Positions 1 to 64,000 of a stretch of DNA of 64,000 nt are shown here, one piece after another (the first letter of the stretch is position 1; every line of letters starts with the position of its first letter). The position numbers were made by a program, and so were the translations under genes. The stretch is taken from NCBI GenBank assembly GCA_035533095.1, contig DATLUM010000040.1:1-64000 (forward strand), in the 5' to 3' direction. The notes below the pieces were generated by a model. It was not told the DNA's origin. It was given only the letters and a program-made list of their open reading frames with translations, and ran no database searches. Origin of the DNA: Acidimicrobiales bacterium (GTDB lineage: Bacteria; Actinomycetota; Acidimicrobiia; Acidimicrobiales; Palsa-688).

Positions 1-281
1 CCCGCCCGCCCCGCTTCTCCTCCCGCGCCCGAACGGCCGGGAAAGGCCCCAAACAAGGGCCGACAGAAGCCGGAAACGGGCGGGGACAGGCAAACACAGC
101 CCTCCACCAGCCATTCACGCCACCAACGAACCCGTCACCGAAAAGAGTTTTTCGGGGCGAAGTAATTAGAAGGTTCGCGTCCGACGCCGCTCGCTCGCGC
201 CGGCAAAAGGGCAAAACAAGCAAGACACGCTCCCGATCGTGCAGGTAGCCGCCTGCCGCAGGCAGAACTCTGAGGAGCACC
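1..281. other. Upstream region without a recognised gene
   Basis: I see no convincing coding region here. The first 85 bases are very rich in C and G. A short hairpin-like sequence GCCTG-CCG-CAGGC lies at about 251-263. A good ribosome binding site, GAGGAG at about 272-277, precedes the small ORF at 282. The promoter of the transporter operon is probably in this stretch, but I cannot place -10 or -35 boxes with confidence. Confidence 0.4.
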
Positions 282-404
282 ATGCCATCAGCTGTCCACG
301 ACCGCGTTGCTAGGTTGGCCGCGAGGAGGGCCCCTGCCAGCGCGAGAGCCGGAAGGTGGCCGAAACCGAACCTTCTACGGCCTACTGGGGGGTCCGAAGA
401 GTGA
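282..404 (+). CDS. 40-aa leader ORF translationally coupled to the ABC lipoprotein
   Basis: A 41-codon ORF starts at ATG 282 behind a strong ribosome binding site (GAGGAG, five bases upstream). Its TGA at 402-404 overlaps the GTG at 401 of the downstream substrate-binding protein as GTGA, the same overlap style used between other genes of the window. The peptide is basic and Ala/Arg-rich, starts MPSAVHDRVARLAARRAP and ends in GGSEE, with no signal peptide or known domain. I infer a leader peptide that feeds ribosomes to the lipoprotein start. It could also be a chance ORF; the ribosome site and the exact stop/start overlap argue against that. Confidence 0.5.
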   Translation: MPSAVHDRVARLAARRAPASARAGRWPKPNLLRPTGGSEE

Positions 405-1930
405 GATCGTCACGACGCCAGACCGCTGCCATCGCAGCGGTGGTGGCACTGATCGCAGGAGCGTGCGGGGCCAGGGTCCCGCCCTACTTCGGGCCGGCCA
501 GCCAAGTGGGCGTCGGGGCCGGGAGCGGCCAATCGGCAGTCTCCAACGGCGGGCAGAGCGCGTCGGGCCAGGGCACGACCGCCACGACGCTGTCGAGTCT
601 CGGCGTCGCGCAGTCGGCGAGCGCCGCCCAGGCCGGGGGCGGAGGACAATCAAGTGGTGGCGCCGGTGGCCAAACGGCTGCTGCGCAGGCCCTCTCACCG
701 GCGAACTTCAACCTCGACCCTCGCGCTGAGGCCGCCTACTGCTCAGGCGGCTCTGCGAACAAGGCTTCCGACGTCGGCATCACGCCGACGACGATCAACG
801 TGGGCAACGTCAGCGGCCTGTCGGGCCTCCTGTCCAACAACTTCAACCAGGGCCCAGAGGCGGTGCAGGCGCTGTTCGCCGCGGTCAACCAGGCCGGCGG
901 CGTCTGCGGACGGAAACTCAATCTCCAGGTCGAGGACGACGGCCAGGACACATCGCACAACGCCTCCGACATACAGGACCTCATCCCCAAGTCATTCGTG
1001 TTCGTCGGGTCCACATCGGACGCCGACAATGGCGGTGTCCCCGCGATGCAACAGGCCGGGATACCGGACATCGGTCAAGCGATCAACTTCACGCGCGGAG
1101 CGAACGCGAACTACTTCACCGCCGGAACTTTCGGAGCGCAGCAGAAGGGCAACCAGGACTACATCTACGACACGCTGGCCGCCGGCCTGAAGGCCAACAA
1201 CAACTTCCCGAAGAACATGGCGTTCCTCGCCTACAGCATTCCCATCAGTGCCCTGGCCGCCAAGCAGTTCGAAACCCTGTGGCAGGACAGCGGTGGGGGC
1301 GTCTGCGCGGCATCGGACCTGAACGTGTCGCCCGCGAGCCCCAACCTGACGGCGGACGTGCTCAACATGGAGAACGACCACTGTGACGGGGTGTTCACCA
1401 CCATGGACGTGAGCGGTAACGCCAAACTGCTGCAGGCCATGTACAACCAGGGCTATGTGGTTGGAAAGCCCGGGGGACCCATATATGCGGGAACCACCCT
1501 CGACGGGTACACGCCGGCGCAGATCTCGACCGCAGGCGTACAGCAGGCACAGGGCTTCCAGATCTTCTTGAACTTCACCCCGTTCAACGAGAATCAGCCG
1601 GCCCTCAAGATGTACCTCAGCCAGCTCCAGACCTACGAGCCGGGAAAGCAGCCCAGCTCCTTCGGCATCGAGGCCTGGGCATCCGCGCAGATGTTCATCT
1701 ATGCGTTGATCAAGGCCGGCCAGAATCCGACCAGGGCTGCGATCAAGAGCATCCTCAGTAGCCTCACCACCTGGGACACGGCGGGCGCGATGGCACCCGC
1801 CCATGAACAGGCCCGCACCCCCGGCAACTGCATCATCGAGGTTCAGGTGAAGGGCAACGACTTCGTGCGTGTCTGGCCGTCCAGCGGGTTCTACTGCTCG
1901 AACAACCTCGTAGCCGTCCCGGCTTCATAG
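401..1930 (+). CDS. ABC transporter substrate-binding lipoprotein, branched-chain amino acid type
   Basis: A periplasmic-binding-fold protein of the Leu/Ile/Val type, 509 aa from the chosen GTG at 401. It would capture the substrate outside the membrane and deliver it to the permease encoded next. The chosen start gives a classic export signal: Arg-rich n-region, hydrophobic stretch AAIAAVVALIAG, then Cys in ALIAGACG, a lipobox-like site. An upstream ATG at 356 would add 15 residues and bury the signal, so it is less likely. A Gly/Ser/Gln-rich linker of about 90 residues follows. The binding domain begins near 'DVGITPTTINVGNVSG' and has 'FNQGPEAVQALFAAVNQAGGVCGRKL'. The permease follows 10 bases downstream. 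Substrate unknown; the genes around favour an organic acid or lipid-like ligand over an amino acid. Confidence 0.9.
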   Translation: MRSSRRQTAAIAAVVALIAGACGARVPPYFGPASQVGVGAGSGQSAVSNGGQSASGQGTTATTLSSLGVAQSASAAQAGGGGQSSGGAGGQTAAAQALSPANFNLDPRAEAAYCSGGSANKASDVGITPTTINVGNVSGLSGLLSNNFNQGPEAVQALFAAVNQAGGVCGRKLNLQVEDDGQDTSHNASDIQDLIPKSFVFVGSTSDADNGGVPAMQQAGIPDIGQAINFTRGANANYFTAGTFGAQQKGNQDYIYDTLAAGLKANNNFPKNMAFLAYSIPISALAAKQFETLWQDSGGGVCAASDLNVSPASPNLTADVLNMENDHCDGVFTTMDVSGNAKLLQAMYNQGYVVGKPGGPIYAGTTLDGYTPAQISTAGVQQAQGFQIFLNFTPFNENQPALKMYLSQLQTYEPGKQPSSFGIEAWASAQMFIYALIKAGQNPTRAAIKSILSSLTTWDTAGAMAPAHEQARTPGNCIIEVQVKGNDFVRVWPSSGFYCSNNLVAVPAS

Positions 1931-1940
1931 GGGACCCCTG

Positions 1941-3887
1941 GTGTTTCCCTTCATCGTCGTCGGTCTTTTCACCGGAGCGGTGTACGCGCTCGCCGCTATG
2001 GGCCTGGTGCTCACCTACAAGACGTCAGGCATCTTCAACTTCGCCTACGGCGCCATCGCCATGATCTGCGCGTTCACCTTTTCGGAGCTGCGCGACACGC
2101 TTGGTCTGAGCCAGTGGTATTCGCTGCCCATCGTGCTGATCGTCGTAGCGCCCGTGATCGGCGTAGCCATGGAGCGGTTGTTCCGGCCGTTGACCTCGGT
2201 CCCAGCCGAGATCCAGATCGTCGTGACGCTCGGCGTGCTCGCCTTCTTCCAGGCCCTCGAACCGATCATCTACGGCGGCCAGGCACGCGCTTTGCCGAGC
2301 ATCTTCCCGACGTCCACCTTCAGGATCGGAACCCTGCGCGTCGGGTACGACGAACTCGCGACGCTCCTGTTGACGATCGGGCTCGGCCTGGGCCTATGGC
2401 TGCTGCTGCGTCGCACGAAGTTCGGCATGGCCACCCGGGCGGTGGTCGACAACCGGGACCTTTCTGCGCTGGCCGGGGTGAGGTCGGAGTCGGTGAGCCG
2501 GGTGGCTTGGGTCATCTCCTGCGTCTTCGCGGGCCTGGTGGGAATCCTCCTGAGCCCGGGCGAGGGTCTCGATCGGTACTCGCTGGTGTTGCTGGTGATC
2601 TACGCCTTCGCTCCGGCCGTTCTCGGGAAACTGGTCAGCCTCCCTCTCGCCTTCCTAGGGGGCATAGTGATGGGCGTCGTACTGAGCGTCCTCACCAAGT
2701 ACGACAGCAACGCCACCGTGGCCGACATCCGGCTCGCGTTCCCCTACGCCGCTCTGTTCGTGCTCCTCGTGGCGTACGGCGGCCGGCTCAAGGAGGTTCG
2801 CTCCTCCTTCCGACCGCTGCGCAGCCCACCGCCGCGGCCGATCAGCGGATCGTCGTTTGTCGCCGGCATCGTGCTCCTCATCGCAGCGTTGATCCTTCCG
2901 TCGCTCGTCAGCGGGCCGCAGCTGAGCGACGTCACCCTTGGGGTGATCTTCGCCGCCATCGGGTTGACCCTCGTGGTGCTGACCGGATGGGCGGGGCAGA
3001 TCTCGCTCGCGCAGTTCAGCTTCGTCGGGATAGGCGCCTTTACCGTCGGTCACCTCGGCGGTGCCCACGGGGCTGGCTTCTTCCCCGCTGCGCTGCTCGG
3101 CGTTCTGATCGCGATCCCTGTCGGACTGCTCGTCGGACTGCCGTCGCTGCGACTGTCGGGCCTGTACCTGGCTCTGGCCACGATGGCGTTCGCCCTCCTG
3201 ATGGACAACCTCGTCTTCAACCGGCCTGACGTCGGGGGAGGGTCGACCGGGATGCCGATACACCGTCCACGTTTGGGACCGTGGAACTTCGCGTCGACGA
3301 CCAGCTTCTACTACCTGTGCCTGGGCGTCCTTGTGGTCTACGTGATCGGGGCTTCGGTCCTGCGTCGCGGCCCCATCGGGCGGCGGTTGCAGATGATCAA
3401 CGACTCGCCCCTGGCCGCGTCGACCTTCGGCGTCAGCCTGACCCTCACCAAGTTGATCACCTTCGCGGCGTGCGGCGCCGCCGCCGCTTTCGCCGGCGCC
3501 CTCTTCGCTGCAGGCAGGCAGTTCATGAGCCCGAGCGACGTCTCGTTCAATGCCTCCCTGGAGCTTCTGCTCCTGGTCGTGCTCGGCGGACGGTCCCTGG
3601 TCGGGGGAGCACTCGTGGCGGGGGCCGTGTTCGGAGTGCAGCTTTTCCCCATCCCGGCAACGGTCGAGCAGTACATCCCGCTGGGTGTCGCCCTCGGGGT
3701 CATCGGAGTGGCGAACAATCCAGAGGGCCCGATCGCCATGACGGTCAGGATCGTCAAGTACCTGTCAGCTGTGCTGCAACGCGCGCCGCGACCCGGCGAA
3801 GTCGCGCCCCCGGCCCAACAGGCGACCCCACATCGGCTGGTGGACGAACAGCCGTCCGTACCGACCCCGGCAGGCGCCCGTGTCTAG
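1941..3887 (+). CDS. Fused LivH-LivM type ABC permease
   Basis: Single 648-aa membrane protein combining the two permeases of a branched-chain-type importer. Residues about 1-290 are LivH-like (starts FPFIVVGLFTGAVYALAAMGLVLTYKTSG; many transmembrane segments). Residues about 305-620 are LivM-like (LSDVTLGVIFAAIGLTLVVLTGWAGQISLAQ, then GLPSLRLSGLYLALATMAFA). The two are usually separate genes of about 290 and 330 aa, so this is a natural fusion that fixes a 1:1 heterodimer. A Pro-rich cytoplasmic tail of about 35 residues ends the protein. Start is GTG. The last 8 bases overlap the ATPase gene at 3880. Confidence 0.93.
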   Translation: MFPFIVVGLFTGAVYALAAMGLVLTYKTSGIFNFAYGAIAMICAFTFSELRDTLGLSQWYSLPIVLIVVAPVIGVAMERLFRPLTSVPAEIQIVVTLGVLAFFQALEPIIYGGQARALPSIFPTSTFRIGTLRVGYDELATLLLTIGLGLGLWLLLRRTKFGMATRAVVDNRDLSALAGVRSESVSRVAWVISCVFAGLVGILLSPGEGLDRYSLVLLVIYAFAPAVLGKLVSLPLAFLGGIVMGVVLSVLTKYDSNATVADIRLAFPYAALFVLLVAYGGRLKEVRSSFRPLRSPPPRPISGSSFVAGIVLLIAALILPSLVSGPQLSDVTLGVIFAAIGLTLVVLTGWAGQISLAQFSFVGIGAFTVGHLGGAHGAGFFPAALLGVLIAIPVGLLVGLPSLRLSGLYLALATMAFALLMDNLVFNRPDVGGGSTGMPIHRPRLGPWNFASTTSFYYLCLGVLVVYVIGASVLRRGPIGRRLQMINDSPLAASTFGVSLTLTKLITFAACGAAAAFAGALFAAGRQFMSPSDVSFNASLELLLLVVLGGRSLVGGALVAGAVFGVQLFPIPATVEQYIPLGVALGVIGVANNPEGPIAMTVRIVKYLSAVLQRAPRPGEVAPPAQQATPHRLVDEQPSVPTPAGARV

Positions 3888-4674
3888 CGACACCACGGTC
3901 GAGCTGGCGGTAGCGCAGGTACTCACCTGCCAGGAGATCACCGTACGTTTCGGTGGCCTCGTCGCTCTCGACGGCGTCGGCTTCGCTGCGCGGGCAGGGA
4001 GCATCACCGGTCTCATCGGCCCGAACGGGGCCGGCAAGACAACCCTCTTCAACGTCATGACCGGCGTTCTGGAGCCGACTAAGGGCCGCGTCTACTACGA
4101 CGGGGTCGACATCACGTCGTGGGCCCCGCATCGCAGGGGGCGGGCCGGGATCGCACGCACCTTCCAGCGGCTCGAGCTGTTCATCGGTCTCACCGTCTAC
4201 GACAACCTTCTTGCGGCGTGGGAGGCCTCTGTCAGGGGCGGCGTGGTCGGGCGGCATTCGGCTGACGGCCGCGAGGTGGTCCAGGGCGTGATCGAGTGGC
4301 TACGCCTCGAGGACCTCGCGTACCGGGCGGCCGGAGGGCTTTCGACCGGCCAGGGGCGGCTGGTGGAGCTCGGTCGGGCGCTGTGCACGAACCCCAGGCT
4401 GCTTCTCCTCGACGAGCCGAGCTCGGGCCTCGACTCCCGCGAGACCGATCGTTTCCGTGACATCCTGCTCGAGGTGGCGCGCGATCCGAACGGGCCCGCC
4501 GTGGTGCTGGTGGAGCACGACATGGGCCTCGTCATGGACGTGTGCGATCACATCACCGTTCTCGACTTCGGGAAGGCGATCGCCGAGGGCTCCCCCGACG
4601 AAGTCCGCGACAACCCGGCGGTCGTGTCTGCGTACCTGGGCGCCCAGGAAGACGGCTCAGGGAGCACGCGATGA
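3880..4674 (+). CDS. livG: ABC transporter ATP-binding protein, LivG type
   Basis: ATPase of the importer, 264 aa, GTG start overlapping the permease end by 8 bases. Walker A GPNGAGKTT is at residues 47-55. The signature is LSTGQ at about 154-158, with Thr where Gly is usual (LSGGQ). Walker B is RLLLLDEPSSGLD, and the switch His is in VLVEHDMGLVMDVCD. The C-terminal part 'DFGKAIAEGSPDEVRDNPAVVSAYLG' is typical of LivG proteins. It works with the LivF-type ATPase that follows by an ATGA overlap. Confidence 0.95.
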   Translation: MSSDTTVELAVAQVLTCQEITVRFGGLVALDGVGFAARAGSITGLIGPNGAGKTTLFNVMTGVLEPTKGRVYYDGVDITSWAPHRRGRAGIARTFQRLELFIGLTVYDNLLAAWEASVRGGVVGRHSADGREVVQGVIEWLRLEDLAYRAAGGLSTGQGRLVELGRALCTNPRLLLLDEPSSGLDSRETDRFRDILLEVARDPNGPAVVLVEHDMGLVMDVCDHITVLDFGKAIAEGSPDEVRDNPAVVSAYLGAQEDGSGSTR

Positions 4675-5378
4675 GCCAGCTCCTCGAGCTTCACAACGTC
4701 AGCGTGTCCTACGGGGGCGTGCGCGCTCTGTCTGAGGTGTCCTTCTCCGTACCGGAGGGCTGCGTCGTCGCTTTGCTCGGCTCGAACGGGGCCGGCAAGA
4801 GCACCACCCTGCGGACGATCTCCGGCCTGGTTCGCCCGGAGGCGGGTGCGATCACCTTCGACGATGAGCGAATCGACCGGATTCCTCCACACGCCATCAC
4901 GCGGCGCGGAATCCTCCATGTGCCCGAAGGAAGGGGGATCTTCCCGAGCCTGTCGGTCAAGGAGAACCTCCTGATGGCCGACTACGCCCTTCGGATGGCG
5001 GACGACGCGGTCGGCGAAGGAATCCAAGTCTTCCCGGCTCTGAGTTCACGGCTCGGCCAGCTGGCCGGAACGCTGTCCGGGGGGGAGCAGCAGATGCTCG
5101 CCATGGCCAGGGCCCTGATCATGCGGCCCCGCCTCTTGATGCTCGACGAGATCTCGATGGGGCTCGCTCCGCTGATCGTGAGCCAGCTGTTCGCCGCGGT
5201 ACGGGAGTTGGCTGAGCGAGGCGTGACCATCCTCCTCGTCGAGCAGTACGTCGAGGCAGCTCTGGAGCTGGCCGACTACGCCTACGTCCTCGACAAAGGC
5301 AGGGTCGCCGACATCGGCGAACCCGGAGACCTGCGCGAAGAAGGCCTATTGACGGCTTACCTGGGAGGTGGCCACTGA
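4671..5378 (+). CDS. livF: ABC transporter ATP-binding protein, LivF type
   Basis: Second ATPase, 235 aa, ATG at 4671 overlapping the LivG stop as ATGA. Walker A GSNGAGKST is at 37-45, signature LSGGEQQ follows 'GQLAGT', Walker B is RLLMLDEISMGLAP, and the switch His position is Gln in LLVEQYVEAAL, as is normal for LivF proteins. The C-terminus 'YVLDKGRVADIGEPGDL' also matches the family. A longer reading frame begins at 4542, inside LivG, but lacks family support there. The stop overlaps the next gene by one base. Confidence 0.95.
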   Translation: MSQLLELHNVSVSYGGVRALSEVSFSVPEGCVVALLGSNGAGKSTTLRTISGLVRPEAGAITFDDERIDRIPPHAITRRGILHVPEGRGIFPSLSVKENLLMADYALRMADDAVGEGIQVFPALSSRLGQLAGTLSGGEQQMLAMARALIMRPRLLMLDEISMGLAPLIVSQLFAAVRELAERGVTILLVEQYVEAALELADYAYVLDKGRVADIGEPGDLREEGLLTAYLGGGH

Positions 5379-6796
5379 TGAGGATGACTACGAGGGCTCG
5401 CACCGCAGCCAGGCTTGTTGCGTTCTGCACCGCCGCCGGAGCAGCGACCGGCCTGGGCCTCCCCGTAGCGACCGCCCAGACAGCGGGATCGCTCGCGGGC
5501 TTCAACCTGGGCGCGACGTCAGCCGTGGTGCAGTTCGAGCTGAACAGCCCGGGACTCCTGCCTTTGGGCGACCCGACGGTCGGGAACATCTTCTCCGCCG
5601 ACGTCCCCTTGGCGCGCACCACGGCGTCAAGCGGCCCGCAGATCGATGCGCTGGGTTCGCCGATCTACCCCGGAGACCCCGGGGCCCACGCCGGCACTGC
5701 AATCGCCACCTTCGGCGGCCCATCGCTTCCGAACGATCCCGTCTTGGCGGAAGCCACCTACCCCCCGACGCCGACCACCAAGACGAGCGAGTCGTTTTCT
5801 GTTCCCGGTGTCAGCAACGGCGCATTCTCCGTCGGCCCCGCTTCCTCTCAGTCTCAGGGTTCGCCAACCGGCGCTTCGGTCGACTCCACGATCGGTGACA
5901 TCGGGATAGGCCCACCCGTCGGCAGCGCCACCAATCTCGTTCACATTCAGAGCGCCCACGCCACCAACGCGATGCAGATCGGTGACAGCAGCGTCTCCAG
6001 CATCGCCACCTCTGTCGCTACCGGGATCGACGTTGCGGGACAGATCCAGATATCGAGCGTGGAAGGCACCGCCGGAGGCACGTCGGATGGCAACAACGGG
6101 ACGCCCAAAGCCGCCCTCACGATCGGCAAGGTGACCGTCGCCGGTCAGCCTGCCTACATCGACCAGGACGGTGTGCACCTAGTGGGCCAGAACGCCGGCG
6201 GCCCTGGGGTGACGGTCGCCAACGGGGTGCTGCAGAACCTCGCTAACCAGGGCATCAGCGTGCACACCATCTCGCCCACCGAGGTCACCAACGGTCCGGT
6301 CGGGTCGGGCGACTCGGGCGCGGTGGTGGTCACCCTCACGACCTCGACCCCGGACGTGCCGGGCGCCGGCTCACTGGTTCCGGGCGCACCACCTGTTCCT
6401 GGAGCGCCATCGATCCCTCTGGTGATCAACATCCTCATCGGCAATGCGGACGCCACCGCGAACGCCAGCCCGCTCCCGAACTTCAACTTCGGCAGTTCGG
6501 ACTTCGGCAACAGCGTTGCATCCACCGGTTCGGGGACAGACACCGGCTCCTCCGGCTCCGGCCTCACCGGTGCCAGCGGAATCGCGCCGACGCTCTCACC
6601 CACGACTGTCACCATCCCACCAACCGGCCCAGGTTCCAGCGCACAAGCCGCCCGGCGGTTCAGCGCCGTCCTCGCGGGTCTCGGCAAACCCATGTCGGTA
6701 GGGCTGATCATCGGGCTCCTCTTCCTGGCGCTGTGCGCCTCGGGGGGAATGCTCGGTTACGCCCGCTGGCAGTTGATCGACGGGAGACGGAGTTGA
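5378..6796 (+). CDS. Secreted, C-terminally membrane-anchored protein of unknown function
   Basis: I do not recognise a family. The 472-aa product has an N-terminal signal peptide (MRMTTRARTAARLVAFCTAAG... ending near VATAQT). A long Gly/Ser/Thr-rich extracellular region follows, with regular beta-type phrases such as 'ITIGKVTVAGQPAYIDQDGVHL' (approximate). One C-terminal transmembrane segment (VGLIIGLLFLALCASGGMLG) precedes a short basic tail, DGRRS. It is translationally coupled to the LivF gene (TGATG) and probably belongs to the transporter operon. A surface-exposed accessory or receptor for the importer is possible, but that is inference from position only. Confidence 0.7.
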   Translation: MRMTTRARTAARLVAFCTAAGAATGLGLPVATAQTAGSLAGFNLGATSAVVQFELNSPGLLPLGDPTVGNIFSADVPLARTTASSGPQIDALGSPIYPGDPGAHAGTAIATFGGPSLPNDPVLAEATYPPTPTTKTSESFSVPGVSNGAFSVGPASSQSQGSPTGASVDSTIGDIGIGPPVGSATNLVHIQSAHATNAMQIGDSSVSSIATSVATGIDVAGQIQISSVEGTAGGTSDGNNGTPKAALTIGKVTVAGQPAYIDQDGVHLVGQNAGGPGVTVANGVLQNLANQGISVHTISPTEVTNGPVGSGDSGAVVVTLTTSTPDVPGAGSLVPGAPPVPGAPSIPLVINILIGNADATANASPLPNFNFGSSDFGNSVASTGSGTDTGSSGSGLTGASGIAPTLSPTTVTIPPTGPGSSAQAARRFSAVLAGLGKPMSVGLIIGLLFLALCASGGMLGYARWQLIDGRRS

Positions 6797-6804
6797 AACT
6801 CTCA

Positions 6805-7446
6805 ATGCCCAGGAAGCTTTCGCTCGGCGGAGGGGCCGGACGACGCCCTCTACTCGGACGCCGGCGCTCAGGACCACCGGCCGCTCGCCAGCGAACCGGG
6901 CCCGGCCTGGCCTCGCGCCTCGACCTTCGAAACACCTGGCAGGTCGTCGCGGGCTCCATTCTCATACCCCTCGGCGTCGCCGCGATCATGATGGCCTGGT
7001 ACGGGGCGGCCCACGCCCGGGTCGACCAGCAGCAGATCCCGTACCTCATCAGCGGCGGGTTGCTCGGTCTCGGGGCGATAATCGCCGGCGCACTGCTCTA
7101 TTGGGCGCACTGGCTGTACCGCATCTACGACCAGGCCGCCGTCCAACACCAGGAGTTCATGCGCAGCCAGGCCGAGATCCGCGACGCGCTCCTCTCCGGC
7201 GGGGGCAACCGCCCGGCCGCCGGCGGGTTGCGGCGCCGCTCGCCGGAGCAGGCCGTAGACGTCACCACCGGGGAGTCGGCCGCGAACGGCTCGGCGTTTG
7301 TCGCGACCGCGTCTGGCTCCAACTTCCACCGCCCCGACTGCCCGATCGTCGCACGCCATCCCCGCGGGTTGCGAGCGGTCTCGGAGAAGGCGGCGCGCCA
7401 GCTCGCTCCCTGCCGCATCTGCGAGCCACTGGTCCCCCAGACCTAG
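6805..7446 (+). CDS. Membrane protein with Ada-like zinc-binding C-terminus
   Basis: 213 aa from ATG 6805; an alternative TTG at 6793 overlaps the previous stop and has GGGAG in front. A basic N-terminus precedes two transmembrane helices (WQVVAGSILIPLGVAAIMMAWYGA and LISGGLLGLGAIIAGALLYW) and a helical stretch. The C-terminal 40 residues contain FHRPDCP...PCRIC, a His/Cys plus CxxC pattern like the metal-binding fold of Ada-type proteins. This suggests a cytoplasmic zinc or thiol sensor domain tethered to the membrane. It is the last gene of the transporter operon and converges on the ParB-like gene. Function unknown; a redox or metal-linked control of the transporter is a guess. Confidence 0.72.
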   Translation: MPRKLSLGGGAGRRPLLGRRRSGPPAARQRTGPGLASRLDLRNTWQVVAGSILIPLGVAAIMMAWYGAAHARVDQQQIPYLISGGLLGLGAIIAGALLYWAHWLYRIYDQAAVQHQEFMRSQAEIRDALLSGGGNRPAAGGLRRRSPEQAVDVTTGESAANGSAFVATASGSNFHRPDCPIVARHPRGLRAVSEKAARQLAPCRICEPLVPQT

Positions 7447-7474
7447 GGGCAGGCCGGGCCTTCCGCCCGAACGC

Positions 7475-8488
7475 CTACGGAAGCGAATAAGCGCGGCCGT
7501 GAGCGCGCGCTTCGAGCGCGGTCGCGAACGCGGTCCAGAACGCTGCGCGGCGCCGCCCCTCGTCGGCGAGCTCGTATACCCGGCTGAGCGGCACGGCGCC
7601 GGCGTATGACGCCAGCTCGCTTCCGGGCTCGGTCCGGTCGAGCCATTCGACGAGCTCCGACAGCTCCGGGCTGGAGGCCATCGCCGGGTCGTCGCGCCAG
7701 TCGCCGGCGGGACGGGGCGGCACTCGCGGCAACACGCCGACTGGGGTCGCCGGCGCCCCGTCGAACTCCCGCCGTATCCGCCGCACCGTCTCGGGGGACA
7801 CCTTCGCCACGCTCGCAATCTCCCTCAACGACCCACCCGGATTCGCTCGCAGCGCCTCGACTACCCGCTCACGGATCATCCCGGGTTGCGCCGGCCTGCA
7901 GCGCCCGTCGCGCCCCAGCCGCGACTCGATGTCGACCACGGTCCCTCTCTCCAACACTGCAGCACTCTCCTTCCGGGCGCCCTCGGCAGGGGACGCTGCC
8001 ACGGCTGCAAGCGGCGCTGCCGCGGTTAGGGGCTTGGGGCGCGACGAGCGCAACCGGGCGACGGTGTGGGGCGACAGCGCGCACGCCTCGGCGATGCGGC
8101 GATCGGACCAATCGGGGTGCCGGGCGAGGATCTGCTGGCCCGCCCGTGTGCGGTCCGCGACCGACAGCGGCAGGCCGTGGCCCACGTTGCGACGGACCGC
8201 CTCGACGAAGGCTTCGTCTGCGGTTCCGTGGAACGCCACGACCCGGACCGTCGGATGCCCCAGCCTCCTCGCCGCCGCCAGGCGGTGCGCTCCGTCGAGG
8301 ACGACATTCGGGTGGTCGGCCCACACCAGCAGCGGCGGCCAGTTCCCTTCGAGCTCTGCGAGCGCTGCTACGTGGGACTCATCGAGCCCATCGGCGCGCA
8401 GGTGGTGGCGGATCTGCAGCTGATCGACCGAGGCGAGCGCACCCTCGTCGGCTCCACCTCCGGACAGCGCTTGGGCTACAACCGACAT
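7475..8488 (-). CDS. ParB/StrR-like regulator with HTH domains
   Basis: 337 aa, ATG start behind GGGGG. The N-terminal ParB-like domain is seen in 'VDQLQIRHHLRADGLDESHVAALAELEGNWPPLLV' (described in part) and DGAHRLAAARRLG, the characteristic GxHRxxAA block. A helix-turn-helix follows (DWSDRRIAEACALSPHTVARLR). A second HTH lies near residue 200 (GSLREIASVAKVSPETVRRIRREF). This two-HTH architecture resembles StrR-type pathway activators of actinobacteria rather than chromosome-partitioning ParB, and no parA gene is adjacent. It lies 67 bp downstream of a TetR gene but has a perfect palindrome in its own promoter. Target genes are unknown; the flanking operons are candidates. Confidence 0.8.
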   Translation of the reverse strand: MSVVAQALSGGGADEGALASVDQLQIRHHLRADGLDESHVAALAELEGNWPPLLVWADHPNVVLDGAHRLAAARRLGHPTVRVVAFHGTADEAFVEAVRRNVGHGLPLSVADRTRAGQQILARHPDWSDRRIAEACALSPHTVARLRSSRPKPLTAAAPLAAVAASPAEGARKESAAVLERGTVVDIESRLGRDGRCRPAQPGMIRERVVEALRANPGGSLREIASVAKVSPETVRRIRREFDGAPATPVGVLPRVPPRPAGDWRDDPAMASSPELSELVEWLDRTEPGSELASYAGAVPLSRVYELADEGRRRAAFWTAFATALEARAHGRAYSLP

Positions 8489-8515
8489 TTCAGACCCCCA
8501 GCCGGTACCTTGTCT

Positions 8516-8533
8516 ATCTAACAGACGTTAGAT
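8516..8533. promoter_or_regulatory. Perfect palindrome upstream of the ParB-like regulator
   Basis: ATCTAAC-AGAC-GTTAGAT is a perfect 7-bp inverted repeat with a 4-bp spacer, 28 bp in front of the start at 8488 and 22 bp past the end of the TetR gene. The spacing and symmetry suit a dimeric repressor or autoregulator. On the minus strand the element contains TAACGT, which could serve as a -10 box. Confidence 0.55.
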
Positions 8534-8555
8534 TGCCCCTCCAGGCGACGCGGTG

Positions 8556-9218
8556 TCAAGCCGACGAACCGCCCATTCCCTGCAGGAACAGGCGGGTGTA
8601 CCAATCGGTCAATTCGGTGTAACTCACCCTCCCCGGCTCCCGAAACCATGTCGGCGTGGCGTTGAGGACCACGAACAGGGTGCTGGCGGCCACCGTCGGG
8701 TCAGTCGACTCATCGAACACGCCCTCGTCGATGCCCTGCCGGATGATGTCCGCGACGAAGTGGTTCATCCGGTCACGCCATGCGAGCACCTCGGCCTGTC
8801 TTTCTTCCGACAGGAACCGGATGTCGCGCTCGACGACCCTGATCTGCGGTGGGTAGGTGCCACCCATCCACTGCCGGATGAATGCCGCAAGGCGCGTCTC
8901 CGCGTCCGCGCCCGCCACTTCGCCCGGCTCGTCGAGCAGAGCGAGGCCAAGTTGGTGCGCCCGCTTCATCACCGAGAACAGCAGATCCTCTTTGGTCTTG
9001 ATGTAGTAGTAGAGACTGGGCGCCAGCAACTGAACTCGCGACGCGACGTCCTGCAGCGTGGTCGCCTGGTATCCCTTCTCCTCGAACAGCGCCGAGGCGG
9101 CGTCGAGGACTTCCTGCCAGCGGCGGTCGTTGAGGGTCCCGCGCGGCGAGACGCCTTCCGCTTCGGGATCGGCTTGACTTGAAGATGCGGCTCGGGTCGC
9201 TGGAATGGCTCGGGTCAT
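8556..9218 (-). CDS. TetR family transcriptional regulator
   Basis: 220 aa from ATG 9218, chosen because GGAG sits seven bases upstream; a TTG at 9236 would add six residues. The DNA-binding domain is at about 35-80 (WQEVLDAASALFEEKGYQATTLQDVASRV, SLYYYIKTKEDLLF). This resembles TetR repressors of fatty acid and sterol catabolism in actinobacteria. It is divergent from the acyl-CoA dehydrogenase operon at 9294, with an inverted repeat between them, so it probably represses that operon in response to an acyl-CoA ligand. Confidence 0.93.
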   Translation of the reverse strand: MTRAIPATRAASSSQADPEAEGVSPRGTLNDRRWQEVLDAASALFEEKGYQATTLQDVASRVQLLAPSLYYYIKTKEDLLFSVMKRAHQLGLALLDEPGEVAGADAETRLAAFIRQWMGGTYPPQIRVVERDIRFLSEERQAEVLAWRDRMNHFVADIIRQGIDEGVFDESTDPTVAASTLFVVLNATPTWFREPGRVSYTELTDWYTRLFLQGMGGSSA

Positions 9219-9229
9219 CGATGGCTCCG

Positions 9230-9260
9230 TGTCCAACTGTGCTACCTGCTCGGTTGGACA
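9230..9260. promoter_or_regulatory. Inverted repeat between divergent TetR and dehydrogenase genes
   Basis: TGTCCAAC and GTTGGACA form perfect 8-bp arms separated by 15 bp, centred in the 75-bp divergent promoter region. It is a good candidate operator for the TetR at 8556-9218, controlling both its own gene and the operon at 9294. Confidence 0.55.
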
Positions 9261-9293
9261 ACATTTCCAGATGGACTACCCGCCGGAGAAGCA

Positions 9294-10430
9294 ATGGACT
9301 TCGAGCTCACTGACGACCAACAACAGCTGAGGGATACGGCGAGGTCCGTACTCGAGCGCGAGTGCCCTCCTTCGCTGGTGAGAAGCGCCTACGAAGGGCG
9401 CGCTTCGGAGGTCTCGGCGGCCCTGTGGAAGAAGATGGTGGATCTCGACTGGCCCGGCCTCGCGGTGCCCGAGTCGCTCGGCGGGCTGGGTTACGGCTTC
9501 GCCGAGCTCGGACTGCTGTGCGAGGAGCTGGGCCGTGTCGTGGCGCCGGCGCCGTTCATGTCGACGGTCACGCAGTTCGTTCCCATGGTGCTGGAGGCGG
9601 GTAGCGAGGAGCAGGCCAAGTCGCTTCTGGACCCGGTGACCTCGGGCGGAGGGACCGGCACGCTAGCTGTCGCGGAACCGGAGCACGGCTGGGATCTGCG
9701 CCGGCTCGGGGGCGTCGCGCGCACGAGCGCGACGGGATGGGTGCTGTCGGGACGCAAGACGTTCGTCTTCGATGGCGGTTCGGCCGACACCGTGGTCGTC
9801 GTCGCCGCGAGCGATCGAGGGGGTACGCCGGGGGTGTTCGCCGTGCCGAGATCGTCTGCGAAGGCGATCGCCTACGAGGTGATCGACCCGAGCCAGCCGC
9901 TCGCCGATCTGGAGTTCGACGGTGTGGAGGTTCCGGCGGAGGGCGTACTGATCGAGCCCGGCGATCCCCGTGCAGAGAGGGCCGTGCGCAGGGCGATCGA
10001 GCAGTCGGTCGCGGCCCTGGCGTTGAGCACGGCCGGGACCTGCCGAGCGATCTTCGACACCACCCTGCAGTACACCAAGGATCGCGAGCAGTTCGGCCGA
10101 CCGATCGGGTCGTTTCAGGCGATCAAGCACCGGTTGGTCGACATGCTGATCGCCCTCGAGCGAGCGAGCTCACTCGCGTATTTCGCGGCGCTGACGATCG
10201 CCGAAGACGACGATCGCCGCTCGACCGCCGTATCGATGGCGAAAGCTGCCGCCGGCGACTGCCAGCGCCTGCTGGTCCAGGACGGTCTGCAGCTTCACGG
10301 AGGGGTTGGCTACATGTGGGAGCAGGATCTGCATCTGCATCTCAAGCGCGCGAAGTCGGGGGACTTCCTGCTCGGTTCCGGCCGCGAGCACAGGTCCGCC
10401 GTTGCTCGGGCCCTCGGACTGGTGGCCTGA
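9294..10430 (+). CDS. Acyl-CoA dehydrogenase
   Basis: 378-aa FAD-dependent acyl-CoA dehydrogenase. It introduces a 2,3-double bond into an acyl-CoA. The N-terminal helical domain is seen in MDFELTDDQQQLRDTARSVL, the middle beta domain follows, and the C-terminal domain contains TLQYTKDREQFGRPIGSFQAIKHRLVDM and LHGGVGYMWEQDLHLHLKRAK. ATG start after GGAGAA. Its stop overlaps the next dehydrogenase gene by one base. Such adjacent pairs in actinobacteria usually form alpha2-beta2 enzymes acting on steroid or branched acyl-CoAs; heteromer formation here is inferred. Confidence 0.94.
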   Translation: MDFELTDDQQQLRDTARSVLERECPPSLVRSAYEGRASEVSAALWKKMVDLDWPGLAVPESLGGLGYGFAELGLLCEELGRVVAPAPFMSTVTQFVPMVLEAGSEEQAKSLLDPVTSGGGTGTLAVAEPEHGWDLRRLGGVARTSATGWVLSGRKTFVFDGGSADTVVVVAASDRGGTPGVFAVPRSSAKAIAYEVIDPSQPLADLEFDGVEVPAEGVLIEPGDPRAERAVRRAIEQSVAALALSTAGTCRAIFDTTLQYTKDREQFGRPIGSFQAIKHRLVDMLIALERASSLAYFAALTIAEDDDRRSTAVSMAKAAAGDCQRLLVQDGLQLHGGVGYMWEQDLHLHLKRAKSGDFLLGSGREHRSAVARALGLVA

Positions 10431-11638
10431 TGCGGCTCACGTTCGACCAGTCGGTCGAGGACTTCCGCGCAGAGTTCCTCGCGTGGCTGGAGAGGAACCG
10501 CCCGAGCACCGAGGAGATAGAGGCCGATCCCGCCAAGTCGTCGGGCCACGTACCGGGGTGGGCCAAGCGGTGGACCCGCAGGATGTTCGACGACGGGTGG
10601 CTCGTGCCGGGCTGGCCGCCTGAGCTGGGGGGGCGCAACGCGACACCGGTGCAGCAATTGGTCTATCTCGAGGAGATGGCCCGCGCTGGCGTTCCGCGCA
10701 CCACGAACCCTCAGGGCCTCGGAATCGTCGCCCCCTCACTTCTCGACTACGGCACGCCCGAGCAGATCGAGCGCTACGCGATGCCGCTCCTCAGGGGCGA
10801 GGTCGGCGCCTGCCTCGGCATGAGCGAGCCCGGCGCGGGCAGCGACCTCGCGTCGCTCAGCACCCGCGCCGTCCTCGATGGCGACGAGTTCGTGATCAAC
10901 GGGCAGAAGGTGTGGACATCGGGAGCCAACCATGCCGACTTCTGCTTCCTGTTCTGCAGGACCGACACCAGCGCCCCCAAGCACAAGGGCATCTCGGTCG
11001 TGCTGGTCGACATGAACACGCCGGGGATCACCGTGCGCCCGCTGCCGGAAATCGTCGGACCCGAGCACCCCGACCTCAACGAGGTCTTTTTCACCGACGT
11101 CGTCGTCCCGAGAGAGAACCTCGTCGGCACGCTCAACAACGGCTGGGCCATGGCGAACGGCTCCCTTGCTCACGAACGGGGGATGGTTTGGGTGTCGGCT
11201 TCGATAGTGCTCGACGAGGACGTAAGTCGCTTGATCGCAGACGCGCGCCAGTGCCTCGGCAACCGGGGGGACGCCGAGCGCGCCACCCTCGCCGGCGAGG
11301 TCGCCGACGCGTACATCGATACCGTCGCCGTTCGCTGCCTGGGTTATCGCGGGTTCGGCAAGTTGCTGAAGGGTGGCACGGCCCCCGAGCAAGCCGTGTT
11401 GAAGGCGTTCGCGAGCGAATCACGCCGGCGGCTGGCCCTCGTGGGAACGGAGGTCCAAGGACCGGAGGTCCTGAAGTCCAGCCCACCCTCGGTAAGAGGC
11501 ACGATGCTCAGCAGCGAAGTCGGAAGCAACTGGCTCGAGCTGTATTTCCGGACCTTCGCGCTCACGATCTCGGCCGGGACTTCGGAGATCCAGCGCAACA
11601 TAGTCGCCGAGAAGGTGCTAGGCCTTCCTAGAAACTGA
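10430..11638 (+). CDS. Acyl-CoA dehydrogenase, likely partner subunit
   Basis: 402 aa from ATG 10430 (TGATG overlap). The beta-domain block ACLGMSEPGAGSDLASLSTRA and 'GQKVWTSGANHADFCFLFCRTD' are clear. The C-terminal block reads LTISAGTSEIQRNIVAEKVLGLPRN. In medium-chain acyl-CoA dehydrogenase the catalytic Glu stands just before the GT of this block; here it is Ala, as often seen in subunits of heteromeric enzymes, so the base may be elsewhere or in the partner. A longer reading frame starting at 9737 has no family support. The P450 gene follows 35 bp downstream. Confidence 0.94.
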   Translation: MRLTFDQSVEDFRAEFLAWLERNRPSTEEIEADPAKSSGHVPGWAKRWTRRMFDDGWLVPGWPPELGGRNATPVQQLVYLEEMARAGVPRTTNPQGLGIVAPSLLDYGTPEQIERYAMPLLRGEVGACLGMSEPGAGSDLASLSTRAVLDGDEFVINGQKVWTSGANHADFCFLFCRTDTSAPKHKGISVVLVDMNTPGITVRPLPEIVGPEHPDLNEVFFTDVVVPRENLVGTLNNGWAMANGSLAHERGMVWVSASIVLDEDVSRLIADARQCLGNRGDAERATLAGEVADAYIDTVAVRCLGYRGFGKLLKGGTAPEQAVLKAFASESRRRLALVGTEVQGPEVLKSSPPSVRGTMLSSEVGSNWLELYFRTFALTISAGTSEIQRNIVAEKVLGLPRN

Positions 11639-11673
11639 CAGCCACCAACACACAGAACCGGGAGCGTGAGGCC

Positions 11674-12870
11674 GTGAGCGCGAGTTCCGAACAGGCGGCG
11701 GACTTCGACCCAAGAGAGTTCCTCGATCCGGCCAACTCGGCCAACCCGCAGCCGTTCTGGGGCCGACTGAGAAGCATCGGGCCCGTGGTGCCGGGCCTGT
11801 TCGGCAACGTGCAGGTGGTGGGCCGCCGCGAGGTCGAGTTCGCCCTCCAGAACCCGCAGGTCTTCTCCTCTGCCATGGACGCTGTGGACCTCGGGCAGAA
11901 GCGGCCGCTCATTCCCCTCCAGGTGGACCCACCCGACCACGTCAAGTATCGCCGGCTCCTGGACCCCATCTTCGCCCCCCGTGAGATGGCGCGGATCGAA
12001 GGCGACGTCAAGGAGCTTGTCAACAACCTCATCGACGATTTCATCGAGCGGGGCGAGTGCGAGTTCGGTGCGGAGTTCGCGATCCCGCTTCCTTCCGCCG
12101 TGTTTCTGAAGATGATGGGGATGCCGATCTCGGACCTCGAGATGTTCCTCCAGATGAAGGACGGGATCATCCGCCCCCAAGGCGCCGACCTGGAGGAGAT
12201 CCGCGACAACCAGCGCGGCTGGGCCGGCCGGATCGACGACTACTTCGCGTCGGCGCTGCAGGAGCGGGAAAAGGAGCGGCGGGACGACCTGATGAGTCGT
12301 TTTCTCGACGCTGAAGTCGCAGGCGAGAAGCTGAGCGAGGACGAGATCCTCGGCATGTGCTTCCTGTTGCTGCTCGCGGGCCTAGACACGGTGACCGACA
12401 CCCTCGAATGTGACTTCGCTTACCTGGCACAACATGACGACGCGCGCGCGGCGATCGTGGAGAACCCCGACCTGATCCCCTCAGCCGTCGAGGAGCTACT
12501 GAGGTGGGAGACACCTGTCACCGCTCTCGGGCGCGTCGCCGCCGTCGACACCGAGCTCGCCGGCTGCCCCATCCCGAAGGGGACCAAGGTGGGCATCGCG
12601 CTGGGCGCCGCCAACACCGACGACTCGGTGATACCGGGCGCCGGCGAGGTCGACCTGTCGAGGAACCCGAACCGTCACCTCGCGTTCGGCGGCGGCGTGC
12701 ACCGCTGCCTCGGGTCCCACCTCGCGCGGATGGAGCTGCGCGTCGCGCTGCGCGAGTGGCACCGCAGGATCCCCGAGTACCACATCGCTCCCGAAACGCA
12801 GCTCGTCTACACGCCGGGACTGCGCCAGATCGAGCGGCTGCCGCTCGTGTTCACCGCCGCGCCGGTGTAG
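11674..12870 (+). CDS. Cytochrome P450
   Basis: 398-aa soluble bacterial P450, GTG start behind GGGAG. The I-helix oxygen-activation motif is AGLDTVT at 235-241, the K-helix ExxR is E274-R277 (EELLRW), and the haem Cys is C345 in AFGGGVHRCLGSHLAR. It would hydroxylate a hydrophobic substrate using a ferredoxin; the ferredoxin gene at 13742 is a likely partner. Located with two acyl-CoA dehydrogenases, as in sterol and terpenoid side-chain clusters. It is clearly similar to the P450 at 27910, so the two are probably paralogues. Confidence 0.96.
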   Translation: MSASSEQAADFDPREFLDPANSANPQPFWGRLRSIGPVVPGLFGNVQVVGRREVEFALQNPQVFSSAMDAVDLGQKRPLIPLQVDPPDHVKYRRLLDPIFAPREMARIEGDVKELVNNLIDDFIERGECEFGAEFAIPLPSAVFLKMMGMPISDLEMFLQMKDGIIRPQGADLEEIRDNQRGWAGRIDDYFASALQEREKERRDDLMSRFLDAEVAGEKLSEDEILGMCFLLLLAGLDTVTDTLECDFAYLAQHDDARAAIVENPDLIPSAVEELLRWETPVTALGRVAAVDTELAGCPIPKGTKVGIALGAANTDDSVIPGAGEVDLSRNPNRHLAFGGGVHRCLGSHLARMELRVALREWHRRIPEYHIAPETQLVYTPGLRQIERLPLVFTAAPV

Positions 12871-12884
12871 CACCCGCAACGCGC

Positions 12885-13694
12885 TCACGGGGCACTGCGG
12901 ATCGTCCCCCCGTCGACCGGTAGCGCAACCCCGGTGATCCACGCCGCCTGCTCGGAGCAGAGGAATGCGATCGCCGCCGCCACCTCGCCGGCCGTGCCCA
13001 CGCGCCCGGCATCGATCGGAGCGCGTTCGACCATCCTCTCGAGCAGGTCCTCGGTGGAGCGACCGGTCGCCGAGGACGCCGCCTCGAAGCTCGCCACGAT
13101 ACCTTCGGTCCGGGTCAGTCCCGGCAGCACACAGTTGGCGAGAACCCCTTCCGACGCGTACGAGCGCGAAAGGTTGCGGGTCACGTTCACCAGCGCCGCC
13201 TTCGCCGCGGCATAAGGAGCGCAGAACGGCTCGGGCACGCGGGCCGTGTAGGACGCCATGTTCACGATCCGGCCCCACCGCTGCTGGCGCATGTTCGCCA
13301 GAGCGGCCGTCGTGAGACGTACGGCGCTGACAACGTTGATTCTGTACGCCCTCTCCCAGTCGTCGTCGGTGAGGCGATCGATGGGCAGGTGGCCGGCGTC
13401 GCTGCCGGCGTTGTTCACGACGATGTCGGCACCGTGCGATGCACTCACCCCGGATGCGGCCGACACGAGCGCCTCAGTGGTGGCCAAGTCGCACACGTCG
13501 CCGGCGACACATCTCAGCTCGATGCCGGGATGCGCCGCCCGGATATCCGCCTCGAGCGATGACAAGCCCTCGTACCCCCTCGCGGATACCACGAGGTTCA
13601 CGCCCTCGGCGGCCAGGACCATCGCGACCGCCGCCCCTATTCCCCGGCTGGCACCAGTGACGATCGCCGTCCGGCCGGCGATACCGAGGTCCAC
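12885..13694 (-). CDS. Short-chain dehydrogenase/reductase
   Basis: 269-aa SDR oxidoreductase. NAD(P)-binding TGASRGIG is at 13-20, NNAG follows in DIVVNNAGSDAG, and the catalytic residues are S148, Y161 and K165 (YAAAK). It would interconvert a hydroxy and keto group on a pathway intermediate. GTG start, divergent from the ferredoxin gene. A TACGAT box nine bases upstream of the GTG, with no ribosome site, suggests a leaderless mRNA. The C-terminal 'WITGVALPVDGGT' is standard for the classical family. Confidence 0.94.
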   Translation of the reverse strand: MDLGIAGRTAIVTGASRGIGAAVAMVLAAEGVNLVVSARGYEGLSSLEADIRAAHPGIELRCVAGDVCDLATTEALVSAASGVSASHGADIVVNNAGSDAGHLPIDRLTDDDWERAYRINVVSAVRLTTAALANMRQQRWGRIVNMASYTARVPEPFCAPYAAAKAALVNVTRNLSRSYASEGVLANCVLPGLTRTEGIVASFEAASSATGRSTEDLLERMVERAPIDAGRVGTAGEVAAAIAFLCSEQAAWITGVALPVDGGTIRSAP

Positions 13695-13703
13695 GGGCCC
13701 CAG

Positions 13704-13732
13704 ATCGTACTAGCAGTCGAGCGTCGTAGTAT
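13704..13732. promoter_or_regulatory. Divergent leaderless promoters, SDR and ferredoxin
   Basis: On the minus strand TACGAT (13704-13709) lies nine bases before the SDR GTG. On the plus strand TAGTAT (13727-13732) lies nine bases before the ferredoxin ATG. Neither gene has a ribosome binding site, which fits leaderless transcripts. A weak inverted repeat TACTA/TAGTA spans the two boxes. Confidence 0.5.
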
Positions 13733-13741
13733 CGGTCCCGA

Positions 13742-13936
13742 ATGAGGATCAGCATCGACCAGTCCAAATGCACCGGCCACGGCCGCTGCTACGTGCTCGC
13801 CCCCGACCTGTTCGGGGCCGACGACAGCGGCTACGGCGCAGTCACCCGCGAGGACGTGCCCGAGGAGCTGCGCTCGCAGGCGGACGCGGCGCAGCAGAAC
13901 TGCCCGGAGCACGCGGTCGTCCTCGAGGAGGACTAG
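13742..13936 (+). CDS. 3Fe-4S ferredoxin, P450 redox partner
   Basis: 64-aa ferredoxin. Cluster ligands are C10, C16 and C54 (followed by P55), while the position of a fourth Cys is His13 in KCTGHGRC. This CxxHxxC...CP pattern is known from actinobacterial single-cluster ferredoxins that donate electrons to P450 enzymes. The acidic surface and the EED end fit that role. It is encoded 0.9 kb from the P450 at 11674 and could also serve the P450 at 27910. Probably leaderless (TAGTAT at 13727). Confidence 0.93.
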   Translation: MRISIDQSKCTGHGRCYVLAPDLFGADDSGYGAVTREDVPEELRSQADAAQQNCPEHAVVLEED

Positions 13937-13954
13937 ACCGGCGGCGGCCGGTGT

Positions 13955-13975
13955 GAAAACGCCGTTGTCGCTGGT
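13955..13975 (+). promoter_or_regulatory. Shared operon-head element, copy 1
   Basis: GAAAACG-CCG-TTGTCGCTGGT lies 37 bp upstream of the amidohydrolase ATG. An almost identical element, differing only in the three middle bases, lies at 20843-20863 in front of the thioesterase operon. The following TGGTATAGG could be an extended -10 box. I infer an operator or alternative promoter element that couples the two operons. Confidence 0.5.
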
Positions 13976-14011
13976 ATAGGGTCGGGGCGGACTTCGGATG
14001 GGGAGGGCCGC

Positions 14012-15277
14012 ATGGACGTCGATGACCTGATCATGGTGAGCGTGGACGACCACGTGGTCGAACCGCCCGATGTGTTCGAGGGAAGGCTCCCCGCCAAGTA
14101 CAGGGACCTCGCGCCCAGGTTCATCACCCGCGAGGACGGAACCAACGCCTGGGAGTACGAGGGCAACGTGATGTCCAACGTCGCGCTCAACGCGGTCGCC
14201 GGCCGGCCCCCCGAGGAATACGGCATCGAGCCGACGTCGTTCGACGAGATCCGCCCGGGCACCCACGACATCCACGAGCGCATCAAGGACATGGATGCCA
14301 ACGGCGTGCTCGGCTCGCTGTGCTTCCCGTCGTTCACGGGGTTCTGCGGTCAGCTGTTCGCCCGGACCAAGGACAAAGACGTCGCCCTCGCGATGGTCCA
14401 GGCCTACAACGACTGGCACCTCGACGCGTGGTGCGGCAGCTACCCGGGCCGCTTCATTCCCTGTGTCATCCCGGCGATCTGGGACCCGGAGGTGATGGCC
14501 GCCGAGCTGCGCCGGACCGCCGCCAAGGGCGCCCTCTCCGTCACGTTCTCGGAGAACCCGTCGAAACTCGGGTGGCCGAGCTTCCACTCCGGCCACTGGG
14601 ACCCGTTCTGGCAGGCCTGCTGCGACGAGGGAATCGTGGTGTGCCTCCACATCGGGTCCTCATCCGAGCTGGTCATAACCGCACCCGATGCCCCCATGGA
14701 CGTGCTCATCACCCTGACCCCGATGAACATCGTCCAGGCAGCTGCGGACCTGGTCTGGTCACCCGTCCTCCGCAAGTTCCCCGATTTGCGCATCGCGCTG
14801 TCAGAGGGCGGGATCGGCTGGATCCCGTACTTTCTCGAACGGATTGACTACAACTACCAGCGCCATCACTTCTGGACCGGCCAGGACTTCGGCGACCGCC
14901 TCCCGAGCGAGGTCTTCAACGAACACATCATCACCTGTTTCATCGACGACCACTTCGGCGTCGCCAGCCGCGACTTCCTTGATATGGACAAGGTCTGCTG
15001 GGAGTGCGACTACCCCCACTCCGACTCGACCTGGCCGACAGCGCCCGAGACATTCATGAAACAGATGGACGGCGTGGACCGCCACGACATCGACCGGATC
15101 AGCCATCTCAACGCCATGCGCAACTTCGGCTACGACCCCTTCAGCTTCATGCCGAAAGAGGAATGCACGGTGGGTGCGCTCAGGCGTAAGGCGGCTGGCC
15201 ACGACGTGTCGATCAAGGCAAAAGGAAAGCGGGGGACTGGCGCGACGCTCGCCTCCCAGCTGAACTACAAACGATGA
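14012..15277 (+). CDS. Amidohydrolase family protein (Amidohydro_2 type)
   Basis: 421-aa metal-dependent hydrolase or decarboxylase of the amidohydrolase-2 group. The N-terminal metal site is in VSVDDHVVEPPDVFEG, the barrel block is HDIHERIKDMDANGVLGSL, the middle His is in VVCLHIGSSSE, and the late Asp is in WECDYPHSDSTWP. Good ribosome site (GGGGAGGG). It heads a tightly overlapping operon with an enoyl-CoA hydratase, ligase, SRPBCC, DUF35 and thiolase genes. It is a close paralogue of the protein at 61462. Members of this group act as hydrolases, hydratases or decarboxylases; which applies here is unknown. Confidence 0.9.
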   Translation: MDVDDLIMVSVDDHVVEPPDVFEGRLPAKYRDLAPRFITREDGTNAWEYEGNVMSNVALNAVAGRPPEEYGIEPTSFDEIRPGTHDIHERIKDMDANGVLGSLCFPSFTGFCGQLFARTKDKDVALAMVQAYNDWHLDAWCGSYPGRFIPCVIPAIWDPEVMAAELRRTAAKGALSVTFSENPSKLGWPSFHSGHWDPFWQACCDEGIVVCLHIGSSSELVITAPDAPMDVLITLTPMNIVQAAADLVWSPVLRKFPDLRIALSEGGIGWIPYFLERIDYNYQRHHFWTGQDFGDRLPSEVFNEHIITCFIDDHFGVASRDFLDMDKVCWECDYPHSDSTWPTAPETFMKQMDGVDRHDIDRISHLNAMRNFGYDPFSFMPKEECTVGALRRKAAGHDVSIKAKGKRGTGATLASQLNYKR

Positions 15278-16224
15278 CCGGAACCGACTATCGCTATATC
15301 ACCTACGAAGCCCTCGAAGACGGGACCATCGCCCGGATCCTCCTGAACCGGCCCAAGACCCGCAACGCTCAGAACCGCGGGCTTCTCGTGGAGCTTGACG
15401 ACGCGTTCAGGCAAGCCGAAGCCGACGACAATGTTCGCGTCGTGATCCTGGGCGGCGTGGGACCGCTGTTCTCCTCCGGGCACGACATGGGATCGTCCGA
15501 GTCCGTAGCCGAAAGGACCCCGGGGCCCGACCAGCACCCGAGCATGGTGATCAACGGCGGCACCCGCGTCGGTGCGGAGAAGCTGATGCTGCAGGAGTGG
15601 CACTACTTCTTCGACAACACCCGCCGCTGGCGCAACCTCCGCAAGATCACCATCGCCCAGGTGCAGGGGACCGTCTTCGCCGCCGGCCTGATGCTGATGT
15701 GGGCGTGCGATCTGATCTGCGCGGCTGACGACGTGATGTTCGCCGACGTGGTCGGCACCCGCCTCGGGATGTGCGGCGTCGAGTACTTCGCCCATCCCTG
15801 GGAGTTCGGACCGCGGCGTGCGAAGGAGTTGCTGCTCACCGGCGACTCGCTCGACGTCGAAGAGGCCTACCGCATCGGCATGGTCTCGAAGGTGTTCCCT
15901 CGCGAGAGCCTCGAAGACAAGACGCTCGAGTTCGCGAAGCGGATTGCCAAGACTCCGACGATGGCCGCTCTGCTCATCAAGGAGTCGGTCAACCAGAGCG
16001 TCGACAGCATGGGCTTCTACAACGCTCTCAACGCCTGCTTCACGATCCACGAGCTCAACCACAGCCATTGGGCGCAGATCCACGAGTCGAAGTACCCCGT
16101 GGCCGAGCCGGCGGACGGTATCCCCGATTGGCGCACGGCGCCGCCGGTGCTCCCTCTCGTCAAGGACCAGCCGTCTGCGGCGCCGCCCAACGGCGCCGCA
16201 GCGCAGACTCCTTCCGCTCGGTGA
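15274..16224 (+). CDS. Enoyl-CoA hydratase/isomerase family protein
   Basis: 316-aa crotonase-fold protein, ATG overlapping the amidohydrolase stop by four bases. Oxyanion-hole blocks are GPLFSSGHDMG and VQGTVFAAGLMLMWACDLICAADD. The usual length is about 260; here an insertion of some 45 residues after the first block (ERTPGPDQHP...EWHYFFDNTRRWRN) enlarges the active-site region. It would hydrate or isomerise an unsaturated acyl-CoA. Catalytic Glu positions cannot be fixed without alignment. Confidence 0.92.
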   Translation: MTGTDYRYITYEALEDGTIARILLNRPKTRNAQNRGLLVELDDAFRQAEADDNVRVVILGGVGPLFSSGHDMGSSESVAERTPGPDQHPSMVINGGTRVGAEKLMLQEWHYFFDNTRRWRNLRKITIAQVQGTVFAAGLMLMWACDLICAADDVMFADVVGTRLGMCGVEYFAHPWEFGPRRAKELLLTGDSLDVEEAYRIGMVSKVFPRESLEDKTLEFAKRIAKTPTMAALLIKESVNQSVDSMGFYNALNACFTIHELNHSHWAQIHESKYPVAEPADGIPDWRTAPPVLPLVKDQPSAAPPNGAAAQTPSAR

Positions 16225-17780
16225 CCGGCGCCGGCAGCGGCGACACCCGGGCGGAAGCCCCGACCCTGCCCGCCGGCGTATTCGACGTACTCGACCGCCC
16301 GCTTCGCAACAGCCCGCACCACCCAGCGCTCGTCACCAGCCAGGGCGAGACCTCTTACGCGGGCCTCGACGCCCTGGCCAACCGTGCGTCGAACGCCCTG
16401 CGCGACCTGGGAGTCAACCCGGGCGATCGCATCGCGGTCTCGCTGCCCAACGACCTCGACATCGTCGTCGCGTTCCACGGCGCGATGCGCCTCGGCGCCG
16501 TGTGGGTGGGCGTCAACCGCGCGCTGGCGAACCCGGAGAAGGCGTACATGGTCGCCGACGCCGGCGCGACGATCCTGCTCTCGTCGGACGCCCCCCTTCC
16601 GGAGCTGCCGCGTGGGGCGAAAGCCGTCGACCTCGAAACCTGGCGCGGACTCGTCGCGTCCAGCCCGCCGTCCACTCTCTCGACCCGGTCGCAGCCCGAT
16701 CCGTTCGCACCCGCGGCGATCGCCTACACGAGCGGGACGACCGGATTCCCCAAGGGGGCGGTCCATTGCCAGGCCGGCCTCATCATGCCCGGCGCCGCCA
16801 CCGTCGCACGCCGGCGCTGGGGCCCGGAGCTTCGCAAGGGCGACTCCTTGCCGCTCACCATCGTGAACATGATGTGCCTGACGACGCTGCTGACAGCGCA
16901 GGCCGGCGGCACCGCCGTCATCATGGAGAAGGCCGACACCACCTCGATCGTCGGCTACATCCGCCGCCACAGGGTCGCCGTCTGGAACGGACCGCCGGCG
17001 CAGCTGCACACCCTCCTGCACGACGAGTCCGTGTCACCCGGGGACCTGGCCAGCCTCCGAGAGGTGTGGGTCGGCGGTGGCGACTGCCCCGACTTGTTGC
17101 GCACCGGCTTCGAGCAACGCTTTGGGGTGCCGGTCAGCCGTACCTACGGCCTCACCGAGGCCCCGGCGCTGGTGAGCATCGACGACCTGGAGGGTCCGCG
17201 CCCTCCCGGGTCGAGCGGCAGACCGCTCGACCACATCCACATCCACACCGGCGAGGGCGGCGAGATCGTCATATCCCCCACCAGGACCGGGCCGTGGTCC
17301 GGGACCTACCGGCCGGTGCTCGGATACTGGAACCAGCCGGAAGCCACCAGTGCCGTTCTGACCGGCGACGAGCTGCACACAGGCGACCTCGGCCACCTGG
17401 GCGACGACGGACACTTGCTCGTCCTCGGCCGGCGCAGCCAGCTGATCATCCGCGGCGGCGCCAACGTGTACCCCGCGGAGGTCGAGCGGGTGCTCGTTGA
17501 CGCCCCGGGGGTCCGCGCCTGTGCCGTGGTCGGCGTGCCCGACGAGCGCCTCGGCGAAAGGGTGGGAGCGGTGATCGAGCCCGTCCCCGGTGTGGCACCC
17601 GACCGCGGCGCCATCCTCGCCCACTGCCGGGTAGCTCTCGCCGCGTACAAGGTGCCCGAGCGGATGGAGTTCGTCGAGCAGCTACCCAGAAACCAGATGG
17701 GAAAGGTCCCGCGCGCCGAAGTGATGGAGATCCTTCGGGTAGAGCGACCAACCGCACCCGATGCCATGATTGGGAAATGA
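16221..17780 (+). CDS. Acyl-CoA synthetase (AMP-forming)
   Basis: 519 aa from GTG 16221, which overlaps the hydratase stop as GTGA. AMP-binding motif YTSGTTGFPKG starts at about residue 169; YGLTEAP, HTGDLGHLGDDGHLLVLGR and IIRGGANVYPAEVE follow. The catalytic Lys is about K495 in RNQMGKVPRAE. It would activate a carboxylic acid to its CoA thioester through an acyl-adenylate. Part of the operon with hydratase, SRPBCC, DUF35 and thiolase. A longer frame from 15771 is not supported by the family. Confidence 0.94.
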   Translation: MTGAGSGDTRAEAPTLPAGVFDVLDRPLRNSPHHPALVTSQGETSYAGLDALANRASNALRDLGVNPGDRIAVSLPNDLDIVVAFHGAMRLGAVWVGVNRALANPEKAYMVADAGATILLSSDAPLPELPRGAKAVDLETWRGLVASSPPSTLSTRSQPDPFAPAAIAYTSGTTGFPKGAVHCQAGLIMPGAATVARRRWGPELRKGDSLPLTIVNMMCLTTLLTAQAGGTAVIMEKADTTSIVGYIRRHRVAVWNGPPAQLHTLLHDESVSPGDLASLREVWVGGGDCPDLLRTGFEQRFGVPVSRTYGLTEAPALVSIDDLEGPRPPGSSGRPLDHIHIHTGEGGEIVISPTRTGPWSGTYRPVLGYWNQPEATSAVLTGDELHTGDLGHLGDDGHLLVLGRRSQLIIRGGANVYPAEVERVLVDAPGVRACAVVGVPDERLGERVGAVIEPVPGVAPDRGAILAHCRVALAAYKVPERMEFVEQLPRNQMGKVPRAEVMEILRVERPTAPDAMIGK

Positions 17781-18244
17781 TCCGCGGCGAAGGTGAGGCG
17801 CTCATAGAGGGGGTGAGCGCGGACGACGTCTTCGACTTCGTGCTCGATCCGGCGCAGTACACCAAGGCCGACACGAAGATGCGGTGGGTCACGAAGCTCG
17901 CCGACCTGCCGGACGGGATGATCGCACGCGAGGACGGCACCTTCATGGGCCGGTTCAACGGGTCGGTTGTGACCCGCTACCGCTGGGACAGGCCCACCCA
18001 CATCGACGTCACCTTGGAACACGGCGTCCCGGCGCATCTGCACGCCTGGTTCGAGATCGAAGAGCGCCACGGCGCGACGCGGATGCGCCACGTCGAGGAG
18101 ATGGACTTCGGTCACGGGCCGCTCGGGATGCTGTACGACCTCGTCGCAGGCAGGTGGTTCGCCGGCGCGGTCAGCAAGGAGGTCGCTGAGATAAAGCGGC
18201 TCCTCGAAGCCGGCGAGCGAGGCCGGGGCCTCTCCGCCCTGTGA
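17777..18244 (+). CDS. SRPBCC (START-like) family protein
   Basis: 155-aa small protein of the polyketide-cyclase/START-like fold, seen in the N-terminal 'GEALIEGVSADDVFDFVLDPAQY' type block and the C-terminal helix GPLGMLYDLVAGRWFAGAVSKEVAEIKRLLEAG. These proteins bind hydrophobic ligands in a cavity; some are cyclases or aromatases. ATGA overlap with the ligase and GTGA overlap with the DUF35 gene. Here it may carry or rearrange a pathway intermediate; the role is not known. Confidence 0.82.
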   Translation: MIRGEGEALIEGVSADDVFDFVLDPAQYTKADTKMRWVTKLADLPDGMIAREDGTFMGRFNGSVVTRYRWDRPTHIDVTLEHGVPAHLHAWFEIEERHGATRMRHVEEMDFGHGPLGMLYDLVAGRWFAGAVSKEVAEIKRLLEAGERGRGLSAL

Positions 18245-18684
18245 CCGCACGCAGGGAAGTCGGGGGAGTGCTGCCGTTGCGGGTCAAGCCGTTCCTCGAC
18301 CCCGACAACACCGCATTCTGGACCGGCGGGGAGAAGGATCAGTTGCTGATCCATCACTGCGCCGACTGCGGCTGGTGGACCCACCCGGCCGCGCCGAGGT
18401 GCAGGAAGTGCCACAGCGCGCATGTCTCCCCGGAGCCGGTGAGCGGCAAGGCGAGGGTGGCTACCTACACCGTCAACTACAAGCCCTGGATCCCCGGCTC
18501 GGAGCCGTACATAGTCGCGCTCGTAGAGTTGCCCGAGCAGCCGGCGCTCTACCTCACCACCAACCTCGTCGGGATCGAAGCGGAGGACGTGGTGATCGGC
18601 ATGGAGGTCGAGGTCGTGTTCGAGGAAGGCAACGGCGTCTGGTACCCGCTGTTCAGGGCCGCTGGATCGGGCGCCGGCGCATGA
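18241..18684 (+). CDS. DUF35 zinc-ribbon/OB-fold protein (ChsH2-like C-domain)
   Basis: 147-aa protein with the typical start FLDPDNTAFWTGGEKDQLLIHHC, a zinc ribbon with C40, C43, C54 and C57, and an OB-fold with 'ARVATYTVNYKPWIPGSEPYIVALVELPE'. In steroid side-chain degradation a DUF35 domain binds the thiolase-like aldolase Ltp2 and is needed for its activity. The thiolase-like gene follows here with an ATGA overlap, so the two probably form one complex. No MaoC domain is fused, unlike mycobacterial ChsH2. Confidence 0.92.
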   Translation: MTARREVGGVLPLRVKPFLDPDNTAFWTGGEKDQLLIHHCADCGWWTHPAAPRCRKCHSAHVSPEPVSGKARVATYTVNYKPWIPGSEPYIVALVELPEQPALYLTTNLVGIEAEDVVIGMEVEVVFEEGNGVWYPLFRAAGSGAGA

Positions 18685-19898
18685 CCCGTGCGACCACCCG
18701 GCGCATCGGGGAACGCCGGTCGTACATCTCCGGCATAGGGCAGTCGGTCGTCGGCCGGCGCCTTGGCCTGTCCGAGATGGAGCTCACCATGCAGTCGGCG
18801 CTCGAAGCGGTCGCCGACGCGGGCCTGCGCCCCGAGGACATCGACGGGCTTTCCACCTACCCGGGGACCGGGAAGGGCACGTCCGCCGGCGGCTTCGGCG
18901 GGCCCGGTGCGACCGACGTGATCGACGCTCTGGGCCTCAACGTCGAGTGGTACAGCGGGAGCATGGAGGGCTCCGCGCAGCTGCAAGCCGTCGTGAACGC
19001 CTGCATGGCCATCGCCAGCGGCCTCGCACGTCACGTGCTCGTCTACCGCACCGTCACAGAATCGACCGCGCAGGGTTCAGGCAGCCGAGAAGGCATCGGG
19101 GCGTCCGGGATGGGCCGCGGCGTACCGGGACCCTTCCAGTACCTCATCCCCTTCGGAGCCATGTCCGCCGTCGACTGGCTCGCCTACTCCGCCCGCTACC
19201 ACTTCCACCACTTCGGTCTGACGAGAGAGAAGCTCGGTCAGATCGCGATCAACAACCGCCGCAACGCCGGACTGAATCCCAAGGCCCTCCTGCGCGAGCC
19301 GATGACCCTGGAGGAGTACCTGTCCGTGCGCATGATCGCCGATCCGCTCTGCCTCTACGACTGCGACCTTCCCTGCGACGGATCCACGGCTCTGGTGATC
19401 TCCGACGTCGACACAGCGGCCGACTCCGCCAAGACCCCGATCCAGATCCACGCCGTCGGGACAGCGGTCAGGGGACGTCCCTCGTGGGACCAGTGGGCGG
19501 ACCTGGCGACCTTCCCGGGGCGCGGCCCCGCGGCGCAGCTTTGGGAACGGGCCGACCTGACGCCCGCAGATGTCGACGTGGCCCAGCTGTACGACGGGTT
19601 CTCTATGATCACGGTGCTGTGGCTGGAAGCGCTCGGCTTCTGCCCGACTGGCGGTGCCGGCGACTTCCTCGAGGGAGGCAAGCGCATCGCCCTCGACGGT
19701 GAGCTGCCGCTGAACACGAGCGGCGGCCAGCTGTCCGCCGGCAGGCTCCACGGGTTCGGCCTGATCCACGAAGCTGTCGTCCAGTTGAGAGGCGACGGCG
19801 GCGAGCGGCAGGTGCCCGGAAGGCACGAGGTTGCCGCGGTCGCCAACGGCGCGGGGTTCACCGCAGGCTGCATGCTCCTCACCCGCGGGCTCGCCTGA
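18681..19898 (+). CDS. Thiolase-family lipid-transfer/aldolase protein (Ltp2-like)
   Basis: 405-aa thiolase-fold protein from ATG 18681. It has the SYISGIGQSVVGRRLG beginning, 'ALEAVADAGLRPEDIDGLSTYPG', ACMAIASGLARHVLVYR, and the C-terminal NTSGGQLSAGRLHGFGLIHEAV. These are features of the SCP-x/Ltp group. Paired with DUF35, such proteins perform retro-aldol cleavage of hydroxyacyl-CoA in place of ordinary thiolysis. The aldolase rather than thiolase role is an inference from this pairing. A longer frame starting at 18375 is an artefact of overlapping reading frames. Confidence 0.9.
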   Translation: MTRATTRRIGERRSYISGIGQSVVGRRLGLSEMELTMQSALEAVADAGLRPEDIDGLSTYPGTGKGTSAGGFGGPGATDVIDALGLNVEWYSGSMEGSAQLQAVVNACMAIASGLARHVLVYRTVTESTAQGSGSREGIGASGMGRGVPGPFQYLIPFGAMSAVDWLAYSARYHFHHFGLTREKLGQIAINNRRNAGLNPKALLREPMTLEEYLSVRMIADPLCLYDCDLPCDGSTALVISDVDTAADSAKTPIQIHAVGTAVRGRPSWDQWADLATFPGRGPAAQLWERADLTPADVDVAQLYDGFSMITVLWLEALGFCPTGGAGDFLEGGKRIALDGELPLNTSGGQLSAGRLHGFGLIHEAVVQLRGDGGERQVPGRHEVAAVANGAGFTAGCMLLTRGLA

Positions 19899-19919
19899 AC
19901 AGCATCGCAGAGGGGCCAA

Positions 19920-19925
19920 TACACT
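19920..19925 (+). promoter_or_regulatory. -10 box of a leaderless promoter for the zinc-ribbon gene
   Basis: TACACT ends seven bases before ATG 19933 and no ribosome binding site intervenes, so transcription should start at or next to the start codon. Confidence 0.45.
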
Positions 19926-19932
19926 GCCCGGC

Positions 19933-20235
19933 ATGATCAAGGTCGGTGCCCGCCTCGCCTGCCCGGACTGCCCCGCCGAGGTGGTCGTCACCCGCGCCGC
20001 CGAGACGTCGGCGACGCTCGCCTGTTCGGGGTGCGAGCTGGTGGCTCTCGATGCCGCCCGGCCACAAGGTGGCCACGCCTCGCCCGCTGACGCCGCCCCA
20101 CAGCTCGGCAAGCGCTACGTCGACGACGACGCCGGCCTCGAGTTGCTCTGCACCAAGCCCGGTACGGGCGAGCTCACCTGTGACGGCAGGGCACTGTCGC
20201 TCAAGGCTGCCAAGCCGCTGCCCTCCAGCGACTGA
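19933..20235 (+). CDS. Small zinc-ribbon protein, function unknown
   Basis: 100-aa protein starting MIKVGARLACPDCPAEVVV with a second knuckle CSGCEL, so four Cys as CxxC...CxxC for zinc. The C-terminal half contains two more Cys (ELLCTKPGTGELTCDG). Similar small hypothetical proteins occur in actinobacteria. Leaderless start (TACACT box at 19920). It lies between the thiolase operon and a TetR gene seven bases downstream, so it may be co-transcribed with that regulator. Confidence 0.75.
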   Translation: MIKVGARLACPDCPAEVVVTRAAETSATLACSGCELVALDAARPQGGHASPADAAPQLGKRYVDDDAGLELLCTKPGTGELTCDGRALSLKAAKPLPSSD

Positions 20236-20241
20236 GCATCG

Positions 20242-20844
20242 GTGGTCACGACCGGAACGGACCTCAGCCCCGAAGCGCAGGCAGAACGCGCCCGGCTGAT
20301 GGACGCCGCCCTCAAGGTGATGAGGGTGAACGGCTTCCAGGCGGCGAGCGTCCAGGACATCCTCGACGAGGCCGGCCTGTCGACGCGGGCGTTCTACCGC
20401 CAGTTCCGGTCGAAGGACGACCTGCTCCTCGCGATGTTCCGGACCGCGTCGGCACGCGATGTCGACGCGGTCGCCAAGCGTGTTCGCGAGGCGTCGAACC
20501 CGATGGACGGGCTCCTGGCATGGGTCGACGAGATGCTCTCCATCGCGTTCGACAGGCGGCGGCTCAGCAGAATGGTGATGTTCAACAACGTCGCCCGGCA
20601 GATGACGGACTTCGACGAAGAGGTCGCCTACGTGCGCGCGGCGCTCAGCGCACCGCTGGTCGAGGTGCTCTCCGCCGGCGCCGCGGACAAGACCTTCCCG
20701 TCGACCGATCCACAAGAGGACGCCTCGACGATCTTCGATCTTCTGTGGAGCGTCGCCGGCCCGGCGCGGCAGCTCGGACGCGAATCGGCGCTAGAGCATC
20801 TGCTGCGGTTCTGCCTCCCGGCACTAGGCGTCGCAACCGACTGA
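20242..20844 (+). CDS. TetR family transcriptional regulator
   Basis: 200-aa regulator, GTG start. The DNA-binding domain is RARLMDAALKVMRVNGFQ...ASVQDILDEAGLSTRAFYRQFRSKDDLL at residues about 14-65. The remainder is an all-helical ligand domain. The gene is directly followed by the GAAAACG element, which overlaps its stop codon and heads the thioesterase operon. Because the same element heads the operon upstream, this protein is the best local candidate to bind it. That link is inferred. Confidence 0.93.
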   Translation: MVTTGTDLSPEAQAERARLMDAALKVMRVNGFQAASVQDILDEAGLSTRAFYRQFRSKDDLLLAMFRTASARDVDAVAKRVREASNPMDGLLAWVDEMLSIAFDRRRLSRMVMFNNVARQMTDFDEEVAYVRAALSAPLVEVLSAGAADKTFPSTDPQEDASTIFDLLWSVAGPARQLGRESALEHLLRFCLPALGVATD

Positions 20845-20863
20845 AAACGGTATTGTCGCTGGT
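20843..20863 (+). promoter_or_regulatory. Shared operon-head element, copy 2
   Basis: GAAAACG-GTA-TTGTCGCTGGT, identical to the element at 13955-13975 except for the three middle bases (18 of 21 match). It begins inside the TetR stop codon, 75 bp upstream of the thioesterase start. Confidence 0.5.
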
Positions 20864-20938
20864 GCCGTCGGAGCGCCCGCTCCCGGTGAACAGAGGAACC
20901 TGCGTGGCATCGGATCGGTCATACGAGGGGTTGCGGGC

Positions 20939-21826
20939 TTGACGTCGCACACGGGCGCCGGCCACCTGCCCGAGGCGTTCAACCTCGAGGCCTTGGGCGG
21001 AGGGAGGTTCCGCGCGTCGAGCATCGGCGACCCCGAGGTGCACGACGTGGTGTTCGGCGGCCAGATCCTCGCCCAGGCCATCCTCGTCAGCGAAGCCGCT
21101 GCCAGAGAAACCGCGGCGGGCGGCGCCGAGCCGGGCAAGGACCTGTCGTCCATCCACACCGTCTTCAGCCGCGTGGCCACGATCACCAAGCCGCTCGAGA
21201 TCGATGTCGATGTCCTTCACGACGGCCGCACCGCTTCGAGCCAGACGATCACCGTCCACCAGGGCGAACGGATCTGTGCGCGCGCCCTGGTTCTGCGCCA
21301 GGCGCCGGCGGCCGATTTCCTCCGCCACCAACACCCGAAGCCGGGCGTGCCCGGGCCCGCGGACTGCAAGCCGGCCGAGGCGCGCGGTCTGGTAGTGGAA
21401 GGCACCGAGGTACGCGTCGCCGGCGACGCCGGCACGTGGGACTCCTCCGAGCCGACCGGCCCGCCCGAGCTCAACGTCTGGATTCGCCCCCCGGGCGAGC
21501 TCACGCAACCCGAAGCCTTGAGCCAGGCACTTCTTGCCTTCGCGACGGACGGGTACCTCATCGGCGCCGCGATGCGCCCGCACGAGGGTGTAGGCCAGGA
21601 CATGGCCCACCGCTCCTTGACCACGGGCGTCGTGACCCACACCATGCAGTTCCACGAGCCGGTTCCGCCGGCAGCGTGGCTGTTGATGGCTCAGGAGTCG
21701 ACCCACGCCGGCCGGGGCCGGGCGTTCGGGCGGGCCGAGGTGTTCGCCGAGAGCGGCGCACTGGTGGCGTCTTTTTCCCAGGAAAGCATCATCCGCGACG
21801 GCAGGAGGCCCGATGCCCGCCTTTGA
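20939..21826 (+). CDS. Acyl-CoA thioesterase, TesB-like
   Basis: 295-aa double hot-dog thioesterase with a TTG start behind GAGGGG. Family marks are VHDVVFGGQILAQAI, 'SIHTVFSRVATITKPLEIDVDVLHDGR' (in part), TTGVVTHTMQFHEPV, and the final FSQESIIR block. It would hydrolyse acyl-CoA to free acid and CoA, releasing end products or balancing CoA. First gene of an operon with an aldehyde dehydrogenase (14-base overlap) and a CoA-transferase. Confidence 0.92.
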   Translation: MTSHTGAGHLPEAFNLEALGGGRFRASSIGDPEVHDVVFGGQILAQAILVSEAAARETAAGGAEPGKDLSSIHTVFSRVATITKPLEIDVDVLHDGRTASSQTITVHQGERICARALVLRQAPAADFLRHQHPKPGVPGPADCKPAEARGLVVEGTEVRVAGDAGTWDSSEPTGPPELNVWIRPPGELTQPEALSQALLAFATDGYLIGAAMRPHEGVGQDMAHRSLTTGVVTHTMQFHEPVPPAAWLLMAQESTHAGRGRAFGRAEVFAESGALVASFSQESIIRDGRRPDARL

Positions 21827-23321
21827 ACCAGAAGAACGCATGCTTGTCGAGGGCAAGCTCACCCACGCAGACAGCGGGCGGACGTTCGACAACGTGAACC
21901 CGGCCACCGAGGAGATCATCGGAGTCGTGGCCGACGCGGGCACTGAGGACATGGACCGCGCGATCGCCGCCGCGCGCCGCGCGTTCGACCAGACCGACTG
22001 GGCCACCAACCACAAGTTCCGCCAGCACTGCCTCGGCCAGCTCCAGGTCGCTCTCGAGGAGGAGAAGGAGGAGCTTCGCTCCGAGTTGGTCGCGGAGGTC
22101 GGGACACCCGTGTTGCTGACTTACGGACCGCAGCTCGACGCGCCGTTGTCGGAAGCGATCACATGGCCGGCGTCGTTCATCGACGAGTTTCACTGGGAAC
22201 GCGACCTGCCGGAGGGAACCGCCTTCGGATCGCGGAGCTGGCGCAAGGTAGTCAAGGAACCCGTTGGTGTCGTCGCGGCGATCGTCCCGTGGAACTATCC
22301 CTTCGAGGTGACGCTCAACAAGCTCGGCCCCGCGCTCGCCACCGGCAATACGGTCATCCTCAAGCCGGCGCCGAACACACCGTGGAACGCAACGCGCATC
22401 GGTCGTATCGCCGCCGAGAAGACCGACCTTCCGCCGGGGGTGCTGCAGGTCGTCCCGACCTCGGACAACACGGTGGCAGAACGGTTGGTCACCGACCCTC
22501 GGGTTGACCTCATCTCGTTCACCGGGTCGACCGCTGTCGGGCGGCGCATCATGGAGAAGGGAGCGCCGACGTTGAAGCGGCTGTTCCTAGAGCTCGGCGG
22601 CAAGTCCGCCGACGTCGTGCTGGACGACGCCGACTTCGCGTCGAAGCTTTCGATGTCGTGGACTGTGTGCGTGCACGGCGGTCAGGGGTGCGTCATGCTT
22701 ACCCGCCTGCTCCTGCCCCGTTCGCGATATGACGAGGGCATCGAGATGATCGAGGCCGGGTTCCGCACTGTGTCCTACGGAGACCCGACGGACCCGTCCA
22801 ACCTGCAGGGGCCCCAGATCAGCGCAGCGCAGCGCGACCGCGTGCTGGGCCTGATCCAGACCGCCCGGGACGAGGGCGCACGGATAGTGCTCGGCGGAGG
22901 CAGGCCCGCCCACCTGCCGGTCGGCTACTACGTGGAGCCGACGCTGATCGCTGACGTGGACAACTCGATGACCGTCGCGCAGCAGGAGATCTTCGGCCCG
23001 GTACTCGTCGTCATCCCCTACGAGGACGAGGACGACGCGGTCCGCATCGCCAACGACAGCCAGTACGGGCTGGGTTGCGGCGTCACCTCCGCTTCCGAGG
23101 AGCGCGCGATCGCAGTCGCCCGCCGCATCCGTGCCGGCACGGCTTCGGTCAACGGCGGCATCTGGTACGGCGCCGACTCCCCGTTCGGCGGTTACAAGGC
23201 GAGCGGCATCGGGCGCCAGAACGGCGTAGAGGGGTTCGAGCAGTACACCGAGACGAAGACCATCGCTGGCCCGCTGCCGGTCGAGCCCGGCGCCGGCGGC
23301 TTCCTCGACCCCAGCAGCTGA
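21813..23321 (+). CDS. Aldehyde dehydrogenase, NAD(P)-dependent
   Basis: 502-aa member of the aldehyde dehydrogenase superfamily. The catalytic Cys is C293 in HGGQGCVMLTRLL and the general base is E260 in FLELGGKSA. The cofactor region has VPWNYPFEVTLNKLGPALATGN and FTGSTAVGRRI. ATG 21813 follows AGGAGG. It would oxidise an aldehyde, such as the product of P450 or alcohol dehydrogenase action, to the acid that a ligase or CoA-transferase then activates. Confidence 0.95.
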   Translation: MPAFEPEERMLVEGKLTHADSGRTFDNVNPATEEIIGVVADAGTEDMDRAIAAARRAFDQTDWATNHKFRQHCLGQLQVALEEEKEELRSELVAEVGTPVLLTYGPQLDAPLSEAITWPASFIDEFHWERDLPEGTAFGSRSWRKVVKEPVGVVAAIVPWNYPFEVTLNKLGPALATGNTVILKPAPNTPWNATRIGRIAAEKTDLPPGVLQVVPTSDNTVAERLVTDPRVDLISFTGSTAVGRRIMEKGAPTLKRLFLELGGKSADVVLDDADFASKLSMSWTVCVHGGQGCVMLTRLLLPRSRYDEGIEMIEAGFRTVSYGDPTDPSNLQGPQISAAQRDRVLGLIQTARDEGARIVLGGGRPAHLPVGYYVEPTLIADVDNSMTVAQQEIFGPVLVVIPYEDEDDAVRIANDSQYGLGCGVTSASEERAIAVARRIRAGTASVNGGIWYGADSPFGGYKASGIGRQNGVEGFEQYTETKTIAGPLPVEPGAGGFLDPSS

Positions 23322-23355
23322 GCACCGTCCGGTCCAGACAGGGAGAACGTTCATC

Positions 23356-24573
23356 GTGAAGCGCATCATGGAGGGAATCCGGGTAATCGAGGTCGCCGCT
23401 TGGACCTACGTGCCCATGTCGGGTGCCGTGCTCGCCGAATGGGGGGCCGACGTCATCAAGATCGAGCACCCCGACACGGGCGACCCTCAGCGAGGACTGA
23501 TCACCTCGGGTCTGATGCCGTCGGGTCCGGGTGGCGTGAACTTCATGATCGAGCTGCCCAACCGCGGCAAGCGCAGCGTCGGCCTCGACCTCAAGAGCGA
23601 GAAGGGACACGAGATCCTCCTCGAGCTGGTGAAGACCGCCGACGTGTTCGTGACCAACTTCCGCCCCCAGGCGCGAAAGAGCCTCAAGATCGACGTCGAC
23701 GACCTTCGCGCCGTGAACCCCCGTTTGATCTACGTGCGCGGGTCCGCCCACGGCCAGCGTGGACCGGAGGCGGAGCGTGGGGGGTACGACGGGTGCTCGT
23801 TTTGGGCGAGGGGCGCGTCGGCGGACATCATCAGCGACCCCGACGGCTACCCGCAGATGCAGCCGGGGCCTGCATACGGTGACGTGATCGGCGGTCTGAC
23901 GATCGCCGGCGGCATCTCCGCCGCCCTGTACCACCGGGAACGGACGGGCGAAGCTCTCGTCGTCGACAACTCTCTGCTCGCCACCGGCATGTGGGCGACA
24001 GGTGCCACCGTGTTGATGGCCGGCCTGTTCGGATTCGGGCGCATGCCACGCGGCAACCGGGCCAAGGTTCCCAACCCGCTGGTGCTGACCTACAAGACCA
24101 AGGACGAGCGGTATCTGTCGTTGATCATGCTCGAGTCGGACCGCTACTGGGCCGACCTGATGGAGAAGGTCGGGCGGCCGGAACTGGCGACCGACCCGCG
24201 CTTCGTCGACTCGGCCGCCCGCGCCCAGAACAGCGAGGCGTGCGTGGCCCTGCTCGACGAGATCTTCGCCAGCCGCACGTTCGAGGAGTGGAAGACGGTG
24301 CTGCTCGAAGTAAAGGGCGTGTGGGCGCCGGTCCAGACCGCCCAGGAGGTTCTCGACGACCCGCAGGTGCTGGCAAACGGCTACATCCGCGAGGTCGAGG
24401 CCGCATCGGGGACCAGCTTCCGCATGGTCGCCTCACCCCTGCAGTTCGACGAGGAGCCGCCCGACCTGGTGCGCGCGCCGGACCACGGGGAGCACACCGA
24501 AGAGGTCCTGCAGGAGCTCGGCCTCGACATGGACGCCATCATCGACCTGAAGATCTCCGGCGCCGTCCTGTAG
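23356..24573 (+). CDS. CaiB/BaiF family III CoA-transferase
   Basis: 405-aa family III CoA-transferase: begins GIRVIEVAAWTYVPMSGAVLAEWGADVIKIEHP; the catalytic Asp is D176 in GPAYGDVIGGLTIAGG; NRGKRSVGLDLK is also typical. It moves CoA between carboxylic acids; the related racemases (AMACR-like) act on 2-methylacyl-CoA, so epimerisation of a branched chain is an alternative. GTG 23356 chosen; ATG 23368 is possible. It ends the thioesterase operon and converges on the secreted-protein gene. Confidence 0.93.
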   Translation: MKRIMEGIRVIEVAAWTYVPMSGAVLAEWGADVIKIEHPDTGDPQRGLITSGLMPSGPGGVNFMIELPNRGKRSVGLDLKSEKGHEILLELVKTADVFVTNFRPQARKSLKIDVDDLRAVNPRLIYVRGSAHGQRGPEAERGGYDGCSFWARGASADIISDPDGYPQMQPGPAYGDVIGGLTIAGGISAALYHRERTGEALVVDNSLLATGMWATGATVLMAGLFGFGRMPRGNRAKVPNPLVLTYKTKDERYLSLIMLESDRYWADLMEKVGRPELATDPRFVDSAARAQNSEACVALLDEIFASRTFEEWKTVLLEVKGVWAPVQTAQEVLDDPQVLANGYIREVEAASGTSFRMVASPLQFDEEPPDLVRAPDHGEHTEEVLQELGLDMDAIIDLKISGAVL

Positions 24574-24599
24574 GCGCCGTCCGATAGGCGGCAGTCGGC

Positions 24600-24621
24600 A
24601 CCGGCGGCTTCAGCAGCCGGT
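24600..24621. terminator. Possible bidirectional terminator hairpin
   Basis: ACCGGC at 24600-24605 and GCCGGT at 24616-24621 form a perfect 6-bp stem with a 10-base loop, which can extend inwards with one mismatch. It overlaps the stop codon of the minus-strand secreted protein and lies 27 bp past the CoA-transferase stop. There is no T-run. Confidence 0.35.
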
Positions 24622-25818
24622 CGGGGTGATCGCGACCTGGCCGGCGTCGTTGGTGACCGGCGTGCCCGACGGTGCGGCCGGGGTGGACGGGATTCCGTTC
24701 TGGTTCATCTGCTGGCCGCCGCCGGCGACCACCCCGCACGTACCCACGTAGACCGCTGGCAGGGGGTACACGGGCAGCGCCGGCGAGCCCTGCGGGTCTG
24801 GGTCCTCGTAGAACTGGAAGCCCGGCTCGGCGTAGACGTTCTGCGCCTCCTGCTGGCGGTACCAGTCCATCGTGTGGTTTCCGCACCCGTTCGGCCCCGG
24901 CGCCTCGGATGTCGTGTCGCCGCTGCTGCAGTTGTAGGGATCCCACGTCTTGCCCTGGTAGTTGTAGACGTCCCGGCTGCTGCCTTGTTGGCTCGCTGAG
25001 CACTGAACCTGGGCGTTGGCGCCGCAGCCCTGGTAGACGGTCTGGCGCTGCGTCGTCGCCTCTTCGCATATGCCGTCGGCGCAGGCTCCCTCGTAGGCGC
25101 CCGCGAACGGAACGGGGTCGTAAGCCGTCGGGGTCTGCGACGCCATCGCCGGCAGGAAGAAGATGCCGACGCCGCCTCCGTCGGAGGGGCCGGTGACCGA
25201 GCCGGCCGTTCCGTTGGTGCCACTGGCACCGTCGTGCTCGCCGGCGTCGGTGTTGTCGTCCTGGCCGTAGTAGAGGCGGAACCCGCCCATCACGAGCGAT
25301 TGGAGACCCGACGTGTCGGGCGTGCCCGTCTCCGGTGTCAGTGTCAGAGGCTTGCTCGTGTTCTGGATGTCGAATGTGGCGTTGGCACCCGTGCCGCTGC
25401 CTGAGCCGCAGCCGACACCGGGGCCGCCGCCCGTCCCGTTCGTGTTCACAGCGGCGCAGCCGGAGTGGATCGAGTTGTCGTTGCCCGGGTATCCGAGCGA
25501 GAGGGGAGTAGGCGTTCCGGCCGGGCCGTTGTTCGGCAGCTGGTCCAAACCCACTTCTGCGTAGCGGGTGTTGCCGTCGCCGCCTTCCACGTTGATCGCC
25601 ACGTTGTGGCAGCCCGGCTCCGCAGCGGGCTCGGAGGTGCCGGGGTTGCCGGCGTTGTTGGCATCGGCGTTCGCCGAGCAGTCCTGCTGCGAAGGCTGGT
25701 ACCCGCCTCCGCTCACAGCCCAGGCCGCGCCCGTGAAGCCGGCTGTGGCACCCGCCAAACCGAGAGCCACGACAGCAGCCCAGGTCCAGAGACCTCGCCT
25801 ACAGGGCGTCGGTTCCAT
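24610..25818 (-). CDS. Secreted protein of unknown function, Gly/Asn/Cys-rich
   Basis: 402 aa from ATG 25818, preceded by GGGGAGG at ideal distance; an ATG at 25896 would add 26 unlikely residues. Signal peptide LWTWAAVVALGLAGATAGFTGAAWAVS. The mature protein is rich in Gly, Asn, Ser and Thr, with more than ten Cys, phrases such as 'SLGYPGNDNSIHSGCAAVN' and MDWYRQQEAQNVYAEPGFQFYE, and a terminal Cys. I recognise no family. Disulfide-stabilised exported protein is a fair description. It lies directly downstream of the PQQ-like propeller gene on the same strand but has its own 130-bp upstream region. Confidence 0.75.
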   Translation of the reverse strand: MEPTPCRRGLWTWAAVVALGLAGATAGFTGAAWAVSGGGYQPSQQDCSANADANNAGNPGTSEPAAEPGCHNVAINVEGGDGNTRYAEVGLDQLPNNGPAGTPTPLSLGYPGNDNSIHSGCAAVNTNGTGGGPGVGCGSGSGTGANATFDIQNTSKPLTLTPETGTPDTSGLQSLVMGGFRLYYGQDDNTDAGEHDGASGTNGTAGSVTGPSDGGGVGIFFLPAMASQTPTAYDPVPFAGAYEGACADGICEEATTQRQTVYQGCGANAQVQCSASQQGSSRDVYNYQGKTWDPYNCSSGDTTSEAPGPNGCGNHTMDWYRQQEAQNVYAEPGFQFYEDPDPQGSPALPVYPLPAVYVGTCGVVAGGGQQMNQNGIPSTPAAPSGTPVTNDAGQVAITPTGC

Positions 25819-25948
25819 CGCACAACCTCCCCAGATCACGCACCCCGCCTGTGCGGGCGACCAACCCAAGTGAACCATATAACGCATATAGAACAAAACC
25901 TGTCTTGTTGGTACAACGCTCCGCCCTGGCCCCGATGGCGGCGCTGGT
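25819..25948 (-). promoter_or_regulatory. Promoter region of the secreted-protein gene
   Basis: This 130-bp gap is locally AT-rich around 25876-25910. It contains an inverted repeat AACAA (25892-25896) / TTGTT (25905-25909) with 8 bp between, and a shorter GTTG-GTA-CAAC at 25907-25917. The sequence CATATAACGCATATAG nearby may supply -10 elements. A regulated promoter separate from the upstream propeller gene is likely. Confidence 0.35.
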
Positions 25949-27676
25949 TCACGCCGGCGCCGCCTGGAACGCCCAGACCCCGCCGAGGTCGCCCAGGGGG
26001 TTGAGGGTCTGGTTCAGGGGGGTCTGCTCGCAGGCCTGGCGCAGCGCCGCCGGCGCCTGGTCGGCGCAGGCCTTGAACTCGACGTCGCTCTCGGACGTCC
26101 CCTGGCCGATGACGACGGTCCCGTTTCCGATGGCCGCCCCCGAGGAGATCGGCGCGCCGAGGGGGAAAGCCCAGAGCGGCTGGCCGGTGGCGGCGTCCAG
26201 CGCCCGGAACACGCCGTCGAGAGATCCGGTGTAGACCACCCCGTTGGCCGTGCTGGTGGGGCCGTAGCTGTATCCCTGCGCGCCGGACCACGCGTTCGCG
26301 CCGGTGGAGCCCGAGAACGCCTGGAACCCCGGAACCCCCCGGACCAAGGTGGCGGGGTCCTGCAGCACCGGGTTCCCGTTCGAGTCGTAGGTGACAGGCG
26401 TGTTGATCGCCACGCCGCCGAACACCCGCGGGGCGGCGGCCACCTCGCCGACCGCCGTGGTGCCGATGAACCCACCCAGGGCGAAGCCGGGCTGAACGTT
26501 GCCGTTGCCGGTCTCCGCTGAGCGCCAGACGAGCTTGCCGGTGTCGCGGTCTACCACCATGTAGTAGCCGTCCTTGCCCGCCAGGCCGACGACGGGCGTT
26601 CCGTCCGGCAGGTCGAAGAGCTGGGCGGATGCCCCGTAATCGTCGTCGTCGTTGCTGAGCGGCGGATGAGCCTGGTAGCTCCACAACGGCGTGGGAACCG
26701 GTGTCCCTACCGACAAGGCGATGAGGCTTTCCGAGTACTGGGACCATCGGTCGGCGTAGTTGTACTGCTGGCCCGCTGGGCAGAGCGGGTCCGAGTTGTC
26801 GCTGGGGCAGGGGGTGCCACTGTTGTCGGGGCAGTCCGCTGTCCCGAAGTACAGGACGGCGCGGTGCGTTGCGTCACCGCCTGTATCGAGCCCGAGAGCC
26901 GGCGACGACCACACGTTCCCGCAGCCGTAGAGGGCCTTGCCGGCCGCGGTCTCGGGATTCCAGTGCCACCGGACCTGACCGGTCTGCGCATCGAGCGCCC
27001 AGATTCCCTCGCCGGTGTACCCGCTGTCCTGGTTCGCGTCGGAGCCCACGAAGACCGTCGGGCCGCCGGGAGCGCTCTCCCACACGAGAGGCGACGACTC
27101 GACCTCCCCGGAGCTGGTGGAATGAGCGGGATCGAAGTCGGTTCGCCACACGATGGCGCCGGAGGACGCATCGAGCGCGTACAGCGACCCGCCGCCACCC
27201 ACAAAGACCATGTCCTCGCCCTTGACGGCCGCCACCGCCGCGGACGAGGTGATCGTCCCGTAGGCCCCTCGATGCTGATCCCTGTAGGGCGTCGCGGCCG
27301 CCGGGCCCACGACGGTCTTCCAGAGCTGCTGCCCCGTCTGCAGGTCCAGCGCGAAGAAGTTCCCGCCCCAGTCCCCGACGTAGACCACGCCGCGGTAGAT
27401 CGTCGGCGTCGCCGTCACCACGTCGGGGGTGTGAACGTGCCAGGCCGGGACCAAGGTGCCGGCGGACGACACAGACGGAGCACCCGGGCAGTCGCTCGAC
27501 ATGGTGCGGGCGGGGCCACCGCCGTACATCGGCCAGTCGCAGGACGGTTGGGGCGATCCGAGCAGCGATGGCAGGCCGGGGCCGGCAGCACGTGCCGGCA
27601 ACCCGGCTGATACCACCGAGAGCGCCGCCGCAGCGGCCAGAAGCACCCAACGGCGGCGTCGCCGGATTGTCCCCAT
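25949..27676 (-). CDS. Secreted PQQ-type beta-propeller protein
   Basis: 575-aa exported protein. The signal peptide is WVLLAAAAALSVVSAGLPARAAG. At least five propeller blades of the form (Y/F)ALDxxTGxxxW are visible: FFALDLQTGQQLWK, LYALDASSGAIVW, IWALDAQTGQVRW, MVVDRDTGKLVW, FRALDAATGQPLW. Such propellers bind PQQ in quinoprotein alcohol dehydrogenases, or serve as binding platforms. No haem CxxCH motif is visible, so an electron acceptor would have to be separate. Substrate unknown; extracellular oxidation of an alcohol is possible. Divergent from the P450 gene at 27910. Confidence 0.88.
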   Translation of the reverse strand: MGTIRRRRRWVLLAAAAALSVVSAGLPARAAGPGLPSLLGSPQPSCDWPMYGGGPARTMSSDCPGAPSVSSAGTLVPAWHVHTPDVVTATPTIYRGVVYVGDWGGNFFALDLQTGQQLWKTVVGPAAATPYRDQHRGAYGTITSSAAVAAVKGEDMVFVGGGGSLYALDASSGAIVWRTDFDPAHSTSSGEVESSPLVWESAPGGPTVFVGSDANQDSGYTGEGIWALDAQTGQVRWHWNPETAAGKALYGCGNVWSSPALGLDTGGDATHRAVLYFGTADCPDNSGTPCPSDNSDPLCPAGQQYNYADRWSQYSESLIALSVGTPVPTPLWSYQAHPPLSNDDDDYGASAQLFDLPDGTPVVGLAGKDGYYMVVDRDTGKLVWRSAETGNGNVQPGFALGGFIGTTAVGEVAAAPRVFGGVAINTPVTYDSNGNPVLQDPATLVRGVPGFQAFSGSTGANAWSGAQGYSYGPTSTANGVVYTGSLDGVFRALDAATGQPLWAFPLGAPISSGAAIGNGTVVIGQGTSESDVEFKACADQAPAALRQACEQTPLNQTLNPLGDLGGVWAFQAAPA

Positions 27677-27763
27677 ACTGCGAGGTTCTCAGCGCGCGCA
27701 GGTGCTCCTGCCTGGACGCCGAAGAATATTGGGAGGCGGTGGTGCACAACACCTCCCCGGACG

Positions 27764-27796
27764 CATGTAACAGAAACGACCAAACATGTAACATGT
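27764..27796. promoter_or_regulatory. Direct repeats and palindrome in the divergent promoter region
   Basis: CATGTAACA occurs at 27764-27772 and 27785-27793, exactly 21 bp apart, i.e. two helical turns. The second copy lies in ACATGT-A-ACATGT (27784-27796), two adjacent self-complementary hexamers. The whole 233-bp gap between the propeller gene and the P450 gene holds no ORF; TATTCT at about 27725 on the minus strand could be a -10 box. Confidence 0.45.
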
Positions 27797-27909
27797 GTCC
27801 CCGTCCTGGGTATCAGAGAGCCTGAGGATCAGATCACAGACACAGCGTCCAAGGGTGAGATTCGCCCGACCCTGCGACAAGCGGGGCCGGACCCGGTGGG
27901 GAGGATTCG

Positions 27910-29196
27910 ATGAGCCACACAGAAGTCCGTCCGGTTGACACAGTGGACAGCCAGCTGGAGGGAGTGTGCCCTCATGCCGGATCGGTGGAGCCCTTCGACA
28001 CCAGCGAGCCCGGCTGGTCACTCAAGGTGATGCTGGACCCCGAGTTCGCCAAGGACCCGCGCCCGTTCTTCGAGCGGATGCGGGCGGGGGCACCCATGCG
28101 CGACGAGTTCCAGATGGAAGGCAGAAAGCCCACCGTGCTGGTCGCCACGGCGAGCGACGTCGAGAGCACGCTACGCAACCCCAAGCTCTTCTCGTCGCAG
28201 TTCGGGGAGGGCATGGGATCGCTCGGCAACGACCGGCCGCTCATCCCGCTCCAGATCGATCCGCCGGACCACAAGAAGTACAGGGTTCTGCTCGACCCCT
28301 ACTTCTCGCCGCGCCAGATGGCCAAGCGCGAACAAGATGTCGCCAAGCTCGTCAACGAGTTGATCGACGGGTTCATCGACAACGGAAAGTGCGAGTTCAC
28401 TTCGGGCTTCGCTGTCCCGCTTCCGTGCACGGTCTTCCTCCGGCTGATGGGTCTGCCGCTCGAGGACCTCGACCTGTTCCTCCGGATCAAGGACGGGATC
28501 ATCCGCGGCAATGGCGAGACCAACATCATGAAGCAGATGGAGGCTCGAAAGGCTGCCGGGGAGCAGTTCTATGCATACTTCGATGAAGCGTTCGACCGCA
28601 TCGTCGCCGACCGGGTCGAAGGCATCCTTCTCGACCTTCACGACGCGGAGGTCGATGGGGCCCGCCTGACCCGCGAAGAGATCATCGACATCTGCTACCT
28701 GTTCATCATCGCCGGCCTCGACACGGTCACCGACAGCCTTTGCTGCTTCTGGTCCCACCTCGCCGAGAACCCGGCCAACCGCCGGCGGATCGTCGAGGAT
28801 ACGGCCGTGATCCCTGCAGCTGTGGAGGAACTGCTGCGGTGGGAGTCTCCGGTATCGGGGGTCGCTCGTGTCGCCACGGAGGACACCGAGATCAGCGGCT
28901 GCCCGGTCTACAAGGGGGAAGCCCTGCTCATCTTCGTCGGGGCGGCCAACACCGACGCTTCGGCGGTGGAGCACGCCGACCGGGTCGACTTCGACAGGGC
29001 TGTCAATCGCCACCAGGCATTCGGCGGTGGCATCCACCGGTGCCTGGGGTCCCACCTCGCGCGGCTAGAGCTCAGGATCGCGATGCGCGAGTGGCACAGG
29101 CGCATCCCCGACTACCACATCGCCGAGGATGCCGAGCTCGTGTGGACCCCCATGCTCCGGGCGGTTCACGAGATGCCGCTCGTCTTCAAGCCTTAA
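27910..29196 (+). CDS. Cytochrome P450
   Basis: 428-aa P450 behind a strong site GGGGAGG. I-helix AGLDTVT is at 268-274, ExxR is E307-R310, and the haem Cys is C378 in AFGGGIHRCLGSHLAR. It is a paralogue of the P450 at 11674: the two share long stretches such as HRCLGSHLAR and EWHRRIP. It has about 30 more N-terminal residues. Monocistronic, with its own regulatory repeats upstream and a strong hairpin immediately after the stop. A TetR gene follows. No ferredoxin gene is adjacent, so it may use the product of 13742. Confidence 0.96.
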   Translation: MSHTEVRPVDTVDSQLEGVCPHAGSVEPFDTSEPGWSLKVMLDPEFAKDPRPFFERMRAGAPMRDEFQMEGRKPTVLVATASDVESTLRNPKLFSSQFGEGMGSLGNDRPLIPLQIDPPDHKKYRVLLDPYFSPRQMAKREQDVAKLVNELIDGFIDNGKCEFTSGFAVPLPCTVFLRLMGLPLEDLDLFLRIKDGIIRGNGETNIMKQMEARKAAGEQFYAYFDEAFDRIVADRVEGILLDLHDAEVDGARLTREEIIDICYLFIIAGLDTVTDSLCCFWSHLAENPANRRRIVEDTAVIPAAVEELLRWESPVSGVARVATEDTEISGCPVYKGEALLIFVGAANTDASAVEHADRVDFDRAVNRHQAFGGGIHRCLGSHLARLELRIAMREWHRRIPDYHIAEDAELVWTPMLRAVHEMPLVFKP

Positions 29197-29197
29197 G

Positions 29198-29274
29198 AGA
29201 GGTTCGCAGAATTGCGTGAGCAGAAGAGCGCTGCTGAGCAGCGTTCTTCTGCTCCACCGATGGCGCGAACCTCT
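29198..29274. terminator. Nested long hairpin after the P450 gene
   Basis: Outer arms AGAGGTTCGC (29198-29207) and GCGAACCTCT (29265-29274) are perfect 10-bp inverted repeats. Inside them, 29218-29234 and 29238-29254 form a 17-bp stem with a single G-T pair and a 3-base loop. The structure begins two bases after the P450 stop. A terminator is the simplest reading, though it lacks a T-run and its nested symmetry also resembles a small palindromic repeat element. Confidence 0.6.
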
Positions 29275-29320
29275 TTAGAGCCTCATACCGGGGCCCGGGG
29301 TCGCGGGGCGCTACCGTCGG

Positions 29321-30004
29321 GTGACCGTGAGCGACCTCGTACCAGCCACCCGCGACCGCATCCTCGAAGGCGCTCTGCTCGCTTTGGGCCGGGTCGGCAT
29401 GCGCCGCCTGACGATGAGCGACGTCAGCGAGCGATCCGGTCTGTCGCGCGGAACGGTCTACCGGTACTTCCCGTCGAAGGAGGACCTGCTCGCAGTCTTG
29501 GCCGAGTACGAGCGCGACCGGTTCTCGGAGGGGCTGCGGCGGACGCTCGAAGGGATCCCTGAAGAGGACCAGAGCCTCGATCTCGTCGTCGAGTACATCA
29601 TCAATTACCTGCGCCAGCACCCGGCGCTGACGCTGCTCATCGACACCGAGCCGGCTTTCGTGCTGGGCTTCTTGAGCCAGCAGCTGCCGGTGTTCCGCCG
29701 CATCACGGAAGAGCTCATCGACCCCGTCATGCGCAACACCGTCCCGGTAAGGGAAGGCTGGGTGACGATCGCCGAGCTCAACGAGCTGCTCCTGCGCGTC
29801 GTCCTCTCCGTGTTCCTGGTGCCCGGTGAGAGCCGGGCGTCCGTCGTCGGCGCGCTGGAGGGCACCCTCGGGAGCATGGTCCGCCTCGCCGCCGGCCGGG
29901 AGCTGCCCAAGCAAGCCCGGCGCAGCACCACCGGGCGCAGCACGGCCGGTCGCAGCAGTAGCGGCCCCAAGAAGGCCGGCCGATCGACGCGCACCAAACG
30001 CTGA
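29321..30004 (+). CDS. TetR family regulator with a basic C-terminal tail
   Basis: 227 aa from GTG 29321; GTG 29327 is possible and would fit a leaderless start from TACCGT at 29312. The HTH region is RDRILEGALLALGRVGMRRLTMSDVSERSGLSRGTVYRYFPSKEDLL (residues about 8-55, shown in part). The last ~35 residues are almost only Arg, Lys, Ser, Thr and Gly (RSTTGRSTAGRSSSGPKKAG...), an unusual tail for a TetR protein that could strengthen non-specific DNA binding. Candidate regulator of the P450 upstream and of the operon ending at 30015. Confidence 0.92.
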   Translation: MTVSDLVPATRDRILEGALLALGRVGMRRLTMSDVSERSGLSRGTVYRYFPSKEDLLAVLAEYERDRFSEGLRRTLEGIPEEDQSLDLVVEYIINYLRQHPALTLLIDTEPAFVLGFLSQQLPVFRRITEELIDPVMRNTVPVREGWVTIAELNELLLRVVLSVFLVPGESRASVVGALEGTLGSMVRLAAGRELPKQARRSTTGRSTAGRSSSGPKKAGRSTRTKR

Positions 30005-30014
30005 AAGCCGGGAC

Positions 30015-31217
30015 CTATTCCGCCGGCAGCTCCACGTCGACGGTGCCCTTCGCCATGACCGCGTCGTGCTGGTTGATGAGCTCGACAGCGACCGTGACCA
30101 TGTGGCGGCGCTTTCGTTCGATGTTCTTGCCCGTCACCGTGCCTCGCACATAGGTGACGTCACCCGTGAACGCCGGGTTCCGGTACTGCGCGTTCGAGTG
30201 ACGGATGAACCCCCACTCCCCGGCCCACGCCGCGACGTAGTCGAGGACCCACGCTCCCATCGAGGCACCGTACCCGTAGCCGCGGGCCATGCCGACGTGC
30301 TTGGCCCAGCGCGGCTGAAGGTGCCCTCGGGATGGCCCGTAATAGGCACCGTCCGTCAGCTCGGGGTTCACTCGCTCCATACGCCGGTCGCCCTCGAAGC
30401 CGGCCATCTCCTTGGTGTACCCGAGCGCCTCCGCGCGCACCGTCGTCGGCCCTTTCAGCGTGGCACCCCACGTCGTCATCGGGTAGGCACGCCACTCGGT
30501 CGTGAAGCTGGCCAGGCTGTGCGGCCCGAGCACGTTGAGGGCGAGTTCCTGTCCTTCCTCCACGGAGCCGAACAGGCGCTTTTCGTGAGCGAGGTCCTGG
30601 ATCTGTGCGATGAACCCGCCCTTGATCTCCTCCAACTCGAGCAGCTGCTCGTCGGTCCACTCGGGTTCGCCCGGCTCGTCGAACATCTTCTTCTCCCGGG
30701 CCTGGCGCACCTGGTAGCGGATGGCGGTCGAACGTTGGAGAGCGACCCGTTCACCACGCTGGTTGATGTAGAGGGTGTCGCCGCGCTGGAAGCAGGTGGG
30801 ACCGGCGAACTTGGTCTCGGTCACCTTGTAGTCGAACGGCATGCGGTGGCACACGAGATGGTCACCCGGCTCCACGCGCGGCCCGAAGAACCACCACTCG
30901 TCGCCACCGAAGATGAGGTGCGAGTTCGGGATCAGGCCGACCTGCGCCGGCGACGCGCCGTGGCTCGTGTCGCACGCGACGGTGAACGACTGCGGCGCGA
31001 CGATCCGCCCGAACCTGCTCGTCGCGGCCCAATCCTCGTCGTAGTGAAGCGGGTTCGGGTAGTGCATGCCCTGCACCCAACGGCGAATGTCGTTGACGGC
31101 GACCGGCTCCTTCAACTCCCCCGGCTCCATCGGCACGCCGATGTACTTGTCGAGATCGGACGTGTCGAGACCCTCGGTCGTGTCCTTTTCCCTCATAACC
31201 ATTTCTGGGCTCGTCAT
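30015..31217 (-). CDS. FAS1-like/MaoC double hot-dog dehydratase
   Basis: 400 aa from ATG 31217, which overlaps the ligase stop as ATGA. The N-terminal half carries a MaoC_dehydrat_N-like fold (YPNPLHYDEDWAATSRFGRIVAPQSF; GGDEWWFFGPRVEPGDHL). The C-terminal half is a second hot-dog ('TGDVTYVRGTVTGKNIERKRRHMVTV'). It probably hydrates a 2-enoyl-CoA made by the dehydrogenase pair upstream in the same operon. Last gene of the four-gene operon starting at 34958. Confidence 0.87.
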   Translation of the reverse strand: MTSPEMVMREKDTTEGLDTSDLDKYIGVPMEPGELKEPVAVNDIRRWVQGMHYPNPLHYDEDWAATSRFGRIVAPQSFTVACDTSHGASPAQVGLIPNSHLIFGGDEWWFFGPRVEPGDHLVCHRMPFDYKVTETKFAGPTCFQRGDTLYINQRGERVALQRSTAIRYQVRQAREKKMFDEPGEPEWTDEQLLELEEIKGGFIAQIQDLAHEKRLFGSVEEGQELALNVLGPHSLASFTTEWRAYPMTTWGATLKGPTTVRAEALGYTKEMAGFEGDRRMERVNPELTDGAYYGPSRGHLQPRWAKHVGMARGYGYGASMGAWVLDYVAAWAGEWGFIRHSNAQYRNPAFTGDVTYVRGTVTGKNIERKRRHMVTVAVELINQHDAVMAKGTVDVELPAE

Positions 31218-32860
31218 CTGTGGCTGTTCTCCGGTGTCTGCAGGGCTCTCGATGTGTCGAGGCGGGCGTCGATGATTCGCCGAAGCTCGTCGTCGCGGAC
31301 CTTCGTGTCGCTGGATGTCATGGGCACCTCTCCGTCGGACAGGAAGAGGATCTCCGTCGGGACTTTGTAGGCGGCCAGCCGCTCTCTCAGAAAGCTTCGC
31401 ACGTCGTCCGCTGTGGCGTGCTCGCCGTCCCGCAGCACGAGGCACAGCACGACGATCTCACCGAGGCGCGGGTCTGGCCGGCCGATGACCCTGGCGAGCT
31501 TGGCCGGCCGGAACGCTCGCAGCGCCACCTCGATCTCCGCCGGCGACACGTTCGCTCCGGCGGTCTTGATCATCTCCGAACGACGGCCCGTCCAGTGCAG
31601 GAACCCCGCCTCGTCGAACCAGCCCGCGTCGCCGGTATGGAAGAAGCCCTCGTCGTCGAAGCATTCGTCCGGCGTCTTGCCGACGTAGTGCTCCATGAGC
31701 GTCGGACCGGCGACGGCAAGCTCGCCCGCTTCGCCAGGACCGAGCAGGCGGCCGCTGCCGGGGTCGATCACCCGCAGCCGGTTGCCGGGCAGGAGCCGCC
31801 CGGTGCTGTGCTTCAGGAGCTCCCGCGGATCATCGCTGTAATGCGTCGCGAAGATCGAGCAGGTCTCCGACAAGCCGTATCCCACGGGCGAGTTCCAAGC
31901 CGGGTCACCTTTGACGCTGGAGTGACGGGCGAACGCCGACTTGCCGAAGACGTTCTTCAGGGATGAAAGATCGGCCGTCTCCCACTCGGGCAACTCGACT
32001 AGAGCGGCCGTCTGGTGAGGAAGCGTGTAGGGCTCGGTGACTCTCTCGCGCTCAATCAAGCGGAGCGCCTCTTCGGGCTGGAACGTCTCCTGCATTACCC
32101 AGCAGCCGCCGGCGGCGAGCGTCGCTCCCATCCCGGTGTTGAGGCCGGCGGTCCAGAACATCGGTAGAGCGGTCCACATCCGGGTTCGCGGGTGGCGCCC
32201 GAAGACCTGCGCCTGGATCCAGAACTGGAGGCTCGGGGCCCCGTTGGCGTGGAGTATCCCCTTGGGGCGGTCGGTGGTGCCCGAGCTGTAGACGATGGAC
32301 CCGGGATCTTCTGGGCGAACTCCGTTGGCGCGTGCTCGCAGCTCGCCGTCGCCGATAGTCGTTCCGCCGGCGAGGAACTCCTCCCATCCTTCTCCGACAG
32401 CAGCGACTGTCTCGAGCGACGGCGTTTCGAGCGACTCGATCTCCTTCGGGAGCGTTCTGCCGAGGAGCTTCGACTGCGTGAGCAGCACCTGTGTGCCCGA
32501 GTGGTCGATCAGGTACTCGAGCTCGGCCGGCGCGGAGAAGGTCGACATCAGCACCGCGGTCGCACCGGCGAGGGTTGCACCGAAGAAAGCAATCACCGCC
32601 TCGGGGCGATTGCCCATGAGGATCCCGACTCGGACTCCCGGCCGGACCCCGGCCGCCATGAGAGCGCCGGCGACCCTCCAGGACTGCCGGCCGAGTTGCT
32701 CGTACGTCCAACGGGCCGTCCGCCCGCCGAGAAGGGGATCGTCGAATACGAGCGCCTCGTTGCTGCCGAAGCGGTCGACCACTTCGAGGAGGAACCCGCC
32801 CAGCGTCCTCGCGCCTATTCCACGAGCGAGAGCGACGGGCGGGCCCTCGAAGGTCGTCAT
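31214..32860 (-). CDS. Acyl-CoA synthetase (AMP-forming)
   Basis: 548 aa from ATG 32860 (ATGA overlap with the preceding dehydrogenase). AMP-binding motif VYSSGTTDRPKG has Asp where Gly is usual. GYGLSETCS, HTGDAGWFDEAGFLHWTGRRSEMIKTAGANVSPAE follow (in part). The C-terminal catalytic Lys is in SSDTKVRDDEL. It would activate a carboxylic acid for the dehydrogenases encoded in the same operon. A longer frame from 33148 overlaps the neighbouring gene and is not supported. Confidence 0.93.
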   Translation of the reverse strand: MTTFEGPPVALARGIGARTLGGFLLEVVDRFGSNEALVFDDPLLGGRTARWTYEQLGRQSWRVAGALMAAGVRPGVRVGILMGNRPEAVIAFFGATLAGATAVLMSTFSAPAELEYLIDHSGTQVLLTQSKLLGRTLPKEIESLETPSLETVAAVGEGWEEFLAGGTTIGDGELRARANGVRPEDPGSIVYSSGTTDRPKGILHANGAPSLQFWIQAQVFGRHPRTRMWTALPMFWTAGLNTGMGATLAAGGCWVMQETFQPEEALRLIERERVTEPYTLPHQTAALVELPEWETADLSSLKNVFGKSAFARHSSVKGDPAWNSPVGYGLSETCSIFATHYSDDPRELLKHSTGRLLPGNRLRVIDPGSGRLLGPGEAGELAVAGPTLMEHYVGKTPDECFDDEGFFHTGDAGWFDEAGFLHWTGRRSEMIKTAGANVSPAEIEVALRAFRPAKLARVIGRPDPRLGEIVVLCLVLRDGEHATADDVRSFLRERLAAYKVPTEILFLSDGEVPMTSSDTKVRDDELRRIIDARLDTSRALQTPENSHR

Positions 32861-33804
32861 GCCCGCGGGCCGCCCTGCGGGAAGAGAGCCTCGAAGCCGT
32901 GTTCCTGGACTGCCGCGCCAAGATGCGCTGCCGTGGTGGCGGCGCCGAACGGTAGGCGAAGATCCGGCTGGATGTGCCGGGCGAGGATCGATACGTCGTA
33001 TTCGTCGCACACGCCGGCAGCGCCGTGGAGCTGCTGGGCCGTGCGCAGGACCGTTCGCGCGGTCTCGAGCGCGTACAGCCGCAGGGCAAGGGCATCGACA
33101 GCGGCACCGGCGGGGTCGGAGCAGGCCTTCCAGGTGGTGTAGCGGCACAGCTCGTCGAGCCCGGCGACAGCGACCGCCGCGTCGGCGAGCTGGAACTGCA
33201 CCGCCTGGAACTCGGAGAGCTTCTGGCCGAACTGCTCACGGTCGCGGACGTGGGAGACAGCGAGCTCCAGCGCGCGTTCGACGCACCCGAGGATCCGCCA
33301 CCCGGTGAGGGTGATCCACATTGCCGCGGCGCGCGCGCCGCCGGCGTCGCGGGATTCGCCCCTCTCGAGGTCGCTGACGAAGGGGCCGAGCCGGGAGCCC
33401 AGCGGCTTGGATGCCCTCACCGCGATCCCGGTGGTCCCGTCCAGGCCTACCAGCCGCCATGTCGTGAACAGATCGCCGTGGTCTATCCGTGCGGTACCGC
33501 CTCCGCCAGCGGCTGCTGTCGGGTTCCCGTCGTGGTCGCGAAGGACAGCCGCCGCCACCGGGTATGGGAGAGCCACCCTGCCGGCGGCGCGGCAAAGCGC
33601 CCCTGCAGCGGCGGCGGTGTCGAGATCCTGTCGGGGGTCGAGGTCCTCTGCGCCGAGCGACTGCAGGACGGGCACGACCTCCCGCTGGCGTACCGCAGGG
33701 TCCGCCTCGGCGCGGCGCGCGACATCGACCGCCCCGAGGGCCGTGAACGCCTTCTCCGCTGCGGCCCCGAAGGAGGCGGCCTCGTCCGGAAGCTGGGGGT
33801 TCAC
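32857..33804 (-). CDS. Acyl-CoA dehydrogenase, short subunit
   Basis: 315 aa from GTG 33804 (GTGA overlap with the upstream dehydrogenase). The N-terminal domain is short and diverged (PDEAASFGAAAEKAFTALG). The C-terminal domain is clear: HVRDREQFGQKLSEFQAVQFQLADAAV, LHGAAGVCDEYDVSILARHI. At about 315 aa it is below the usual 380-400. It looks like the partner subunit of a heteromeric enzyme with the product of 33801-34958, as in steroid side-chain degradation. Confidence 0.88.
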   Translation of the reverse strand: MNPQLPDEAASFGAAAEKAFTALGAVDVARRAEADPAVRQREVVPVLQSLGAEDLDPRQDLDTAAAAGALCRAAGRVALPYPVAAAVLRDHDGNPTAAAGGGGTARIDHGDLFTTWRLVGLDGTTGIAVRASKPLGSRLGPFVSDLERGESRDAGGARAAAMWITLTGWRILGCVERALELAVSHVRDREQFGQKLSEFQAVQFQLADAAVAVAGLDELCRYTTWKACSDPAGAAVDALALRLYALETARTVLRTAQQLHGAAGVCDEYDVSILARHIQPDLRLPFGAATTAAHLGAAVQEHGFEALFPQGGPRA

Positions 33805-34958
33805 TTGGAGGCACCCAGGAGCTCGCGTGCGACCAGCATCCGCTGGATCTCGATGGTCCCCGATGCGACGGTCGCCGCCTGCGCGTACCGCCAGTGGTCC
33901 TCGGCTGCCCCGTGGAGGGGAGCGCCGGCTGCCTTGTCCTCGATGCTGCGTTGCTCGAGTGCGTCGAAGAGCACCTCGGCCACCTGCTGGTCGCACTGGG
34001 TCACCGCGATGCGTGCCGCGCTCGCGCTGGCGTCATCGACCCCGCTCTGCTGGCGGGCGACCGCCCGGTAAGCGAGCAGCCTCGCCACCCGGACCTGCAC
34101 GAGCGCCCAGACCCACTGCTCCCGCAATGCCGGCGGGAGGCCGTCGATGCCTCCGGCCAGGTCCGAGTACTCCGACATGAGCCTGTCGCAGCGGGCGTAG
34201 CGGGCGATCCCCACCCTCTCGTGCGCCAGCGCACGCCTGATCACCTTCCAACCGTTGCCCACGCCGCCGAGCACCTCGTCGGGTTCGACCCTGACCGAGT
34301 CGAAAAATACCTCGTTGAGATGGTGCGGCCCGAGCATGCTGCGGATCGGGCGCACCGTTATCCCTGGCCGGTCCATCGGGACCAGGAAGATCGTGATGCC
34401 CTCGTGCTTGCGGGCCCCCGCGCCGGGCGCGCCGACGCGGGCGGCGAGCACGCACCACTGGGCCATCTGCGCGTACGAGGTCCAGATCTTCTGGCCGGTG
34501 ACCACGAAGCCGTCGCCGTCAGGCTCGGCTCGCGTGCTGAGCGACGCCAGGTCCGAGCCGGCGCCGGGCTCGCTGAACCCTTGGCACCAGATCACCTCGC
34601 CGGCCGCGATCGGCGGGAGATGGCGGCGTTTCTGGTCGTCGTTGCCGAAGGCCATGATCGCGGGACCCACCCAGTTCAGCCCCATGTACTGGGCGCCCCG
34701 CGGCTCGTGGTGGGCCCACATCTCCTCGCGCACCACGGTCTGCTCCCATACCGACCCGCCGGCACCTCCGTACTCCTCCGGCCAGGCGACGGTGAGCAAA
34801 CCCTCGGATGCGAGTGTCCTGCAGAAGCGCTGGGCCACGTCGAGATCGGCGGGATCGTCGGTGAACGCCCCGAGGTAACCCTCAGGTATCTCCTGGGCGA
34901 TCAGCTCGCGGAGCCTGCCGCGCAGTTGTAACGCCCGCTCGCCGACGTCGTAGTCCAA
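33801..34958 (-). CDS. Acyl-CoA dehydrogenase
   Basis: 385 aa from TTG 34958, chosen because GAGGAGGAG stands directly upstream; longer frames run into the intergenic region. Family blocks: VAWPEEYGGAGGSVWEQTVV, WCQGFSEPGAGSDLASLSTRA, GQKIWTSYAQMAQWCVLAAR, and the C-terminal 'VASGTIEIQRMLVARELLGA'. The residue before GT is Ser, not the Glu of medium-chain dehydrogenase. First gene of the operon. A TAAGAT box on the minus strand, about 40 bases upstream, may be its -10. Confidence 0.93.
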   Translation of the reverse strand: MDYDVGERALQLRGRLRELIAQEIPEGYLGAFTDDPADLDVAQRFCRTLASEGLLTVAWPEEYGGAGGSVWEQTVVREEMWAHHEPRGAQYMGLNWVGPAIMAFGNDDQKRRHLPPIAAGEVIWCQGFSEPGAGSDLASLSTRAEPDGDGFVVTGQKIWTSYAQMAQWCVLAARVGAPGAGARKHEGITIFLVPMDRPGITVRPIRSMLGPHHLNEVFFDSVRVEPDEVLGGVGNGWKVIRRALAHERVGIARYARCDRLMSEYSDLAGGIDGLPPALREQWVWALVQVRVARLLAYRAVARQQSGVDDASASAARIAVTQCDQQVAEVLFDALEQRSIEDKAAGAPLHGAAEDHWRYAQAATVASGTIEIQRMLVARELLGASK

Positions 34959-35046
34959 TCGCTCCTCCTCGGTATGCCGGCGACCAGCGGGGGCGATCTT
35001 ACGACCAGCCCGTCCAAGAGGTTTCGGTCGTCGCCGTGCCGAAAGA

Positions 35047-36123
35047 GTGACCGTGCGCCTCAGTCGTCGCCATTTCTTGGCCATCACCGCGGGCGCGGCA
35101 GCGGGAGCAGCCATCCCCGAAACTGTCGCAAAATGGGTCGGTCAGGCCGCCCTGGCCGAATCGCAAACCATGTACTTCCTGACCGACGCCACCCGTGCAG
35201 CGACGTGTGCCGCCGCGTGCGCCCGCATCGTCCCGAGCGGGTCGGACCCGGCGACCGACCCCGGCGCCACCGAGGCCAGCGCGGTCGTCTTCATCGACCG
35301 GTTTCTCGCCGCGTTCGAGTTGCCAACGACGGTCGCCGACGGGCCACCCGTCTGGCTGTCCGGGCCCTATAGCAACCGGAACCCCGTGCCAGACAACGCT
35401 ACCGGCGAGCCCACGTCGACCTTCTCTCCGGACTCGTTCTACTCCAATGGCCAGATGCACAGCCTCCCGCTGACCCGCATCCAGCGGATCACCTGGTGGG
35501 CACAGCTCTACGGGACCGCGTCGCTCCCGCTGCACGACCCGGTCATGGGCAAGTGGGCCGCCCAGGTTCAGAGCGGGACCATTCCGGGGATCATCCCCCA
35601 GGGCTTCCGCCAGCTGTACCTGGACGGGTTGGACTCCCTGGACAGTTACTCCAGGGCCGCCACGGGACAACCGTTCGCCCAGGCATCCCCGCAGGAGCAG
35701 GACGTCATGCTCGCCGCCGCCGGAAACGTGGTGCTGGCCGCCGTAGCGCCGCAGATCACTTCCAACCTCCCTTCTCAACTCCCGCAGGTGGCGCCGCCCG
35801 CCGCCGCTCAGGCGCTGTATCCGGTTCTGGTCACCCACACCTTCCAGGCTTGCTACGGCCTGCCCGAGTACCGGGAACAGGACGCAAACCCCCTATGGAA
35901 GCTGATCGGCTACGACGGCGACACGCAGCCGCTCGGCAACAGCGTCTACGGCTCCGAGCTCACCGGTGAAAACGACGGCTTCGGCGACGGCGTCTACGAC
36001 ATCACGGGCGGCTACAACGAGTACCGGCCGGTGTCCTACATAACCGCCGGCGACGAGAGCGCCCTGACCCCGACCCAGGCGCAGCAGATGGTCCAGTTCC
36101 TGAGAGAGGCGCAATCGCGATGA
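35047..36123 (+). CDS. Tat-exported small subunit, gluconate 2-dehydrogenase subunit 3-like
   Basis: 358-aa protein with a twin-arginine signal, LSRRHFLAITAGAAAGAAIPE. The mature part, with repeated aromatic and Pro motifs (ITWWAQLYGTASLPLHDPVMGKW, WKLIGYDGDTQPLG), resembles the small subunits that accompany GMC-type dehydrogenases. The GMC gene follows with an ATGA overlap. In known enzymes of this type the small subunit carries the Tat signal for the folded catalytic subunit, which lacks one; the same is seen here. GTG start. Confidence 0.85.
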   Translation: MTVRLSRRHFLAITAGAAAGAAIPETVAKWVGQAALAESQTMYFLTDATRAATCAAACARIVPSGSDPATDPGATEASAVVFIDRFLAAFELPTTVADGPPVWLSGPYSNRNPVPDNATGEPTSTFSPDSFYSNGQMHSLPLTRIQRITWWAQLYGTASLPLHDPVMGKWAAQVQSGTIPGIIPQGFRQLYLDGLDSLDSYSRAATGQPFAQASPQEQDVMLAAAGNVVLAAVAPQITSNLPSQLPQVAPPAAAQALYPVLVTHTFQACYGLPEYREQDANPLWKLIGYDGDTQPLGNSVYGSELTGENDGFGDGVYDITGGYNEYRPVSYITAGDESALTPTQAQQMVQFLREAQSR

Positions 36124-38048
36124 CCCTCAACGCCGTCGTCGTCGGAAGCGGCATGTCCGGAGGCATCGCGGCCCGCGTCCTGGCGCTGAGGGGCTTCAAC
36201 GTGACCATCCTCGAGAAGGGCAGCAACCTCTTCTCGAACCTCGGGAACAACGTCAACTCGGCATCAGGCGTGCAGAACCCCTTCTCCAACGACGAAGTCG
36301 GTTGGGAGGTTCGCACCGCGCCGATCAACCAGGATCCGGTCCTCGAGCCACGCACGTTCAGGACCGACGCGAACGCCGGCGACCGTACCTTCGTCGGCGA
36401 CGTGCAGTTCCTGCCCACGACCGTGGGCGGCGGGACCGTGCACTTCGACGCCAAGTTCCGCCGCTTCCGGGAGGTCGACTTCGTCACCAACAGCCTCATG
36501 GGCGGCACGGACAGCAAACCCGCCATTCCCGGTACGACCTACGTCGATTGGCCCGTCAACTACGACCAGATGGAGCCCTTCTACGCGGTCTGCGAGGAGA
36601 TCCTCGGTACGCAGGGTCCGGCGTACCGCAACCCAGCGGGCAAGGTGGTCAACCCGAACCCCTACGAGTCGCCGCGATCAACCCCGTTCCCGATGCCCCC
36701 TGGCGTCGACATGCTGTCCAGCCTTCTCCCCGTCGACGCAGCGAAGTTGTTCGGCTACGTCGGCGCGGCAGTTCCCACGGCGATCAACTCCCGCCCCTAC
36801 CGCGGGCGCCCTGCGTGCGTCGACTGCGGGTTCTGCCTCAACTACGGCTGCCCGATCAACGCGAAGTCCTCGGGCGCATGGCCCGTGAGCGACGCCATGG
36901 CGGCCGGCGCGACGCTCATACCGAACGCCAACGTGGTCAACATCAACTACTCCAAGGGCTCCCCTTGCCACGTCACGTCCGTCGACTACATCGACGGCGA
37001 CGGCAACAACCAGAACCAACCCGCCGACATCCTGATCCTCGCCAACACGCCGATCGAAGCCGTGCGACTGAGCCTCCTGTCCGGCCTTCTCGATTCGACC
37101 ACAACCGAGCCGACCGGCCTCCTGGGCAAGAACCTGATGTTCCACCTGCAGACGACGGCCATCGCGATCCTCAACCGCGACATCCATTCGTGGCGTGGGC
37201 GGACGAGCACGCAAACCCTGGACGCCTTCTGCGGAAGCGGACCCGGCAAAGACGGCTTCGATCCCACCATCCCGAGGGGTGGGATCGTCGAGATCGGTGG
37301 CAACATAAACCCGGTCACCGCTGCCAACGAGGTGGCCGCGTTCATGTTCGGGGCCGCGCACAAGCAGTACATGGAGCTGGGTCCGTTGACCAAGCGCATC
37401 ACCACGTTCACGATGCAGGGCGAGGACATGCCGCAGCTCGCCAACTACGTCGACCTCGACCCCCAGATCGTGGACGTCTACGGCATCCCGGTCCCGCGGA
37501 TCACATACAAATCGCACGAATACGAACTGGCCGCCGCCGCCTACTACGCCCCCAAACTGATTGCCATACTCGAGGCGATCGGCGAGGGCTCGTATGCGTC
37601 CGAACACGACATCCGCACCGTTGCAACGGCGGTGGTCAACACCACGCTGCCGCCGGTGACGCCCGGGGCAGCGGATCAGTACTCATCACAGATCACCTCG
37701 GCGACGCCGTTCAACGAGATCCCCGCCAGCCGGCACATCATGGGCACCCACCGGATCGCGCTGAGCCAGGACAACGGCCCTTGTGATCCGTTCGGGCGTT
37801 ACTGGGCGTTCGACAACCTGTACCACGCCGGCGGCGGATCGTTTTGCACCGCACCGGGGTTCAACGTGACCCTGACCATGGCCGCCCTGTCCTACCGCAC
37901 CGCTGCTGCGATCGCCGCGGGGGTTCCCCAGCAGTCGAAGTACTCTCCGGACGACGTCCAGAACGCCCAGCAGGCCTTGTTGAACGTGTTGACCGACGCG
38001 AGCGTCGACCGCAACACGATGATCGGCCGAGTACTGACTAGGAGTTGA
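36120..38048 (+). CDS. GMC family FAD oxidoreductase with possible Fe-S motif
   Basis: 642-aa flavoprotein. FAD-binding VVVGSGMSGGIAARVLALRGFNVTILEKG (in part) is at residues 6-34; 'CDPFGRYWAFDNLYHAGGGSFCTAPGFNVTLTMAAL' (in part) is the C-terminal flavin/active-site block. It has no signal peptide of its own. C233, C236, C239 and C244 (CVDCGFCLNYGC) form a cluster that could bind an Fe-S centre, as proposed for FAD glucose dehydrogenases. It would oxidise an alcohol, sugar or sterol hydroxyl, probably outside the membrane, with the Tat subunit. The stop overlaps the convergent amidohydrolase end by 11 bases. Confidence 0.9.
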   Translation: MTLNAVVVGSGMSGGIAARVLALRGFNVTILEKGSNLFSNLGNNVNSASGVQNPFSNDEVGWEVRTAPINQDPVLEPRTFRTDANAGDRTFVGDVQFLPTTVGGGTVHFDAKFRRFREVDFVTNSLMGGTDSKPAIPGTTYVDWPVNYDQMEPFYAVCEEILGTQGPAYRNPAGKVVNPNPYESPRSTPFPMPPGVDMLSSLLPVDAAKLFGYVGAAVPTAINSRPYRGRPACVDCGFCLNYGCPINAKSSGAWPVSDAMAAGATLIPNANVVNINYSKGSPCHVTSVDYIDGDGNNQNQPADILILANTPIEAVRLSLLSGLLDSTTTEPTGLLGKNLMFHLQTTAIAILNRDIHSWRGRTSTQTLDAFCGSGPGKDGFDPTIPRGGIVEIGGNINPVTAANEVAAFMFGAAHKQYMELGPLTKRITTFTMQGEDMPQLANYVDLDPQIVDVYGIPVPRITYKSHEYELAAAAYYAPKLIAILEAIGEGSYASEHDIRTVATAVVNTTLPPVTPGAADQYSSQITSATPFNEIPASRHIMGTHRIALSQDNGPCDPFGRYWAFDNLYHAGGGSFCTAPGFNVTLTMAALSYRTAAAIAAGVPQQSKYSPDDVQNAQQALLNVLTDASVDRNTMIGRVLTRS

Positions 38049-38910
38049 GCCGGTAGACGCTCTCCGCGTTGCCGGCGAACAGCTTGTCGCGGGATTCGGC
38101 GTCAAGGCCTGACGTCACCGCGCTGAACGTCTCGTACAGATCGTCGAACGTCCCGAACGCGGAGTCGACCGGGAAGTTGCTGGCGAACATGCAGCGCTCG
38201 GTTCCAAACGCCTCCAAGGCGTACTCGAGCCACGGCGCCAGGGCATCGGATTTCATCGACCGGCACGGCACAGCCAGACCCGACAGCTTGCAGAAGACGT
38301 TGCTGCCGAGCGCGGCCAGGGCATCGATCCCGGCTTCGAACAGCTTGCGCTCGTCGTCCGAATTCGATCGGGGCCATCCCGTGTGCTCGATGACGACGAC
38401 CAGTTCATCGAAGTCGGCAAGCTTCGCCGCCGCTGAGACGAGTTGGTCGGGGTGGGTGAGCAGCTCGAAGACCAGACCTCGTTCGTGGAGGGCCCGGAGC
38501 ACTTCCGGCTCTGGGACGGGGCGGTCGAGACCACCCATGGGGCGCACGCCGCGGAACCGAGAAGCGGTCAACTGGCGGTCGATCAGCCCGATGGCCTCGG
38601 CGACCGTGTCTGTCGGTGGCAGACCGCCGATGATCGCGTCAGGGCCCCCACGGCCGGCGGCCTCCCGGTCGAGCTCTATGGTTTCCTCCACCGAATAGCG
38701 ACCGGTGGCGGCTGCAACGTTGACGAACTTCTCGACGTTCCAGCGTGCAGTTTCCGACTTGTAAGTGGCCACCTCGAAGACTCGGCTCATCCCTGACGCG
38801 CCTCCGGGAACCTCGCCCCGGGTCGCAGAGAGGTAGGGGTACCAGTCGGTGCGGGCGGGATCCCAGATGTGCACGTGTGCATCCACAATCCGGGTGGGCT
38901 TGCCGGTCAT
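38038..38910 (-). CDS. Amidohydrolase, fuconolactonase-like
   Basis: 290 aa from ATG 38910 (ATGA overlap with the SDR gene). The metal site HxH is in RIVDAHVHIWDPARTDWYPYL; the later blocks are 'VVVIEHTGWPRSNSDD', FCKLSGL and MFASNFPVDSAFGTFDDLY. These match the amidohydrolase-2 subgroup containing L-fuconolactone hydrolase and dicarbonyl lactonases. As last gene of the operon with a Baeyer-Villiger monooxygenase it may hydrolyse the ester or lactone formed by that enzyme. Exact substrate unknown. Confidence 0.87.
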   Translation of the reverse strand: MTGKPTRIVDAHVHIWDPARTDWYPYLSATRGEVPGGASGMSRVFEVATYKSETARWNVEKFVNVAAATGRYSVEETIELDREAAGRGGPDAIIGGLPPTDTVAEAIGLIDRQLTASRFRGVRPMGGLDRPVPEPEVLRALHERGLVFELLTHPDQLVSAAAKLADFDELVVVIEHTGWPRSNSDDERKLFEAGIDALAALGSNVFCKLSGLAVPCRSMKSDALAPWLEYALEAFGTERCMFASNFPVDSAFGTFDDLYETFSAVTSGLDAESRDKLFAGNAESVYRLNS

Positions 38911-40571
38911 GACTTCACCCCTGTGATGTTCCGAAGCGCGCGGTCGAGCCAACCGGGGACGGTAGGACCTCCGTAGATGACGCTTCCGATCGGCCGCGGA
39001 TGGCTGCGCAGGCCCAACCAGTCGGCGTCGACCACGAGCTCTGCCCCGGCGAGACCCGAGTCCGGGGTTCCGAGAAGGTAGGCGACCAGCTCGGCGGCGG
39101 CGGAGCCTGCCGCTTCCTCGGCAGCCTCCAGGCTCACGGCGAACCCAGCGACCCTGCCGCCCGTCGATGTGGCCGCTGCCCTGGCGAGCTGCGCCGAGGC
39201 CTGGGCCCTGCTACTGCCACCTGGGGTCCTGCCGTCAGTCAGCGTCACGAGCCTCACCGGGTGGTCTTTTTCAGCTGCATACTCGGCGGCCGCGCGGGCC
39301 CATGCGGCGTCGGCGTGCAGCCGCTCGACGATTCCACGGTGCGAGGCGAGGACCGACTCCCATTCCGGCCCACCCGAACCCGCCGGCTCACCACCGGAAG
39401 GCGCTACGACGACCGCATCCAGAGGACCACCGGCATCCACGATTGCGTTGAGCCGTTTGACGGCGTCGCCGAATCCGCCCTCCATCTCGACGGTGTGGCA
39501 CAGCACGGACCGGGATTCGAGCGCCGTAGTGACAAGGGCGGCCAATCCGGGTCGGTCCGAGACGACCGCACAGGAGCGCACCGGCGCGCCTGGAACCGCG
39601 GCGGCCACCGGTTCGTCGAAGATCGCCCCGAACCGTGGGTTGCCACCGCCGGTCGTTCCCTGAGCCGCCTCTGCAGGAGACAAGGCGCCCGGCACGACTG
39701 CCTGCAGCAGCGCTGCTAGCGACGCCACGCCACCCGTTCGCACTACCTCGAGCAGCCGCGGCTCGTCTATGACCGCCACCTCTGATCCGCCGGCGAACAG
39801 CACCCTTCCGTTGCACCATCCGAATCCGTCACCGGCGAGGTGAGCACCGATCGGCCCGAGGTCGTCCGGGGCCGGCATTGACGAAAGCGACAGCCCGCCG
39901 GTGCCGGGGGTTCGCCCGGCCGCCGCACTTGCACGACGGGCACGCTCCAGGGCCTCGGTCACCATCCGGGTCGCAGCGATGGGCGACATCGCGTTGACGG
40001 TCACGCCTGCCGGCATGCAGCGGCCCAGCTGCCAGGTGAGCGCTGCGACGGCCCGCTTGGCGCAGCTGTACGCCCCGGCGTCGGCGGACCGCCAGCCCGA
40101 GCCGGATGTCACCCCGAGGATGCGCCCGTGCCCGGCAGCGGCCATGATCGGCAGCGCAGCCTCGAGCACGTTGAGGTAGCCCCCGAGGTGCACCGAGAGC
40201 ACGGCGAGCCAGTCCTCCTCGCTGCCCTTGGCGAAGGTGGTCGGCCGGGTGATGCCCGCGACGTTCACCACCGCGTCGAGCCCGCCGCGCTCGTCCGCGA
40301 GCTCGAGGAACAGCTCGTGGAGCGCGTCACCGTCGGTGACCGAGACCGATGACGCCCGGGCCGAGCCGCCGGCCGCCCTGATGTGACCAGCCGTCGTCTC
40401 CTCCGGTGCCGGCAGCCTGGCCGAGCCGTCAAGGGTGACCAGGGGATCGACCGTGACAACGAACCAGCCCCCGCGCCCGAGCTCCGCCGCCACAGCGGCG
40501 CCGATCCCACCACCACCGCCGGTCACCACGGCAACCTTCTGACGATCTGCGGTCACGATGTCTGCCGTCAC
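38907..40571 (-). CDS. Two-domain SDR: active N-half, degenerate C-half
   Basis: 554 aa from GTG 40571 (GTGA overlap with the monooxygenase). Residues 1-260 are a classical SDR: VAVVTGGGGGIGAAVAAELG, VVNVAGITRP, and Ser plus YSCAK in SGSGWRSADAGAYSCAKRAV. Residues about 290-550 look like a second Rossmann domain (RSCAVVSDRPGLAALVTTALESRSVLCHTV; DAVVVAPSGGEPAG), lacking glycine-rich loop and YxxxK. The double size is unusual for SDRs. It likely oxidises or reduces the ketone/alcohol of the Baeyer-Villiger substrate. Confidence 0.85.
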   Translation of the reverse strand: MTADIVTADRQKVAVVTGGGGGIGAAVAAELGRGGWFVVTVDPLVTLDGSARLPAPEETTAGHIRAAGGSARASSVSVTDGDALHELFLELADERGGLDAVVNVAGITRPTTFAKGSEEDWLAVLSVHLGGYLNVLEAALPIMAAAGHGRILGVTSGSGWRSADAGAYSCAKRAVAALTWQLGRCMPAGVTVNAMSPIAATRMVTEALERARRASAAAGRTPGTGGLSLSSMPAPDDLGPIGAHLAGDGFGWCNGRVLFAGGSEVAVIDEPRLLEVVRTGGVASLAALLQAVVPGALSPAEAAQGTTGGGNPRFGAIFDEPVAAAVPGAPVRSCAVVSDRPGLAALVTTALESRSVLCHTVEMEGGFGDAVKRLNAIVDAGGPLDAVVVAPSGGEPAGSGGPEWESVLASHRGIVERLHADAAWARAAAEYAAEKDHPVRLVTLTDGRTPGGSSRAQASAQLARAAATSTGGRVAGFAVSLEAAEEAAGSAAAELVAYLLGTPDSGLAGAELVVDADWLGLRSHPRPIGSVIYGGPTVPGWLDRALRNITGVKS

Positions 40572-42370
40572 GATGCTTTCGAGCGGGTCTCGAGCTCCAG
40601 CCCGTCGAGGGTGCCTTGCGCGAGCCACTTCTCCAGCCGCTCCCGGTAGCCGAACCAGTCGCCGAACCCGCGCCCGTAGTTGCCGTTGCGGGGGTTGAGG
40701 AGTTCCGGGTGGCCCTCGTTGTTGATGCGGGAAGGGGTGCAAGCCGACATCATGGCGCTCCCGTCGACGAAGGAGTCGACGATCTTCTGCGTCCACGCCT
40801 CCTCGGCTTCGGCACTCACGTCGAATACGTCGACGCCGTGCTTTTCGAGCAGCTCGACCAACCCGCCGATGAACTCGCCTCCGAGGACCGCCAGTTGGGT
40901 GTAGTTCACCGTGACGACGGCCTGCTGGCCCGGCGCGGGCATGACCAGCATGTTCGGGAATCCACGGGTCATCATGCCGAACATGGTGGCGGCGCCGACC
41001 GCCCACTTCTCCGCCAGGGTCGTGCCGCCACGGCCGACGATGTCATGGCCTGCGCGCCGGAACAGCGGGGTGAGCTCAGGCTCGAACCCGGTGCCGTAGA
41101 TGATGCAGTCGACCTCGTATTGGCGCCCGTTGACGACCGGGCCCTTCGGCGTGATCCTCTCGATTCCGGAGGGGCAATCGACCAGGGTGACGTTGGGGTT
41201 GTTGAACGCCTGCAGATACTCGTCGTGGAAGCAGGGGCGTTTGCAGAGGTAGCGGTAGTAAGGCTTGAGGATCCCTGCCTTCTCCGGATCGGACACCAGC
41301 TGCTCGACGCGCCGCCGGTGCTCCTCCATGATCGAGAAGTCCAGTTCCTCCGCCGCGCGCATGTAGTCGGCGATCGTCATGCCGTCAGTTCGCGGAGGAT
41401 GGTGCGCCGCGGCGTAGTGCTGGGTCCACCCGTCCCCCACGTAGTCGACATCGACGTTCCGGCCCATCATGATCGCCTGGAAGTTGTCCATCCTCGCTCG
41501 CTGCCAGCCCGGCTGGAGCTGCTCGCGGAAGCTGGGATCGGTGGGCTGGTTGCCACGGACGCCGACGGCCGATGGTGTGCGCTGGAAGACGTACAGCTGC
41601 TCCGCCGATTCTGCGAGAGGGGGCACGCACTGGATTCCGGACGCCCCCGTACCGATGAAGGCTACGGCTTTGTCACCAAGGCCAGTGAGGGGCTCGTGCG
41701 GACCTCCAGCCGTGTACCCGTAGTCCCAGCGTGCCGAGTGGAACGAATGCCCGGCAAAATCCTCCATGCCGGGGATGGCAGGCAGTTTCATCAGGTTGAG
41801 GATCCCGACCGCCAGCACGTACCACCGGCACCGGATCTCGTCCCCGCGGTCGGTGACGATCCGCCACCTGGCTGAGTCCTCGTCCCACTCGGCGCGGGTC
41901 ACACCGGTGTGGAACAAGGAATCGGTCACCAGGTCGTAGCGCTCGGCGATCGCCTCCAGGTGCTGCCTAATCTCCTCGCCGTACGCGTAGCGCTGCGTCG
42001 GGATGCAGTCGAACTCCTCCAGCATCGGGATATACATGTATGACTCGACGTCACACATCACCCCCGGGTAGCGATTCCAGTACCAGGTACCGCCGATACC
42101 GCCGGCGATGTCCACGATCCTGATGCGCTGCAGGCCAGCTTTGCGGAGGTTGGCTCCGGCAAGGACCCCGGCGATGCCGCCACCCACGATCACGGCGTCG
42201 ACCACGTCGGTGACCGGGGCGCGCTCTACGAGGGGTTTGAACGGGTCGTCCCGGAAGTGAGTGAAGCGTTCGTCCGTCCGCAGGTCGCGGATGTGGGCGC
42301 GACCTGGCACCAGCCGTTTGTCCCGCTCCGCGAGATACTTGGCCCTTACGGCTTCGGCGTCGTAGCCCAC
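40568..42370 (-). CDS. Baeyer-Villiger monooxygenase (flavin-containing)
   Basis: 600-aa class B flavin monooxygenase. FAD-binding VGGGIAG is at 62-68, the Baeyer-Villiger fingerprint FAGHSFHSARW is at 205-215 (F, G, H and W in place), and the NADP-binding block is AFIGTGASGIQCVPPLAE. It inserts oxygen next to a ketone to form an ester or lactone. The long N-terminal extension (about 60 aa) resembles steroid and phenylacetone monooxygenases. GTG start, leaderless: TAGCGT is six bases upstream, and a TGAC-N6-GTCA palindrome lies between -35 and -10. First gene of the SDR/lactonase operon. Confidence 0.95.
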   Translation of the reverse strand: MGYDAEAVRAKYLAERDKRLVPGRAHIRDLRTDERFTHFRDDPFKPLVERAPVTDVVDAVIVGGGIAGVLAGANLRKAGLQRIRIVDIAGGIGGTWYWNRYPGVMCDVESYMYIPMLEEFDCIPTQRYAYGEEIRQHLEAIAERYDLVTDSLFHTGVTRAEWDEDSARWRIVTDRGDEIRCRWYVLAVGILNLMKLPAIPGMEDFAGHSFHSARWDYGYTAGGPHEPLTGLGDKAVAFIGTGASGIQCVPPLAESAEQLYVFQRTPSAVGVRGNQPTDPSFREQLQPGWQRARMDNFQAIMMGRNVDVDYVGDGWTQHYAAAHHPPRTDGMTIADYMRAAEELDFSIMEEHRRRVEQLVSDPEKAGILKPYYRYLCKRPCFHDEYLQAFNNPNVTLVDCPSGIERITPKGPVVNGRQYEVDCIIYGTGFEPELTPLFRRAGHDIVGRGGTTLAEKWAVGAATMFGMMTRGFPNMLVMPAPGQQAVVTVNYTQLAVLGGEFIGGLVELLEKHGVDVFDVSAEAEEAWTQKIVDSFVDGSAMMSACTPSRINNEGHPELLNPRNGNYGRGFGDWFGYRERLEKWLAQGTLDGLELETRSKAS

Positions 42371-42376
42371 GCCCCC

Positions 42377-42402
42377 ACGCTAGTTCTATGACGCCCATGT
42401 CA
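42377..42402 (-). promoter_or_regulatory. Leaderless promoter and TGAC-N6-GTCA site of the monooxygenase operon
   Basis: The -10 box TAGCGT (minus strand, 42382-42377) is six bases from the GTG. The palindrome TGAC-GCCCAT-GTCA is at 42389-42402, preceded by TA, in the -35/-10 spacer where a bound dimer would block RNA polymerase. Confidence 0.6.
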
Positions 42403-42444
42403 GCGAACAGGCCAGCGGTTCGAGACAGGGCAGCCGGTCACCCG

Positions 42445-44655
42445 TCACGGCTCCGGGTCGCGAGGTAACCCGAGCAGACGTTCCCCGATCACGTTGCGCT
42501 GCACCTCGCTGGTCCCGCCGGCGATTGTGAGGCACCTGTTCGCAAGGAACCCGAAGGCCCACTGTGCCGCTGTGCCATCCGCAGTCGCGCCCTCGCCGCC
42601 CAACAACGACAGCCCGAACTCCTGGACCCGCTGATCGTGCTCTGCAGCCAGGAGCTTGCGGACACTCGACTCCGATCCGGGAGCGGCGCCGGTCAGCGCC
42701 TTCTCGGTCGTTCGCTGGCCTAGCAGCGCGACCGAATGCGCCTCTGCGACCAACGCTCCCAACCCGTCGAGTGCGACAGCGTCGATATCCGCCCCGCTGC
42801 CGGCGCCCGCCACGGCCAGAGCCAGCAGCGCCTCTACCCCGCCGCCAAACGACGTGCCGCTCCCCATCGCCACTCTCTCGTTGGCCAGCGTGGTGCGAGC
42901 AAGGGCCCAGCCTCCGTCGACCTCACCTATGACGCAACCGTCGGGAACGAACACGTCGTCGAGGAACACCTCGTTGAACATGGCGTTCCCCGTCAGCTCC
43001 TTCAGCGGCCGGATCTCGATCCCCGCGCCGTGCATGTCCACGACGAAGTACGTGATACCGAGGTGCTTTGCAGCACCCGGATTGGTCCGCGCCAGGCAGA
43101 TGCCCCAGTCCGCCTCGGCGGCCAACGACGTCCACACTTTCTGGCCGGAAAGACTCCACCCGCCGTCGACCCGCGTGGCCTTCGTCGTCAACGAAGCAAG
43201 GTCCGACCCCGCGCCCGGTTCGCTGAACAGCTGGCACCAATGGATCTCGCCCAGCAGGGTGGGCCTGACCCAGCGCTCCTGCTGCTCCTCCGTCCCGTGG
43301 ACCGCAATGGTCGGAGCCGCCCACGCGCCGACGGCAAGGTGAGGACGCCTGATACCCGCCCGCTTGAGCTCCTCGTCAATCACGAGCTGCTCCACTGGGC
43401 CGGCATCGCGTCCCCACGGCTTCGACCAGTGGGCAACGAAGAGACCCGCTTCGACCAGCGCCCGCCGGCGTTCCGCTTCGGGCAGTGCGGCGACCGCCAG
43501 CACCTCGGCCCTGACGCTCTCACGGACCGTGCCAGATTCGGGACCGAGGTCGACGCCGACCCTGTGCCGGGCGCCTGCCAGCGCCAGGTCCGCGACCCGC
43601 CTCCGCCACGCGCTGGTACCACCGAGTAGCTGGCGAACGCTCATGGCCCGCCTGAGGTACAGGTGCGCGTCGTGCTCCCACGTAAAGCCGACGCCACCGA
43701 GAATCTGGACGCAGTCCTTGGCCACCCGGCAGAACGCCTCGGCGGCGACGGCGCCGGCAGCGGCGGCCGCGAGTTCCGCGTCCGGGTCACCACTCCCCGA
43801 GTCGACGCGCATCGCCCGCAACGCGGCCCAGCTCACCGCCTGCGCCTGCTCCACCGAGACGAGCATGTCAGCGCATTTGTGCTTGATCGCCTGGAACTGA
43901 CCGATGGGCCGGCCGAACTGCTCCCGCACCTTGGCATGCTCGACCGCTGTCTCCAGGCACCACCGAGCACCACCGACACATTCGGCAGCTGTGATCGCCG
44001 CCATCAGGGCGCGCGCCTCGGCGCCGCTGAGCTCGAGTTGTTGATCGGGAGGCACGTCGACCCCGTCAACCGCGACCTCGACGAGCGGTCGTGTCGGGTC
44101 CAGGCTGGCCACCGCGCTCACAGCCAGCTCTTCTGGCGGGAAAGCGCACCAGACCTCGCCGCCGTCGGTCTGCACCGGTAGCACAGACCATGGGGCGCCG
44201 GCGGCGTCGAGGATCGGGCGCACACGACCTTCGACGCGAAGGTCCGACCCGTGTCGTGCTCCGCGCAGGGCCCCCGAACCAGGCAAGCCGACGGCGGCCA
44301 CACCTCCCGCTGCCAGCAGCGGAAGCAGCTCCGCCTTCAGCGCTTCCGTGCCTCCCCTCGTCACCAGAGACGATGCCAGCACCGCCGGCAGGAACGGACC
44401 CGGCGCGCACACGCGCCCCATCTCCTCCGACACCACACCCAGCTCGATGAGCGTGTACCCCTGACCCCCGCTCTCCTCGGGTACGTGCAACCCGAGCCAC
44501 CCGAGCGCCGCCATCTCCTCCCAGAACGGCGGCAAGGACCGGGATCCCCCCTCCTCGATCCCCGCGCGCACCACGGCGGGTGGGCAGTTCTTCTCGAGGA
44601 ACCGCCGCACTGCAGCCCCGAGCGCGACGTGCTCCTCGCTGATCCCGATGCCCAT
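42445..44655 (-). CDS. Fused two-domain acyl-CoA dehydrogenase (FadE34-like)
   Basis: 736-aa protein made of two acyl-CoA dehydrogenase units. Residues about 1-360 hold EHVALGAAVRRFLEKNCPP, AKVREQFGRPIGQFQAIKHKCADM and ILGGVGFTWEHDAHLYLRRA. Residues about 385-736 hold WCQLFSEPGAGSDLASLTTKA, GQKVWTSLAAEADWGICLAR and TIAGGTSEVQRNVIGERLLGLPRD. Mycobacterial FadE34 has the same fused layout and works on steroid side-chain acyl-CoA. The residue before GT in the last block is Gly. It starts directly after the kinase stop, so it is co-transcribed with the kinase. Confidence 0.93.
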   Translation of the reverse strand: MGIGISEEHVALGAAVRRFLEKNCPPAVVRAGIEEGGSRSLPPFWEEMAALGWLGLHVPEESGGQGYTLIELGVVSEEMGRVCAPGPFLPAVLASSLVTRGGTEALKAELLPLLAAGGVAAVGLPGSGALRGARHGSDLRVEGRVRPILDAAGAPWSVLPVQTDGGEVWCAFPPEELAVSAVASLDPTRPLVEVAVDGVDVPPDQQLELSGAEARALMAAITAAECVGGARWCLETAVEHAKVREQFGRPIGQFQAIKHKCADMLVSVEQAQAVSWAALRAMRVDSGSGDPDAELAAAAAGAVAAEAFCRVAKDCVQILGGVGFTWEHDAHLYLRRAMSVRQLLGGTSAWRRRVADLALAGARHRVGVDLGPESGTVRESVRAEVLAVAALPEAERRRALVEAGLFVAHWSKPWGRDAGPVEQLVIDEELKRAGIRRPHLAVGAWAAPTIAVHGTEEQQERWVRPTLLGEIHWCQLFSEPGAGSDLASLTTKATRVDGGWSLSGQKVWTSLAAEADWGICLARTNPGAAKHLGITYFVVDMHGAGIEIRPLKELTGNAMFNEVFLDDVFVPDGCVIGEVDGGWALARTTLANERVAMGSGTSFGGGVEALLALAVAGAGSGADIDAVALDGLGALVAEAHSVALLGQRTTEKALTGAAPGSESSVRKLLAAEHDQRVQEFGLSLLGGEGATADGTAAQWAFGFLANRCLTIAGGTSEVQRNVIGERLLGLPRDPEP

Positions 44656-46032
44656 TTAGCGCCCTAGCCTCCCGGAGTGCTCCAAGAACATTGCGTACCG
44701 GGTGTCTGCCTCGAACGCCCAACGAGGGTCGGGCTCGACCACCCGGCCGGTCCGAGCCCATCGCTCCGCATCCTCGCCGCCGGCCTCCAGCCCTGCGGCC
44801 ACCCGCCCGAGGAACGCTGCGCCGCGAGCGGCGCCTTCGGGGTCGGCCGCGACGTGGGCCGGCAACCCGGTGACATCAGCCAGAGCCTGCACCCACCCAG
44901 GAACCTTTGTGCCGCCGCCGGTCAGCACGAGCCGCTTGCCTTTGACACCCGCGAGCTCGAGGTGGTGCCTCACGACGAAACCCGACGCCTCCCACGCGGC
45001 CCTGCGAACGGCGGCAGGCCCGTGGGTCAGGTTCAACCCGTGCAGCGAGGCTCGCATCCGCGGATCGTGGTAGGGCGTTCGCTCACCTCGCGGGTAGGGC
45101 GCCCACACCGGGATGTTTGCCGGGTCCAGCTGCCCGGATCGCTCCGACTGCTTCCGCCCGGCGGAGCCTCCCATCAGTCTCGAAGCCCAGTCCAGGAACA
45201 GCCCGCCGGCGTTGCTCGCACCCCCGACGATGTGGCCGCCCTTTGCGGAGCCGACGCACCAGAGGCCGGGCGCTGAAACGGGCTTGGGGACCACCGCCCA
45301 GACGATCAACGACGTCCCGCATATGACATGCACATCCCCCGCCTCGCTCGCACCGGCGACCAGTTGCTCGCACCACACGTCGACTGCGCCGGCGGCGAGC
45401 ACCGGTCCGTCGCGGCCCATCCGCCCGACCGCGGCGCCGGGCAGTTCGACCCGAGGCAACCTGGCAGGGTCGACCCCGAGCGACCCGCAGATCGACTCGT
45501 CCCATCCCGCCGGGCCGTACAGCGGCGACGACGTGAACGCCACGCCGAAGTCCACCGCCGGCGGACCGCCGAAGGCCTTGGTCGCGACGGCCTGGGCGTG
45601 CCAGTAGCCGGCCGCGTCGGGAGCGGCAACCGAGGTCCAACGCAGGAAACCCACCGCCTCGCCGCTTCCCTCGGGCCCCGCTGAGCCGACCCGCTCGGTT
45701 CCGCCCGGCGACCGGCCCCGGGCGTCGCCGTAAAGCAGCCCCGGTGTCAACGGCCGGCCGCGACGGTCGACGGCGGTCATCGAGGGCACCATGGCGGCGA
45801 TCCCGACCGCCTTCACGTCGAAGGATCCGAGCGCGGCGAGCGCCCGCTTGGGCCCCCGCCGCCAAGCCCGATCGGCGTCGTGCTCCATGAGCTCCGGTCC
45901 CGGGACGAGGATCTCGTGGGGGACCCGGGACCGGGCGAGGACGACGCCGTCCTCGTCGACGGCGACCGCCTTGACCGACGTGGTCCCGATGTCGATGCCA
46001 GCGGTGACTGTGCTCCTGGGCCCAGGGCTCAT
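44656..46032 (-). CDS. FGGY family carbohydrate kinase
   Basis: 458 aa from ATG 46032, with GAGG at good distance; an upstream ATG at 46122 would overlap the divergent gene. N-terminal phosphate loop AGIDIGTTSVKAVAVDEDG, ADP-binding RLVLTGGGTKVPGWVQALADV and 'GAARGAAFLGRVAAGL' are typical of xylulokinase-like FGGY kinases, which phosphorylate sugars or polyols. Among fatty acyl genes this is unexpected. Divergent neighbours encode a 2-hydroxyacid dehydrogenase and a class II aldolase, so a sugar-acid module is suggested. A TGAC palindrome lies in the shared promoter. Confidence 0.9.
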   Translation of the reverse strand: MSPGPRSTVTAGIDIGTTSVKAVAVDEDGVVLARSRVPHEILVPGPELMEHDADRAWRRGPKRALAALGSFDVKAVGIAAMVPSMTAVDRRGRPLTPGLLYGDARGRSPGGTERVGSAGPEGSGEAVGFLRWTSVAAPDAAGYWHAQAVATKAFGGPPAVDFGVAFTSSPLYGPAGWDESICGSLGVDPARLPRVELPGAAVGRMGRDGPVLAAGAVDVWCEQLVAGASEAGDVHVICGTSLIVWAVVPKPVSAPGLWCVGSAKGGHIVGGASNAGGLFLDWASRLMGGSAGRKQSERSGQLDPANIPVWAPYPRGERTPYHDPRMRASLHGLNLTHGPAAVRRAAWEASGFVVRHHLELAGVKGKRLVLTGGGTKVPGWVQALADVTGLPAHVAADPEGAARGAAFLGRVAAGLEAGGEDAERWARTGRVVEPDPRWAFEADTRYAMFLEHSGRLGR

Positions 46033-46052
46033 TGCCACATCCTCGCGAAATA

Positions 46053-46066
46053 TGACACGAGCGTCA
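46053..46066. promoter_or_regulatory. TGAC-N6-GTCA site between kinase and dehydrogenase operons
   Basis: TGAC-ACGAGC-GTCA in the 46-bp gap between divergent genes. With its TA prefix the 16-mer 46051-46066 is identical to the one at 57244-57259 on the other strand. Both operons begin within 35 bp, so one bound dimer could control both. Confidence 0.6.
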
Positions 46067-46078
46067 CAGTAGGACAGG

Positions 46079-47071
46079 ATGTTCGTCGTGGATGGAAAAG
46101 ACCGGCCGAAGGCATTGGTCACGGCCCCGCTGCGGGGAGAGGGCTTTGCTCGGCTCCAGGATCTGGCCGACGTCGTCTACGACCCCTGGATCGACCAGAA
46201 CCCGCTTCGCATGTACTCGTCCGCCCAGCTTGCCGAGCGAGCGGCATCGGAGAAGGCGGACATTCTCGTGGTGGAGGCGGACATCGTAGGGAGGGAGGTC
46301 TTCGAACGCCCGCTGATGGCGGTCGCCGCCACCCGAGCGGATCCCGTCAACGTGGACATCCCGGCCGCGACGGCGGCGGGAGTGCCGGTTCTGCGCTGCC
46401 CCGGCCGCAACGCCGACGCCGTCGCGGAACTAGCTGTCGCGTTCATCTTCGCCCTCAACCGCCACATCGCCTCTGCCGACGCCGACGTGCGCGCCGGCGA
46501 GATCTACCGGGACGGCAGGATCCCCTACCAACGCTTCCGGGCGTGGGAACTGTCGGGGCGGACCGCCGGCCTGGTCGGCCTCGGTTCTGTCGGCCGTGCG
46601 CTGAGATGGCGGCTCGAGGGTCTCGGGATGACCGTGGTGGCCCACGATCCCTACAGCGACGAGGCGAAGCTTTCCCTCGAGGAGGTTCTCGCCAGGGCCG
46701 ACGTGCTGTCGCTCCACGCGGCGGTCACCCCCCAGACCACGGGAATGATCGGAGCCGACCAGTTCGCTGCCATGAGGGACGGGTCCCTCTTCGTCAACAC
46801 GGCACGCGCCCAGCTGCACGACACCGATGCACTCGTCGAGGCCCTGAGATCGGGAAAGCTCGCCGGTGCCGGGCTGGACCACTTCGTCGGGGAGCACCTG
46901 CCCGTCGACCACCCTCTCACGGCCATGCCGAACGTGATCCTGACACCCCATATCGGCGGCGCAACCTGGGACACCGAATGCCGCCAGGCGTCCCTCGTCG
47001 CCGACGATGTCGCCCGGCTGGTGGTGGGCGACAAGCCGTCCAACCTCGTGAACCCGGAGGTCTACGAATGA
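46079..47071 (+). CDS. D-2-hydroxyacid dehydrogenase (NAD-dependent)
   Basis: 330-aa member of the phosphoglycerate-dehydrogenase-like family. NAD-binding GLVGLGSVGRALRWRLEGLGMTVVAHDPY (in part); the substrate Arg is in FVNTARAQLHDTDALVEAL; the catalytic His is in LTPHIGGATWDTE. The Glu usually found in 'xxDVFxxEP' is changed, here AGLDHFVGEHLP, so the relay may differ. It reduces or oxidises 2-keto/2-hydroxy acids. ATG start with AGGA nearby. Overlaps the aldolase gene by four bases. Confidence 0.92.
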   Translation: MFVVDGKDRPKALVTAPLRGEGFARLQDLADVVYDPWIDQNPLRMYSSAQLAERAASEKADILVVEADIVGREVFERPLMAVAATRADPVNVDIPAATAAGVPVLRCPGRNADAVAELAVAFIFALNRHIASADADVRAGEIYRDGRIPYQRFRAWELSGRTAGLVGLGSVGRALRWRLEGLGMTVVAHDPYSDEAKLSLEEVLARADVLSLHAAVTPQTTGMIGADQFAAMRDGSLFVNTARAQLHDTDALVEALRSGKLAGAGLDHFVGEHLPVDHPLTAMPNVILTPHIGGATWDTECRQASLVADDVARLVVGDKPSNLVNPEVYE

Positions 47072-47724
47072 GGTTCGTGCAAGACGCCCCCTCAGCTGTC
47101 CTGCAGACCGCCAAGGACATGCTGCGCAAGGGGCTCGTGGAAGGGACGGCCGGGAACATCTCCGCCCGCCAGGAGGACGGCACCATCGTCATCACCCCGT
47201 CGTCGGTCGACTACGGGGAGATGCAGCTCGACGACCTGGTGGTCATAGACGGCGAAGGCAACACCCTGTCAGCCAAGGAAGGCCGATCGGCGTCCTCGGA
47301 GAAGCTCCTTCATCTCGCCTGCTACCGCGCCTTCGATGACGTCGGCTCGGTGATCCACTCACACCCTGTCCACGCAACGATGTTCGCCATCACCCACCAG
47401 TCCATACCCGCGTGTATCGACGAGTTCTCGATCTTCGTCGGCGGAGACGTGCGGTGCACCGAGTACGCCGCGAGCGGCACGCCCGACGTGGGGGAGCATG
47501 CTGTCAAGGCGCTCGAAGGGCGCGGCGCGGCCCTCATCGCCAACCACGGGATGGTGGCCGTCGGGCCCAAGCCGTCCACCGTCCTCCACATCACCGCGCT
47601 CGTCGAGCGCAGCGCGCAGATCGTCTGGGGGGCCAGGGTGCTCGGTGCCGTTCACCCTCTTCCAGAGCAGGTCAACGATCGCTTCGCGTCCATCTACGGC
47701 TACCTCCGGCAGAACCCACTCTGA
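47068..47724 (+). CDS. Class II aldolase/adducin family protein
   Basis: 218 aa from ATG 47068 (ATGA overlap). Family marks: GLVEGTAGNISARQEDG, metal-binding VIHSHPVHATMFA (HxH) and the later His in IANHGMVAVG. The family includes fuculose-1-phosphate and ribulose-5-phosphate aldolases/epimerases using zinc. With the divergent FGGY kinase this suggests cleavage of a phosphorylated sugar or polyol. The longer frame from 45880 is an artefact. Confidence 0.92.
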   Translation: MRFVQDAPSAVLQTAKDMLRKGLVEGTAGNISARQEDGTIVITPSSVDYGEMQLDDLVVIDGEGNTLSAKEGRSASSEKLLHLACYRAFDDVGSVIHSHPVHATMFAITHQSIPACIDEFSIFVGGDVRCTEYAASGTPDVGEHAVKALEGRGAALIANHGMVAVGPKPSTVLHITALVERSAQIVWGARVLGAVHPLPEQVNDRFASIYGYLRQNPL

Positions 47725-47727
47725 TCC

Positions 47728-48537
47728 ATGCCCATCCACTACGAGCTCGCCGACGACCACGTCGCGCTGATCGCTATCGACAGGCCGGAAGCCCGCAACT
47801 CGCTGGATCTCTACCACTTCCGCGATCTCGCCGATGCGTGGCGGCGCTTCCGTGACGAGGAGGAGGCGTGGGTGGCGATCATCACCGGCGTGGACGGGAA
47901 CTTCATGTCAGGTGCCGACCTGAAGACCTACATACCGCAGATCACCGCCCTGCAGAAGGAGATCTCCAAAGGCGAGGTGACCGAGATCGACGGGTGCCGG
48001 CTGCGAGACGGGACCGACGCGGTTCTGCGCAGCCTCACCGTCTACAAGCCCATCATCGCCGCCATCGACGGCCCGTGCGTCGCCGGCGGCATGGAGATGC
48101 TCGGGGGCGTGGACATCCGCATCGCCACGCCGAGGGCCAAGTTCGGTGTCATGGAGCCGAAGCGCGGCCTGTTCGCGGGAGGCGGGACCACGGCACGCCT
48201 GCCGCGGCAGCTCACCTATCCGGCTGCCATGGAGTTCCTTCTGACCGCCGAGGCCTTCCCTGCCGAACGGGCGTTGGAGCTCGGCCTGCTCAACGAGATC
48301 GTTCCTACCGAACGGCTCGCAGAACGCGCCCGGGAGTGGGCGGCACGGATCACAGCCAACGCCCCCCTTGCCGTTCAGGCGACCAAAGAGAGCGTCACCC
48401 GAGGTCTGGGCGTGAGCCTGAAGGAGGCCTACGACATAGAGAGCGAGCTCGCCGCCAAGGTGTTCTCCTCCGAGGACGCCAAGGAGGGGCCAAAGGCTTT
48501 CGCGGAGAAGCGGCCACCCCAGTGGAAGGGACGATGA
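47728..48537 (+). CDS. Enoyl-CoA hydratase/isomerase family protein
   Basis: 269-aa crotonase. Oxyanion-hole blocks: GVDGNFMSGADLKTYI and AIDGPCVAGGMEMLGGVDIRIATPRAKFGVMEPKRGLF (in part). C-terminal end 'EGPKAFAEKRPPQWKGR' is typical. It would hydrate an enoyl-CoA in beta-oxidation-like chain shortening. Three bases after the aldolase stop and overlapping the thiolase-like gene by four. Confidence 0.94.
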   Translation: MPIHYELADDHVALIAIDRPEARNSLDLYHFRDLADAWRRFRDEEEAWVAIITGVDGNFMSGADLKTYIPQITALQKEISKGEVTEIDGCRLRDGTDAVLRSLTVYKPIIAAIDGPCVAGGMEMLGGVDIRIATPRAKFGVMEPKRGLFAGGGTTARLPRQLTYPAAMEFLLTAEAFPAERALELGLLNEIVPTERLAERAREWAARITANAPLAVQATKESVTRGLGVSLKEAYDIESELAAKVFSSEDAKEGPKAFAEKRPPQWKGR

Positions 48538-50081
48538 CGGCCGAGCTGGACGGGCGCACGCCCTGCATCATCGGCGCCGCACAGAGGACCTGGCATCCCG
48601 GTAGCCAGCCTGCACCCGAGCCCCTCCAGATGTGGTCGGAGATGGTCCACGCTGCCGCCGAGGACACCGGAGTCGCTGCGGGAAAGGTGCTGGAGAAGAT
48701 CGGGGACCTCGCGGTCCTGTACTGCCAAAGCTGGCGGTACGACGACCCCCCGGCCCGGCTCTCCGACGCCCTGGGCATCGACCCCGCCCGCTCGCTGTAC
48801 TCGGGTATCGGCGGGACGACGCCTCACGTGCTCATCTCCGAGGCGTCGGCCGCCATAGCCGCGGGTGACCTGGACGTCGCGGTCGTGGTGAGCGCGGAGG
48901 CGCTCGAGACGATCCGCCAGTACAAGAAGGCCGGCGAGCGACCGGACTGGTCCTACCACGACCCCGTGAAGCGACCCTTCCCGTTCGAGGAGCCGTTCCA
49001 CCCGTCGGAGATCGCGCACTCCGTCTTCCAGGCGTGGCTGACATTCGCGGTCTTTGACATCGCACGGCGCGCCCAGCTCGGAATTCCGCCCGCCGAGTAC
49101 CGCCGCCAGCTGGGGGAGCTCCTTGCACCCATGACGGCCGTCGCGGAAGCGAACCCCAACGCGTGGTTCCGCCGCCGGCACACTGCCGAGGACCTCATCG
49201 AGCCGACTCCCGCCAACAGGATGGTCGGATATCCCTACACCAAGACCATGGTGGCGATCATGGACGTCGACATGGCCGCTGCGGTGGTTCTGGCGAGCGA
49301 GGAAGCAGCCGACGCGCTCGGCGTCCCACCCGAGCGGCGTGTCTACCCGAGAGGATTCGCGTACGCCACCGACCCGATCTACGTCGCCGAGCACGAGCCG
49401 TTGTGGGCGTCGCCGGCAATGGCCTCAGCGTCGGCCGCCGCTCTGAGTGCCGCCAGCGCAGGCGTCGACGACATCGCGCACTTCGACCTCTATAGCTGCT
49501 TCGGGAGCTCGTTGAACCTGGCGATCGACGCGCTCGGGCTGTCCCCTTCGGACCCCCGAGGATTCACCGTGACAGGAGGCCTGCCCTTCGCAGGCGGACC
49601 GGGCAGTGGCTACATGCTTCACAGCACAGCGGCGATGGTAGATGTCCTGCGCGGCGACCCCGGGTCGCTCGGAATGGTCAGCGGTGTAGGGATGCACATG
49701 ACAAAGCATGCTTTCGGTCTCTACAGCAGCGCGGCCCCGGATTCGATCGACTGGATCAGGGGAGCAGCCGGGGCACCGGGCTCGGCGCCGGCGTCCATCC
49801 GGCCGGCACGCCCGATCGAGAACTCGCACAGTGGTGAGGCGACGATCGCCGCCTACACCGTCGTCCACGCCCGTTCCGGCGAACCCGAATGGGGGCTCGT
49901 GGTCTGTGACATCCCGGGCGGTGCCCGCGCCTACGGACGGGTCGAGGATCCCGGTTTGCTGTCGGACATGGAATCCGAAGAGTGGGTGGGCACGGTCGTC
50001 CAAATGCAGTCCGGGGAGGCTGGCATCAACCGCGTGGTGTCGGTCGAGAGGGAAAGGATGTCAGCCCGTGCCGGTGCGTGA
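48534..50081 (+). CDS. Thiolase-like protein with extra C-terminal domain (TLP1 type)
   Basis: 515 aa from ATG 48534 (ATGA overlap). N-terminal thiolase-type fold (RTPCIIGAAQRTWHPG; HVLISEASAAIAAGDLDVAVVVSAEAL), SYSCFGSS-like block 'FDLYSCFGSSLNLAIDALGL', GGLPFAGGPGSGYMLHS. The last ~80 residues (TIAAYTVVHARSGEPEWGLVVCDIPGGARAYGRV, in part) are the additional domain of the thiolase-like protein 1 group. The usual N-terminal nucleophilic Cys of thiolases is not evident in HVLISEAS, so it may be an aldolase or a CoA-binding partner, not a classic thiolase. Confidence 0.87.
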   Translation: MTAELDGRTPCIIGAAQRTWHPGSQPAPEPLQMWSEMVHAAAEDTGVAAGKVLEKIGDLAVLYCQSWRYDDPPARLSDALGIDPARSLYSGIGGTTPHVLISEASAAIAAGDLDVAVVVSAEALETIRQYKKAGERPDWSYHDPVKRPFPFEEPFHPSEIAHSVFQAWLTFAVFDIARRAQLGIPPAEYRRQLGELLAPMTAVAEANPNAWFRRRHTAEDLIEPTPANRMVGYPYTKTMVAIMDVDMAAAVVLASEEAADALGVPPERRVYPRGFAYATDPIYVAEHEPLWASPAMASASAAALSAASAGVDDIAHFDLYSCFGSSLNLAIDALGLSPSDPRGFTVTGGLPFAGGPGSGYMLHSTAAMVDVLRGDPGSLGMVSGVGMHMTKHAFGLYSSAAPDSIDWIRGAAGAPGSAPASIRPARPIENSHSGEATIAAYTVVHARSGEPEWGLVVCDIPGGARAYGRVEDPGLLSDMESEEWVGTVVQMQSGEAGINRVVSVERERMSARAGA

Positions 50082-51255
50082 AGCCGTGATCGTCGACGTC
50101 GTCAGGACGGCGTTCGGGAAACGAAAGGGTGCCCTCGCCGGCTGGCACCCCACGGATCTGCTGGGGTTCACCTTGCGCCAGCTCGTCGACCGCAACAATC
50201 TGGACCCCGAGCTGCTGGACGACATCGTCTGCGGGTGCGTCACGCAGTCCGGCGAGCAAGGGTGCAACGTAGCCCGCAACGCTGTCGTGGCGGGTGGGCT
50301 GCCGTGGACGCTGCCCGCCACATCGGTCGACCGGCAGTGCGGTTCGTCGCAGCAGGCGCTTCACTTCGTGGCGGCCAGCGTCATCAGTGGCATGTACGAC
50401 ATCGCTGTGGCTTGCGGGGTCGAGTCCATGTCCCGGGCGCCCATGGCGTCGAACGCGAAGGGCGGGACCGGGCCGTTCTCCCCGTCGTTCATGGAAGCGA
50501 TAGACGGGAGGCTGTGGGCCCAGTTCCGGGTCGCCCAGCAGCTTGCAGACGAGGCCGGAGTCAGTCGCGAGGATATGGACGCGTTTGCGGTGCAGAGCCA
50601 CCGCCGCGCGGCCGAAGCGACGGCTTCCGGGCACTTCGCCCGCGAGATCCTTCCGGTCCCGATCAAAGCCGAGGACGGCTCGCTGACCGGAGACAGGCTC
50701 TCGTCCGACGAAGGGATCCGCACCGACTGCAGCCTTGAGGTCCTGGCCGGCCTGCCGCCGGCACAGTCGTGGGAGCCGGGGACCGCCGCTGGCATAACTG
50801 CCGGGAACTCCTCGCAGATGACCGACGGCGCCGCGGCTGCGATCATCGCAGATCGTTCGACTGCCGAACGCCTGGGCTTGCCCATCCGGGCGAGGCTCGT
50901 CCATTTCGCCGTGGGCGCCGAGGACCCCGTCCTGGTGCTCTCCGCTCCCAACCGGGTCACCCGGAAGCTGCTCGAGCGCTCCGGCATGAAGATCGACGAC
51001 TTCGACGCGATCGAATGCAACGAGGCCTTCGCCGCGATAGTGCTGCGTTGGGCGCGCGAGTTCGACCCGGACCCCGAGCTGCTGAACCCCCGTGGCGGAG
51101 CGATCGCGATCGGTCATCCTCTTGGGGCGAGCGGTGTCCGCATGACCGCCACCTTGCTGAACCACCTCGAGGCCACCGGGGGGCGCTACGGGCTGCAGAC
51201 GATGTGCGAGGGCGGCGGCCAGGCGAACTGCACTGTCATCGAACGCCTGCCGTAG
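50068..51255 (+). CDS. Acetyl-CoA acyltransferase (thiolase)
   Basis: 395 aa from GTG 50068, with AAAGGA upstream; it overlaps the preceding gene by 14 bases. The nucleophilic Cys is in SVDRQCGSSQQALHF, the conserved His in IAIGHPLGASGVRM, and the second Cys in LQTMCEGGGQANC. It cleaves 3-ketoacyl-CoA with CoA to give acetyl- or propionyl-CoA and a shortened chain. Similar to thiolases of actinobacterial sterol catabolism. Last gene of the operon starting at 46079. Confidence 0.95.
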   Translation: MPVREAVIVDVVRTAFGKRKGALAGWHPTDLLGFTLRQLVDRNNLDPELLDDIVCGCVTQSGEQGCNVARNAVVAGGLPWTLPATSVDRQCGSSQQALHFVAASVISGMYDIAVACGVESMSRAPMASNAKGGTGPFSPSFMEAIDGRLWAQFRVAQQLADEAGVSREDMDAFAVQSHRRAAEATASGHFAREILPVPIKAEDGSLTGDRLSSDEGIRTDCSLEVLAGLPPAQSWEPGTAAGITAGNSSQMTDGAAAAIIADRSTAERLGLPIRARLVHFAVGAEDPVLVLSAPNRVTRKLLERSGMKIDDFDAIECNEAFAAIVLRWAREFDPDPELLNPRGGAIAIGHPLGASGVRMTATLLNHLEATGGRYGLQTMCEGGGQANCTVIERLP

Positions 51256-51284
51256 GCAGCTGCGCCGGCGAGCCGAGGCGCCCC

Positions 51285-52523
51285 CTAGCGGTGGTCGAAG
51301 GCGACCTTGATCGCGCCGCTCCTCGCCTGATCCGCCAGCGCAGCGAACGCGTCGCGCCAGTCCTCGAGCGGGAAGGTGTGCGTGAGCATCGGCCTGATGT
51401 CGACGCGGTCGGCCCGCACCAGTTCCAGGTAGTGCTCCATCGCGTGCTGGCGCACACCCTCGACCTCTTCGATCCCGAAGGCGTTGGAGCCCACCCACGA
51501 CAGCTCTTTGAAGTACAGCGGGCTCCACTCCCAGCGCCCGGGCGCGTGGAATCCCGCCTTCACGAGGGTGCCCCGGGCGCGGAGCAGCCGGACGCCGACC
51601 TCGAGCGTCTCCGGCTTGCCGATCGTGTCGTACACAACGTCGATCCCGCCCGGGTGGCACATCGGCAGACCGGTGGTCCCGAGCACGAGCTTCCCGCCCG
51701 ACCACTTGGCCAGCTCCTCGATGATCTGCATCCGGTCGTTCGGTCTCATGACGATCGAGGCTCCAAACTTGGATGCCAGCTGGGCCTGCGCGTCGAACCG
51801 GGCGATCACCGCCACCTCGACGTCGGGGTAGAGCGCCCGAAGGATCGCCACCGCCGTCGAACCCAGAGCCCCGGCCCCGTAGACGAGCGCCTTGCCTCCT
51901 GCAGGAGGCGGGTGCCGGGTCACCGCGTGCAACGACACCGAGAAAGGATCTGCCAACACGGCATGCTCGTCGCTCACGTCGTCAGGAACGGGGAAGAGCA
52001 TGCGCGGGTGGGCCGGCATGAGATCCGCGTAACCACCGGTGGCGTCGCTCGAGAGTCCGGTGTGGATGCCCGTCGCTATGTCGCCAGCGGTGAAGTTGTG
52101 GCAGAGGCTGTAGTCGCCCACCTGGCAGGGCGGGCACAACGGCGTGACACCTCGGGGTTCGCACGACAGCCATGGGTTGAGCACGACGCGTTGACCCACC
52201 TCGAAACCGCGGGCCTCGGGACCCAACGACACCACTTCCGCGACCACCTCGTGCCCCATGACTTGCGGGAACGAGCAGAGCCCGGCCATCGCGTTGTCGA
52301 TATCCTCGTCGCCGAAGTCAAGCAGGGCCATCTTGGAGTCGGAGCCGCAGATCCCTGCCAGCAGCGGGCGGGTCACCACCCAGTCGGGGCGCAGCGGTCG
52401 TGTTTCGTCGACCTCCATCAACCGCATGGGGGTGGTCGTGAGATTCGCCAGCAGCCGGTTGTCGCCAACGCCACCCGGTGGGTTCCACGGCTCCGGGTCG
52501 ACACCGAAGAACAGCGCTCTCAT
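51285..52523 (-). CDS. Zinc-dependent alcohol dehydrogenase (MDR family)
   Basis: 412-aa medium-chain dehydrogenase. Catalytic zinc site AGICGSDS and GHEVVAEVV; structural zinc loop with Cys in SCEPRGVTPLCPPCQVGDYSLC; nucleotide-binding YGAGALGSTAVAILRAL. It would oxidise an alcohol to aldehyde or ketone, an earlier step than the aldehyde dehydrogenase at 21813 might use. ATG start, four-base overlap with the SDR gene. Last gene of the operon starting at 54533. Confidence 0.94.
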   Translation of the reverse strand: MRALFFGVDPEPWNPPGGVGDNRLLANLTTTPMRLMEVDETRPLRPDWVVTRPLLAGICGSDSKMALLDFGDEDIDNAMAGLCSFPQVMGHEVVAEVVSLGPEARGFEVGQRVVLNPWLSCEPRGVTPLCPPCQVGDYSLCHNFTAGDIATGIHTGLSSDATGGYADLMPAHPRMLFPVPDDVSDEHAVLADPFSVSLHAVTRHPPPAGGKALVYGAGALGSTAVAILRALYPDVEVAVIARFDAQAQLASKFGASIVMRPNDRMQIIEELAKWSGGKLVLGTTGLPMCHPGGIDVVYDTIGKPETLEVGVRLLRARGTLVKAGFHAPGRWEWSPLYFKELSWVGSNAFGIEEVEGVRQHAMEHYLELVRADRVDIRPMLTHTFPLEDWRDAFAALADQARSGAIKVAFDHR

Positions 52524-53323
52524 AGGGCACCTCCCGATGCGGCAACGCCCGGATTCGTGGCGATCGCAGAAGCGATACCGGCGATGTAGGAATCGATGTC
52601 GGCATCCTTACCGGTCACGATTGCCTTGAGGTCGGGCAGGTAGTGCTCGAACTGTTCGCCCGAGATGGCCTCCAGGATCCCGCTGGCGACGACGTCCGGT
52701 GGCAGCTTGGGAACCTCGAAAAGAGGTGGGTCCTCGCCTTCCCGATCCCAGATGTCCGTGTCTATCGGGCCGGGTTGGATCAGCCGGACAGCCACGTTCG
52801 ACCCGTGAAGATCGATGGCCATGGCTTCGCTCCAGCCGGTGAGCGCGAATTTGCTGGCGCAGTATGCGGCTTCGTGTGCGATCCCCAACCTTCCTCCCAT
52901 GCTCGCGACGTTGACTATGACACCCCCGGTGCCCGCCAGCATTCGCGGAAGCACCCGAAGCGTCATGCGCGCGGGAGCCAGGAAGTTGACACGCATCGTT
53001 TCCTCGATCTCTCCCGTCGTGAGCGAGGTGACGGCCCGGCGCTTCGGTACGGCGGCGTTGTTGATGACGATGTCGAGACCGTCGAAGGCCTCCCACGCCT
53101 CGTCGACGAGCGACTCGGCCCGATCCAGGTCTCCCAGGTCCGCGACCCACATCCGGGAACCAGACGCGCTCCGCTTGCAGTTCTCGAGCACCTCGGCGAG
53201 CAGCCCGGCCCGCCGGCCCACGATGCCCACTGTGGCTCCCTGTGCTGCCAGCAGGCGCGCGGTCGCAGCACCGATACCTGACGACGCCCCGGTCAGGAGC
53301 ACCCTGGACCCGGCTACTTGCAC
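52520..53323 (-). CDS. Short-chain dehydrogenase/reductase
   Basis: 267 aa from GTG 53323, with AGGAG six bases upstream. TGASSGIGAATARLLAAQG is the cofactor loop, NNAAVPKRRAV the NNAG-like block, and the catalytic Tyr/Lys are in SMGGRLGIAHEAAYCASKFAL (YCASK, in part). An oxidoreductase for hydroxy/keto intermediates. It begins 11 bp after the acyl-CoA dehydrogenase stop. Confidence 0.93.
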   Translation of the reverse strand: MQVAGSRVLLTGASSGIGAATARLLAAQGATVGIVGRRAGLLAEVLENCKRSASGSRMWVADLGDLDRAESLVDEAWEAFDGLDIVINNAAVPKRRAVTSLTTGEIEETMRVNFLAPARMTLRVLPRMLAGTGGVIVNVASMGGRLGIAHEAAYCASKFALTGWSEAMAIDLHGSNVAVRLIQPGPIDTDIWDREGEDPPLFEVPKLPPDVVASGILEAISGEQFEHYLPDLKAIVTGKDADIDSYIAGIASAIATNPGVAASGGAL

Positions 53324-53333
53324 CTGGGTCTCC

Positions 53334-54533
53334 TCAGCGCCTCGGAAGCTGGATCGCCTTGTCGGCGATGATGTTCTTCTGGACCTCGGTCGCGCCGGCG
53401 CCGATCGAGGTGTAGCGCTGCCACGGGTAGTTGTGGGCGGCGTGCCCACCGTTGAGCGCCCCGGGGGATCCCTTCTCGATGAGGCTCATGGGTCCGAGGA
53501 TGTCGAGGTTCAACTCGGCGAGTGACTGGGACAGGAAGCTCCATTGAAGCTTCGCCAGGGGAACCTCGGGCCAGTTCTTCTCGCCCTTCAGCACTTTTGA
53601 CAGAGCCCGGAAGTTGAGGAGGCGGGTGAACTCGATCTGGGTCCACATTCGCGCGATGCGGTCACGTATCTCCGGGTCCTCCAACGCCGCGGGGTTCGCG
53701 CGGCGGGCCGCCTCGATCATCTCGTCGAGCTCGGCCTTCAGGCCGATCGCCATCCCGGAGGTGCCGACCCTCTCGTGGCCCAGCGTGCCCATGGCAACGC
53801 CCCAGCCGTTCCCCTCGTCACCGAGCCGGTACTCGATGGGAACCGGGGCGTCGGTGAAGAACACCTCGTTGAACATGCGCTCGCCGGTCAGGTCCCGGAT
53901 CGGCCGGCACTCGACGCCGGGGAGTTCCATGTCGACGATGAGTGCAGTGATGCCCTCGTGCTTGGCCCCGCGCTCGATGGCGGTCGGATCGGTTCGGACG
54001 AGGAACAGTCCCCACTTCGCCAGGTGGGCACTGGAGATCCAGATCTTCTGGCCGTTGAGAACGTAGGCGTCACCGTCGCGTTCGGCCTTGGTGCGCAGGT
54101 TGGCCAAGTCGCTGCCCGCCTCGGGCTCGCTGAAACCCTGGCACCAATGCTCGTCGGCGTTGATGATGCCGGGGAGCCAGCGTTTCTTCTGCTCCTCGGA
54201 GCCCCATTTGATGATCATGGGGCCGATCTGCCAGATGCCGTTGGTGTTGTAGATCCCCGGTGCCTTCGCCGCGGCCATCTCCTGCGAGTAGATGACGTTC
54301 TGCATGATCGTCGCCTCGCGGCCACCCCACTCCCGCGGCCAGTTGATCGCTGCCCAGCCGCCTTCGTTGAGCCGGCGCTGCCACGCCTGCCGGCGGAGCA
54401 TCGTCCTCTTCGTGGGATCGCTCTCGGGCGGGCCAATCTCCCCTTGATCCCGGAAGTCCGGCAGGTTGGCATCGAGCCATGCCCTGAGTTCCTTGCGGAA
54501 TTCCTCGTCCTCGGGCTCGTAGGAGAAGTCCAC
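53334..54533 (-). CDS. Acyl-CoA dehydrogenase
   Basis: 399 aa from GTG 54533, chosen because TAGCGT stands seven bases upstream and the N-terminus then fits the family (VDFSYEPEDEEFRKELRAWL). A longer frame to 55706 is antisense to the neighbouring gene. Blocks: WGGREATIMQNVIYSQEM, WCQGFSEPEAGSDLANLRTKA, GQKIWISSAHLAKWGLFLVRTD, C-terminal 'IGAGATEVQKNIIADKAIQLP'. The residue before GAT is Ala instead of Glu. Divergent from, and probably a heteromeric partner of, the dehydrogenase at 54609. Confidence 0.93.
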   Translation of the reverse strand: MDFSYEPEDEEFRKELRAWLDANLPDFRDQGEIGPPESDPTKRTMLRRQAWQRRLNEGGWAAINWPREWGGREATIMQNVIYSQEMAAAKAPGIYNTNGIWQIGPMIIKWGSEEQKKRWLPGIINADEHWCQGFSEPEAGSDLANLRTKAERDGDAYVLNGQKIWISSAHLAKWGLFLVRTDPTAIERGAKHEGITALIVDMELPGVECRPIRDLTGERMFNEVFFTDAPVPIEYRLGDEGNGWGVAMGTLGHERVGTSGMAIGLKAELDEMIEAARRANPAALEDPEIRDRIARMWTQIEFTRLLNFRALSKVLKGEKNWPEVPLAKLQWSFLSQSLAELNLDILGPMSLIEKGSPGALNGGHAAHNYPWQRYTSIGAGATEVQKNIIADKAIQLPRR

Positions 54534-54540
54534 GCAGGCA

Positions 54541-54602
54541 ACGCTAACGCGCCCGCGAGTGGCCGTCACCAGTTCTCCGACACGCGTGTCAGGGTTTACG
54601 AT
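54541..54602. promoter_or_regulatory. Divergent leaderless promoters with palindromic site
   Basis: Minus-strand TAGCGT (54546-54541) lies seven bases before GTG 54533; plus-strand TACGAT (54597-54602) lies six bases before GTG 54609. Between them CGAC-ACGCGT-GTCA (54578-54591) contains a perfect GACACG-CGTGTC dyad and differs by one base from the TGAC-N6-GTCA sites elsewhere. Confidence 0.58.
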
Positions 54603-54608
54603 CACCCC

Positions 54609-55721
54609 GTGGATTTCACCTTCAGCCCGGAACAGGATGCGCTTCGCGACGCCGTCCGATCCTTCCTGTCCAGTCCCGCTCAGATCGGCTACGTGCGAAG
54701 GATGATCGACGACGAGCGCGGCTTCGAGGAGTCCTGGTGGTCCGAGATCAGCGCGATGGGATGGGCGGGCACGCTGATCCCTGAAGCCCTCGGAGGGGCA
54801 GGGTTGGGACTGGTCGACATGGTCGTGTTGCAGGAGGAGATGGGCCGCGTCGCTCTGCCCGGCCCCTTCTTCTCCTCGGCCGTTGCGGCGACGCTCGCAA
54901 CCCTCCGTCTCGGCGACGACGACCTCCTGCGCCGCCTGGCGGCAGGGACGTGCCGGGCCACCCTGGCGGTCGAGGAGGGCCGAAGTGGAGCGCCTCTCGG
55001 TGGAATCGCCACCACGGCCATCCCGAATGGTGACAAGTGGGAACTGCGCGGTACAAAACCTCTGGTCCTGGACGGGCATTCTGCCGACGTCGCCATCGTC
55101 GTCTCGAAGGATCCCGACGGCGGTCTCGCCGCGTTCGTCCTCGACGACCCGGCGGGGACGCCGGTTACGACACTCGACGTCACACGCAAACTGGCTCGCC
55201 TGGATCTCGACGGACGTCACGCCCGGCGGATCGGGCCGTCCGGAGACCAAACGAAGCTTCTCCAGAGGATCCTCGACGACGTGGCCGTCGCCCTTTGTGC
55301 CGAAACCGTCGGCGCCGGCGAGCGTGCGCTGCAGATGGCCATCGAGTATTCGAAGCAGAGGGTTCAGTTCGACAGGCCAATCGCCACGTTCCAGGCGATC
55401 AAGCACAAGATCGTCGACATGCTCCACCAGTTGGAGCTGGCACGCGTCGGAACCCACTGGGCCGCCTGGGCCAGCCAGGTGGACGACCCTGTCCGAGCCG
55501 AGGCCGCGGCTGCCTGCAAGTCGTTCGTAGCGGAAGCGGCGGTCATGGTCACCGGGGAGAACATCCAGGTGCACGGCGGGGTCGGCTTCACCTGGGAGGT
55601 CGATTGCCATCTGCTGTTCCGCCGGGTGAAGCAGAACGACCTGCTGTTCGGCAACCAGGCCTGGAACCGTCAGCGGCTCGCCGGTCTCATCCTCGACGCC
55701 CCTCAACCAGCTCCCGCTTGA
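54609..55721 (+). CDS. Acyl-CoA dehydrogenase
   Basis: 370 aa from GTG 54609 (VDFTFSPEQDALRDAVRSFL), leaderless. Other blocks: GWAGTLIPEALGGAGLGLVDMVVLQEEMG, EYSKQRVQFDRPIATFQAIKHKIVDM, IQVHGGVGFTWEVDCHLLFRR. It has the layout of the beta-type subunits of heteromeric acyl-CoA dehydrogenases and lies divergent to the likely alpha partner. The longer frame from 53775 is antisense to the neighbour. Its last 35 bases overlap the convergent ligase. Confidence 0.94.
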   Translation: MDFTFSPEQDALRDAVRSFLSSPAQIGYVRRMIDDERGFEESWWSEISAMGWAGTLIPEALGGAGLGLVDMVVLQEEMGRVALPGPFFSSAVAATLATLRLGDDDLLRRLAAGTCRATLAVEEGRSGAPLGGIATTAIPNGDKWELRGTKPLVLDGHSADVAIVVSKDPDGGLAAFVLDDPAGTPVTTLDVTRKLARLDLDGRHARRIGPSGDQTKLLQRILDDVAVALCAETVGAGERALQMAIEYSKQRVQFDRPIATFQAIKHKIVDMLHQLELARVGTHWAAWASQVDDPVRAEAAAACKSFVAEAAVMVTGENIQVHGGVGFTWEVDCHLLFRRVKQNDLLFGNQAWNRQRLAGLILDAPQPAPA

Positions 55722-57258
55722 CCACTTTGCCGGTTGCGTTGCGCGGCAGCGACTCCACCATCGTGATCCTCCGCGGGATCTTGTAGTCGCTGAGGCGTTC
55801 GGCGAGGAACTCCTTCAGCTTGGCCCCGTCGACAGTCGTGCCGGGGACCGGGACGATCCAGGCGGCGACGTCCTCGCCGAGCACGGAGTGCGGCACTCCT
55901 GCGACGGCCACTTCCTGGACGCCAGGGAACTCCGCGATCACGGCTTCGACATCGCCAGCATGCACGTTGTTGCCGCCGCGGATGATCACATCCTTGATTC
56001 GCCCGACGATGTACAGGTAGCCGTCCTCGTCGAGCCGTGCGAGATCTCCGGTGTGCAGCCACCCGTCCCGCCATGCCGCCTTGGTCGCTTCAGGATCGTT
56101 GAAATACTCGCGCTCCTTCCCGGGATTGGAGACGAGCAGCTCACCTACCTCGCCCGCGGGGAGCTCCCGGCCGCCCTCGTCGACGATCCGGAACTGCACG
56201 GGCGGCATCGGCTTGCCGACCGAGCCGACGCGGCGGGAAGCCTCCTCCGGCGGCAGGATGCAGTAGGCGGAGCCGGCCTCCGTCATGCCCCAGTTGTTGG
56301 ACACCCACGCGTGCGGGAGTCTTTCCTGCAGCCTCCGGAACGTGTCGGGAGCCAGCGGCGCGCTCCCGAGACTCGCCATCCGAAGACTGCTCAGGTCGGC
56401 CTCTTCGAAGCGGGGGTGGGAGATCAGCAGTTGGGCCATCGCCGGCACTATGAACGTGGCGGCCGGGCGTCGGGTCTCGACATGTTCCAGCCAGGCGCCG
56501 GCATCGAAACGAGGCTGGTAGAGGCCGGTCATCCCCAGCTTCATTGGGTTGTAGATCGACGAGATACCGGCGAAGGTGAACAACGGCGACGAGTGCAGCC
56601 ACCCGTCCCCCGACCAGTTGGGCAGACCGTTGGGCACCATGGCCACGTTGCGGTGCCGGACGACGACCCCCTTTGGCCGGCCGGTAGTGCCCGAGGTGTA
56701 CATGACGTCGGCCATGTCGTCGGCGGTGACCTCGACCTGGACGGCCCTGCCCGGCTCGCCGAGCCCGCTCCAGGGCCGTTCGGGCGAAGAACTCTTCGAG
56801 CTCACCGCGACCCATCGGAGCGAAGGCAGAGAACGGCGCACCCCTTCCAGGATCTCGGCGGTACCGGCCCCGGCGAACGCCGCCACCGCAGCCGAGTGTC
56901 CCATCACGTACTCGAGTTCCCGCGAAGCCAGGCGGGTGCTGGTCGGCACGGCCACGGCACCCGCCTTGTGGATCGCTGCGTAAGCCACGACCCATTCCAG
57001 GCACTCCTCCATGGGCAGGAAGATGGCGACCGTGTCGCCCTTCTCGACACCGACGTCCAGAAGTGCCGCTGCCACCTGGTCGGAGGCGGCATCCCATCCC
57101 GCGAAGGTCAGCCGTCGGTCGCTGTCCACGTCGATTAGGGCGGCCTCCTCCGGAAAATGGGATGCCATCAGCCGGAGCTGGTCAGTGAGCAGGTGACCGG
57201 GGTCCGGCTGGGTCCCCGGCTCGTCGGTGCTTGTCTCGAAACCTGACGCTCGTGTCAT
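55687..57258 (-). CDS. Acyl-CoA synthetase (AMP-forming)
   Basis: 523-aa ligase. VMYTSGTTGRPKGVVVRH, WGMTEAGSAYCI, HTGDLARLDEDGYLYIVGRIKDVIIRGGNNVHAGDVE (in part), and the C-terminal Lys in RNATGKVVKREL. It activates an acid to the CoA ester. The ATG at 57258 lies inside a TGAC palindrome that also precedes the divergent ligase at 57317. No clear ribosome site; TAGATT 15 bases upstream may be the -10. The 3' end overlaps the dehydrogenase at 54609 by 35 bases. Confidence 0.93.
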   Translation of the reverse strand: MTRASGFETSTDEPGTQPDPGHLLTDQLRLMASHFPEEAALIDVDSDRRLTFAGWDAASDQVAAALLDVGVEKGDTVAIFLPMEECLEWVVAYAAIHKAGAVAVPTSTRLASRELEYVMGHSAAVAAFAGAGTAEILEGVRRSLPSLRWVAVSSKSSSPERPWSGLGEPGRAVQVEVTADDMADVMYTSGTTGRPKGVVVRHRNVAMVPNGLPNWSGDGWLHSSPLFTFAGISSIYNPMKLGMTGLYQPRFDAGAWLEHVETRRPAATFIVPAMAQLLISHPRFEEADLSSLRMASLGSAPLAPDTFRRLQERLPHAWVSNNWGMTEAGSAYCILPPEEASRRVGSVGKPMPPVQFRIVDEGGRELPAGEVGELLVSNPGKEREYFNDPEATKAAWRDGWLHTGDLARLDEDGYLYIVGRIKDVIIRGGNNVHAGDVEAVIAEFPGVQEVAVAGVPHSVLGEDVAAWIVPVPGTTVDGAKLKEFLAERLSDYKIPRRITMVESLPRNATGKVVKRELVEGRRG

Positions 57259-57265
57259 ATACAGT
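57244..57265. promoter_or_regulatory. TGAC-N6-GTCA site and -10 box between divergent ligase genes
   Basis: TGAC-GCTCGT-GTCA at 57244-57257 overlaps the minus-strand start codon (57256-57258). The plus-strand box TACAGT follows at 57260-57265, which places the palindrome exactly in the -35/-10 spacer of the 57317 operon. Confidence 0.58.
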
Positions 57266-57316
57266 GAGAGCCGAATCTAGCGCCGGCCCCACGAGCCAGT
57301 CGAGCGGGAGATGTGG

Positions 57317-59029
57317 ATGGAAGAAACGCGCGACACGGGTGTGCTCGATCCGCTCCTGCTGGAGCCCCACTTCCCTGACTTCCCGGCGACGGTCCCGAGG
57401 TTCCTCGAAGCCGGGCGCCGGCGATTCGGGGATCATGACTGCGTCGTCACCCCCGACGCCCGCCTCACGTTCGCCGACCTGGACGAGCAGTCCCGCAGGC
57501 TCGCAGCCTTTCTCGTGCAAGCTGGCGTGTCGAAGGGGAGCCGCGTCGGCATCCTCTTTCCCAACGGCATCGAGTGGGTGCTCACGTGGGCCGCCGCTGC
57601 CCGGGTCGGTGCTGTGACGATCCCGGTCAACACCTTCTACAAGGCACCCGAGTTGGGTCGCTTCCTCAGGCACGCGGACGTGCAGTACCTCGTCACTGTC
57701 GGGGGGTTCCTCCAGCACGACTACCTCGCCAGGCTCGAGACCCTCGCTCCCGACCTGCAGCACCACCAGGGACCCGGGCCACTGTGGTTGCAGGACTTCC
57801 CGCAGCTCCGCCGGATCCTGCTCTGGGGAGAGGTAGACCCGGCCCGGCCCTGGGCCGAGCCCGGTGTGGGAGCGGCGATCGAGTCGGCCTCCGACACGCG
57901 CGCCCTCGGCCTCATAGACGCCCTCGGAGAAGACGTCGCGCCGGGTGACGAGCTCTTTGTCACCTACACCTCAGGGTCGACGGGTGAACCCAAAGGAGTG
58001 ATTCACAGCCACGGCGGTTCCGTGCGGCACGCGTTCAACCTCGCTGCCCTCTCGGGTATCGACGAGGCGTCGCGCATATGGACTCCCATGCCGCTTTGCT
58101 GGGTGGGTGGGTTCGAGTTCAGCTTGCTCCGAGCGTTGGTGGCCGGAGGATGCTTCCTGACCCAAGCGGTGTTCGAGCCCGGCGCCGCGTTGAAGATGTT
58201 CCAGGACGAGCGAGTCACCAACGTTTCCGCGTGGCCCGGCATCTCCAAGACGCTGTGCGAGCATCCGGACTTCCCCAACACTGACCTGAGTTCGCTGCGC
58301 ACACCCACGTCGCTCTACGAGGCGATGCCGCTCGACCGGCGCCCCCCGGACCCGGGCCTGGCCGTCAGCTCCCTCGGCATGTCCGAGACCTGCGGCCCGC
58401 ACACCTTCTGGACACGCGGCGAGGAGGTGACCGGGGTCCCCGAGCGCTACCGGGGTGCATTCGGGCACGAGGTTCCGGGCACGCAGCACCGGATCGTTGA
58501 CGCCGACAGCGGCCGCGACCTTCCCGAGGGCGAGGAAGGAGAAGTCCTCGTCCGCGGTTACAGCCTGATGCTCGGTCTTTACAAGCACGAGCGGTCGGAG
58601 GTCTTCGACGCCGACGGGTGGTACCACACGGGCGATCGCGGCTATTTCCGTGACGGGTGGTTCTTCTTCACCGGTCGACAGACGGACCTCATCAAGACCG
58701 GCGGTTCCAATGTCGCCCCTGCCGAGGTCGAGCGTTGCCTGATCGCCTATGACGACGTGAAGCTCGCATTCGTCGTCGGGGTGCCCGATCCGGTGAAGGG
58801 CCAGGTCGTGGTGGCGCTCCTGGTGCCGTCGCGTTCGGCGGGCGGCGGTGGGGCCCGCGACTCCGAAGCGATCCGTGCCCATCTGAAGGGAGAGCTGTCC
58901 TCCTACAAGGTGCCAGCGCACGTCCTGTTCATCACCGACGAGCAGGTGCCCTGGCTCGTCAGCCAGAAGGTCGACCGGCGCGCGCTCCTGACGCTCGCCG
59001 AGAAGCTTCTGGCTGGGGCCGGTCAGTAG
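57317..59029 (+). CDS. AMP-dependent acyl-CoA synthetase
   Basis: 570 aa from ATG 57317, which has GGGAG at proper distance; ATG 57311 is too close to it. VTYTSGSTGEPKGVIHSHGG, SSLGMSETCGPHTFW, HTGDRGYFRDGWFFFTGRQTDLIKTGGSNVAPAEVE (in part), C-terminal Lys in VSQKVDRRAL. It activates a carboxylic acid, perhaps a larger or cyclic one. The TetR gene follows after 29 bp and is probably in the same operon. Confidence 0.93.
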   Translation: MEETRDTGVLDPLLLEPHFPDFPATVPRFLEAGRRRFGDHDCVVTPDARLTFADLDEQSRRLAAFLVQAGVSKGSRVGILFPNGIEWVLTWAAAARVGAVTIPVNTFYKAPELGRFLRHADVQYLVTVGGFLQHDYLARLETLAPDLQHHQGPGPLWLQDFPQLRRILLWGEVDPARPWAEPGVGAAIESASDTRALGLIDALGEDVAPGDELFVTYTSGSTGEPKGVIHSHGGSVRHAFNLAALSGIDEASRIWTPMPLCWVGGFEFSLLRALVAGGCFLTQAVFEPGAALKMFQDERVTNVSAWPGISKTLCEHPDFPNTDLSSLRTPTSLYEAMPLDRRPPDPGLAVSSLGMSETCGPHTFWTRGEEVTGVPERYRGAFGHEVPGTQHRIVDADSGRDLPEGEEGEVLVRGYSLMLGLYKHERSEVFDADGWYHTGDRGYFRDGWFFFTGRQTDLIKTGGSNVAPAEVERCLIAYDDVKLAFVVGVPDPVKGQVVVALLVPSRSAGGGGARDSEAIRAHLKGELSSYKVPAHVLFITDEQVPWLVSQKVDRRALLTLAEKLLAGAGQ

Positions 59030-59058
59030 CCGGGCAGTAACCTCCGACGATCCCGAGA

Positions 59059-59715
59059 GTGAACAAGGCCCGCCGGGCACCGTCCACCGCTGCGGGGGGA
59101 GCGCCCGCCCAGAACCGCCAGCTTCGCAGGCAAGGTCGGGAGACCCTCCGTCGTCTGCTGGAAGCAGCGATCACCGTTTTCGACGAGCGCGGCTACCACG
59201 CCGCCCGCGTCGACGACATCGTCAAGGTCGCCGAGACGTCGCACGGGACGTTCTACCTGTATTTCCGCAACAAGGAGGACCTCTTCCTCGCGCTCGTCGC
59301 GGATGTGACGGAGGCGATGCGCGAGCTCGCCGAATCCCTCCCACCGATCAAGCCGTCGAAGTCGGGCTACGAAGTGCTCCGCGAGTGGCTTGACGAGTTC
59401 TACGGGATCTACGAGCACTATCACCCCGTGATCCGGGCCTGGATTGAAGCGAACGCCCAGAACGCAGAGCTGGCCGCGATGGGAACGAAGGTTCTTCGCA
59501 GGTTCATCGACCAGCTGGTCCTGCGGGTGCAGGAGTCCGATCGCTCGGTCGTCAGCGACCCGAACCTCGCGGCGCTCGCGATGGTGTCGATGGTCGAGCG
59601 GGTGAGTTTCTACGCGGTGGTGCGCATGGTGCCGGTCGAGCGCGAGGCGCTCATCGACAACCTCGCCTCGATCCTGCACGTAGGCCTGTTCGGCGGTGTC
59701 AGGCGAAAGGTCTAG
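59059..59715 (+). CDS. TetR family regulator, candidate repressor of the TGAC regulon
   Basis: 218 aa, GTG start. HTH domain RRQGRETLRRLLEAAITVFDERGYHAARVDDIVKVAETSHGTFYLYFRNKEDLF (residues about 20-73, in part). The ligand domain has the DEFYGIYEHYHPVIRAW style of KstR2-like and related acyl-CoA responsive repressors. It lies among the TGAC-N6-GTCA sites, in the same probable operon as the ligase whose promoter carries one. Autoregulation and control of the sites from 42 to 64 kb are therefore plausible, by inference. Its stop shares CTAG with the convergent ligase stop. Confidence 0.93.
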   Translation: MNKARRAPSTAAGGAPAQNRQLRRQGRETLRRLLEAAITVFDERGYHAARVDDIVKVAETSHGTFYLYFRNKEDLFLALVADVTEAMRELAESLPPIKPSKSGYEVLREWLDEFYGIYEHYHPVIRAWIEANAQNAELAAMGTKVLRRFIDQLVLRVQESDRSVVSDPNLAALAMVSMVERVSFYAVVRMVPVEREALIDNLASILHVGLFGGVRRKV

Positions 59716-61397
59716 CGCGAGGGCGCCGCGGGCAGGAAGCGCTCGCGCCCAGCCGCCACAAACGACTCTCGCAGCACCGCCGCATCGGCGTCGTCGAGCA
59801 ACCGGTACTCGAGTTCCCGGCCCGGGCGCCACCACACCGGGTCGTCCACGCACCACGCTCGGGCCCGCAAGGGAGACTTGTCCAACTTGCCTGACCCGGT
59901 CGTGGGCAAGCGGGCAACCAACCGCACAAAACGAGGCGCCCACTTCGTACCCAGGTCGGGCTGCTCGGACAGAAACGTCGCGAAGTCGCCGGCGTCGAAC
60001 CTGCCAGTGCCCTCCGTCTCAAGCGCTGCCATCACCTGGTCTCCGCTGACCGGGTCGGGCACGCCGAAGACCGCTGCGCCGGTGGTCCACGGGTAGCGGT
60101 TGAGGACCCGCTCGACGCTGCCGGCGGAGAAGTTCTCGCCGTCGACTCTCAACCAGTCGGCGGTCCGGCCCGCGAAGTAGATGAAAGACTCCGCGTCGCG
60201 GTACCCGAGGTCACCTGTCCAGTACCAGCCGTCGCGCGTGCGGGCCGCCTCGGCCTCCGGGTTGTTGTAGTAGCCCTCAAATCGATCAGCCGTGTCGCGA
60301 CCAACGATTTCCCCGATCGCCTCGTCCGGGTTGAGCAGTCGACCTTGCTCGTCGACGACAGCCGGCGCGCACTCGGCGCCGGTCGCAGGGTCCACGACGG
60401 CCACATCCGTTCCGGGCTTTGCCTTGCCCATGGCGCCGCGGGGCATTCCCGGAGCGGGCACGATGACCACCGCGTTCTCGCTGGACCCGTAACCCTCGAA
60501 GACCGGGCAATGAAAACGGCGGGTGAACTCCGCGATGTTCTGCGGTGAGGCCTCCGAACCGAGAGCCCACTTGAGCTTGTTGTCCCTGTCCTCTGGAGCC
60601 TCCGGAACCGCGACGATGTACGACAGCGCCCGACCCACGTAGTTGAAGAAGGTGCACCCGTGGTAGCGGATGTCCGGGCCAAAAGACGACGCCGAGAAGC
60701 GCCGCCTCAACACCACCGAAGCACCGGTGATCAGCGCCGGAAAAAGGTTCGCCAGCAGCGCGTTGCCGTGGAATAGCGGCATCGCGCAGTAGAGGACGTC
60801 GTCGGGCCGGAACGCTCGGGCGGAGTCGGCCGCTGTGCGCGCCGCGCGCCCCTGCGACACGCGGACAGCCTTGGGGGCACCGGTCGAACCGGCCGTGAAG
60901 ACGAGGAGGTATAGGTCACCCGGTCCGGGTCGCTCCACGGGAGCCCCACCGGAGGCGCTGGCGCTCAGCAGGTCGTCGTATTCGCGCGACCCGGCGACGA
61001 GTACGCGCCCATTGGCTGAACCGAGGTCCATGCCGGCAAGGAGCTTCGAGCCGCCTTCGTCTGTGACCACAATCTGGCAATCGGTGTGCCTGACATCGCC
61101 CGCCAACTCCTCACCCCGCCTGGTCGGGTTGACACCCACGACCGTTGTCCCGCACAGGGCCGATCCCAGGAGCAGGAAGACGTACTCCGGCAGGTTCTCC
61201 AGCAGCACCCCCACGTGGAACGGACCTGGACGGCACAGGGACCGCAGCATCGCGGACCGGGTCACGGACTCGGCGACGACCTCGGCCCACGACCAGGTCC
61301 TCCCCTCGAATATCAGTCCCGGGGACGGGTCGTCGCCTCGCGCCACTACGTGGTGAGCGATCGTCGCCGGCGCCTCTACCCCGACATCAGAAGGCAC
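59712..61397 (-). CDS. Acyl-CoA synthetase, FadD17/FATP-like
   Basis: 561-aa ligase with a diverged AMP motif VFTAGSTGAPKAVRVSQG, 'FEGYGSSENAVVIVPAPGMP', YWTGDLGYRDAESFIYFAGRTADWLRVDGENFSAGSVE (in part) and the C-terminal Lys in PTTGSGKLDKSPLRARAW. The pattern resembles FadD17/FATP-type very-long-chain and steroid ligases. GTG start is leaderless: TAGAGT six bases upstream. Shares its promoter region with the amidohydrolase at 61462. Confidence 0.92.
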   Translation of the reverse strand: MPSDVGVEAPATIAHHVVARGDDPSPGLIFEGRTWSWAEVVAESVTRSAMLRSLCRPGPFHVGVLLENLPEYVFLLLGSALCGTTVVGVNPTRRGEELAGDVRHTDCQIVVTDEGGSKLLAGMDLGSANGRVLVAGSREYDDLLSASASGGAPVERPGPGDLYLLVFTAGSTGAPKAVRVSQGRAARTAADSARAFRPDDVLYCAMPLFHGNALLANLFPALITGASVVLRRRFSASSFGPDIRYHGCTFFNYVGRALSYIVAVPEAPEDRDNKLKWALGSEASPQNIAEFTRRFHCPVFEGYGSSENAVVIVPAPGMPRGAMGKAKPGTDVAVVDPATGAECAPAVVDEQGRLLNPDEAIGEIVGRDTADRFEGYYNNPEAEAARTRDGWYWTGDLGYRDAESFIYFAGRTADWLRVDGENFSAGSVERVLNRYPWTTGAAVFGVPDPVSGDQVMAALETEGTGRFDAGDFATFLSEQPDLGTKWAPRFVRLVARLPTTGSGKLDKSPLRARAWCVDDPVWWRPGRELEYRLLDDADAAVLRESFVAAGRERFLPAAPSR

Positions 61398-61403
61398 AGG
61401 CGA

Positions 61404-61453
61404 ACTCTAATCCCTGACGTCTATGTCAGGTTCAGTGCGCGGCGGTCTACGAT
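61404..61453. promoter_or_regulatory. Divergent leaderless promoters with a central palindrome
   Basis: Minus-strand TAGAGT (61409-61404) is six bases from GTG 61397. Plus-strand TACGAT (61448-61453) is eight bases from ATG 61462. Between them CCTGAC-GTCTAT-GTCAGG (61413-61430) is a perfect 6-bp inverted repeat containing TGAC-N6-GTCA. It covers the minus -35/-10 spacer and the plus -35 position, so one repressor dimer could silence both genes. Confidence 0.63.
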
Positions 61454-61461
61454 CGTGGTCG

Positions 61462-62613
61462 ATGGCTTCTGGCGACTCCATGATCGTTTCCGTCGACGAC
61501 CACCTCATCGAGCCACCGGACCTGTTCGAAGGCCTCATGCCGTCCGCACTCGTGGACCGGGCGCCGCGGATCGTCGAATTCGAGGACGGGCGCCAGGCTT
61601 GGGTCTACGAGGACAATCTCTACGCCAACGTCGGGCTCAATGCGGTCGCGGGCCGCCCACGTGACGAGTGGAGCATGGAACCGGCGCGCTTCGACGAGAT
61701 GCGTCCCGGCTGTTTCGACATCCACGAGCGCGTCAAAGACATGGACGCCGGCGGCATCTGGTCCTCGGTGTGTTTCCCGTCGCTGATAGCGGGCTTCTGC
61801 GGCGCGGTGTTCTCCAACAGCAAGGATCCCGAGCTCGGCCTGGCATGCGTGCGCGCGTGGAACGACTGGCACCTGGACGTGTGGGCCGGCACCTACCCGG
61901 GCCGGATCATCCCACTGCAACTCACGTGGCTCAAAGATGCCGCCATCGCGGCCGACGAGGTCCGCCGCAACGCTGAGCGGGGCTTCAAGGCAGTCAGTTT
62001 TGCGGAGCTCCCGTCGAAGCTCGGGCTTCCGTCGCTCCACTCGCGCTACTGGGATCCATTCCTGGCGGCCTGCGAGGAGACCGGCACGGTGCTCTGCCTG
62101 CACACAGGCTCATCCGGGTGGGCGCCCCTGCCTTCGCCCGATCCTCCGTTCGAGCTGTACCCGACGCTGTTCCCCGCCAGCAGCCTCGTGGCGGCAACCG
62201 ACTGGCTGTGGTCCCGTGTGTGCATGCGCTTCCCAGGGCTGCAGATAGCGATGTCGGAGGGCGGCATCGGCTGGGTCGCGATGCTCGCCGACCGAGCCGA
62301 CTACGTCCTGGCCCATTCGGCGTCGGGGACCGAGAGTCGTTCGTGGAAGGGCGACCTGCGCCCCAGCGAGATCCTGGCGCGGAACTTCTGGTTCTGCACC
62401 ATCGACGACCCAAGCAGCGTCGACGCGGTCATCCAGCGGATGGGTGCCGACCACATCATGGTCGAGAGCGACTACCCGCACGCCGACTCGACCTGGCCGT
62501 CGAGCTACGAAGCGGTCAAGGCCAACTTCGGCCACCTACCGGACGAGGTGATCCGCAAGGTGACTTACGGCAACGCCTGCGAGTTGTTCGGGGTGAAGCC
62601 CCCTCCGACCTGA
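61462..62613 (+). CDS. Amidohydrolase family protein (paralogue of 14012)
   Basis: 383 aa from ATG 61462 (TACGAT box eight bases upstream); ATG 61423 would place 13 residues across the palindrome. SVDDHLIEPPDLFEG, FDIHERVKDMDAGGIWSSVCFPS, VLCLHTGSSGWAP and VESDYPHADSTWPSSYE match blocks of the protein at 14012, so the two are paralogues. Amidohydrolase-2 fold, probably metal dependent. Reaction unknown; hydrolysis, hydration or decarboxylation of a ring or acyl intermediate are options. Confidence 0.9.
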   Translation: MASGDSMIVSVDDHLIEPPDLFEGLMPSALVDRAPRIVEFEDGRQAWVYEDNLYANVGLNAVAGRPRDEWSMEPARFDEMRPGCFDIHERVKDMDAGGIWSSVCFPSLIAGFCGAVFSNSKDPELGLACVRAWNDWHLDVWAGTYPGRIIPLQLTWLKDAAIAADEVRRNAERGFKAVSFAELPSKLGLPSLHSRYWDPFLAACEETGTVLCLHTGSSGWAPLPSPDPPFELYPTLFPASSLVAATDWLWSRVCMRFPGLQIAMSEGGIGWVAMLADRADYVLAHSASGTESRSWKGDLRPSEILARNFWFCTIDDPSSVDAVIQRMGADHIMVESDYPHADSTWPSSYEAVKANFGHLPDEVIRKVTYGNACELFGVKPPPT

Positions 62614-62668
62614 CCGGTCACGCCCCGCAGATGTCGGCGTGGTTGAGGACTGTCACTCATGCTCAACC

Positions 62669-62674
62669 TACGAT
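62669..62674 (+). promoter_or_regulatory. -10 box of a leaderless promoter for the MaoC gene
   Basis: TACGAT ends six bases before GTG 62681. The alternative GTG at 62639 would add 14 residues across this box without family support. Confidence 0.5.
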
Positions 62675-62680
62675 CTCGGC

Positions 62681-63106
62681 GTGTTGTGCTTCGAGGACGT
62701 GACCATGGGCGACGCGGCCCCGGTGCTCACCCACACGCTCACGCGCGGTGATCTGATCGAGTACGCCGGCGCATCCGGGGACTTCAACCCGATGCACACC
62801 GACGAGGTCGCGGCGAAGGAGGCCGGCATGCCCAGCGTGTTTGGCCATGGCATGTTCTCCGCAGGTCTGCTCGCAACGGCGATGACCAACTGGTCGGGGG
62901 TCGGCAGCGTGGTGCGGTACAAGGTCCGCTTCGTGAAGCAGACGTGGCCTGGCGAGGAGTTCGAGACCAGCGTCAGGGTCACAGCCAAACGTAAGGAGGA
63001 AGGGAGGGGCCTCGTCGACGTCGAGTGCAGCCTCGCCAACAAGCAAGGGGAGGTGAAGGTCGCCGGCGAGGCGACCCTGGCCTTGCCCCTGCGCCTCGCG
63101 TCCTAG
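62681..63106 (+). CDS. MaoC-like (R)-enoyl-CoA hydratase subunit
   Basis: 141 aa from GTG 62681. The hydratase-2 motif is clear: YAGASGDFNPMHTDEVAAKEAGMPSVFGHGMFSAGLLA (in part), with the catalytic Asp and His of D-x4-H. The C-terminal strands are 'VDVECSLANKQGEVKVAGEATLAL'. This is a single hot-dog domain and probably pairs with the product of 63126, as FAS1-like and MaoC halves do. It hydrates 2-enoyl-CoA to 3-hydroxyacyl-CoA. Confidence 0.92.
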   Translation: MLCFEDVTMGDAAPVLTHTLTRGDLIEYAGASGDFNPMHTDEVAAKEAGMPSVFGHGMFSAGLLATAMTNWSGVGSVVRYKVRFVKQTWPGEEFETSVRVTAKRKEEGRGLVDVECSLANKQGEVKVAGEATLALPLRLAS

Positions 63107-63129
63107 ACAGGTCCGCAGGACCTCTCTAG
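63103..63129. terminator. Hairpin spanning two convergent stop codons
   Basis: CTAGA-C-AGGTCC-GCA-GGACCT-C-TCTAG: arms of 12 bases with one C-C mismatch and a 3-base loop. The left arm contains the TAG of the MaoC gene and the right arm contains the stop of the minus-strand dehydratase gene. Likely a compact bidirectional terminator. Confidence 0.6.
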
Positions 63130-63629
63130 CCGGCCGGTTTCCTCGCCCGGTGCACGAGGTTGAACCGGGCGGTGACCACCGGCTCACCGCTGCCCTTCAC
63201 GGTCCACCTGGTCTCGGTGACCAGGAACGTCATGACGTGGGTGTCCGTCTCGCGCTGGTAGAGATCCGAGATCACGTCTTGCGCCTCGAGCACGTCGCCG
63301 ACCATGACGGGCCGGGCGTACTCGAACTCCTGCTCACCGTGCAGGATGAGCCCGGGACCGAGCTTGCCCATGACCTCCCACATCGGGTTCGACGCCACCG
63401 GCTCCAGGCCTTCCTGCAGTTCGGGGTACTCCCCCCAGTAAGGCATGGCGAACGGGAATGTCGGCGGAGCCGGGATCGAAGCGAAACCTGCCGCCTGGGC
63501 CTCTCGCTGGTCCTGGTAGATCCTGCTCTGGTCCTTGACCGCTCTCGCGAAAACGGACACCGGAGCCCGCTCCACGGCCACCACCCTGCGGGCGCTCACC
63601 TTCCCTATGACGGTCGTGTCGAGCCCCAT
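63126..63629 (-). CDS. FAS1-like dehydratase (MaoC_dehydrat_N) domain protein
   Basis: 167-aa hot-dog protein: VVAVERAPVSVFARAVKDQSRIYQDQREAQAAGFASIPAPPTFPFAM (in part), ILHGEQEFEYARPVMVGDVLEAQ, VKGSGEPVVTARFNLVHR. This is the N-terminal-type half of double hot-dog hydratases and may form a heterodimer with the MaoC protein encoded convergently at 62681. A one-mismatch TGAC-N6-GTC site lies at 63608-63621 inside its first codons. Confidence 0.9.
   Translation of the reverse strand: MGLDTTVIGKVSARRVVAVERAPVSVFARAVKDQSRIYQDQREAQAAGFASIPAPPTFPFAMPYWGEYPELQEGLEPVASNPMWEVMGKLGPGLILHGEQEFEYARPVMVGDVLEAQDVISDLYQRETDTHVMTFLVTETRWTVKGSGEPVVTARFNLVHRARKPAG
63608..63621. promoter_or_regulatory. Near-match palindrome in the 5' end of the dehydratase gene
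   Basis: TGAC-GGTCGT-GTCG, preceded by TA as in other sites, with one mismatch in the last base. It lies 42 bp from the full site at 63663, so the two may bind cooperatively. Confidence 0.35.
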
Positions 63630-63657
63630 GCCGGTAGCAGCACCTCCGTGGTCACCG

Positions 63658-63676
63658 TAGTATGACGAGCGTGTCA
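63658..63676 (+). promoter_or_regulatory. Leaderless promoter overlapped by a TGAC-N6-GTCA site
   Basis: TAGTAT (63658-63663) is the -10 box, seven bases before GTG 63671. TGAC-GAGCGT-GTCA (63663-63676) starts in the last base of the box and runs over the start codon, so a bound protein would block initiation. Confidence 0.6.
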
Positions 63677-64000
63677 GATTTTGATGTGGTCGTGCGTGGA
63701 GGGACGGTCATCGACGGGACGGGTTCGCCCGGCAGGAAGGCCGATGTGGGCGTCGCCAGGGGGAAGATCGTCGCGGTCGGAGAGGGACTCAGCGGCAACA
63801 GGGAGCTGGACGCATCGGGCCAGGTGGTCAGCCCCGGTTTCATCGACATCCACACCCACTACGACGCCCAGGTGTTCTGGGATCCGTGGCTCACCCCCTC
63901 GTCGTTCCACGGCGTCACGACCGTCGTCGCCGGCAACTGCGGCTTCTCCATAGCACCGGTTAGAAGTGACGGCGTCGCGCTGCTGGCGCGAACCCTCCAG
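63671..64000 (+). CDS. N-acyl-D-amino-acid deacylase-like amidohydrolase, cut by the window end
   Basis: Open frame of 110 codons from GTG 63671 to the last base; the gene continues outside. The start is FDVVVRGGTVIDGTGSPGRKADVGV (in part), the metal site is FIDIHTHYDAQVFWDP, and GNCGFSIAP follows. These match the D-aminoacylase (amidohydrolase 3) family, normally about 500-580 aa. Such proteins cluster with acyl-CoA catabolism genes in actinobacteria and may be amide or lactam hydrolases on non-amino-acid substrates. Leaderless start, with an operator overlapping the first codons. Confidence 0.85.
   Translation, partial: MSDFDVVVRGGTVIDGTGSPGRKADVGVARGKIVAVGEGLSGNRELDASGQVVSPGFIDIHTHYDAQVFWDPWLTPSSFHGVTTVVAGNCGFSIAPVRSDGVALLARTLQ

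Follow-up and report, generated by a model that had tools for sequence, protein, structure and literature searches.

A shared element at the heads of two operons

Two operons within a 64,000-nucleotide stretch of an Acidimicrobiales genome (hereafter the window) begin with almost the same word, which raises the question of what reads it. A preliminary description had placed the element, GAAAACG-NNN-TTGTCGCTGGT, at positions 13955 and 20843, before an amidohydrolase operon and a thioesterase operon (Table 1). Its positions and degree of identity were borne out exactly: copy 1 (13955-13975, GAAAACGCCGTTGTCGCTGGT) and copy 2 (20843-20863, GAAAACGGTATTGTCGCTGGT) agree at 18 of 21 bases. The same description had offered two readings, an operator or a special sigma-factor element, and had named the TetR-family regulator (TFR) encoded at 20242, here TetR(20242), as the candidate binder. 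The comparative evidence presented below indicates that the element is very probably the operator of this regulator, through which both operons, including the regulator gene itself, would be repressed.

Raw similarity between the two copies is weak evidence because the window contains hundreds of comparable pairs. Some 470 distinct 21-mer pairs there match at 18 positions or more, most of them within GC-rich coding sequence, and five pairs remain after a crude filter for mostly noncoding sequence; 18-of-21 identity was therefore rejected as proof of function. No third copy with up to three mismatches occurs in the window (0.04 expected per shuffle). Many random copies elsewhere in the genome would, according to the preliminary description, have spoken against the element, but a pattern search of the 3.44-Mb genome (97% complete) returned only the two window copies at up to two mismatches. 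At the full three mismatches there was one extra match, and the reversed control pattern likewise yielded one. We regard conservation in relatives as the decisive evidence that the element is real.

Table 1. Predicted sites and genes of the two operons in the window
Feature	Position	Strand	Remarks
Operator site 1 (predicted), 15-bp imperfect dyad GAAAACGCCGTTGTC	13955..13969	+	42 bp before amidohydrolase start codon
Remainder of 21-bp element at site 1, GCTGGT	13970..13975	+	Probably outside operator; relatives do not keep it in full
Possible -10 of amidohydrolase operon, TAGGGT	13977..13982	+	Consensus match only; weak -35 GTGAAA 18 bp upstream, overlapping dyad
Amidohydrolase (PF04909)	14012..15277	+	First gene of operon 1
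Enoyl-CoA hydratase family protein	15274..16224	+	Operon 1
Acyl-CoA ligase (FadD-like)	16221..17780	+	Operon 1
Polyketide cyclase/SRPBCC-like protein	17777..18244	+	Operon 1
ChsH2-like OB-fold/zinc-ribbon protein	18241..18684	+	Operon 1
Thiolase-like lipid-transfer protein	18681..19898	+	Operon 1
Small protein, 100 aa, two Cys-x-x-Cys-type pairs	19933..20235	+	Operon 1; homologues of 55-56% identity in L050-L052
TetR-family regulator, proposed repressor at both sites	20242..20844	+	PF00440, 1.7e-14; helix-turn-helix; predicted fold
Operator site 2 (predicted), GAAAACGGTATTGTC	20843..20857	+	Head of thioesterase operon; overlaps last two bases (GA) of TetR stop codon
Acyl-CoA thioesterase	20939..21826	+	First gene of operon 2
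Aldehyde dehydrogenase	21813..23321	+	Operon 2
Family III CoA-transferase	23356..24573	+	Operon 2

The small 100-residue protein of operon 1 has no Pfam match, and the aldehyde dehydrogenase of operon 2 scores 693.5 bits against TIGR04284 (Rv0768-type), just below the 775-bit cut-off. In addition, a 64-aa open reading frame at 13742-13936, between an SDR gene and site 1, contains cysteines that look ferredoxin-like (by eye only), and it probably encodes a redox partner for the P450 encoded close by (11674-12870). A counterpart of this reading frame is found in L048, before the amidohydrolase.

Conservation of the sites in relatives

Relatives of TetR(20242) were gathered, including one from another genus of the same family (G014), whose TetR is 70-71% identical. 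Gene order in G014 is that of the window minus the thioesterase, and both sites have counterparts at orthologous places. The first (GAAAATGGGATTGTCG / GAAAATGGGATTGTC) lies 54 bp ahead of the amidohydrolase orthologue, and the second (GAAAACGGTATTGTCG) lies over the TetR stop codon and before the aldehyde dehydrogenase, with an unbroken 20-bp block identical to that at site 2 of the window. In the leader alignment, the element and the ribosome-binding/start region form conserved islands. The 3' CTGGT of the 21-mer is absent from G014's second site, and the whole 21-mer was consequently rejected as the functional unit. Since this tail is not kept in relatives, the functional unit would comprise about 15-16 bp, and the tail common to both window copies is probably a product of chance.

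What is conserved is an imperfect dyad of 15 bp with a consensus of about GARAAYGNCRTTKTC and a core pattern of GA-AAY-----RTT-TC, which approximates, imperfectly, the short palindrome of about 15 bp typical of TFR operators. The preliminary description had held that the element is not a simple dyad; this is only partly correct, as the 15-bp core is an imperfect dyad, in which six of seven positions pair in copy 1 (GAaAACG-C-CGTTgTC) and only four of seven in copy 2. Six of seven positions likewise pair in G035 and at a second amidohydrolase gene, both described below.

Four more genomes (L049, L050, L051 and L052; TetR about 60% identical) keep one site, GAAAACGGGATTGTCG, with the operon-head word GAAAACGGGATTGTC, ahead of an operon downstream of TetR that is headed by an acyl-CoA dehydrogenase gene. 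This gene is followed by thioesterase, aldehyde dehydrogenase and CoA-transferase genes in L050-L052 and by a CoA-transferase gene in L049. An accidental resemblance, or a recent local duplication that has no function, would be compatible with the abundance of 18-of-21 pairs in the window and with the loss of the shared tail from G014, but it is contradicted by the retention of both sites in another genus and of one site in these four genomes while the flanks have diverged, and we consider it extremely improbable.

Distant TetR homologues carry a dyad just upstream of their own gene, GAGAATGTCATTTTC in G035 (46-48% identity) and GAGAATAGCGTTTTC in G203 (45-47%); these two sites were first spotted by pattern. 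When a symmetric matrix was trained on the sites of the window and G014 alone, it reached the minimum shuffle p of 1/301 next to six further homologues with 45% identity or more (L049, L050, L051, L052, G035 and G203); among these, L050-L052 are almost identical to each other and had their searched flank widened to reach the site. The match was weak beside L053 (46% identity, p 0.03) and lacking beside G011/L048 (p 0.66). Among the 24 TetRs of less than 45% identity, none reached p = 1/301 and two fell below 0.02. Separately, a more distant TetR (G058, 32% identity) has a dyad, GAGAATGACGTTCTC, about 140 bp upstream (L028:259-273), and from this observation operators of this type may not be confined to the close TetR subfamily.

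The exception to this conservation near regulator orthologues is G011/L048, where the cluster and the same helix-turn-helix are kept, yet neither flanking site is present. There, an SDR-type gene lies almost directly after TetR, and the amidohydrolase leader has diverged. An orthologue of TetR(20242) without its two flanking sites is what might be expected if the element were the operator of another regulator, such as the TetR encoded at 8556, divergent from an acyl-CoA dehydrogenase operon, or an unlinked factor. This alternative appears improbable: in both G035 and G203 the TetR(20242) homologue is immediately preceded by the dyad, the L050-L052 stretches keep the site but yielded no orthologue of TetR(8556), and the leader of TetR(8556) contains a different conserved block, GTTGGACAACA. 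This block, located in the short intergenic region between TetR(8556) and the divergent acyl-CoA dehydrogenase (9237-9293) and conserved in G014 and G011, may be TetR(8556)'s own operator.

The regulator and its proposed mode of action

TetR(20242) is a single TFR of 200 residues. Its TetR_N domain (PF00440) scores 53.7 bits, above the curated cut-off of 24, and its predicted fold is all-helical and TFR-like (nine helices, mean pLDDT 86, Foldseek probability 1.00 to TFRs), features that place it in the TetR family. The segment GLSTRAFYR in the helix-turn-helix is invariant across 10 aligned homologues. The preliminary suggestion that this protein is the binder is supported by phylogenetic footprinting and by the co-occurrence of the site with this TetR subfamily. 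TetR(20242) is encoded by the last gene of a same-strand series that starts at 14012 and has gaps of at most 34 bp (a 35-bp gap criterion was used in PMC4482099), and co-transcription of operon 1 and autoregulation of TetR are therefore likely.

We propose that a TetR dimer would bind the 15-bp imperfect dyad over the putative promoter of the amidohydrolase operon, and would also bind at the head of the operon for thioesterase, aldehyde dehydrogenase and CoA-transferase that comes after the TetR stop codon. Both operons would be repressed in this way, and so would TetR itself as the last gene of operon 1. Judging from gene content, release would be triggered by a pathway intermediate, probably an acyl-CoA (CoA ester) or an acid. 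A weak promoter that overlaps the dyad may drive operon 2; alternatively, partial read-through from operon 1 may serve it, with site 2 acting inside the transcription unit.

Promoter-like hexamers overlapped by the element are weak at site 1 and in relatives. The possible -10 hexamer at site 1 has the counterpart TAGGCT in G014, whereas no promoter passed a stricter sigma-70 scan of 13700-21000. In L049-L052, the hexamer TAGCCT or TAACCT follows the site's TTGTCG at a spacing of 18 bp. At site 2 of the window, no promoter was recognised. The hexamer arrangements at site 1 and in L049-L052 would suit repression by steric block.

The dyad is asymmetric at the TetR-flanking sites, with GAAAA on the left and TTGTC on the right when read toward the gene, and the orientation is the same at all eight such sites examined (window, G014 and L049-L052). 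This constant orientation toward the gene, together with the 18-bp spacing in L049-L052, could also suggest that the element is not a repressor site but a promoter word of a special or ECF sigma factor. However, an alternative sigma factor would be expected to use two elements at a fixed spacing before many promoters. The element instead has just two genome copies, both beside TetR(20242), its distance to a -10-like hexamer differs between target genes in relatives, and its core is a dyad that, before the second amidohydrolase, is found in either orientation. Of the two readings first offered, the sigma-factor reading is therefore highly improbable, whereas the operator reading is supported. 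The asymmetry itself may be functional, reflecting either a dimer on two non-identical half-sites or a right half that doubles as a -35 element, although we consider this unlikely; if the right half did act as a -35 element, one word would serve as both operator and promoter.

Further candidate targets

A strict pattern, GAAAAYGNNRTTKTC, occurs at 13 places in 13 genomes, compared with none for the reversed pattern, and 10 of the 13 places lie outside coding sequence near cluster genes or the second amidohydrolase. Matches at G014:C54:52235 (inside a metallo-hydrolase-like reading frame), G061:C326:23514 (inside a phage-capsid-like gene) and G027:C51:80996 (inside an amidohydrolase gene) were dismissed as chance. 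In G014, GAAAACGCCATTTTC is located 125 bp before the second amidohydrolase; G011, despite missing the flanking sites, has it about 35 bp ahead of the orthologue and in reverse orientation. Weaker forms (GGAAATGGCATTTTC and GCAAATGCCATTTCC) precede second-amidohydrolase orthologues in L148-L151. In relatives, the regulator thus probably has the second amidohydrolase as a third target. In the window's genome, no second amidohydrolase was found at E 1e-40 or better, which fits the presence of only two sites there.

The near-perfect dyad GAAAACGCCATTTTC before the second amidohydrolase in two related genomes lies at L128:6171-6185 and L129:7100-7114. In a whole-genome search of G035, GANAAYNNNRTTNTC was found at 14 places, compared with two for the reversed control and more than in the other genomes searched; G035 may have a larger regulon, or several regulators with such a site.

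Relation to known TetR-family systems

KstR, KstR2, BkaR and FadR are TFRs of acyl-CoA, steroid or branched-chain catabolism. TetR(20242) resembles them in being a TFR with acyl-CoA catabolic operons as its predicted targets, and KstR, BkaR and FadR are among its sequence or fold matches, with modest similarity that lies mainly in the N-terminal half. The KstR site (TNNAACNNGTTNTA) and the KstR2 site (AAGCAAGNNCTTGCTT) differ from the element described here.

The classical repressor of the family, E. coli TetR, has a palindromic operator of 15 bp (PMC4482099). TetR(20242) shares with it the TetR_N domain, a TFR-like predicted fold, a 15-bp dyad at a putative regulated promoter and a position adjoining its proposed targets. 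However, the dyad here is imperfect and has a conserved left/right asymmetry, the regulator gene is the last of the operon proposed as its target rather than divergent from it, and the targets encode CoA-catabolic enzymes instead of a pump. Among solved structures, the best sequence match is Mce3R of Mycobacterium tuberculosis (9b7y, 1.1e-10), a double TFR whose two units share a single chain of 406 residues and which recognizes 25-bp non-palindromic sites (PMC11667970). In contrast to Mce3R, TetR(20242) has one TFR unit on its 200-residue chain and a 15-bp dyad. No description of the operator or of this TetR subfamily was found in the literature searched, with the motif logos of PMC4482099 falling outside the comparison.

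The element is functional with high probability, and the genomic comparisons suggest a conventional operator and a small autoregulated regulon of a TetR subfamily; the proposed mechanism is conventional, and the predicted regulon is new but of a known kind. These results provide a testable assignment of regulator, operator and targets for an uncharacterised cluster of acyl-CoA catabolic genes in Acidimicrobiales-type actinobacteria, organisms known mainly from metagenomes. The consensus can be used to find further regulon members, and the repressor could help identify the substrate of the pathway.
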